Notes under the pieces: generated by a model
Seen by the model: the letters and a program-made list of their open reading frames with translations, nothing else
The model's database searches: none
Told to the model about the DNA's origin: nothing
Part shown: positions 1 through 34,685 of the stretch, in pieces
Numbering within the stretch: the stretch's first letter is position 1
Layout: each line of letters starts with the position of its first letter
Source: an uncultured Pelagibacteraceae bacterium
GTDB taxonomy: Bacteria; Pseudomonadota; Alphaproteobacteria; Pelagibacterales; Pelagibacteraceae
Direction of reading: 5' to 3'
NCBI GenBank assembly: GCA_902592325.1
Contig: CACJEC010000007.1
Location: 1-34,685 of the forward strand
DNA: 34,685 nt
Program-made: the position numbers and the translations under genes

Positions 1-1
1 A

Positions 2-64
2 GCGCATGCGAGAACTGGAGATCGTTATCAAGATATGAAAGAAATGGGATTAGATCCCAAATAA
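2..64 (+). CDS. 3' end of an unidentified gene (partial)
   Basis: An open frame runs in from the left edge and ends with TAA at 62-64, leaving only the last 20 residues, ending in EMGLDPK. The stop lies 4 bp before the ATG of the alpha/beta hydrolase on the same strand, which suggests one operon. The tail is too short to name a family. The other two forward frames look less protein-like here, so I prefer this frame, but that is a judgement from spacing and composition only. Confidence 0.5.
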   Translation, partial: AHARTGDRYQDMKEMGLDPK

Positions 65-68
65 TTTG

Positions 69-851
69 ATGTCTTTAAATTTTGATCCAAATCAAAATTG
101 TTATTTATTTAATAAAAAAGATACTGTCCCACTTGTATTTATACATGGAGTTGGTCTTGATCATCAAATGTGGAGTTATCAAGTAAGTTATTTCAATGAA
201 TATTCCACTTTAACTTATGATTTATTAGGTCATGGAAAAACACCGTGTAATAAAGATAAGTTAAATCTTAAAGATTTTTCTAATCAACTTTTAGAAATTT
301 TAGAACATTTAAAGATAGAAAAAATAAATCTTATAGGTTTTTCTTTAGGGTCTTTAATTGCTTTAGATTTTTCATCACATTTTCAAAAAAAAGTTGAAAA
401 ACTTATATTAATTGGCACTACTTACAAAAGATCAGATCAAGAAAGATCTCTTGTATTAGATAGATATAATCAAGCAAAATTAAATAAACCAATTTCTAAA
501 CAAGCTTTAAAAAGGTGGTTTAGTGACAAGTATCTTAAAAATAATCCAGAAACTTATGATTTATTCATGAATATCTTAAACAAAAAACCAAAGGATCATA
601 AAAACTTTCTTAAAGCTTATGAATTATTTGCTAATCATTATGATGATTTTGAAGCCATAAAAAAGATAGATAGAAAAACTTTAGTAATGACTGGCTCGGA
701 TGATGTTGGTTCAACTCCAACAATGTCTAAAGAATTGGTTAAAGACCTTGTTAATTCTACTTATATTGAAATTCAAAATGGAAAACATCTTTGTAGTATA
801 GAATGTGTAGATGATGTTAATATGCACATTAAAAATTTTATAATTAATTAG
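69..851 (+). CDS. alpha/beta hydrolase (PcaD-like fold)
   Basis: A 260-residue alpha/beta hydrolase. The oxyanion HG motif (FIHGVG) is near residue 27, the nucleophile elbow GFSLGS puts the catalytic serine at about 92, the acid is an Asp of TGSDD near 211-212, and the histidine is in GKHLC near 240, so the full Ser-Asp-His triad is present. Length and layout resemble 3-oxoadipate enol-lactonase-like and other small esterases, but the substrate cannot be read from sequence. An in-frame TTG at 66 precedes ATG 69; I chose the ATG. Its TAG stop is followed at once by the ATG of the aldehyde dehydrogenase, so the two are probably co-translated and may act in sequence, with an ester or lactone opened and then an aldehyde oxidised. 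That pathway is inference. Confidence 0.88.
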   Translation: MSLNFDPNQNCYLFNKKDTVPLVFIHGVGLDHQMWSYQVSYFNEYSTLTYDLLGHGKTPCNKDKLNLKDFSNQLLEILEHLKIEKINLIGFSLGSLIALDFSSHFQKKVEKLILIGTTYKRSDQERSLVLDRYNQAKLNKPISKQALKRWFSDKYLKNNPETYDLFMNILNKKPKDHKNFLKAYELFANHYDDFEAIKKIDRKTLVMTGSDDVGSTPTMSKELVKDLVNSTYIEIQNGKHLCSIECVDDVNMHIKNFIIN

Positions 852-2333
852 ATGTCAAAAATTCAAGATTTTAAAATGTTTATAAATGGTGAATGGGTAA
901 ATTCATCTTCTGGAAAAAAAATTGAAACATTAAATCCTGAAAATAATGAAGTTTGGGCGACTGTTCCTGAGGCCAGTGAAAAAGATGTTGATAAAGCTGT
1001 TCAATCAGCTCAAAAAGCTTTTGAAGATAATTGGTCTACACTTCATCCAAGGGAAAGAGCAAAATATTTAAAATTAATTGCTGATCAACTTAGAACTAAT
1101 GCGGAACACCTTGGAAAAATAGAAACTATCGATACTGGAAAACTTTATAGAGAAACAAAAACTCAAGCAAATTATATTGCAGAATATTATGATTACTTTG
1201 CAGGTTTAGCTGACAAAGTAGAAGGAACAGTTGTTCCAATAGATAAACCAGATATGCAAGTTACAACGACGAGAATTCCTATTGGTGTTGTGGCTGCAAT
1301 TATTCCCTGGAACTCTCAAATGCTCTTAACAGCAGTGAAACTTGCACCAGCTCTTGCAATGGGTAACACAGTTGTAATTAAAGCTTCAGAGCTTGCCCCA
1401 GTTACTCTTTTAGAGTTTGCAAAATTAATTGAAAAAACTGGAATACCAAAAGGAGTTATTAATATAATTACTGGACTTGGTGAACCGTGTGGTAAAGCAT
1501 TAACTACTCACTCCTTAGTAGAAAGAATAGCTTTCACAGGTGGACCTGAAACTGCAAAACATATTGTTAAAAATTCTGCAGAAAATTTATCTCAAGTAAG
1601 TTTGGAACTTGGTGGCAAAAGTCCAGTTGTGGTATTTGATGACGCTGATCAAGAAAATGCTTTAAATGGTATTACCGCAGGAATATTTGGAGCTAGTGGT
1701 CAAAGTTGTATTGCAGGATCAAGACTTTATTTACAATCAAATATTTATGATGAGTTTTTAAAAAAATTGATTTCTAAAGCTGAAAAAATAAAATTAGGTG
1801 GCCCAATGGAAAAAGATACACAGATGGGACCATTAAATAGTTTTAAACAGTTAGAGAATATAGAAAAAAATATTAAAGCTACTGTTGAACAAGGTGGAAA
1901 AATAAAATGTGGTGGAAAAAGATCTTCTATATCAAATAAAGGTTACTACTTTCCAGCAACGATTATTGAGTGTAAAAATCATAACCTTCCTGTCGCAGAA
2001 AACGAATTATTTGGTCCAATATTATCTGTGATGAAGTTTGATAAAGAAGATGAGGTAATAAATCAAATGAATGATAATAAATATGGACTTTCATCTGGAG
2101 TTTATACAACTAACTTTGCACGTGGCTTAAGGGTGTCTAAAGCTATTCGTGCTGGTATTGTTTTTATTAATACTTACAGATTGATTTCTCCAATGGCTCC
2201 GTTTGGTGGTATTAAAGATAGTGGTTATGGTAAAGAGGCTGGGATTGAGTCTATTAAAGAATACACGAGAATAAAGACCACATGGTATAACTCATCGGAG
2301 AAACCGATGACTGATCCATTTACAATGGGTTAA
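852..2333 (+). CDS. NAD(P)-dependent aldehyde dehydrogenase
   Basis: A 493-residue member of the ALDH superfamily, of normal length. Visible catalytic elements are the IPWN motif with Asn154, the cofactor-binding lysine in VVIKASE (Lys177), the general base in LELGGKSP (Glu252), the nucleophile in GQSCIAGSR (Cys286) and the C-terminal ELFGP motif. It oxidises an aldehyde to the acid in the cytoplasm; the substrate is not determinable, and betaine-, vanillin- or semialdehyde-type enzymes all share these motifs. It abuts the alpha/beta hydrolase gene with no gap, giving a two-gene catabolic unit. Its stop overlaps the stop of the opposing panB gene by 4 bp, with no visible terminator between them. 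Confidence 0.93.
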   Translation: MSKIQDFKMFINGEWVNSSSGKKIETLNPENNEVWATVPEASEKDVDKAVQSAQKAFEDNWSTLHPRERAKYLKLIADQLRTNAEHLGKIETIDTGKLYRETKTQANYIAEYYDYFAGLADKVEGTVVPIDKPDMQVTTTRIPIGVVAAIIPWNSQMLLTAVKLAPALAMGNTVVIKASELAPVTLLEFAKLIEKTGIPKGVINIITGLGEPCGKALTTHSLVERIAFTGGPETAKHIVKNSAENLSQVSLELGGKSPVVVFDDADQENALNGITAGIFGASGQSCIAGSRLYLQSNIYDEFLKKLISKAEKIKLGGPMEKDTQMGPLNSFKQLENIEKNIKATVEQGGKIKCGGKRSSISNKGYYFPATIIECKNHNLPVAENELFGPILSVMKFDKEDEVINQMNDNKYGLSSGVYTTNFARGLRVSKAIRAGIVFINTYRLISPMAPFGGIKDSGYGKEAGIESIKEYTRIKTTWYNSSEKPMTDPFTMG

Positions 2334-3118
2334 TATTTTAAATTAGCAAAAGAATGTTTCGCTTTTGGGAATTGTTTGTTTTTTACCTCATTTTTATATT
2401 TTTTAACTGCAGAATTAATAATTTTACTAACATCAACATATTTTTTTACAAATTTAAATTTGCTATCACTCATCCCAATTAAGTCATCAATAACTAATAC
2501 TTGACCATCACAATTTGACGATGAGCCTATTCCAATAGTTGGTATCTTTATATTTTTAGTTATTTGTTTTGAAAGTTTTGTCTCTACACACTCTAGTACA
2601 ATAGAAAATACACCCGCATTTTCTAAAAGTTTAGTATCGTTTAAAATTCTATTAATTTCTTTTTGCTTTTTTCCTTTAAAACTAAATTTTTTATCTGTTT
2701 GAGGCAAAATACCTACATGACCCATTACGGGTATTTTATTTTTGGTTAAATTCTTAACTATAGGGATAATTTTCTTACCTCCTTCAAGTTTAACTCCATC
2801 ACATTTTGTTTTTTTTATTACTAATTTTACATTCTTTAAGGCTTCTTTAGGGTTTCGATATGTATTGTATGGCATATCAACTATCATAATTGATTTTTTG
2901 ACCCCAAGTCTCACACTTTTGGAATGATTAATCATAGTTTTTAAAGTTACTTCTTTGGTAGATTTAAAATTATAAAGAACTGAGCCAAGAGAATCACCGA
3001 CTAATACAATGTCACAATGATTATCTAAAATTGATGAAATTTTTTTTGAGTAGGCTGTTAGACAAACTATTTTTGTTTTATTTTTTTTTTTGACAAGATC
3101 TTTAATCTTTTTATTCAT
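2330..3118 (-). CDS. panB: 3-methyl-2-oxobutanoate hydroxymethyltransferase (ketopantoate synthase)
   Basis: PanB transfers a hydroxymethyl group from methylene-tetrahydrofolate to 2-oxoisovalerate, the first committed step to pantothenate and CoA. The 262-residue protein keeps the family's metal and catalytic residues: Asp42 in VGDSLG, Asp81 in VDMPY, Glu112 in KLEGG, Glu176 in VLECV, plus the GHVG.LPQ and IPTIGIG/CDGQVLV blocks. It begins 2 bp after the guaA stop, so it is the last gene of the guaB-TPR-guaA-panB run. No other pantothenate gene is in the window. The protein is unusually lysine-rich, as are its neighbours. Confidence 0.93.
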   Translation of the reverse strand: MNKKIKDLVKKKNKTKIVCLTAYSKKISSILDNHCDIVLVGDSLGSVLYNFKSTKEVTLKTMINHSKSVRLGVKKSIMIVDMPYNTYRNPKEALKNVKLVIKKTKCDGVKLEGGKKIIPIVKNLTKNKIPVMGHVGILPQTDKKFSFKGKKQKEINRILNDTKLLENAGVFSIVLECVETKLSKQITKNIKIPTIGIGSSSNCDGQVLVIDDLIGMSDSKFKFVKKYVDVSKIINSAVKKYKNEVKNKQFPKAKHSFANLKY

Positions 3119-3120
3119 TT

Positions 3121-4680
3121 TTATTCTAACTCAATAGTACTTGGAGGTTTTGAAGTTACATCATAAACTACTCTATTAATTCCCCTGATGCTATTAACAA
3201 TTTTGTTTGAGATATCTTGAATAAATGGTTTTTTAAATTCATAAAAATCAGCAGTCATACCATCCTCTGAAGTAATAGCTCTTAACAAACACAAATATTC
3301 ATATGTTCGATTGTCCCCCATAACCCCTACAGTTTTTACAGGAAGTAACGCAGCATAAGCTTGCCAAATTTTATTGTAAAGCCCATTTTCTTTTAAAGAA
3401 TTTATAAAATAAAAATCTGCTTCTTTTAGTATCTTTATCTTTTCCAAAGTAATTATTCCTGGCATTCGAATTGCTAAACCAGGTCCAGGAAAAGGATGTC
3501 TAGAAATTATCTCTTTATTTAATTTTAATTCTAAACCTAATTTTCTAACTTCGTCTTTAAAAAGAAATTTTAGTGGTTCTACTAATTTTAATTTCATTCT
3601 TTTAGGCAATCCACCAACATTATGATGAGATTTAATTTTTGAGGTTTGGCTACCAGTTACAGATTTACTCTCAATTAAATCTGGATAGAGGGTTCCTTGC
3701 GCCAAGTATTTAACATTTTTAATTTTCTTAGAATAACGTTCGAATATTTTGATAAATAAGTTTCCTATAATTTTTCTTTTTTTTTCTGGATCTGATACAT
3801 TTTTTAATTTTCTAAGAAATTCTTTTTCGGCATTTATATAAATCAAATTAATTTTCAGTCTCTTTTTAAATGTTTCAACAACTTGTTTTTCCTCATTTTT
3901 TCTTAAAAGACCTGTATTTACAAAAATACAATATAGTTTTTTACCAATAGCTTTATTTAGTAATTGAGCAACAACACTACTATCTACCCCACCTGATAAA
4001 GCACAAATGACTTTGTTATTACCAACTTGTTGTCTTACTTCTTCAATTAATTTTATTTTTTGATCTTTAGGAGACCAATTCTTTTTAACTTTGCAAATTT
4101 TAGATATAAAATTACTAAAAATTTTTTTTCCATTTTCAGAGTGAGTTACTTCTGGATGAAATTGAACACCAAACAATTTTTTATTTTTACTCTCTACTGC
4201 TGCATATTTTGAATTTTCGCTCGAAGCAATAACATTGAATGTTTTTGGCAATTTATAAACTTGATCGGCGTGACTCATCCAAACTTTTTTTGATTTTTTA
4301 TTAAAAAAGTTTTTAAACAATAAACTATCACTTCTTTTATAAATGTTTGCCAAACCAAACTCTCTATGTTTTGACTGTTTAACTTTTCCTCCATTAAATT
4401 TTGATAAAATTTGATGACCAAAACATATTCCTAAAATAGGAATTCCAAGTTTCAAGATCGTTTTATCAAATAATCTATCATTTAATTGGTAAACGTTTAA
4501 AGGTCCCCCTGATAAAATTATTCCTTTTGTATTTGATTTAATGTGAAAACTTTTTATTTTTTTATGACTAACTAATTCTGAATAAACACCAAGTTCTCTT
4601 ATTCTTCTAACAATTAATTGGGTAAATTGTGAACCAAAATCAATAATTAGGATCTTGTTTAGATGAAAATCAAGACTCAT
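3121..4680 (-). CDS. guaA: GMP synthase (glutamine-hydrolysing)
   Basis: GuaA aminates XMP to GMP using glutamine-derived ammonia. The 519-residue protein has the class I glutamine amidotransferase domain first (residues about 9-195: nucleophile Cys86 in GICFGHQ, His175 and Glu177 in FHPEV), then the ATP pyrophosphatase domain with the P-loop SGGVDSS at 229-235, and the dimerisation and XMP-binding C-terminus with the PGPGLAIR block and a final IELE. The length is standard. Its start overlaps the upstream TPR gene by 11 bp, and guaB lies one gene further upstream, so both steps from IMP to GMP are in one transcription unit. Confidence 0.97.
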
Positions 4681-5107
4681 TTTTTGGTTCTAAATTTTTT
4701 AAGTCCTGTAAAATTTTATTATTTTCTTTACATAAATTTATGCAAACCTTTACGAATCTTTCAGATAATTCTTTAACTTTTGAATAATTGGTTTTTTTAA
4801 TTCCAATTTGCATTAACATTAAAATTGCTTCTTCGTTTTTAGGATCGATTAATAAAGTAGCCTCTAAATTTTTTTCTTCTTTTTTTTGATCATCTTTTTC
4901 TTTATAGATTTTAGCTAAATATAAATATGAATTGGCATGCTTAGGGTCAAATACTATACTTCTCTCAAGTAAAAATTTTGCATCATCATATTTTTTTGCT
5001 TCAAATAATTTTACTCCTTCATTGAAAAAATTTTCTTTAGCAAATGTAAAATTTGAGTAACTAAATAAAAAAATTAAAGAAAATAATATTTTATAAATTT
5101 TAATCAT
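4670..5107 (-). CDS. secreted TPR-repeat protein
   Basis: A 145-residue protein with an N-terminal signal peptide (hydrophobic stretch of residues 4-20, likely cleavage after TFA at 23) followed by two to three tetratricopeptide units between about residues 25 and 95 (pattern with [12 protein letters not shown] and [11 protein letters not shown]). A periplasmic scaffold or adaptor role is the most that can be said. An in-frame TTG at 5110 precedes the ATG at 5107; I chose the ATG because it overlaps the guaB stop in a TGATG arrangement typical of coupled translation. It overlaps guaA by 11 bp. Its place between guaB and guaA is odd, since nothing ties a periplasmic TPR protein to purine synthesis. 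Confidence 0.85.
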
Positions 5108-6189
5108 CAATATTTTGTATCACTTTTTACTATATCTACATTATGAACCATACTTTCATAAAAACCAGCTTTAGTAATTTTTATAAATTTTGGTTTATTT
5201 CTTAAATATTTTATTTGTTTAGAGCCAAGGTAACCCATAGATGATCTTAAACCACCAACCAATTTATAAATGATACTACCAACATCACCTTTATATTTTG
5301 CAAATCCTTCAACTCCTTCTGGCACATATTTTGACATGTCTTTTTGTTTTGATTGAAAATATCTGTCGGCGGAACCTTTGTTCATTGCTCCAACTGATCC
5401 CATTCCTCTAAAACTTTTAAAATATTTACCACTTCTTTTAATTAATTTTCCAGGGGCCTCATCAGTTCCAGCAAATAATGATCCTATCATTACGGCGTCT
5501 GCTCCTGCAGCAAAAGCTTTAGCTAAATCTCCTGAGTATTTAATTCCTCCATCTGCAATAATTTTTATTTTTTTATTTTTTATTCCGTTTCTTACCGAGA
5601 GAATAGCACTTAATTGTGGAACACCTATTCCGGCAACTAATCGCGTTGTACAAATTGAGCCCGGACCAATACCTACTTTTATAATATCTACTCCTAAATT
5701 TAATAAAAATTTAGCTGCTTCTGGTGTTGCTATATTACCTGCACATAATGCTGTTTTTTTATTTTTAAATTTTTTTATAAGTTTAATAATTTCAGAGACT
5801 TTTTTGGTATGGCCATGGGCAGTATCAACAACTATTAAATTTATTCCCTCTTTAAGAATTTCTTTTGCTCTTTTTAGTTCATTCGGTCCTGCTCCTACTG
5901 CTGCTCCAACTAACAATTTTTTTTGTTTTACTTTTTGAATTTCTTTGATTTGATTTTTAATATCTAAATTTCTATGAATTACACCAATACCACCAGCTTT
6001 AGCTATTGCTATTGCCATTTTACTTTCCGTGACTGTATCCATTGCAGATGAGAGAAGAGGAATCTTTAATTTTAAAGTTTCAGTTAATTTAATACTTGTA
6101 TCTACTTCAGATGGTAATATCTCAGAGTATTTAGGCGCAAGAGTTACATCATCAAAGGTGAGTGCTTCTTTTATAGGAACCATGATCAT
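5107..6189 (-). CDS. guaB: IMP dehydrogenase lacking the CBS (Bateman) domains
   Basis: IMP dehydrogenase oxidises IMP to XMP with NAD+, the rate-limiting step to GMP. The 360-residue protein has the N-terminal LTFDDV segment, the SSAMDTVT block, the catalytic loop GPGSICTTR with Cys180, the [10 protein letters not shown] phosphate loop and the flap motif VPEGVEG, which fits IMP dehydrogenase rather than GMP reductase. Usual bacterial GuaB is near 490 residues, with a paired-CBS domain inserted after the IHRN segment. Here IHRN (71-74) runs through a short linker straight into LLVGAAVG (92-99), so that regulatory domain is absent. The start could be ATG 6189 or ATG 6183. It heads a run with the TPR gene, guaA and panB; rlmE is 31 bp upstream. 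Confidence 0.94.
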
Positions 6190-6220
6190 TTATATATGAT
6201 TCCTTTTAAATTTAAAGAAA

Positions 6221-6832
6221 CTATCTAAGATTTTTGCAGATTATGAAACTTTCTTTAGAGTCTTTTCGACTGGATTTAGGTTTAAAAACCTTTACTTCTT
6301 TGAAAATTTTTTTCCCTAGTGCGACAATTTCATTAAATGTACTGCCCATAAATATTTTTGAAATAAAAAAACCTTGTTTTTTAATCACTTCTTTTGAAAA
6401 TACTATAGACTCCTTACAAAGCTCACCTGTTTGAATTGAATCTATATCTTTTATACCAGTTGTATTAACTGCCATATCAGACATCACTACATCAGCATTT
6501 GCATGTAATTGTTCTTTGATTATTTTTTGGATTTTATTTTCTGTAAAATCTCCTTTAATTTGAATTATATTTGGGATTGGCTCCATCTCTTTTAAATCAA
6601 TGGAAATAATTTTTCCATTTTTAACAACTTTTGATGCATATTGAGACCAGCTACCTGGTGCTGCTCCAATATCAATTACAGTCAATCCTCCTTTAAAAAT
6701 TTTAAATTTCTCATCAATTTCAATTAATTTATATGCCGATCTGGCTCTAAATCCATCAACCTTAGATTTACGCACATAAATATCCTTTCTTTGTTTATTA
6801 ACCCAGTTTTTTGAAATTCTATTTTTTTTCAA
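6221..6832 (-). CDS. rlmE: 23S rRNA 2'-O-methyltransferase (RrmJ/FtsJ)
   Basis: RlmE methylates the 2'-OH of U2552 in 23S rRNA in late 50S assembly, using S-adenosylmethionine. The 203-residue protein begins with the family's RSAYKL segment, has the SAM-binding motif DIGAAPGSWSQ (54-64), and shows the K-D-K-E catalytic tetrad as Lys35, Asp119 (SDMAVNTTG), Lys159 and Glu194. It starts with TTG at 6832, directly after the TAA of the upstream glycosyltransferase gene; no ATG start in frame is better placed. It belongs to the leftward run of closely spaced genes from psd to panB. Confidence 0.95.
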   Translation of the reverse strand: MKKNRISKNWVNKQRKDIYVRKSKVDGFRARSAYKLIEIDEKFKIFKGGLTVIDIGAAPGSWSQYASKVVKNGKIISIDLKEMEPIPNIIQIKGDFTENKIQKIIKEQLHANADVVMSDMAVNTTGIKDIDSIQTGELCKESIVFSKEVIKKQGFFISKIFMGSTFNEIVALGKKIFKEVKVFKPKSSRKDSKESFIICKNLR

Positions 6833-7744
6833 TTAATTATTAAATCTCAAACTTTTTTCTAAAAATTTACCCTGAAGAGTTTCTATTTGTATTTTTATTT
6901 CTTTATTAACTCTCATATCTTTACCATCTTTCCAGATACCTGCTGCAAGATGCATAATTCCTATTTTATAATTAGGTAAATAAGGCTCCACAAACGTATT
7001 ATTATTTTCATCAAATTTTGGCAGTAGATTACTTGTAATCCAATTACAATTAAGAGGTAAAAATTCTGTTTTTAAATTATCTATATAAACTGACATATTA
7101 ATTGCTAATCCCTCTGATCCAAAAATATTACCTGCTTTTAATGTTTTTAATAAATTATTTTGCCACGAACTCCATCCTTTGGAATTTTTTTCCAAAGAAA
7201 AAACACCAATATTTATATGAGGTGCAAAAGCTAATTTTCTAGCTTTATTGTAACCAATTTTTGACTTAACAGCATGTTTGAAGTTTTGAGATTTAATAAT
7301 TGCTAATTTTCCAAACAGCCAATTAACTTTTGATGTTATCTTATACCCAGGGCCAATCGTTTGTGTAATGCCTAGCTTACCATTGTCACAGGCTTTAAAA
7401 TATAATTCTATACAATTCCAGTCGTTTACCCATGCATCACAATCTATCCATAAATATTTTTCGTAACTTGGAAAATATTTTGGTAAAAATGCTCTTGAAA
7501 CTTGACTTTTTAACCATTCTTTTCCATTTACTTTATAACCTGGAACCTCAATATCCCACTCAGCAGATTTAATTTCATCTACCTTTTTGGACAATTTTTT
7601 TTTTTGTTCTTCAGTTAAACCAGCATCTAAAATACAAATGGCTACATTCTTACTCTCTTGAAAACTTTTGATAGAATTTACTAACTCTTCTAATAATGGA
7701 AAATAATTAGCATCAGCCAATGAAACAATTACGTTTTTTTTCAT
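6833..7744 (-). CDS. GT-A type glycosyltransferase-like protein with DxD motif
   Basis: A 303-residue soluble protein that starts NVIVSLADANYF, has a predicted nucleotide-sugar binding first half and a clear metal-binding DxD in WIDCDAWV (Asp101, Asp103). The later sequence with NIGVFSLEKN and GSEGLAINM is reminiscent of GT8-like enzymes, but I cannot name the donor or acceptor. No signal peptide or membrane segment is seen. It sits flush between pssA (ATG next to its start) and rlmE (TTG next to its stop), within a phospholipid-synthesis run, so a role in a lipid or surface sugar is possible. That is inference from position only. Confidence 0.72.
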   Translation of the reverse strand: MKKNVIVSLADANYFPLLEELVNSIKSFQESKNVAICILDAGLTEEQKKKLSKKVDEIKSAEWDIEVPGYKVNGKEWLKSQVSRAFLPKYFPSYEKYLWIDCDAWVNDWNCIELYFKACDNGKLGITQTIGPGYKITSKVNWLFGKLAIIKSQNFKHAVKSKIGYNKARKLAFAPHINIGVFSLEKNSKGWSSWQNNLLKTLKAGNIFGSEGLAINMSVYIDNLKTEFLPLNCNWITSNLLPKFDENNNTFVEPYLPNYKIGIMHLAAGIWKDGKDMRVNKEIKIQIETLQGKFLEKSLRFNN

Positions 7745-8548
7745 CTATAATATATCTTCAAGATCTTCATCTTTATCTAAAACAATATTTTTTTCCTTTT
7801 TAATTTTTTTGAAATGAAAATAACTTATTGGTATTAAACAAAGATAAATAAATGAGCTTATTGCTAAAACCTTAAAAGTATAAACTAATAACGCTCCAAA
7901 GAATAAAACTATCCCAAATAATAAAAATTTTGTCATAGATCTTTGTATGACTATCCTTTTAAATGAATATGTAGGTATTGTACTTATCAATAATATTGAA
8001 ACTATTATAAAAAATAGCGGTACTAATATGTCGTAATTAATCTCAATAAAAAGTTCGCCCAAACCACTAAAACTAAATATTAAAGGCATTAAAACAATTA
8101 TTCCTCCTGCTGGAGATGGCATTCCTTCAAAAAAATTATCTTTCCACGATGGTTCTTCTTCAGAGTTTATATTGAATCTTGCAAGTCTTAAAGCAACACA
8201 GATGACATATATTAAACAAACAAACCATCCTAATTTATCTAAATATTGCAAATTCCAAAAATACATTATAAGTGCTGGAGCAACACCAAAACTGATTACA
8301 TCTCCAAGAGAATCTAATTCCTTACCCATTTTAGATGTTCCTTTAATTAATCTAGCTACCCTACCATCCAATGCATCCATTAAGCCTGCAAATAATATTG
8401 CCACAATAGCTATTGCAAATTTACCATCTATAGCAAATTTAATTGAAGTCAAACCTATGCAAACACCAATTAATGTAATCGCATTTGGCAAAATCATTCT
8501 CGCTTTTTTGTCAGAAACAATTTTGAAATTATTTTTTTTTTGTTCCAT
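7745..8548 (-). CDS. pssA: CDP-diacylglycerol-serine O-phosphatidyltransferase
   Basis: Phosphatidylserine synthase joins CDP-diacylglycerol and L-serine in the inner membrane. The 267-residue protein has the CDP-alcohol phosphatidyltransferase signature D58-x2-D61-G-x2-A65-R66-x8-G75-x3-D79-x3-D83, complete in every position. Several hydrophobic segments, from about 20-55, 85-125, 140-165 and 175-240, fit a polytopic protein, ending in a charged KKIKKEKN...DEDLED tail. It starts 1 bp after the psd stop, so both steps to phosphatidylethanolamine are coupled. Confidence 0.96.
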   Translation of the reverse strand: MEQKKNNFKIVSDKKARMILPNAITLIGVCIGLTSIKFAIDGKFAIAIVAILFAGLMDALDGRVARLIKGTSKMGKELDSLGDVISFGVAPALIMYFWNLQYLDKLGWFVCLIYVICVALRLARFNINSEEEPSWKDNFFEGMPSPAGGIIVLMPLIFSFSGLGELFIEINYDILVPLFFIIVSILLISTIPTYSFKRIVIQRSMTKFLLFGIVLFFGALLVYTFKVLAISSFIYLCLIPISYFHFKKIKKEKNIVLDKDEDLEDIL

Positions 8549-8549
8549 T

Positions 8550-9197
8550 TTATTTTTTAGCTAATAATGTTTCTCCAGAAATAGCTCTTTGACCAATTTT
8601 AACTAAAGGTTTATAATTTTCATAATATACATCTGCTCGGCTTCCAAATCTTATCATTCCGATTCTATCGCCTTGTTTTAGTTCTTGGCTCTTATTAACT
8701 TCACAAACAATTCTTCGTGCAACTAGACCTGCAATTTGAACTAGAATTACATCATTGTTATTAATATCTTTAATTCTAAAATAATTTCTTTCATTATCCT
8801 CACTTGCCTTATCGAATGATGCATTCAAAAATTTACCGGGTTTATATAAAATTTCCTCAATTATTCCACTACAAGGAGTTCTATTTACATGACAATCAAA
8901 AACATTCATAAATATACTAATCTTATTAAATTTTTTATTTTCTAAACCTAGTTCTTTTGGACCATGTACTTCTTCAACTTTTATAACTTCGCCATCTGCT
9001 GGGCTTACCAAATAATCATTATCATCAATGATAACTCTTTCAGGGTCCCTAAAAAAATAATAAACCCAAATAGTTAGGACTAATCCTATAAGTCCTAAAA
9101 AGTTGCTTAATGCATAAAGTATAGCTGTTAATATTACGGCTATTACAATAAATTTATAACCCTCAGAGTGAAGTTTTGGAAAAATTTTAGTAAACAT
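8550..9197 (-). CDS. psd: phosphatidylserine decarboxylase, short type
   Basis: Decarboxylates phosphatidylserine to phosphatidylethanolamine. The 215-residue protein is the short type of PSD with an N-terminal membrane segment (about residues 15-45), the SPADGEV block, the FMNVFDCHVNR block and the self-cleavage site in RFGSRADVY. Cleavage between Gly185 and Ser186 would give the pyruvoyl-bearing alpha chain. It is the first gene of the leftward run, with pssA 1 bp downstream, and is divergent from icd across a 77 bp gap that must hold both promoters. Confidence 0.96.
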   Translation of the reverse strand: MFTKIFPKLHSEGYKFIVIAVILTAILYALSNFLGLIGLVLTIWVYYFFRDPERVIIDDNDYLVSPADGEVIKVEEVHGPKELGLENKKFNKISIFMNVFDCHVNRTPCSGIIEEILYKPGKFLNASFDKASEDNERNYFRIKDINNNDVILVQIAGLVARRIVCEVNKSQELKQGDRIGMIRFGSRADVYYENYKPLVKIGQRAISGETLLAKK

Positions 9198-9207
9198 GTT
9201 CTTATAT

Positions 9208-9237
9208 TTGATAATTTTTGATTAATATGTATATAAA
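9208..9237 (+). promoter_or_regulatory. candidate sigma-70 promoter of icd
   Basis: TTGATA at 9208-9213 and TATAAA at 9232-9237 are separated by 18 bp, about 38 bp before the icd ATG. The whole region is AT-rich, so chance matches are likely; the good -35/-10 pair and the divergent layout with psd are the only support. Confidence 0.35.
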
Positions 9238-9274
9238 ATGACGAAATTCAATTAATAAGATATATTTCATATAA

Positions 9275-10489
9275 ATGAGTAAAATCAATGTAAATAATCC
9301 TGTCGTAGAGCTAGACGGTGATGAAATGACTAGAATAATCTGGGAGTTTATAAAAAATAAACTAATCTTGCCCTATCTTGATCTCCGTATTGAATACTAT
9401 GATCTTGGAATGAAGAGTAGAGATAACTCTGATGATCAAATTACAATTGACGCTGCTAACGCAATAAAAAAAGTAGGTGTTGGAATTAAATGTGCAACAA
9501 TTACTCCAGACGAGGCACGTGTTGAAGAATTTAAACTTAAAAAGATGTGGAGATCACCTAATGGAACTATAAGAAATATTATTGGTGGAACTGTTTTTAG
9601 AGAACCTATAATTTGCTCTAATATCCCAAAACTGGTTCCATCTTGGTCAGATCCTGTTGTAATTGGAAGACATGCTTTTGGCGATCAATATAGAGCTACA
9701 GATTTTAAAGTTCCTGGTAAAGGAAAAATGGAAATAAAGTGGACTTCAGTAGATGGAAAAAATGAGATCAAGCATGAAGTTTTTAATTTTACTGGACCTG
9801 GTGTTGCTTTATCAATGTATAATTTAGATAAGTCCATAGAAGATTTTGCAAGATCTTGCTTTAGTTATGGTTTGATTAAAAAATGGCCTGTCTATCTTTC
9901 TACTAAAAACACAATTCTTAAAAAATATGATGGAAGATTTAAAGATATCTTTGAAGAAGTTTTTAATAATGAGTTTAAGAAAAAATTTAGTGATGCAGAA
10001 ATTACTTACGAGCATAGATTAATTGACGACATGGTAGCATGTGCAATGAAATGGAGTGGAAAATATATTTGGGCTTGTAAAAATTACGATGGTGATGTCC
10101 AATCTGATACAATGGCACAAGGCTATGGATCATTAGGTTTAATGACCAGTACTTTATTAACCCCAGATGGAAAAGTAATGGAAGCAGAGGCTGCTCATGG
10201 AACAGTAACTAGACACTACAGAATGCATCAACAAGGTAAAGAAACATCAACCAATCCAATAGCCTCGATATTTGCTTGGACAAGAGGATTGGCTCATAGA
10301 GGAAAATTGGATGGAAATGATGAACTAATTAAATTCTCAAATATATTAGAACAAGTTTGTATTGAATGTGTGGAAAGTGGATCTATGACTAAAGATCTAG
10401 CAATATTGATTGGTCCATCAAGCAAATATTTAACAACAAATCAATTTTTAGATGTAATAGATCAAAATCTTAAAAAGAAATTAAATTAA
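9275..10489 (+). CDS. icd: isocitrate dehydrogenase (NADP+), eukaryotic-like type
   Basis: Converts isocitrate to 2-oxoglutarate and CO2, making NADPH. The 404-residue length, the start with [16 protein letters not shown] and the substrate motif RSPNGTIRN (93-101) followed by ILGG-like GTVFREPI place it in the homodimeric NADP-IDH subfamily shared with eukaryotes and many alphaproteobacteria, not the E. coli type. IDDMVA, DVQSD and [10 protein letters not shown] blocks supply metal and cofactor residues. It is a single gene with its own upstream region, and its 3' end overlaps the opposing alaS stop by 9 bp with no terminator seen. Confidence 0.97.
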
Positions 10490-13147
10490 AGACTTAATTT
10501 TTTCAAAAGCTTCATCAATTTTGCTACTATCTTGACCTCCTGCTTGAGCAAAATCTTTTCTACCACCACCACCTTTTCCACCAATTATTTCTGATCCTAA
10601 TTTTGCAAATTTTACTGCATCATATTTATCGACTAATTTATCAGTAATACCAACTGCTAAGCCAACCTTATCTTCACTGCTTGCAAAAATAATTACTATA
10701 CCATCACCTAATTCTTTTTTACCATTGTCAACTAATTTTCTTAAATCTTTTGGAGGTAAATCTTGTACTTTTTGAAATCTAACTTTTATATTATTTATCT
10801 TATCATCTTTAATTATATTTTTTGTTTTATCTTGAAGAGCTGAACTAACTTTAAGTTGTTCAAGTTGTCTCGAAAGATTTTTTATGATTTCTTTAAAATC
10901 TTTATTGTCAACATTTGGTTTACCTCCAAGTTTTATTATTTGAGATGACAAGTCTTTAATCGTTTCTTCATCTTTTTGAGTAGATAAAGTTGATAATTTT
11001 TCTTTATTCTTAATAAAATCCTCAAGTTGTTTATCTCTTAACGCTTCAACTCTTCTAACACCCGCGGCAATAGATGATTGGCTTACAGTTTTAAATTTTC
11101 CAATATCACCAGTATTTTTAACATGTGTTCCTCCACATAACTCTGTTGAGAAATATGCTTCTTTTTTCTTACCCATTGAAACCACACGAACTTCTTCTCC
11201 ATATTTTTCTCCAAAGAAAGCTAACGCACCTTTTTCGATAGCAGCTTTTGGTGTCATAATTCTTGTTGTTACTTCAGAACTATTTGAAACATATTCATTA
11301 ACTAACTTATCAATAGTCTCTAACTCTTCATTAGTGATTGGTTTCATATGACTAAAGTCAAATCTTAACCTGTCCGGAGCAACTAATGATCCTTTTTGCA
11401 TAACATGTTTACCTAAGGTTCTTCTTAATGACTCGTGAAGTAAGTGAGTAGCAGAATGGTAAGCTTTTAGATTATCTCTTCTCTCTACATCTATTTTCAT
11501 CTCTACAACATCATTAATTTTTATTTCTCCAGTTTTTAAAGATCCATAATGAACAAATAAGTCTCCAAGTTTTTTTTGTGTATCCTCTACTTCAAAAACA
11601 GAATTACCAGATACGATTGTACCTTTATCTCCAAGTTGCCCTCCTGACTCTCCATAAAATGGGGTTTGATTTGTAATGATCATTCCCTCTTCACCAGAAG
11701 ATAAAGATTTTGTCTCTTTATTATCTTTAATTAAATTTAATACAACGCCTTCAGACTGATTAAACTCGTAACCTAGAAATTCTGTTGGTCCAATTTTATC
11801 TTTTATAGAAAACCATATTACTTCTTCTGAACTATCTCCAGATCCTTTCCAATTCTTTTTTGCAAGTTCTTTACTTTTTTTCATCAACTCATCAAATTTT
11901 ACATGATTAACTTTTAATGATTTATTTTTTAAAATGTCTTCAGTGAGATCTAATGGGAAACCATAGGTGTCATATAATTTGAATGCTACATCTCCAGGTA
12001 AAACTTTATTTATTTTTGCAATTTCATCGTTTAAAATTTTGATACCTCTATCAAGTAAAACTAAAAATTTTTCTTCTTCCATCCTTAAGGTTTCTTTGAT
12101 TAAAGATTGTGACCTATCAAGCTCTGGATAATTTCCAGACATCTCTTTTTTTAATGAATCAAAAATTTTATAAAAGATTGGCTCTTTGGATCCTAACAAA
12201 TGAGAATGTCTCATTCCTCTTCTCATAATTCTTCTTAGAACGTATCCACGACCTTCATTTGAAGGTAAAACACCTTCGGCCAAAAGAAATGAGCTTGCTC
12301 TTAAGTGATCGGCAATTACTCTAAAACTCGATATATTTTTATCTACTTGTTTAACTTTTGTTACTTCAGATATTGAGCTTATTAATTTCTTAAAATGATC
12401 AGTTTGATAATTATCATGTGTGCCTTGTAAAAGAGCTGCTATTCTCTCCAACCCCATTCCTGTATCGACAGATGGTTTTGGTAAATCTATTCTTTTATCT
12501 TTTGAAACTTGCTCATACTGCATAAAAACTAAATTCCAAATTTCAATGTATCGATCTCCATCTTGATCTTTAGTTCCTGGTAATCCACCTTTTAAATGAT
12601 CACCATGATCATAAAATATTTCTGAGCAAGGTCCGCAGGGGCCCGTTTCACCCATTGACCAAAAGTTATCTGAGGTTGAAATTCTAATAATTCTATCATC
12701 GCTAAAACCCGCTATTTTCTTCCAAAAATTAAAAGCCTCATCATCCTCATGAAAAACTGTTACATAAAGTCTGTTTTTATCTAAACCAAAATCTTTAGTG
12801 ATTAAATTCCATGCGAGCTCAATTCCTCTTTCTTTAAAATAGTCCCCAAAAGAAAAATTTCCTAACATTTCAAAAAAAGTGTGGTGCCTTGGGGTATAAC
12901 CAACATTTTCTAAATCATTATGCTTTCCGCCTGCTCTAACACATTTTTGTGAAGTAGTTGCTCTTTGATAATCTCTTTTTTCTAAACCTGTAAATACATT
13001 CTTGAACTGAACCATTCCAGAATTAGCAAACATCAATGTTGGATCATTATTTGGAACTAAATTGCTTGACTCCACAATCTTATGATCATTCTTTTCAAAG
13101 TATTTTAAGAATGTGCTTCTTATTTCATTTAATGATTTATCTGCCAT
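10481..13147 (-). CDS. alaS: alanyl-tRNA synthetase
   Basis: Charges tRNA-Ala and clears misacylated tRNA. The 888-residue protein has the class II aminoacylation domain (FVLRPF-like ATTSQKCVR and [15 protein letters not shown] near 63-106, [11 protein letters not shown] at 166-176, GMGLER at 230-235), the editing domain zinc ligands His564/His568 (HSATH) and Cys671/His675 (CGGTH), and the C-terminal DHHA1 glycine-rich motif [16 protein letters not shown], written here in 16 residues. All domains are intact and of usual length. It lies downstream of recA on the same strand but behind a strong terminator, so it probably has its own promoter. Confidence 0.97.
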
Positions 13148-13153
13148 ATTTTT

Positions 13154-13181
13154 AAAATACAGCTTTTTTGTTCTATGTCTA
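13154..13181 (-). promoter_or_regulatory. weak candidate promoter of alaS
   Basis: On the minus strand TAGACA (13181-13176) and TATTTT (13159-13154) are 16 bp apart, between the recA terminator and the alaS ATG at 13147. The -10 ends 6 nt before the ATG, so the leader would be almost nil. The match is modest and the region AT-rich. Confidence 0.25.
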
Positions 13182-13197
13182 GATACCGAAAAGGGGG

Positions 13198-13222
13198 AAA
13201 GGCGCTTATATTAAGCGCCTTT
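13198..13222 (-). terminator. rho-independent type hairpin after recA
   Basis: An 11-bp perfect stem (13198-13208 with 13212-13222) around a 3-nt loop, with a GGCGC core that stands out in this AT-rich DNA. It lies 24 bp past the recA stop. On the minus strand the stem ends in TTT and runs on to CCCCCTTTT, so the U-tract is interrupted. Confidence 0.8.
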
Positions 13223-13246
13223 ATAATTTAAAGATGACCTTTAATT

Positions 13247-14395
13247 TTAGTTCTTTTTAGCTGGAGTAGCTTCTTTGCTCGCTTCTTCTTTTTCAGCTAC
13301 TTTCTTCTCTTTTTCAATCTTTTCAGGACTCAACGGATTTCCCTCAATTTTTTTTGAAATCACACCTGCCTTTTCTCTTATTGCCATTTCAATCTCTGCA
13401 GCAACTTTTGGATTTTGAGCTAAATAGACTTTGGCATTTTCTCTTCCTTGACCTATTTTTTCACCTTTATAAGCATACCATGCGCCTGATTTTTCAATAA
13501 TATCAGCTTTAGCACCTAGATCTACCAACTCACCCATTTTGCTAATTCCTTTTCCATACATTAAATCAAACTCAACGACTTTAAATGGTGGTGCAACTTT
13601 ATTTTTAACTACTTTCACTCTTGTAGAGTTACCAATAATTTCATCTTTATCTTTGATAGCACCAATTCTTCTAATATCCATTCTTACAGATGAATAAAAC
13701 TTAAGTGCATTTCCACCTGATGTTGTTTCAGGACTACCAAACATAACTCCAATTTTCATTCTAATTTGGTTAATAAAAATCATCATTGTGTTAGTGTTTG
13801 AAATTGAACCAGTTAATTTTCTTAAAGCCTGACTCATTAATCTTGATTGAAGACCTACATGATGATCGCCCATCTCACCTTCAATTTCAGCTCTTGGGGT
13901 TAAAGCTGCAACAGAGTCAATTACAATTACTGAAATAGAGCCAGATTTTACTAGTGTATCAGCTATCTCTAAAGCTTGTTCACCTGCATCTGGTTGAGAA
14001 ATTAATAGCTCTTCAGTATTTACGCCTAATTTTTTTGCATATACTGGATCTAAAGCATGCTCTGCATCAACGAATGCACAAATGCCACCAGCTTTTTGGG
14101 CTTCAGCAACAACTTGTAATGCTAATGTTGTTTTTCCAGATGACTCTGGACCATAAACTTCAACAATTCTTCCTTTAGGTAGTCCGCCTATTCCTAGGGC
14201 TAAATCTAAACTTAGAGATCCTGTAGATATTGACTCAATATCCATTGCTCTTTTTTCACCAAGCTTCATAACCGAACCTTTTCCGAAGTTGTCAGTTATC
14301 TGGCTGATTGCAGCATCTAATGCTTTGTTCTTTTCTTTAATATCCATTTCTTGATCTTTAGTAGATTTAACTACTTTAAGGTTATTTTTAGTCAT
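13247..14395 (-). CDS. recA: recombinase RecA
   Basis: RecA forms the ATP-dependent filament for strand exchange and triggers SOS by stimulating LexA and UmuD self-cleavage. The 382-residue protein has the Walker [10 protein letters not shown] (82-90), the [10 protein letters not shown] Walker B region, the MSQALRKLT segment and the [12 protein letters not shown] loop. The N-terminus carries about 20 extra charged residues, and the tail after residue 350 is a lysine/glutamate/alanine run rather than the acidic tail of E. coli RecA. Upstream on its strand is a near-consensus alphaproteobacterial SOS box, so LexA control is likely. Confidence 0.98.
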
Positions 14396-14445
14396 TTTTT
14401 GCCTCTTTTTTTAATTTTTTTAACACTCGAATCATTAAAATAAAT

Positions 14446-14460
14446 GTACACATTTTGTTC
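14446..14460 (-). promoter_or_regulatory. near-consensus SOS (LexA) box upstream of recA
   Basis: The + strand reads GTAC-N7-GTTC here, one base off the alphaproteobacterial consensus GTTC-N7-GTTC. It lies about 50 bp upstream of the recA start codon, a normal place for an operator. A perfect copy precedes umuD in the same window, which makes chance less likely. Confidence 0.6.
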
Positions 14461-14503
14461 TCATTAGCAAGATTTATTTATTTTGCCTTAAAATTTTTAA
14501 TAT

Positions 14504-15799
14504 TTACTTAATTTTTAGGTATTCGCTATGAAGTAAACCAATAGACTTTAGTAGATTAAATTGGGAAAGAATGAAGTTTCTCTCAGAATCTGCAAGTGAA
14601 ATTTGTGCATTAAGAAGTAGTGAATTGGATTGAATTACTTCTAAAGTTGTTCTACCTGTACCACTATTATATTCAGCAGAAATTCCTTCGTTTGCAATCT
14701 CTGCAGCTCTTACTTGGGCCTGAACTGAATTTAACAAACTCTTGCTTGACTGATAACTAGACCAGGCACTAGCAACATTTGTTTCATTTTGTTTTGTAAC
14801 GCTATCTAAAATTAATCGAGACCTTGTCTCTAAACTTGAGCTTTTATTTATCGAAGCTAAATTTTTACCACCTGAATAAAATGGCCAAGTGACTGTTGCT
14901 TTAAGAGTATCTTTTTCTCTCTCATCATATGTTGCGCTTAAGTCATCTGTATAAGATCTTTCTAAAGATAAATTTGCACTAGGCGCTAAATCCGATTTTG
15001 CAATGGTTTTATCTTTTTGGGCTTGATCATATTCTAATTTAGCAATAATTAAATTAGGATTATTTTTTATAGAAAGTTCAATAGCAGACTTAAGATTTTG
15101 TGGTAAAGAATATTCTTTTATTGATTTTTTATCTAACGATTTTGGATCTTTTAAACTACCAATAATATTTTCATAATTTAATTTACTTGTTAATAGTTGA
15201 TTTTCAGCTTGGATCAATTTAGCTTGAGCTTCAGCAAGAGAAGATTCAGATTGGGATACATCTGATAAAGTTATCTGACCTCTTTCAACTCTAATTTGAT
15301 CGGTCTCAACTTGTCTGCTTAGAAGTTCAACGTTATCTTTATTAATCTTTAACTTTTCATTTGCTAAAATTAAACCAGTGTAAGCTTCAGTCGTTTTATA
15401 CAAAATATCTTGTTCTTTTTTTAATAACTTAGCTTTTGCTATTTCTAAGCCAATTTTACTTTTTGATAATTCTGCTCCTCTTCCAAAATCAATCAAAGTT
15501 TGGGTGATTGAAATAGATTTAGTTAAAGGATCAACATCATTTATAGTAGCATCTCCACCAGATTGATTTGTAAGTTTATTTGTATCTTCTGAGCTTTTAG
15601 ATCCTGATAAAGTTACTGTTGGTAAATAATTACCTTGAGAAATTTTATACTCTTGTTCAGAAATATTTATATTTTCCCTTTCTGCATTTAATTCTGAATT
15701 ATTTTTAAATGCTTTTGATAAAGCTACATTAAAACTTTCAGCGTTTGAGTTTGAAATTACTAGAAAAGTTCCAAATATAATTAATAAAATTTTTTTCAT
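14504..15799 (-). CDS. TolC family outer membrane efflux/secretion protein
   Basis: A 431-residue outer membrane channel protein. It has a signal peptide (residues 1-20, likely cleavage after SNA) and the duplicated TolC/OEP layout: long helical, Gln/Ser/Asn-rich stretches separated by beta segments (for instance the SISQTLIDFGRGAELS and ATVTWPFYSGGKNLAS strands, each followed by long helices). It would form the exit duct of a type I secretion or RND pump. No adaptor or inner membrane pump gene is nearby. Its start overlaps the stop of the upstream kinase gene by 4 bp (ATGA), so the two are translationally linked despite unrelated roles. Confidence 0.9.
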   Translation of the reverse strand: MKKILLIIFGTFLVISNSNAESFNVALSKAFKNNSELNAERENINISEQEYKISQGNYLPTVTLSGSKSSEDTNKLTNQSGGDATINDVDPLTKSISITQTLIDFGRGAELSKSKIGLEIAKAKLLKKEQDILYKTTEAYTGLILANEKLKINKDNVELLSRQVETDQIRVERGQITLSDVSQSESSLAEAQAKLIQAENQLLTSKLNYENIIGSLKDPKSLDKKSIKEYSLPQNLKSAIELSIKNNPNLIIAKLEYDQAQKDKTIAKSDLAPSANLSLERSYTDDLSATYDEREKDTLKATVTWPFYSGGKNLASINKSSSLETRSRLILDSVTKQNETNVASAWSSYQSSKSLLNSVQAQVRAAEIANEGISAEYNSGTGRTTLEVIQSNSLLLNAQISLADSERNFILSQFNLLKSIGLLHSEYLKIK

Positions 15800-16725
15800 C
15801 TTTTTTTATATACTGCAGTTTTAATCTGATGGTTACTATTTAAATTTAGTATAATTGAAGCATACTTGGGCATATTCTTAAACATATTTTGGGTTACTCT
15901 TTGGTAAGTTTGCATAAAGCTTAAAACATCCTCTTTATTCATAATCTTAAGTTTTGAATTTTTTTTACTGCTTAGTAAAAGTTTTCTCTCTTGTTTTAAT
16001 CTCCACTTTTGAAGCAAACTAAAGTTTTTTGCTCTAAGATAAATTAGACAATTGAGTTGAGAATATAAGTTTTTGTATTTTGATTTCAATTGCTGGTTTA
16101 CGTATTTTCTCCAAATCTTTTTTTTATCTTTGTTTTTTTCGATTAAATTGATTGTCTTACTTAAGGTGTTGTTTTTTTCAGCTTTTGCTCCAACGCACCA
16201 TCCTTCAAATATAATTACATCTGGTCTTTCTTTTAAATCATACCATTTTTTTTTATTAAATCTGTCATCAATAGCTTTATTAAAAGTTGGTAATTTAAGT
16301 CTTTTAAATTTTTTACTTTTTACTTTTTTAAAAAAATTTAACATCATATTAATATCATGTGTTCCTGGAACTCCTCTTGTTAAAAGCATGGGATGCACTC
16401 TTTTTGACAATCTAATTCTTTCTTTTCTTGTTTTATAAAAATCATCAATAGAAATTTTAAAAACTTTAAACTTAAAATACTTTGTTAATATTATTTTTAT
16501 AAGAGAACTTGATGTTGTTTTTCCAGTTCCTTGCCCACCTGCTAAACCAACAAAATAAGGTCTTTTTTTATCAACTTTTTTACTTATCCAAAAACATAAT
16601 GGAATTAAGAAAGATCTAATCATTCTTTCTTTATTCTTAAATTTGTCAGCTTTTGTTTCTTGAGATTTTATAAACTTTAAACAATCTTTTTTTACTTTAC
16701 TAAAACATAAGCTAAATTTTTGCAT
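15796..16725 (-). CDS. P-loop kinase, D-glycerate 3-kinase-like
   Basis: A 309-residue P-loop NTPase with Walker A GGQGTGKTT at 63-71, a following KISIDDFYKT block, the LLTRGVPGTHD segment and the IIFEGWCVG strand, a pattern shared with plant and cyanobacterial D-glycerate 3-kinase and related phosphoribulokinase/uridine-kinase-like enzymes. It would phosphorylate glycerate to 3-phosphoglycerate, closing glycolate or serine use into glycolysis. The family assignment is fairly sure, the substrate less so. It is followed with a 4-bp overlap by the tolC-like gene; a GFA-family gene ends 5 bp upstream. Confidence 0.78.
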   Translation of the reverse strand: MQKFSLCFSKVKKDCLKFIKSQETKADKFKNKERMIRSFLIPLCFWISKKVDKKRPYFVGLAGGQGTGKTTSSSLIKIILTKYFKFKVFKISIDDFYKTRKERIRLSKRVHPMLLTRGVPGTHDINMMLNFFKKVKSKKFKRLKLPTFNKAIDDRFNKKKWYDLKERPDVIIFEGWCVGAKAEKNNTLSKTINLIEKNKDKKKIWRKYVNQQLKSKYKNLYSQLNCLIYLRAKNFSLLQKWRLKQERKLLLSSKKNSKLKIMNKEDVLSFMQTYQRVTQNMFKNMPKYASIILNLNSNHQIKTAVYKKR

Positions 16726-16730
16726 GAAAA

Positions 16731-17093
16731 TTATTTTTTATCTAATGGATGATTTTGACCATCATTTACAGGAACTTCATTTAATTTAAAAGTATCTATT
16801 TCATCAATACATCCAACATTAAATCCTGTCATAGCTGGATTGATCCTTGGATGATGATGAGTATAAATTCCACACTCAGAACAAAAATAATGTTTGGCAA
16901 CTTTAGAATGAAATTGATAAAGTTTTAATTTATCTTCACCTTTAGTAATTTTAAAATCTTCATTTTTAACCATAGACATAATTGCTCCTTTTCTTTTGCA
17001 AATAGAACAATTACACTTTATTACTTTGGCCAAATCTCCATCTAATTTTATTTCAGCTTCAACAGCTCCACAATGACACACAAGTTTTTTCAT
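16731..17093 (-). CDS. GFA/CENP-V family zinc protein
   Basis: A 120-residue single-domain protein of the glutathione-dependent formaldehyde-activating (GFA) family. Its zinc ligands are visible as CHC (Cys6, Cys8), CNCSIC (Cys27, Cys29, Cys32) and CSEC (Cys71, Cys74). Some members were linked to S-hydroxymethyl-glutathione formation, but most have no proven reaction, so I leave the function open. It starts 1 bp after the SOUL-family gene's stop and belongs to the same leftward run. Confidence 0.88.
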   Translation of the reverse strand: MKKLVCHCGAVEAEIKLDGDLAKVIKCNCSICKRKGAIMSMVKNEDFKITKGEDKLKLYQFHSKVAKHYFCSECGIYTHHHPRINPAMTGFNVGCIDEIDTFKLNEVPVNDGQNHPLDKK

Positions 17094-17094
17094 A

Positions 17095-17643
17095 TTATAA
17101 ATTTATCCTATACATTACTTCATTTCTTTTTAACATTGGTAAAGTAAATGGTGAATTGTAAGATGCTCTTATTGGGGGACTTAAAATTGTAATATCGTCT
17201 TGTTTAAGCAATTTTTCAAGTATGTCTTTGTTCTTTAAAAAATTTTTATCTGAAGATCTACCTGAATATTCAATTACAGCATAGTATCCACCCTCTATAG
17301 TTAAAATTTTTATATCTGAATTAGAAGGTTTAGGTGCATTATCTTTATTAAATTTTAAAGGTAGGTAAAATTGCATTGTCATATTTCCATTTTTGATCTC
17401 TTGAGTGACAGGGACTGTCATCTTAATTTCCTGATTTTTTTCATTATTTCCTGAAATATAATTAAATAGCTTTCTAAAACCATTACCCTCTATAGAATTT
17501 GTTTCAATAACTAAACGATCAGAATATTTTCTGATTTCATATTCTTTATTTTCTTTCACTACCTCGTAATTTGCTTCCTCGTATGCCATAGCTTGAGAAC
17601 TTAAAGTTAATATTGAAATTAAAATTACTAAAATTCTTTTCAT
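17095..17643 (-). CDS. SOUL/HBP family heme-binding-like protein, exported
   Basis: A 182-residue protein with a signal peptide (residues 1-20, cleavage after AMA) and a SOUL domain: the YEVVKENKEYEIRKY start, the MTVPV motif with following strands, and the YAVIEYSG strand. Family members bind heme or other hydrophobic ligands; the bacterial role is not known. The frame is open back to a GTG at 17685, but the Met at 17643 begins a clean signal peptide, so I chose it. First gene of the run SOUL-GFA-kinase-TolC, divergent from umuDC over a 163-bp gap. Confidence 0.88.
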   Translation of the reverse strand: MKRILVILISILTLSSQAMAYEEANYEVVKENKEYEIRKYSDRLVIETNSIEGNGFRKLFNYISGNNEKNQEIKMTVPVTQEIKNGNMTMQFYLPLKFNKDNAPKPSNSDIKILTIEGGYYAVIEYSGRSSDKNFLKNKDILEKLLKQDDITILSPPIRASYNSPFTLPMLKRNEVMYRINL

Positions 17644-17759
17644 TTGGTATTTAATTAAACTATCTCTGGTTGAAGTTGTCCACAAGCATACAAAATGTGG
17701 TTTTGATGTTCACGCTTTGATTCACTTTTGATTCAATTACGGACTCAAAATACAACCTA

Positions 17760-17788
17760 TTGCGTGTACTGTATAAATAGGTTATAAA
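17760..17788 (+). promoter_or_regulatory. candidate umuDC promoter
   Basis: TTGCGT at 17760-17765 and TATAAA at 17783-17788 have the ideal 17-bp spacing, which puts the start of transcription near 17795, inside the SOS box and about 12 nt before the umuD ATG. LexA bound there would block the promoter directly. Confidence 0.55.
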
Positions 17789-17791
17789 TTA

Positions 17792-17806
17792 GAACAAAAC
17801 AAGAAC
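17792..17806 (+). promoter_or_regulatory. perfect alphaproteobacterial SOS (LexA) box at umuD
   Basis: The + strand reads GAAC-N7-GAAC (17792-17795 and 17803-17806), the reverse complement of the consensus GTTC-N7-GTTC. Its last base touches the umuD ATG, leaving no room for a normal ribosome binding site. The position over the predicted transcription start fits simple repression. Confidence 0.82.
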
Positions 17807-18202
17807 ATGAAACTAACAGTCCCCTATTATCTACATAAAGCCGGTGCTGGTTTTCCCTCACCTGCCACTGATTATATCGAAGAAGATATCGATCTTAACA
17901 TGCATTTAATCAGAAATGTTCCAGCAACTTTTATTATCAGAGTTCAGGGAAAATCCATGGTTGATGTTGGAATTAATGATGGAGATTTGTTGGTTGTCGA
18001 TAAAAGTTTAAAACCAAAAAACTTTTCAACAGTTATTGCAAATGTTCATGATGAGCTGGTTGTTAAAACTTTAGTTCAAGAAAGAGATAAAAGATTTTTA
18101 ACATCAGGCTCTAAAGATTTTTCTAATAGAATTTTAATTAATGAAGAACAAGATATCTTTATTTGGGGAGTTGTAACTTATGTCATCCATTCAACATACT
18201 AG
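17807..18202 (+). CDS. umuD: SOS mutagenesis protein UmuD
   Basis: UmuD is cleaved on a RecA filament to UmuD', the partner of UmuC in error-prone polymerase V. The 131-residue protein has the cleavage site Ala14-Gly15 in KAGAGFPSPATDY, and the Ser-Lys dyad as Ser50 (GKSMVD) and Lys87 (ELVVKTL), so self-cleavage should work. It has no DNA-binding domain, which separates it from LexA. It overlaps umuC by 23 bp. The SOS box directly before the ATG gives LexA control. Confidence 0.95.
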   Translation: MKLTVPYYLHKAGAGFPSPATDYIEEDIDLNMHLIRNVPATFIIRVQGKSMVDVGINDGDLLVVDKSLKPKNFSTVIANVHDELVVKTLVQERDKRFLTSGSKDFSNRILINEEQDIFIWGVVTYVIHSTY

Positions 18203-19460
18203 AAAGTTAGCTTTAGTTGATTGTAATTCTTTCTATGTTTCTTGTGAGAGATTATTTAATCCAAGAATAAGAAAAAAGCCAGTTGTTGTTTTATCAAATA
18301 ATGACGGTTGTATTATTTCAAGATCTAATGAGGCAAAAGCTTTGGGAATTAAAATGGGTGAACCTTACTTTAAAGCCAAAAATATTATAATAAAAAATAA
18401 AGTTGAAGTTTTTTCATCAAATTATTCTTTGTACGGAGATTTATCAAGAAGGGTGATGAGAACTCTTAAAAGATTTAATTCTGAAATAGAAGTTTATTCT
18501 ATTGATGAAGCTTTTATAGATTTATCAAATTTTCCAGATAATGAAGTAGAAAAAGTTGGAAGAGAAATTAGAGAAACTGTTTTACAGTGGACTGGTATTC
18601 CAACTAGTATTGGAATTGCTAAAACAAAAACATTAAGTAAAATTGCAAATCATATCGCAAAGAAAAAAATATCAGGTGTTACTAATTTAATTGGAATTGA
18701 AAATATTGATCCTATATTAGAAAAAATAGATATCAATGATGTATGGGGTGTAGGCAAACAACTCACAAAGTTTTATCAAAAAAATGGAATTTATAATGCT
18801 AAACAACTTAAAAATAAATCTAATACATGGATCAAAAAATGTTCTAATGTTTTAAGTTCTAGAACTGCAATGGAACTTAGAGGTATTCCTTGTATTAATT
18901 TAGAAATAACGCAAACTAAAAGAAAAAGTTGTGTCGTCTCAAGATCATTTGGGAAAAGAATTGAAACTTTTCAAGAACTAAAAGAAGCAATTGCAAATTA
19001 TTGTCTAAATGCTTCTGAAAAAATTAGGTCAGAGTCTTTAGTTGCAAAAGCAATTACAGTATTTGTTAGAACGAGTCCTTTTCAAAGAAACTATGGCTAC
19101 TATTCAAATGCAAAAACAATTGATTTTCCTATTGCAACAAATAACAGTATTGAAACTGTTAAGATTGCAATTTCTATATTGGAAAAGATTTTTAAAAATG
19201 GTTATCAATATCAAAAAGCAGGTGTTATGCTTACAGGATTAAGTAATGATGATGTTAAAAAAAATTTATTTTCATCAGAAAAAGACGAAAAAATAAAAAA
19301 TTTAATGCAATCAATTGATAATACTAATTATAGGTATGGTAGATCCACCTTAAGTCTTGCAAGTGCTGGTGTTCAAAAGAAATGGAATATGCGAAAGCAA
19401 TATTCTTCTAAAATAGATACTGCTGATTTTTACTGTTTGCCAAAAATAAAAGCTATTTAA
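18180..19460 (+). CDS. umuC: DNA polymerase V catalytic subunit UmuC
   Basis: A 426-residue Y-family translesion polymerase. The metal ligands are in ALVDCNSFYVSCE (Asp14) and YSIDEAFIDLS (Asp109, Glu110); a nucleotide-binding NNDGCIISRSNEAK block and the helix-hairpin-helix region with VWGVGKQL follow, then the little-finger domain and the UmuC C-terminal extension. The length and context identify UmuC rather than DinB. It overlaps umuD by 23 bp, so translation is coupled. Its 3' end overlaps the opposing GT2 gene by 8 bp. Confidence 0.97.
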   Translation: MSSIQHTRKLALVDCNSFYVSCERLFNPRIRKKPVVVLSNNDGCIISRSNEAKALGIKMGEPYFKAKNIIIKNKVEVFSSNYSLYGDLSRRVMRTLKRFNSEIEVYSIDEAFIDLSNFPDNEVEKVGREIRETVLQWTGIPTSIGIAKTKTLSKIANHIAKKKISGVTNLIGIENIDPILEKIDINDVWGVGKQLTKFYQKNGIYNAKQLKNKSNTWIKKCSNVLSSRTAMELRGIPCINLEITQTKRKSCVVSRSFGKRIETFQELKEAIANYCLNASEKIRSESLVAKAITVFVRTSPFQRNYGYYSNAKTIDFPIATNNSIETVKIAISILEKIFKNGYQYQKAGVMLTGLSNDDVKKNLFSSEKDEKIKNLMQSIDNTNYRYGRSTLSLASAGVQKKWNMRKQYSSKIDTADFYCLPKIKAI

Positions 19461-20325
19461 TCTTGGTAATATCGACAATATTTTTAAGAGAATTTTTAAA
19501 CTCTTCTATGTTTTCTCTTAAAGCAAGATTTGAAATTGAATAGATCATTACTAGCAGCAACAATAATGGGATTGAAGTTATTATTGAGGCATTGCTTTTT
19601 ATTAACAAAATATACAAAATGATAAATAAAGCTGAACGAAATAAAACTGTACCTCTAAATACACTTATAATTGATAGTGAATGTTTCAATAAACTTGAAA
19701 AATTCATTTGAGAGGGGCCATGATATCTAGTTCCTCTAATAGAAGGTATTGGAAATAAATCATTTTCTATTTTTTTTAATGAACCAGAAAAGCTATTCCA
19801 TGTGGCTTTTTCATTGACCATTTTTTCTACGGTAGTCTTTGGTAAACAAGTAAAATTTCCATATTTAATGGACTTACCAGTAAAAGTAAGTGTAATTAAC
19901 TTATGTATTTGGTAACAGCTTTTAAAAAATAAATCTTCTGATCTTTTTATTCTCTCACCTACAATAGGCCTACCATTTGAGTTTTCGATTTGGTTTAAAA
20001 ATTCTGTTATTTCTTCAGGCCTATCTTCACCATCACCATCCATAGGGATTACATAATCAAAATCCTCTTTTTCATAAATATATTTTAGTCCTGTAGCAAT
20101 ACCTCTAGTATGACCTTGATTCATTTTCATATTTAAAATTTTTACAGAATGAATATTCTCTAAAGTCTTTTCATCATTCAAACGATCGTGATTAGATGCA
20201 TCATTAACTATAATAACTGAAATTTGAAATTTTGGATCTAACGATAAATTATTAATCTCATCAATTAACTTAAAAACTGATTTCCAGTCATTGTAAACAG
20301 GTATTAATATTTTAATTTTTTTCAT
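19453..20325 (-). CDS. GT2 family glycosyltransferase with C-terminal membrane segments
   Basis: A 290-residue family 2 glycosyltransferase. The GT-A domain shows ILIPVYNDW at the start, IIVNDAS near 38-44, and the metal motif MDGDGEDRP (Asp96, Asp98). Two hydrophobic segments near residues 215-265 anchor it in the membrane, as in polyprenyl-phosphate sugar transferases of the DPM1/ArnC type. I chose ATG 20325, which overlaps the TGA of the GT39-like gene (TGATG). The pairing with a GT39-like enzyme suggests it loads a sugar onto undecaprenyl phosphate for that enzyme; sugar and target are unknown. Confidence 0.87.
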   Translation of the reverse strand: MKKIKILIPVYNDWKSVFKLIDEINNLSLDPKFQISVIIVNDASNHDRLNDEKTLENIHSVKILNMKMNQGHTRGIATGLKYIYEKEDFDYVIPMDGDGEDRPEEITEFLNQIENSNGRPIVGERIKRSEDLFFKSCYQIHKLITLTFTGKSIKYGNFTCLPKTTVEKMVNEKATWNSFSGSLKKIENDLFPIPSIRGTRYHGPSQMNFSSLLKHSLSIISVFRGTVLFRSALFIILYILLIKSNASIITSIPLLLLLVMIYSISNLALRENIEEFKNSLKNIVDITKIK

Positions 20326-21644
20326 CAATTCCCTACACAAATATTATCTATACACATAAATTTATTTAAGTTATTTAAATTCTCTTTTGTGATTGATCCT
20401 TTCCAAATAGGTCTAGAATCTAGATGATAAGATAAATTTCCAGCGTTCCACTCATTTCCTAAAACAACCTTAATAGGATTATCAAAATCTTTTTTCCATT
20501 CATTTTGAATTTTTATAGAAATTTCTTTTCCTGGATAGTCAGTTCTTTTATCAGTTTTAGTAATTGAGATATAAGCATATGCAAACGGTGAAAAGATAAA
20601 TAAAATTAAAAAAGCTGAAATAAATCCATTCAATTTTTTAAAACTAATTTGGGATTGGAAAATATAAACAATTAAAACACCAAAAAATAAATAGAATGGT
20701 GTCATCCACATTGTTCTTATTTTTGATCCAGTCAGTATTGAAGTTAAAAACATTAAAAATATTGGTACTAAATTAATAAATATCAAAAATAGTAATTTTT
20801 TATCCTTAAAAGATATTTTTGACTTAAATTTTTTAATCAAAAAGAATAACATCACAAAAAATGGAATCAATATTCCTACCTGTTTACCTAAAAATATTAA
20901 TGGATAAAATATGTGATCTAAAAAACTTGAATTTTCTAATCCAGTTCTAGCTAATCCATAAGTAATAGTTATGTAATCATTATTTGTTAGCCAAATTAAA
21001 TGTGGGACTAACAAAACAATAAAGACTTCAAGAGATATCAAATATTTAAAATCAAAATTTTTATATTTTTTTATAAAGATTACAAAAAAAAATAATAAAT
21101 CTATTGCTATTAGAAGATAAATAAAAAGATATTTAGATAGAAAACCTATAGCTGCAAACACTCCAAGTAAAAAACAATCTTTAAAAGTTACTTGTTGCCT
21201 ATCAAATAATTTCCAAGAATAATAAACACATAGTGCCCAAAAAGGTAATTGGCAAATATTTACATTAAATTCTGGTGTTGTAAAATTATAAAAATAAATA
21301 CCTTCTAGCAAAAGAACTGATACTAAACTTAAAGTTCTATCGTTAAATAACTCTTCAGCAAATTTAAATACAACTATAAATGCTGTTACTACAAATATTT
21401 GACTTAATAGATAGTATGCCCAATCTTGTGCACCAAAAATTTGATAGAATATTTCAAGAAAAAAAGCACTTACTGGTGGGTGTTTATTAAATCCCCAATC
21501 TAAGTTACTGCCCCATGCGAGCGCTTCTATAGTATCCAGTGGTAAATTATTATTAGTTAATGATGGAATAAGAGTCCAAATGATCAAATGAGTGAGAATA
21601 AAAATAAAAAAAATATTCCCAATATTTCTCTTAAAAACATCCAT
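20325..21644 (-). CDS. GT39/ArnT-like integral membrane glycosyltransferase
   Basis: A 439-residue polytopic membrane protein with about eleven hydrophobic segments. The first periplasmic loop has the acidic and KHPP features of the dolichyl-phosphate-mannose mannosyltransferase/ArnT family: Asp37 and Glu40 (LDTIEALAW) and NKHPP at 53-57. A soluble C-terminal part follows. Enzymes of this type move a sugar from a polyprenyl phosphate carrier to lipid A, a glycan or a protein on the outer side of the inner membrane. Its TGA overlaps the ATG of the GT2 gene, so both are made together. The acceptor cannot be told. Confidence 0.87.
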   Translation of the reverse strand: MDVFKRNIGNIFFIFILTHLIIWTLIPSLTNNNLPLDTIEALAWGSNLDWGFNKHPPVSAFFLEIFYQIFGAQDWAYYLLSQIFVVTAFIVVFKFAEELFNDRTLSLVSVLLLEGIYFYNFTTPEFNVNICQLPFWALCVYYSWKLFDRQQVTFKDCFLLGVFAAIGFLSKYLFIYLLIAIDLLFFFVIFIKKYKNFDFKYLISLEVFIVLLVPHLIWLTNNDYITITYGLARTGLENSSFLDHIFYPLIFLGKQVGILIPFFVMLFFLIKKFKSKISFKDKKLLFLIFINLVPIFLMFLTSILTGSKIRTMWMTPFYLFFGVLIVYIFQSQISFKKLNGFISAFLILFIFSPFAYAYISITKTDKRTDYPGKEISIKIQNEWKKDFDNPIKVVLGNEWNAGNLSYHLDSRPIWKGSITKENLNNLNKFMCIDNICVGN

Positions 21645-21673
21645 AATCTAACATTTACATTAATTAACCCAGC

Positions 21674-21708
21674 TTGACACCCTAATTTTGCTGAATATAC
21701 TCCGCCGC
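21674..21708 (+). promoter_or_regulatory. sigma-70 promoter of dksA with GC-rich discriminator
   Basis: TTGACA (21674-21679) is a perfect -35, followed after 16 bp by TATACT (21696-21701). The next seven bases, 21702-21708, are CCGCCGC, all G or C in otherwise AT-rich DNA. A GC-rich discriminator between -10 and +1 is known for promoters inhibited by ppGpp and DksA, so dksA may repress itself. The dksA ATG is 16 bp further on. Confidence 0.65.
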
Positions 21709-21723
21709 TACTAATTTAAATCG

Positions 21724-22224
21724 ATGCCAAAGACTACGAAAACTAAAAAAAAAGTTACGAAAATAAAAAATAAAAAAGTAACTAAAACTAAAGAAATAAA
21801 AAAAATTCCATTAAAAATTTCGAAAACTTATATTCCTAAAGATACGGAAAAATACATGTGTGAAAAACACAAGGTATATTTTAGATTAAAATTACTAGAC
21901 TGGAGAAAGGAACTAATTAAAGCTAACAATGAGGCATTATATAATGGAAGCATGGATGATAATAGTATCTCAGCAGATATAGTTGACCAAGCAAGCTCAT
22001 ACACTGACAAAAACGTAGAGATGAAAGCTATAAATAGACAAATCAAATTGATTTCAGAAATAGATAAGGCCCTGATAAGAATAAAAGATGAAACTTATGG
22101 ATATTGTTTAGATACTGCTGAAAAGATAGGATTAAAAAGATTAATGGCAAGACCTATAGCCAAGTATACAATTGCTGCTCAAGAAAAACATGAAAAAGAC
22201 GAAAAGGTTCATGCTGATGACTAA
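21724..22224 (+). CDS. dksA: RNA polymerase-binding factor DksA, zinc cysteines mostly lost
   Basis: DksA binds in the RNA polymerase secondary channel and works with ppGpp in the stringent response. The 166-residue protein has a Lys/Thr-rich N-terminus (1-30), the coiled-coil with the acidic tip ADIVDQAS (84-91), and the C-terminal region TYGYC...IGLKRLMARPIA. Of the four zinc-finger cysteines only Cys128 remains; the other places are Thr131, Thr149 and Ala152. Related alphaproteobacterial DksA proteins, from memory, share this loss, so it is probably lineage-typical. The next micro-ORF overlaps its 3' end by 8 bp. Confidence 0.93.
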   Translation: MPKTTKTKKKVTKIKNKKVTKTKEIKKIPLKISKTYIPKDTEKYMCEKHKVYFRLKLLDWRKELIKANNEALYNGSMDDNSISADIVDQASSYTDKNVEMKAINRQIKLISEIDKALIRIKDETYGYCLDTAEKIGLKRLMARPIAKYTIAAQEKHEKDEKVHADD

Positions 22225-22345
22225 AAAAAGAAAAACAAATAAAAAGGTTCATAACCCTATAACATATAATTTTACTAAAAAATATATTTATTACTATTAT
22301 GCTTTTTTTTGGATAATTTTATTATTATTTATATTTACTAGATGA
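22217..22345 (+). CDS. small membrane protein (42 aa), hypothetical
   Basis: ATG at 22217 overlaps the dksA stop by 8 bp; the frame ends with TGA at 22343-22345. The product is 42 residues with a strongly basic N-terminus (MTKKRKTNKK) and one hydrophobic segment near 27-40 (FFWIILLLFIF), as in a single-pass small membrane protein with the N-terminus inside. No family is recognised. Support is the reading frame, the coupling to dksA and the topology; AT-rich DNA can give such frames by chance. Confidence 0.45.
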   Translation: MTKKRKTNKKVHNPITYNFTKKYIYYYYAFFWIILLLFIFTR

Positions 22346-22446
22346 ACAAAAAATTAATTTTAATTATTATTATAATTCTTTGCATAGAGTTATCTGGTCA
22401 TGGAATAATTGTATCATTAATGAGATTACTTAATTCAATGAGTTAA
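22342..22446 (+). CDS. very small membrane protein (34 aa), hypothetical
   Basis: ATG at 22342 overlaps the stop of the preceding micro-ORF in an ATGA arrangement, and the frame ends at TAA 22444-22446, 1 bp before the opposing GST gene's stop. The 34 residues start MNKK and continue as a hydrophobic run of isoleucine and leucine, then a short amphipathic tail. It fills the whole gap between its neighbours. No family is recognised. Confidence 0.35.
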   Translation: MNKKLILIIIIILCIELSGHGIIVSLMRLLNSMS

Positions 22447-23073
22447 TTAAGTTTTTGGTGGTAATTCATTTTCATTCATAAAAGAAAATCCCTTTTTAAC
22501 TGCATCACGTTTAGAAATTTCATTATACCATCTTGTTAAATTTTCAAATTTAGATAATCCAATATCATGCCAGTCGTGTCTTGCAATCCATGGAAATGTT
22601 GCAATATCTGAGATAGTGTAATTATTTCCAGATAAAAATTTTTTAGCTGCTAATCTTTCATCAAGTTCTTGATATATTCGTTTTGAAATTTTAAAATATC
22701 TATCTTCTCCAAATTTGCTTTTACCAGGATTATAATGATGAAACTGATGGTGCTGACCTAACATTGGCCCAATATATCCCATTTGTGCCATCAACCATTG
22801 ATTAATTTCTAACTTGTCTTCCTTATCATAAAATTTTCCACTTTTTTCCGCTAAATAAATTAATATTGCTCCGGACTCAAAGACTGTTTGATTGTTTTCA
22901 TGATCAATAATGACAGGAATTTTGCTAAACGGACTTATTTTTTTAAAATCTAAACTGAATTGTTCACCCTTATCAAGGTCAATTTTAGTTACCTTGTATT
23001 CATAACCAATTTCTTCAAGCATTATGCTTATTTTTTTACCATTAGGAGTATTAGCTGAAAAAAGTTCAATCAC
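22447..23073 (-). CDS. glutathione S-transferase family protein
   Basis: A 208-residue GST of the bacterial YfcG/Ure2-like kind. The thioredoxin-fold N-domain starts IELFSANTPNGKKISIMLEE, has the cis-Pro segment SKIPVI near 52-57 and the glutathione-contacting ESGAI (66-70); the alpha-helical C-domain follows with the DIATFPW motif. The family includes disulfide-bond reductases acting with glutathione. It overlaps the ferredoxin reductase gene by 8 bp at its start, so it is the last gene of the ferredoxin-FNR-GST run. Confidence 0.9.
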   Translation of the reverse strand: MIELFSANTPNGKKISIMLEEIGYEYKVTKIDLDKGEQFSLDFKKISPFSKIPVIIDHENNQTVFESGAILIYLAEKSGKFYDKEDKLEINQWLMAQMGYIGPMLGQHHQFHHYNPGKSKFGEDRYFKISKRIYQELDERLAAKKFLSGNNYTISDIATFPWIARHDWHDIGLSKFENLTRWYNEISKRDAVKKGFSFMNENELPPKT

Positions 23074-24085
23074 TTTTTACACCCAAACGATCTTTTATTG
23101 TCTTGGATGATGTTGTAAATTCAAATCTATATTTTTCATTAGGTCTTGCTAACTTAAAACACGCTCTCGCAGCTAAAGCACCCTCATGAAAACCAGACAA
23201 AATTAATTTTAATTTTCCAGGATAAGTACATATGTCACCAACAGCGTAAATGCCTTGTTGATTTGTCTCAAATTTTTCAGTATCAACTTCAATTGTTTTT
23301 TTATCAATAGTTAAACCCCAATTAGCGATCGGACCAAGCTGCATAATCAATCCAAAAAACCCTAATGCATAATCTGTTTTTATATTTTTTGTCTCCTTAT
23401 CTTCGCTTTTGATATCTATACTTTCTAGTTGATTATCTCCTTTAATTGATGCTATTTGGTATTTTGTAAAAAGATTTATTTTTCCCTCTTTAACGAGTTC
23501 ATGAACATGGTCTACTGTAGCTTGGGCACCCCTAAAATCTTCTCTTCTATGAACTAAATTAACTTTAGAAGTCTTTGATAATTCAACAGCCCAATCAAGA
23601 GCACTATCACCTCCACCAAAGATTGTAACTATTTTTCCATCAAAAATTTTTTTATTTTTGACTGAATAAAAAATAGATTTATCCTCAAATTTCTCACAAT
23701 CTTTAATAGGAAATTTTCTAGGTTCAAAAGATCCTACACCTCCAGCAATTATTACATTTGGAGTAGAAAAAATAGTACCTTTATTAGTTTTAACAATCCA
23801 ATTTTCATTTTCTTTTTTTACTTCATCTACTCTTTCACTTAAGTGAAATTTTATATCAAATGGTTTTAATTGATTAATAAGTTTATTGGTTAATTCTTCT
23901 CCAGTACACTCGGGCACAGCTGGAATATCATAAATTGGTTTATCTGGATAAAGCTCAATACATTGCCCTCCAATTTTATCTAGATTATCGACTATCTCAC
24001 AATTTAAACCAATTAATTTTAATTGATGCGCCGTAAATAAACCTGTTGGTCCTGCTCCAATAATTAGTGCATCAATCTTATTCAT
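23066..24085 (-). CDS. ferredoxin-NADP+ reductase, thioredoxin-reductase-like type
   Basis: A 339-residue flavoprotein. The FAD site GAGPTGLFTAHQL lies near 10-22, GGQCIELYPDKP near 39-50, and the NADP site GGGDSALDW near 156-164; a second FAD motif VGDICTYPGK lies near 278. The CxxC redox pair of true thioredoxin reductase is absent, which with the GGQC...YPDKPIYDIP segment identifies the YumC-type ferredoxin reductase. It should move electrons between NADPH and the 2Fe-2S ferredoxin encoded 1 bp upstream. Its end overlaps the GST gene by 8 bp. Confidence 0.92.
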   Translation of the reverse strand: MNKIDALIIGAGPTGLFTAHQLKLIGLNCEIVDNLDKIGGQCIELYPDKPIYDIPAVPECTGEELTNKLINQLKPFDIKFHLSERVDEVKKENENWIVKTNKGTIFSTPNVIIAGGVGSFEPRKFPIKDCEKFEDKSIFYSVKNKKIFDGKIVTIFGGGDSALDWAVELSKTSKVNLVHRREDFRGAQATVDHVHELVKEGKINLFTKYQIASIKGDNQLESIDIKSEDKETKNIKTDYALGFFGLIMQLGPIANWGLTIDKKTIEVDTEKFETNQQGIYAVGDICTYPGKLKLILSGFHEGALAARACFKLARPNEKYRFEFTTSSKTIKDRLGVKSD

Positions 24086-24086
24086 T

Positions 24087-24407
24087 TTATCCTTGTTTGG
24101 ATGGTATGCTTACTGTTAAACCATCTAGTTCATCTGAAACTATTATTTGACAACTTAATCTACTATTTTTTTTTGGCTCAAACGCCATATCTAACATATC
24201 TTCCTCGCCATCTTCTTTAGATGGCAATTTATCAAACCATTCATCATTAACATATACATGACATGTCGCACAAGCCATCCCTCCTCCACAATCTGCATCT
24301 ATTCCTGGTATATCATTTTGAACAGCTCCCTCCATTACTGTAAGACCATTTTGTACATCAATAGTATGATTTTTATTATCGTGAGTAATGTAGGTTATTT
24401 TTGTCAT
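24087..24407 (-). CDS. 2Fe-2S ferredoxin, adrenodoxin type
   Basis: A 106-residue ferredoxin with the cluster ligands Cys40, Cys46, Cys49 and Cys86 in the C-x5-C-x2-C...C spacing of the adrenodoxin/ISC class, and the acidic helix [12 protein letters not shown] at 64-75 that docks on the reductase. The frame is open back to 24455, but Met at 24407 gives the normal N-terminus for the family, so I chose it. The reductase gene follows 1 bp downstream, giving a matched pair. A perfect TATAAT lies 4 nt before the ATG (see the promoter entry). Partners could be Fe-S assembly or monooxygenases; none is nearby. Confidence 0.93.
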
Positions 24408-24411
24408 GTGT

Positions 24412-24441
24412 ATTATATAGTTATGCAAAAAAATAGGGCAA
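24412..24441 (-). promoter_or_regulatory. candidate promoter of the ferredoxin operon, nearly leaderless
   Basis: On the minus strand TATAAT lies at 24417-24412, with ACAC and then the ferredoxin ATG. TTGCCC (24441-24436) lies 18 bp upstream as a possible -35, inside the rhodopsin terminator stem. If used, the transcript would start at or next to the ATG. Confidence 0.4.
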
Positions 24442-24465
24442 GTATGTGTAAACATACTCGCCCTA
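24434..24465 (-). terminator. rho-independent terminator of proteorhodopsin
   Basis: The arms 24434-24447 and 24452-24465 pair over 14 positions with one A/C mismatch around a GTAA loop, and the minus strand continues with seven T residues. It stands 24 bp past the rhodopsin stop and is the cleanest terminator in the window. Confidence 0.9.
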
Positions 24466-24488
24466 AAATTATATAATTACTTTAGTAA

Positions 24489-25259
24489 TTATCTGCTTCT
24501 TGCACCAGCTGAACTCACTGCAGCAGCCCAGATTACTAGACCAAATGCAATTTTGTTTATAAAGTCAGCTAAGTTATAAACTACGTTTAATGTGTTAGCA
24601 TCTACACCACCTGTTAGGTAACCAAATACATAACCTAGTGGATAAATAGCCCAACCTACGGTAACAATCATTCTCATTGCACCGAACGCAGTTACTAGAG
24701 CTTTGTTTCCGCTCTTAGCAGCAGCTTTTCCTGCTTCACCTGAGAATATTTCATAAAGAATGTATACCCAACCTGCCATACCGATAATGAAACCAAGTGT
24801 AGCGTTGATGTATCCAGCTTCTCCTAAATATCCACCGATTAACATTACTAATGAACCAATTAACAATCTCCAGAACATTCCAGAGTTTGCTTTTCTTACA
24901 GCTACTAGAATTAAATAGAATTCTACCATCTGAAGTGGCACAGTAATTAACCAGTCAATATATCTATATACTGTTGGTGAATCTCCAGTCATTACCCATA
25001 CTTCTCTCATGTACATGTAATGAATGAATGCAATACCAGTTACAAGACCAGCTACAGTTACTGACGTTTTCCAGCCAGGAGCAACAGAACTTCTTTCCAT
25101 GAAGAAGAATGCTGTAGCAGCCAACATACCCATTGAAATTACCCAGAAAGATATTCCAACAAAGTCATCTTGAGCTAACATAGCGGTCGCTGCGTTTGCT
25201 ACTGCAGTCACACCAATTAAGGCTGCAACTGTAAGAGCAAACAATTTAAGTTTTTTCAT
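24489..25259 (-). CDS. proteorhodopsin, predicted blue-absorbing
   Basis: A 256-residue light-driven proton pump with a cleavable-looking signal peptide (1-23) and seven transmembrane helices. Key residues, with the reference green proteorhodopsin number in brackets, are His80 (75), Arg99 (94), proton acceptor Asp102 (97), proton donor Glu113 (108) and retinal Schiff-base Lys236 (231, in DFINKIAFG). The D/T/E pattern marks a proton pump, not a sodium or chloride pump. The tuning position 105 is Gln110, which in known proteins gives blue absorption. A strong Shine-Dalgarno AGAGGGAG lies at 25273-25266, 6 nt before the ATG. No carotene oxygenase or retinal gene is in the window. Confidence 0.97.
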   Translation of the reverse strand: MKKLKLFALTVAALIGVTAVANAATAMLAQDDFVGISFWVISMGMLAATAFFFMERSSVAPGWKTSVTVAGLVTGIAFIHYMYMREVWVMTGDSPTVYRYIDWLITVPLQMVEFYLILVAVRKANSGMFWRLLIGSLVMLIGGYLGEAGYINATLGFIIGMAGWVYILYEIFSGEAGKAAAKSGNKALVTAFGAMRMIVTVGWAIYPLGYVFGYLTGGVDANTLNVVYNLADFINKIAFGLVIWAAAVSSAGARSR

Positions 25260-25265
25260 AAAAAA

Positions 25266-25273
25266 CTCCCTCT
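25266..25273 (-). promoter_or_regulatory. strong ribosome binding site of proteorhodopsin
   Basis: The minus strand reads AGAGGGAG, 6 nt upstream of the ATG at 25259. Most genes here lack such a clear site, which fits a highly expressed protein. Confidence 0.75.
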
Positions 25274-25291
25274 TTAGTTAGTTTTTACTTT

Positions 25292-25327
25292 TAGTTTATA
25301 TAAACTAGGCTTAAGCTTACTTAAGCC
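25292..25327 (-). promoter_or_regulatory. palindrome plus inverted repeat upstream of proteorhodopsin
   Basis: Positions 25292-25307 form a perfect 16-bp palindrome (TAGTTTAT and its complement). The next base starts a second element, 25308-25327, an 8-bp perfect inverted repeat (GGCTTAAG/CTTAAGCC) with a 4-nt CTTA spacer. On the minus strand the palindrome contains TATAAA (25300-25295), a possible -10, and the inverted repeat covers the -35 region. This could be an operator or a leader structure; no factor is assignable. Confidence 0.5.
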
Positions 25328-25472
25328 AAAGTTGAGCGTTAAATAACAAATTAAAAGAGTTTATAGAAGACAAAATTAGCATTAATAAGCATTGATTTTA
25401 CTTACTTTTTAAAATTAAATACAATTTTTAAGTTAAAAATCGAAAAAAGGGCAATAACGAATCAAATTTTAA

Positions 25473-27374
25473 ATGTCAGACAAATTTAGTAAAATTTACA
25501 ATCAATCCATTAATAGTCCAGAAAATTTTTGGCAAGAAGCATCTAATGATATTTTTTGGTTTAAGAGGCCAACTAAGGTTTTAAATAAATCAAACCCTCC
25601 TTTTTATAAATGGTTTGAAGATGGCATAACAAATACTTGTTATAACGCACTAGATATTCATATTGATCAAGGAAATGGAAAAAGAATAGCACTTATATAC
25701 GACAGCCCTATTACTGGTAATAAAAAAAAATACACTTATGAAGAGTTGAGATCAAAAGTTTCAAAATTTGCAGGAGCACTTAAAAATCAAGGAGTTTATA
25801 AGGGAGATAGAGTAATCATTTACATGCCTATGATACCTGAGGCAGTGGTTGCCATGCTTGCTTGTGCAAGAATAGGAGCAATACACTCGGTTGTTTTTGG
25901 AGGTTTTGCCTCTAATGAGCTAGCTAGTAGAATTGATGACAGTAAAGCAAAAGTTTTAGTTACAGCCTCTTGTGGTTTTGAGCCTGGAAGAACAGTTGAG
26001 TATAAACCTTTAGTAGATGAAGCAATTAAACAGGCTAAACACAAAATAGATAAAATGATTTTATTTCAAAGAAATGGTCATGAAGTTAAATTAGATGCTC
26101 CTAAAGAAGTAAATTGGAAAGATGTTGTTTCAACTGCAAATGAAACTGATTGTGTTGAAATGAATTCAAATGAATTTGCTTACATACTTTATACCTCTGG
26201 AACAACTGGAACACCAAAAGGAATAGTGAGAGACATTGGAGGACATATAGTTGCATTAAAATGGACAATGAAAAATATTTACAACATAGACGAAGGGGAT
26301 ATTTGGTGGTCAGCGAGTGATATTGGTTGGATTGTTGGTCATTCTTATATTGTCTATGCGCCATTATTTAAAGGATGTACGACAGTTTTGTTTGAAGGAA
26401 AACCAGTAGGCACACCTGATGCTGGAGCATTTTGGAAAATTATTTCAGACTACAAAGTAAAATCTCTTTTCACAGCTCCAACAGCATTTAGGGCAATTAA
26501 AAAAGAAGATCCAAATGGTAAATTCTTTTCAAAATATGATCTTTCTAAATTTGAAAGTCTATTTCTTGCAGGTGAAAGAGCAGACCCAGATACAATTAAA
26601 TGGGCAGAAAATTTATTAAAGGTTCCAGTTATAGATCACTGGTGGCAAACTGAAACTAGTTGGGCAATAAGTTCAAATTGTACAGGTATTGAAATGATGA
26701 AAACAAAATATGGCTCAGCATGTAAAGCTGTTCCTGGATATGATGTAAAAATTATTAAATCAGATCAAACTTTAGCAAAACCAAATGAAATGGGAGACAT
26801 TGTTGTTAAACTACCTTTGCCTCCAGGTACTTTTCCAACTCTTTGGAACGCAGATCAAAGATATAAAGAAAACTATATGTCAAATTATGAAGGTTATTAT
26901 CAAACATATGATGCCGGTCATATTGATGAAGATGGTTATATTTGGATTATGTCTAGAACTGATGACATTATAAACGTTGCTGGTCATAGACTATCTACGG
27001 GAGCTATTGAAGAAGTTTTATCTGAACATCAGTCTGTTGCTGAATGTGCAGTTTTGGGAATAGCTGATAAATTAAAAGGTCAATTACCTATTGGATTAAT
27101 TGTTCTAAAAGCTGGGGTAGATAAAGATAATGAGACTATTTCTAAAGAATGTGTACAAATGGTGCGGGATAAGATTGGGCCAGTTGCAGCTTTTAAAGTT
27201 GCAATAGTTATTAAAAGACTTCCTAAAACAAGATCTGGTAAAATTTTAAGAGGAACGATTAGAAAAATTGCTGACAATGTTGAATACAAAATGCCTCCAA
27301 CTATTGACGACCCAGCAATATTAGATGAAATTAAAGGTGATTTAGTCAAAAATAATATTTTAAAAAGTGATTAA
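25473..27374 (+). CDS. prpE: propionyl-CoA synthetase-like short-chain acyl-CoA synthetase
   Basis: A 633-residue AMP-forming enzyme that makes acyl-CoA from a short acid, ATP and CoA. The P-loop-like YTSGTTGTPKG signature, the DIGWIVGHSYIVY and HWWQTETSW blocks, the hinge region YIWIMSRTDD and the acetylatable catalytic Lys590 in TRSGKILRG are all present. The VGTPDAGAFWKII and TAPTAFRAIKKEDP stretches fit the PrpE/ACSS3 branch rather than acetyl-CoA synthetase, but I cannot settle propionate against acetate. It is divergent from proteorhodopsin across 213 bp; the SMR gene overlaps its 3' end by 8 bp. Confidence 0.9.
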   Translation: MSDKFSKIYNQSINSPENFWQEASNDIFWFKRPTKVLNKSNPPFYKWFEDGITNTCYNALDIHIDQGNGKRIALIYDSPITGNKKKYTYEELRSKVSKFAGALKNQGVYKGDRVIIYMPMIPEAVVAMLACARIGAIHSVVFGGFASNELASRIDDSKAKVLVTASCGFEPGRTVEYKPLVDEAIKQAKHKIDKMILFQRNGHEVKLDAPKEVNWKDVVSTANETDCVEMNSNEFAYILYTSGTTGTPKGIVRDIGGHIVALKWTMKNIYNIDEGDIWWSASDIGWIVGHSYIVYAPLFKGCTTVLFEGKPVGTPDAGAFWKIISDYKVKSLFTAPTAFRAIKKEDPNGKFFSKYDLSKFESLFLAGERADPDTIKWAENLLKVPVIDHWWQTETSWAISSNCTGIEMMKTKYGSACKAVPGYDVKIIKSDQTLAKPNEMGDIVVKLPLPPGTFPTLWNADQRYKENYMSNYEGYYQTYDAGHIDEDGYIWIMSRTDDIINVAGHRLSTGAIEEVLSEHQSVAECAVLGIADKLKGQLPIGLIVLKAGVDKDNETISKECVQMVRDKIGPVAAFKVAIVIKRLPKTRSGKILRGTIRKIADNVEYKMPPTIDDPAILDEIKGDLVKNNILKSD

Positions 27375-27699
27375 AACTTATTTATTTCTCATTGGAGCTA
27401 TATTTTGTGAAGTTGCAGGTACAATGTTACTTCCAGCTTCACAAAATTTTACAAAAATATTTCCCACTGTAAGCCTAGCTATATTTTATCTAACTGCTTT
27501 TTATCTACTTACTTTTGTTGTCAATAAACTTCCGATTGCAATTGTATATGCCACTTGGAGTGGGTTAGGAATTTTTACAATTGCAATACTTGGTTATATT
27601 TTTTTTAAACAAACCTTAGCTTGGCAAGCTATTTTGGGATTATTTTTAATTGTGATTGGGGTAATATTGGTTAATGCTTATACTTTAAAAACAGTTTGA
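27367..27699 (+). CDS. SMR family small multidrug transporter
   Basis: A 110-residue protein with four transmembrane helices, of normal length for the family. The essential membrane glutamate is Glu15 (IFCEVAGT), and the AIVYATWSGLGI segment in helix 3 is typical of EmrE-like proteins. It would export cationic compounds by proton antiport; the physiological substrate is unknown. The GTG start at 27367 overlaps the end of prpE by 8 bp, which suggests coupled translation. Confidence 0.92.
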   Translation: MIKTYLFLIGAIFCEVAGTMLLPASQNFTKIFPTVSLAIFYLTAFYLLTFVVNKLPIAIVYATWSGLGIFTIAILGYIFFKQTLAWQAILGLFLIVIGVILVNAYTLKTV

Positions 27700-27715
27700 T
27701 TGTACCAATTTAAAA

Positions 27716-28486
27716 ATGAAAGCATCGATAGTAATTGCAAATTATAATAACGGAGAATTTATCAATCAATGCATAGATTCTTTAAATTCCCAAACTTATA
27801 AAAATATTGAAATTATTTTTTTTGATGACAACTCATCAGATAATTCATTACAAATTATTGAAAAATTTAAAGATATAAAAGTGATTAAGAATAAAATTAA
27901 AACTAATTTTAGTACATTTAATCAAATGAATGCCTTTAAAAAATCAATTGAAATAAGCACTGGAGATATAATATTTTTTTTAGATAGTGATGATTTTTTT
28001 CATAAAGAAAAAATAGAAAAAATAATAAATACATTTTTAAATGAAAAAGACAAAATGATAGTATTTGACTATCCTATAATTTTAGAAAAAGAAAGATTAA
28101 TAAACCAAAGAAAAAGAAAAAAATTTTTTAAAACATACTGGGATTATATTCACCCAACTAGCTGCATCTCTGTTCGAAAAATTATAATCAATAAAATTTT
28201 TGAAATTATTGATGAAGAAAAATTTGAAAATACATGGATGGATTTTAGAATCCACCTTTATTCTAAATATTTAAACAATAATTTTTTAACCTTAAATGAA
28301 AATTTAACCTTCTACCGTCAGCATGAAAATAGTGCGACATCTAAATTTACAAAAATATCCAAAAAATGGTGGATCAGAAGAGCAGAAGCTCATGATTATT
28401 TTCATTTCTTTGCAAAAAAAAACAATTTAAAAACCAGAAAAAATTACGATTATATAATCACCAAATTATTATCAAAATTGATTTAA
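27716..28486 (+). CDS. GT2 family glycosyltransferase
   Basis: A 256-residue soluble family 2 glycosyltransferase with the GT-A start SIVIANYNNGEF, the FFDDNSSDNS block near 35-44 and the metal motif FLDSDD (Asp90, Asp92). The second half includes FYRQHENSATS, seen in enzymes that add sugars to lipopolysaccharide or capsule. No membrane segment is seen. It starts 17 bp after the SMR gene and is even more AT-rich than its neighbours, which may mark an exchanged surface-sugar gene. Donor and acceptor are unknown. Confidence 0.86.
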   Translation: MKASIVIANYNNGEFINQCIDSLNSQTYKNIEIIFFDDNSSDNSLQIIEKFKDIKVIKNKIKTNFSTFNQMNAFKKSIEISTGDIIFFLDSDDFFHKEKIEKIINTFLNEKDKMIVFDYPIILEKERLINQRKRKKFFKTYWDYIHPTSCISVRKIIINKIFEIIDEEKFENTWMDFRIHLYSKYLNNNFLTLNENLTFYRQHENSATSKFTKISKKWWIRRAEAHDYFHFFAKKNNLKTRKNYDYIITKLLSKLI

Positions 28487-28498
28487 TAATAAATCTGC

Positions 28499-29809
28499 TT
28501 AATTATCAAAAACCAAGGGTTTCCCCTCTGGTTCACCAAGTATCTTGCCATGTTTCATTTTTATGTTACCTGCGATTATTGTTGAAACAGGCGTTCCTTT
28601 AAATTCAAAGTTATCAAATGGAGACCAGCCACATTTACTCTCGATATTTTTATTTTGTATTAAAATTTTTTTATTCATATCAACTATTGTGAAATCAGCA
28701 TCAAATCCTTCTTTTATATACCCTTTATTCTTAATTCCAAAAATCTTTACTGGATTTTCACAAACAAGATCGATCAACCTATTTAATGATAATTTTCCAT
28801 TATTTATATGGTTAAGCATAACAGGCATTAGAGTTTGTACTCCCGGCATGCCAGAAGGTGAGTTTGGATATTCTTTATCTTTATTTACTTTTAAATGTGG
28901 CGCATGATCTGATCCTATCGTATCGTTTAAATTATTTTTAACTGCATACCACAATCTGTCATAATGAGATTTATCTCTTAAGGGAGGGTTCATTTGGGCA
29001 TAAGTTCCAAGTTTTTCATAACAATCTGGTGCATAAATTGTTAGGTGTTGCGGTGTTATTTCAAATGTAATGTTGCCTTTATGTTGAGATAAAAAATCAA
29101 CTTCTTCTTTTGTTGTTATATGAAGAACATGGGCTTTTTTATTATATTTCTCCGCAATTCTAACAATTCTTCTAGTAGAAGACATTGCACATTCTACACT
29201 TCTCCAAATAGGATGAGAATGTACATCTCCATTTTTAATTAATTTTTTGTTAACATTCAAAATTGCTTCATCTTCAGAATGGACAGCTACAACTTTTGAA
29301 CTATTTTTAAATACTGTGTCTATATCATTTTCATCTGCAACTAAAAGATTACCAGTTGATGATCCTGCAAAAAGTTTTATACCACAACATCCTTCTAAAT
29401 TTTTCAAATCAGCTAATTCATTTGCATTATTTGCTGTTGCACCAAAATAAAAAGCGTAATTGCAATACATTCTATTTTTTGCAAGATCTAATTTTCTCTG
29501 GAATTCAGACTTGGTTGATGTAGGTGGATTAGTGTTAGGCATTTCAAACACGCCAGTAATTCCACCAGCTATTGCCGCTCTGCTACCAGAATGTAAATCT
29601 TCAGTGTCTGTTGAGCCTGGTTCTCTAAAATGGGTTTGGGTATCTATACACCCTGGTAGGACTGTAAGGTCTTTAGCATCATAAATATGATTTGCATCTT
29701 TATGAATGGAGCCAATTTGATGAATTTTTCCATCTTTAACAGCGATGTCTACATTTTTTAATTTTCCTTCAATGTAACATTGTCCATTTTTTATTATTAG
29801 ATCTAACAT
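28499..29809 (-). CDS. pyrC: dihydroorotase, alphaproteobacterial PyrC-type amidohydrolase
   Basis: A 436-residue amidohydrolase that closes carbamoyl-aspartate to dihydroorotate in pyrimidine synthesis. PGCIDTQTHFREPG at about 52-65, EMPNTNPPT, IKLFAGSSTG, HSEDE, VLHITTKEE, NPPLR and GSDHAPH follow the type I dihydroorotase order. The metal motif H-x-H is Q58-x-H60; from memory many alphaproteobacterial PyrC proteins also have glutamine here. A hydantoinase or allantoinase is the alternative. I chose ATG 29809 over an upstream TTG at 29824. It is divergent from ygfZ, 43 bp away. Confidence 0.88.
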   Translation of the reverse strand: MLDLIIKNGQCYIEGKLKNVDIAVKDGKIHQIGSIHKDANHIYDAKDLTVLPGCIDTQTHFREPGSTDTEDLHSGSRAAIAGGITGVFEMPNTNPPTSTKSEFQRKLDLAKNRMYCNYAFYFGATANNANELADLKNLEGCCGIKLFAGSSTGNLLVADENDIDTVFKNSSKVVAVHSEDEAILNVNKKLIKNGDVHSHPIWRSVECAMSSTRRIVRIAEKYNKKAHVLHITTKEEVDFLSQHKGNITFEITPQHLTIYAPDCYEKLGTYAQMNPPLRDKSHYDRLWYAVKNNLNDTIGSDHAPHLKVNKDKEYPNSPSGMPGVQTLMPVMLNHINNGKLSLNRLIDLVCENPVKIFGIKNKGYIKEGFDADFTIVDMNKKILIQNKNIESKCGWSPFDNFEFKGTPVSTIIAGNIKMKHGKILGEPEGKPLVFDN

Positions 29810-29852
29810 TTTTATAAAAAACAATTATATTAAAAAATACTTTGATGCAATT

Positions 29853-30740
29853 ATGAATAACAGCGTTTACATATTACATGATAGAGCCATACTATATATT
29901 AACGGTATAGACTCCAAAAATTTTCTTCAAAATCTATTAACCAATGACATAAGCAAAGTAAATAATAATTTTAGCTGTTTTGCATCTTTATTAACACCTC
30001 AAGGTAAATTTTTATATGAATTTATAGTTGTAAAACATAAGTCAGGTTACTTTATAGACTGTGAAAAATCCCAATCAGAGGAAATTTTTAAGCAACTAAA
30101 TACTTATAAAATTAGATCCAAAATTGAAATTTTAAATTTAAGTAACGAGTTTGTTGTTGCAAGTTTTGGATATGAAAAATATATGTCCATTGAAAACTCA
30201 AAAGATATTGAAGGATTTACTATTAAATATAGAGAAGATCCAATTATTTTAGACCCAAGAAATAAAGCTTTAGGTGCTAGATTAATAATTAACTTAGAAA
30301 AACTTTATTTATCACTAAAAAAATTAAATCTAAAAGATGATAAAATTGAAAAATACTATAGTCATAGTCATAAATTAGGAATTGTCCCAAAAAATTTAAA
30401 TAAATTGCAAAATAAGTTATTTGGAATTGAATGTAATTATGAGGAATTAAGTGGAATTGATTTCAAAAAAGGCTGTTATGTTGGTCAAGAAAATACCGCT
30501 AGGATAAAATTAAAAAATAAACTTTCTAAAAGACTACTGCCAATTGAGATTATAAGTGGAAAACTAAATGAAAATGAGAGGATTTACAGTAATGATATTG
30601 AAATTGGTAGGATTTTAATCAACGAAGAATACCCTTTTGCATTAGTTAAATTTAAAGACAAAAATTTTAATAAAAATCAGATATTTAAGTGTCAAAGTGG
30701 ATCTTTTAAAATTTTTATACCTGAATGGCTGGAAATTTAA
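29853..30740 (+). CDS. ygfZ: YgfZ/GcvT-like folate-binding Fe-S protein maintenance factor
   Basis: A 295-residue member of the YgfZ family, which resembles the T-protein of glycine cleavage and supports some Fe-S enzymes, such as tRNA methylthiotransferase MiaB. The family signature KGCYVGQE is at 206-213 with its Cys208, and the first 60 residues show the folate-binding start (LYINGIDSKNFLQNLLTNDI). There is no glycine cleavage gene nearby. It is a single gene ending 5 bp before the tRNA gene, which reads toward it. Confidence 0.9.
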   Translation: MNNSVYILHDRAILYINGIDSKNFLQNLLTNDISKVNNNFSCFASLLTPQGKFLYEFIVVKHKSGYFIDCEKSQSEEIFKQLNTYKIRSKIEILNLSNEFVVASFGYEKYMSIENSKDIEGFTIKYREDPIILDPRNKALGARLIINLEKLYLSLKKLNLKDDKIEKYYSHSHKLGIVPKNLNKLQNKLFGIECNYEELSGIDFKKGCYVGQENTARIKLKNKLSKRLLPIEIISGKLNENERIYSNDIEIGRILINEEYPFALVKFKDKNFNKNQIFKCQSGSFKIFIPEWLEI

Positions 30741-30745
30741 GTTTT

Positions 30746-30831
30746 TGGTGCGGCCAGAGAGAATCGAACTCTCATGGACTAAGTCCACACGGCCCTCAAC
30801 CGTGCCTGTCTACCAATTTCAGCATGGCCGC
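30746..30831 (-). tRNA. tRNA-Leu (GAG), CCA encoded
   Basis: The minus strand folds as a class II tRNA: acceptor GCGGCCA at 30831-30825 pairs with TGGCCGC at 30756-30750; D-arm with AAATTGGTAGA; anticodon stem CACGG/CCGTG around TTGAGGG, giving anticodon GAG; a long variable arm TGGACTTAGTCCA; and T-arm GAGAGTTCGATTCTCTC. Discriminator A (30749) and a genomic CCA (30748-30746) complete it. The long arm and anticodon identify leucine. Confidence 0.96.
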
Positions 30832-30857
30832 AATATGACCCACAATAAATCAATGAC

Positions 30858-30865
30858 AAGGAGGT
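30858..30865 (+). promoter_or_regulatory. strong ribosome binding site deciding the nadA start
   Basis: AAGGAGGT ends 6 nt before TTG 30872, ideal spacing, but 21 nt before the first ATG (30887). This supports the TTG as the real start. Confidence 0.75.
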
Positions 30866-30871
30866 TTCAAA

Positions 30872-31876
30872 TTGATAAATTTTAATATGGAATTTACTCA
30901 AGAAGTAAGAAAAGCAACTGATCCTATATATCAAAAAATATCAAAGGTTATGCCTGAGATCGAGTGGTCAATACATGCTCCTTACATTCATAAAATTAAT
31001 AAACTTAAAAAAGAAAAGAATGCAGTTATTCTTGCACACAATTATCAAACTCCAGAAATTTATCACGGTATTGCAGATTTTTCAGCAGACTCTTTAGCTC
31101 TAGCAGTAGAGGCATCAAAAACTTCAGCAGATATTATTGTAATGGCTGGAGTGCACTTCATGGCAGAAACTGCAAAATTAATGAGTCCAAATAAAAAAGT
31201 TTTATTACCAGACATGAATGCTGGATGTTCCCTCTCTTCATCAATTACTGGAAAAGATGTGAGGCTTTTAAAAGAAAAATATCCAGGTGTACCTGTTGTT
31301 TCTTATGTAAACACTTCTGCTGATGTAAAAGCAGAAACTGACGTGTGTTGTACCTCTGCAAATGCTGTTAAAATTGTAAAATCTTTGGGAGTTAAAAAAG
31401 TAATTTTTCTACCTGATGATTATTTAGCAAAATATGTTGCTTCTCAAACAGATGTTGAAATAATTTCTTGGAAAGGAATTTGTATTGTCCACGATCAATT
31501 TAATGAAAATGAAATAAATAATATCAGAAAAAATAATCCTGGAATTAAGATCATTGCCCACCCAGAATGTCCACCTGATGTAATTAAAGCAAGTGACTTT
31601 GCTGGTTCAACTTCTGGTATGATTAATTATGTGAAAGATAATCAACCAAAAAAAGTAATGATGGTAACTGAGTGTTCTATGAGTGATAATATTCAAGTAG
31701 AAAATCCAAATGTAGAATTTGTTAGACCATGCAATATGTGTCCACACATGAAAAAAATTACTCTGCCAAAAATTTTGGACTGTTTAGAAAATGAAACTGG
31801 CGAAATTTTAATGGACCAGAAGACAATAAATAAAGCGAGATTGTCAGTTGAAAAAATGGTCGCTATTGGCAGATAA
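30872..31876 (+). CDS. nadA: quinolinate synthase
   Basis: NadA condenses iminoaspartate with dihydroxyacetone phosphate to quinolinate in NAD synthesis, using a 4Fe-4S cluster. The 334-residue protein has ILAHNYQTPEI near 53-63, and the three cluster cysteines fit Cys119 (NAGCSLSS), Cys204 (GICIVH) and Cys290 (NMCPHMK), spaced 85 and 86 residues apart; HPEC (230-233) supplies the catalytic glutamate. The start is TTG 30872, placed by the upstream Shine-Dalgarno. nadC follows after 5 bp. No nadB is in the window. Confidence 0.95.
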   Translation: MINFNMEFTQEVRKATDPIYQKISKVMPEIEWSIHAPYIHKINKLKKEKNAVILAHNYQTPEIYHGIADFSADSLALAVEASKTSADIIVMAGVHFMAETAKLMSPNKKVLLPDMNAGCSLSSSITGKDVRLLKEKYPGVPVVSYVNTSADVKAETDVCCTSANAVKIVKSLGVKKVIFLPDDYLAKYVASQTDVEIISWKGICIVHDQFNENEINNIRKNNPGIKIIAHPECPPDVIKASDFAGSTSGMINYVKDNQPKKVMMVTECSMSDNIQVENPNVEFVRPCNMCPHMKKITLPKILDCLENETGEILMDQKTINKARLSVEKMVAIGR

Positions 31877-31881
31877 CTTTC

Positions 31882-32715
31882 GTGTCCAAAATAAAACTTA
31901 GCGAAGATTTCATAAGAAGTACAGTTAAACTTGCTCTAAATGAAGATCTCTATCCATCTGGAGACTTAACTTCAAACTTACTTGAAAATGATAAGGTAAT
32001 TAAAATTAAATTAATTTCTAATCAAGATGCGATTATTGGTGGTTTGTCTTTTGCAAAACATGCTTTTTTATTAATTGATAGAAAAATTAAATTTATTACT
32101 AAAAAAAAAGATGGGTCTTTTGTAAAAAAAAAATCTTTAGTAGCTACTATCGAGGGAAAAGCACAAAATATAATGATAGCTGAAAGAGTTGCCCTAAACT
32201 TCATTTCACATATTTCAGGTATTGCTACTAAAACAAATAAGTTTGTAAAATTGGTGGGAAAGAAATGTAAAATTTGTTGTACAAGAAAAACAATACCCAA
32301 TTTAAGAGTTATTCAAAAATATGCAGTTAAGTTAGGAGGTGGTAAAAATCATAGATTTAATTTGAGTGATGAATTTTTGATTAAAGATAATCATATTGCT
32401 AGTTCAAATATTAAAGAATTAGTTTTATTAGCTATTAAAAATAAAAAAGGTAAAAAAATTACTGTAGAAGTTGATAGCTTAGAGCAGCTGAGAAATATAA
32501 TAGGTTTAAAATTTAATACTGTTTTATTTGATAATATGAATATAAAAAATTTAAGAGCAGGAGTTAAACTTGCTAAGAAATATTATGAAACAGAAGCCTC
32601 AGGTAATATAAATTTAAAGACAGTAAAATTGGTTGCAGCAACTGGGGTTGATAGAATTTCTGTTGGTAGTATCACTCACAGTGCACCTGCGGTGGATTTT
32701 AAAATGGAAATTTAA
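31882..32715 (+). CDS. nadC: nicotinate-nucleotide pyrophosphorylase (quinolinate phosphoribosyltransferase)
   Basis: NadC converts quinolinate and PRPP to nicotinate mononucleotide. The 277-residue protein shows the family order: DLTSNLL near the start, AERVALNFISHISGIAT near 95-111, the CTRKTIPNLR motif, KLGGGKNHRFNLSD with IKDNHI, the EVDSLEQ strand, LFDNM and the final ISVGSITHSAPAVD. It begins with GTG, 5 bp after the nadA stop, so nadA and nadC form an operon. The 3' end overlaps the opposing MazG-like gene by 4 bp. Confidence 0.95.
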   Translation: MSKIKLSEDFIRSTVKLALNEDLYPSGDLTSNLLENDKVIKIKLISNQDAIIGGLSFAKHAFLLIDRKIKFITKKKDGSFVKKKSLVATIEGKAQNIMIAERVALNFISHISGIATKTNKFVKLVGKKCKICCTRKTIPNLRVIQKYAVKLGGGKNHRFNLSDEFLIKDNHIASSNIKELVLLAIKNKKGKKITVEVDSLEQLRNIIGLKFNTVLFDNMNIKNLRAGVKLAKKYYETEASGNINLKTVKLVAATGVDRISVGSITHSAPAVDFKMEI

Positions 32716-33083
32716 TTAACAAATTTTGAAAGATCTGGCTTAAAATAATTAGGCCCTTTCATCACTTTTCCTGCCTCATTATATATCGGTTTTCCATTTC
32801 CATCTAATTTACTCATATTAGAATTTTGAACTTCATCAAAACATTTATCAAGATTGATACCGAATGCATGTCCTGCTCCATAAGTTACATAAAGGATATC
32901 TGTTAATGCATCAGCAACCTCCAATAAATCTTTATTATTCATTGCATCTGTAAGCTCCTCAAGTTCTTCTTTAATAAGATCTAACCTAAGTTTATTGATT
33001 TTATCAGTGCTAAATGAGGGTTTATTTTTAACATCTTGTCCAAAAGTTTTCATAAAAATTCCAACCTTACTAAAATTTGACAT
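32712..33083 (-). CDS. MazG-like all-alpha NTP pyrophosphohydrolase
   Basis: A 123-residue protein of the MazG/PRA-PH superfamily. The metal-binding acidic pattern is visible as E40-x2-E43 (IKEELEEL) and E55-x2-D58 with Asp62 (EVADALTDILYV). The C-terminal NMSKLD...KGPNYFKPDL segment is typical of a branch found in bacteria, phages and eukaryotes. It probably hydrolyses a nucleoside triphosphate or related nucleotide; the substrate is unknown. Single gene, divergent from fumC, with AGGAG 4-5 nt before its ATG. Confidence 0.87.
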   Translation of the reverse strand: MSNFSKVGIFMKTFGQDVKNKPSFSTDKINKLRLDLIKEELEELTDAMNNKDLLEVADALTDILYVTYGAGHAFGINLDKCFDEVQNSNMSKLDGNGKPIYNEAGKVMKGPNYFKPDLSKFVN

Positions 33084-33120
33084 ATTGCTCCTGTAAGTTT
33101 TTTAAAAATTAATGTATATT

Positions 33121-33126
33121 TATAAT
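33121..33126 (+). promoter_or_regulatory. candidate -10 element of fumC
   Basis: A perfect TATAAT 24 bp before the fumC ATG in the 67-bp divergent gap. No convincing -35 lies at the right distance, and the DNA is AT-rich. Confidence 0.3.
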
Positions 33127-33150
33127 AATTTAATAATTACGTATTAATCA

Positions 33151-34539
33151 ATGAAATTTAGAAAAGAATTTGACAGTATTGGAAATATTAAGGTTTCAAA
33201 TGATAAATATTGGGGAGCGTCCACTCAGAGATCTAAAAAATTTTTTAATATAGGTAAAATTTTAGTAAATATTTCAATTATAAAATCAATTGCAATTATT
33301 AAAAGATCAGCTGCCATAGTTCACAACAAAGATAAACTAATAGATAACAAAATATCTAAAGCTATTATTAAAGCATCAGATGAAATAATTAATGGTAAAT
33401 TAGATACAAACTTTCCTCTCAAAGTTTGGCAAACAGGTTCTGGCACTCAAACAAATATGAATGTTAATGAAGTAATTGCTAATCGGGCAATAGAAATTTT
33501 AGGTGGTAAAAAAGGAACAAAAAAACCAGTACACCCAAATGATCATGTTAATAAATCTCAATCAACTAACGATGTATTTCCTACAGCAATGCATATATCT
33601 GTCGCTACAGAGACTTTAAAAAAACTTCTCCCAAACTTAAGAGTTTTAGAAAAAGAATTAAAGAAAAAATCTATTAAGTTTAAAAATATCATCAAAATTG
33701 GGAGAACACATTTACAAGATGCGACCCCATTATCTTTAGGCCAAGAATTCTCAGGATATTATACACAACTTAGAAAGTCAATTAACAGGATTGAATTAGC
33801 ATTAAAAGAGATACTTTTTTTAGCCCAAGGAGGAACAGCTGTTGGTACTGGAATAAATTCAAAAAAAAATTTTGATAAAAAAATTATTTATGAAATCAAA
33901 AAATTTACAAAAATTCCATTTAAACCTGCAGCAAATAAATTTGCAGAACTCGCAGCCCATGATGCAATTGTAAATTTTTCTGGAGCTCTAAACACGTGTG
34001 CCGTAGCTTTGATGAAAATTTCAAATGATATTAGATTTTTAGGATCTGGTCCAAGAGCAGGTTATGGTGAATTGATCTTGCCTGAAAATGAACCAGGTTC
34101 ATCTATAATGCCTGGCAAAGTAAATCCAACACAATGTGAGGCTGTAACCATGGTTTGTGCCCAAGTTGTTGGCAACCACAGTGGTGTAACTATGGCAGGA
34201 AGTCATGGTCATTTTGAACTTAACGTTTTCAAACCAATGATGGCACATAATATCCTTCAATCAATTGATCTAATTGCAGATAGCACAAAAAATTTCGCAC
34301 AATTTTGTGTCAAAGGAATTAGAGCAAATAAGAAAAAAATTCAGGATCATTTAGACAACTCGCTAATGCTTGTGACAGCTCTTGCTCCGCATATAGGGTA
34401 TGACAATGCAGCAAAAATTGCAAAAACAGCTTTAAAAAATGGAACTACCCTCAAAGTTGAAGCACTTAAAACAGGTTTAATAGATGAGAAAAATTACCAT
34501 AAAATTATTAACCCAAAAAAAATGATTAGTCCGAACTAA
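33151..34539 (+). CDS. fumC: fumarate hydratase, class II
   Basis: Class II fumarase interconverts fumarate and malate in the TCA cycle. The 462-residue protein has the [20 protein letters not shown] block near 91-110, [14 protein letters not shown] near 128-141, [21 protein letters not shown] near 186 onward, and the signature [15 protein letters not shown]. The length is standard and it needs no Fe-S cluster, so it is oxygen-stable. The stop overlaps a convergent partial gene at the right edge by 14 bp. Confidence 0.96.
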
Positions 34540-34684
34540 TAATTTTGAAAAAATCTTTAACAGAATTTCTAAAAATTATCTTATTAAAAACATTTTCCTT
34601 TTTTGAATTAAATTTATTTAAAAAATCATTTAAGTTGTCATTGACGTTTCCATCAACCTCAAAATTATCTATCTCTATAAACTG
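34526..34684 (-). CDS. 3' end of an unidentified minus-strand gene (partial)
   Basis: On the minus strand a frame enters from the right edge and ends in TAA at 34528-34526, giving the last 52 residues, rich in Asn, Asp, Lys and Phe and ending FFKIISSD. The frame is open over its whole visible length and overlaps the fumC stop by 14 bp, in keeping with other convergent pairs in this window. No family can be read from so short a tail. Confidence 0.55.
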
Positions 34685-34685
34685 T

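Follow-up and report, generated by a model that had tools for sequence, protein, structure and literature searches.

Does the dksA gene of SAR11 sit under a promoter that its own product could repress, and would ppGpp take part in such a loop? The question is raised by a stretch of 34,685 nucleotides from an uncultured Pelagibacteraceae bacterium (contig CACJEC010000007.1), referred to here as the window, in which strong promoter hexamers upstream of dksA are followed by seven consecutive G/C bases in DNA of 29% G+C. An earlier note on these letters proposed the feedback known from E. coli. Its two premises agree with the literature: E. coli promoters repressed by DksA and ppGpp carry G+C-rich discriminators (PMC7822876, PMC9304144), and E. 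coli dksA limits its own synthesis, the DksA level being held constant by negative feedback according to PMC4370453, which cites Chandrangsu 2011. SAR11 bacteria, which rank with the most abundant in the sea, possess few regulators, and the strictly kept promoter of a global polymerase regulator may represent one of the few circuits that they could not lose, and SAR11 dksA offers a simple testable case of growth control. No report on the regulation or expression of Pelagibacter or SAR11 dksA was found in the open-licence PMC literature.

The dksA promoter in the window

Direct reading and a consensus scan both returned the hexamers, the spacer and the G/C run with the letters and coordinates originally given (Table 1). 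The assignment of the gene as dksA is likewise confirmed by Pfam PF21157 (49.3 bits, cut-off 27) and PF01258 (32.3 bits, cut-off 24.9), which correspond to an N-terminal coiled coil and a zf-dskA_traR domain; the NCBIfam dksA model TIGR02420 scored 99.7 bits, under its cut-off of 115.5. The dksA promoter matches 11 of 12 consensus positions and ranks first among 24 sites in the scan of positions 20000-23500. The number of sites in these 3.5 kb is itself meaningless, as shuffled sequences yielded 24.6. The discriminator is followed by T 21709 and A 21710, with the dksA ATG at 21724, and is the only noncoding one among three G/C runs of at least seven bases in the window; the other two are located inside an 888-aa open reading frame at 10481-13147.

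Table 1 Features of the dksA promoter region in the window.
Feature	Position	Strand	Remarks
-35 element of dksA, TTGACA	21674..21679	+	Read directly; identical in 155/155 family loci
16-bp spacer, 3' part TTGCTGAA strongly conserved in the genus	21680..21695	+	Length 16 in 155/155
-10 element, TATACT	21696..21701	+	TATACT 104, TATATT 44, TATTAT 6, TATAGT 1, TATAAT 0 (n = 155)
G+C-rich discriminator, CCGCCGC	21702..21708	+	Mean G+C 0.70 (69 thinned loci); composition kept, letters change
Likely transcription start, G 21707 or A 21710	21707..21710	+	Suggested by the purine at position 6 (49/69 thinned loci)
dksA, 166 aa; degenerate zinc finger, Lys-rich N-terminus	21724..22224	+	
Divergent membrane-glycosyltransferase-like gene, intergenic region common with dksA	20325..21644	-	Name from reading the sequence

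An AT block at 21645-21673 lies directly upstream of the -35 element and is conserved (about ATTTATA.AATTAA in relatives). It may be an UP element, or it may hold the -10 element of the divergent gene, placed back to back with the dksA promoter. Of 235 loci examined, 216 have an upstream open reading frame, and at 213 of these it is a homologous divergent neighbor. Elsewhere in the window, the SAR11_0636 sRNA (RF01827, 114.6 bits) occupies 17668-17757 on the minus strand, and its 5' part recurs upstream of different open reading frames in 38 of 81 sequences, namely the window and 80 named loci of relatives.

Conservation and rarity of the promoter

Collection of dksA from the genus and family gave 158 loci, of which three (L031, L046, L080) have no upstream DNA, leaving 155; one genome, G012, is counted twice among them (L036, L087), and G166, at a contig edge, and G174, a weak match (E 4.7e-4), are outside the set. 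A thinned set comprises 69 loci with less than 85% identity to one another. Alignment of the SAR11 upstream regions, which had been suggested as a check, showed that the promoter and a G+C-rich discriminator are conserved family-wide: all 155 loci combine TTGACA with exactly 16 bp and a -10 element (TATNNT) that is one letter off TATAAT, and TATAAT itself occurs in none of the 155, a constancy that favors feedback. At 80 of 80 named relatives' loci the arrangement is TTGACA, 16 bp, TATACT; these are SAR11 (Pelagibacteraceae) records of up to 20 kb each, all close to the window, some possibly from the same genomes as members of the 155-locus set.

In the sister family of the order, a conserved TTGACT is found upstream of dksA (24 of 25 matched loci, G217 omitted), and inspection by eye of the 24 loci revealed no TATANT at the right distance from it. 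Most of these loci have CTAAAA and then GCACC 16 bp downstream, and a G/C block may therefore persist there on a weaker promoter. Among the family and sister-family loci compared, the strong promoter form is confined to the window's family.

Near-consensus promoters are otherwise rare. The pattern TTGACAN{15,18}TATANT has a single match, at dksA, in the window's own 925-kb assembly (75% complete), versus eight for the reversed-pattern control, and no second TTGACA-N15-18-TATANT beyond dksA was detected on either strand in the 1.35 Mb of the 80 named loci. In 13 near-complete family genomes, TTGACAN{15,18}TATAMT matches zero to three times each, 16 times in total, against 60 for the reversed control; by this measure near-consensus -35/-10 pairs look avoided, rather than common, in the family. 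Eight of the 16 matches are dksA itself, in eight of the nine genus genomes, and dksA is the sole match in five genomes. The dksA -10 element of the other five genomes is TATATT or TATTAT and so cannot be matched by the TATAMT pattern. The eight matches away from dksA have from zero to five G/C among the seven bases after the -10 element. A strict pattern (TTGA, 17-20, TATANT, six G/C) identified dksA only, in three of 10 genomes, and its reversed control gave none.

That the dksA promoter is the most consensus-like one found would also fit constant high output, in which sticky consensus hexamers and an escape-speeding G+C-rich discriminator drive strong, unregulated dksA transcription in the absence of feedback. 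According to PMC7822876, escape from rRNA promoters is eased by their G+C-rich discriminator, and SAR11 are described as relatively poor in transcriptional regulators in PMC13198564, a paper whose main text leaves DksA and ppGpp unmentioned. On the other hand, E. coli keeps the level of DksA, a global regulator, under feedback control (PMC4370453), and a -10 element that is never TATAAT in 155 loci suggests limited output. We consider constant high output rather improbable, though worth keeping in mind.

Composition of the discriminator

The seven bases after the -10 element average 70% G+C in the 69 thinned loci, compared with 27% for the whole loci, 27% for the spacer, 14% upstream of the -35 element and 12% for positions +9 to +15. 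The discriminator had been called GC-only. Its G+C richness proved to be conserved, but the exact run of seven is particular to eight of the 155 loci; 128 loci have four to six G/C (four in 35, five in 54, six in 39). A sliding seven-base window of G+C peaks exactly at the -10 boundary, and the profile is flatter when aligned on the ATG than when aligned on the -10 element (maximum 0.51 versus 0.91). Since the peak stays at the -10 element while the distance from there to the ATG varies from 9 to 36 nt in relatives, the G/C block belongs to the promoter rather than to the ribosome-binding region. That a G/C run merely happened to follow a promoter, as its complete form in so few loci might suggest, is extremely improbable: the enrichment extends across the 69 thinned loci with its maximum precisely at the boundary, and this cross-species conservation led us to reject chance.

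Among 105 independent pairs, positions +1 to +7 differ at 153 of 735 sites and 57 of these changes swap G and C, whereas +9 to +20 differ at 195 of 1260 sites with only five such swaps. What is held in the discriminator is thus its composition and not a motif: the letters turn over and the G/C content stays. In the same pairs the spacer, whose 3' half reads TTGCTGAA in the genus, changed at 96 of 1680 sites (5.7%); it is better conserved than both the discriminator (21% of sites changed) and positions +9 to +20.

The conserved spacer, together with the AT block directly upstream of the -35 element and the near-constant divergent neighbor, might indicate that the spacer, the upstream block and even the G/C block serve the divergent gene or a DNA-binding regulator, as an operator or shared divergent promoter. 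We regard this as very unlikely, given that the letters of the G/C block turn over quickly at constant composition. A palindromic operator, TGAATATATTCA, was considered and rejected; the palindrome-like sequence is not formed in loci with TATACT.

The dksA discriminator was also compared with those of other promoters. As a crude control, the highest-scoring sigma-70-like site was taken from the noncoding DNA in front of open reading frames of the window and the 80 named loci. The resulting 505 promoter-like sites other than dksA, many of them redundant between relatives, have a mean G+C of 29% over the same seven bases. Control sites scoring 10/12 have 17% (56 sites), versus 74% for the dksA sites (70 sites). 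With a score of at least 8 and 5/7 G/C there are 32 non-dksA rows, 29 of which are a recurring GAGTCCG site; this was rejected as a discriminator because it is inside the known SAR11_0636 sRNA. The genus rRNA promoter reads TTGATT (once TTGCTT)-16 bp-TATAAG (seven genomes; 10 loci looked at), and its discriminators, e.g. CACCACA and CATCAAA, contain 22 G/C in 49 bases counted by hand. The dksA discriminator is richer in G+C than those of the other promoter-like sites and than that of the moderately G+C-rich rRNA promoter. Like the dksA promoter, the rRNA promoter (L180-L185, L188) has a 16-bp spacer, and a C directly follows its TATAAG.

Transcription start and leader

Purines near the putative start in the window are located at 21704, 21707 and 21710. 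Within the first ten positions after the -10 element, position 6 is the one where the thinned set most often has a purine (Table 1); it corresponds to 21707. In the window, A 21710 would fit a start 9 nt after the -10 element, the distance in rrnB P1, but pyrimidines prevail at positions 8-10 across the family, whose purine preference is at position 6. The start previously placed near 21708 lies within 2 nt of these likely starts, and a start at 21707-21710 would leave a leader of about 14-17 nt. An RNA element in the dksA leader was rejected, there being no Rfam match in 21400-22400. In 13 of the 155 family loci (L151, L155, L156, L158, L160, L162-L164, L166-L168, L171, L175) the ATG follows the -10 element by only 9-11 nt, and the mRNA would be nearly leaderless.

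DksA and the ppGpp-binding sites

The dksA of the window is the one DksA match at E <= 0.001 in its incomplete genome. D71, D74 and A76, the residues of the DksA coiled-coil tip, are kept in 155/155 family rows, as are R91, L95 and R129 (E. coli numbering; the window is counted twice). In contrast, K139 is Gln in every row, and K98 is Glu in the 40 loci closest to the window by DksA identity, the measure that defines the group nearest the window here; the other 115 have Lys. Glu also occupies position 98 in 80/80 named loci. The zinc finger is degenerate and not of the canonical C4-zinc type: in the window C114 is kept, C117 and C135 are replaced by Thr and C138 by Ala, and in the family C117 is Thr (154) or Ser (1), C138 is always Ala and 45 of the 155 rows retain C135. 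The Lys-rich N-terminal tail of the window protein is missing from many relatives.

DksA residues K98, R91, K139 and R129 contact ppGpp at site 2, and the K98A and R129A substitutions abolish ppGpp binding there, with DksA still binding polymerase and still shortening the life of promoter complexes (PMC7676912). On the polymerase side, beta' N680, K681 and D684 are kept in all seven genomes in which rpoC was found; the window's own assembly, 75% complete, yielded no rpoC. Of the site 2 set, R91, L95, R129 and N680 are kept, K98 is changed near the window and K139 is changed throughout. The replacement of these two ppGpp contacts by Glu and Gln makes ppGpp action at site 2 doubtful in the window's organism and would weaken the ppGpp arm of any feedback. 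Site 1 looks mostly intact: beta' R417, K615 and D622, which along with R362 we take to be site 1 residues, are kept, R362 is Lys, and omega has the likely start MARVTVEDC in 8/8 genomes, including the window's. The window's genome also encodes an Rsh with HD, synthetase, TGS and ACT domains.

Where site 2 is predicted to be weak, the discriminator is not. Its G+C is 76% in the E98 loci (40 loci; 83% in 12 thinned loci), as against 67% in the others (115 loci; 67% in 57 thinned loci). Because the grip on ppGpp at site 2 would be lost with E98 and Q139, yet the G+C-rich discriminator is kept and even enriched, it is tentatively suggested that in this group dksA works as a ppGpp-independent homeostat: DksA would set its level by itself, with no coupling to the stringent response.

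The site 2 changes are irrelevant to another explanation, in which the G+C-rich discriminator makes dksA transcription follow negative supercoiling, and thereby energy charge, without DksA or ppGpp. For five distantly related bacteria, Mycoplasma pneumoniae included, such discriminators have been linked to repression upon DNA relaxation (PMC8422995), and a constraint on composition alone fits a sensor of this kind. It gives no reason why dksA in particular should stand out, and it is compatible with feedback rather than exclusive of it; as the explanation of this promoter, we judge it unlikely.

Proposed autorepression

The preferred reading, to which we give an even chance, is that the dksA promoter resembles an rRNA promoter and is repressed by DksA itself, with a doubtful role for ppGpp at site 2. 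As a housekeeping-sigma promoter, it should recruit polymerase strongly through the near-consensus -35 and -10 hexamers. Coupled to these, the G+C-rich discriminator would make the open complex unstable, and the unvarying 16-bp spacer and never-perfect -10 element may add to this brake. DksA entering the secondary channel of polymerase would destabilize such complexes. A rise in DksA would then shut off its own promoter, keeping the protein at a set level. DksA would plausibly be the more certain arm of this feedback: near the window two of the residues by which DksA grips ppGpp at site 2 have been exchanged, so that in this group the loop would rest mainly on DksA itself, possibly helped by ppGpp at site 1. 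As worded in the earlier note, with ppGpp and DksA acting as they do in E. coli, the feedback is not borne out, both because of the changes at K98 and K139 and because fast promoter escape and supercoiling fit as well. Two signals studied jointly in E. coli would become separated in SAR11 if DksA there acts with no ppGpp at site 2.

Several observations argue against autorepression. Strong hexamers give stable complexes and are able to relieve inhibition by DksA (PMC7822876), and the response to ppGpp/DksA is still hard to predict from sequence (PMC9304144). The classic target, the rRNA promoter, has a discriminator of only moderate G+C content in this genus. In the sister family the strong dksA promoter is absent. 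Finally, an rrnB P1-type start at 9 nt is at odds with the pyrimidines that predominate at family positions 8-10.

Comparison with known systems

The best match to the window DksA among solved structures is PDB 4ijj, presumably the zinc-independent DksA2 of Pseudomonas aeruginosa. The zinc finger is cysteine-poor in both; in the alignment 4ijj has Lys at the K139 position, whereas the window protein has Gln. Compared with E. coli DksA, the SAR11 protein is without K98 (near the window), K139 and most of the zinc cysteines.

The SAR11 dksA promoter shares its gene with the E. coli dksA promoter, and negative feedback keeps the product of the latter at a constant level (PMC4370453). Inspection by eye shows a G/C block, TAGCGGCC, after an AT-rich stretch upstream of E. 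coli dksA as well. The SAR11 promoter is near-consensus (11/12, 16-bp spacer), whereas the best E. coli dksA site reached at most 7/12 in a scan of 420 bp upstream that demanded A2 and T6 in the -10 element.

The spacer of E. coli rrnB P1 is also 16 bp, and the SAR11 dksA promoter resembles promoters of this type in its G+C-rich discriminator directly after the -10 element and in the AT-rich DNA upstream of the -35 element. In rrnB P1 the -10 element is perfect and the -35 element imperfect; SAR11 dksA shows the reverse, so its imperfect -10 element is not an rrn feature. Transcription of SAR11 dksA probably starts 6 nt after the -10 element, as compared with 9 nt in rrnB P1 (PMC7822876).
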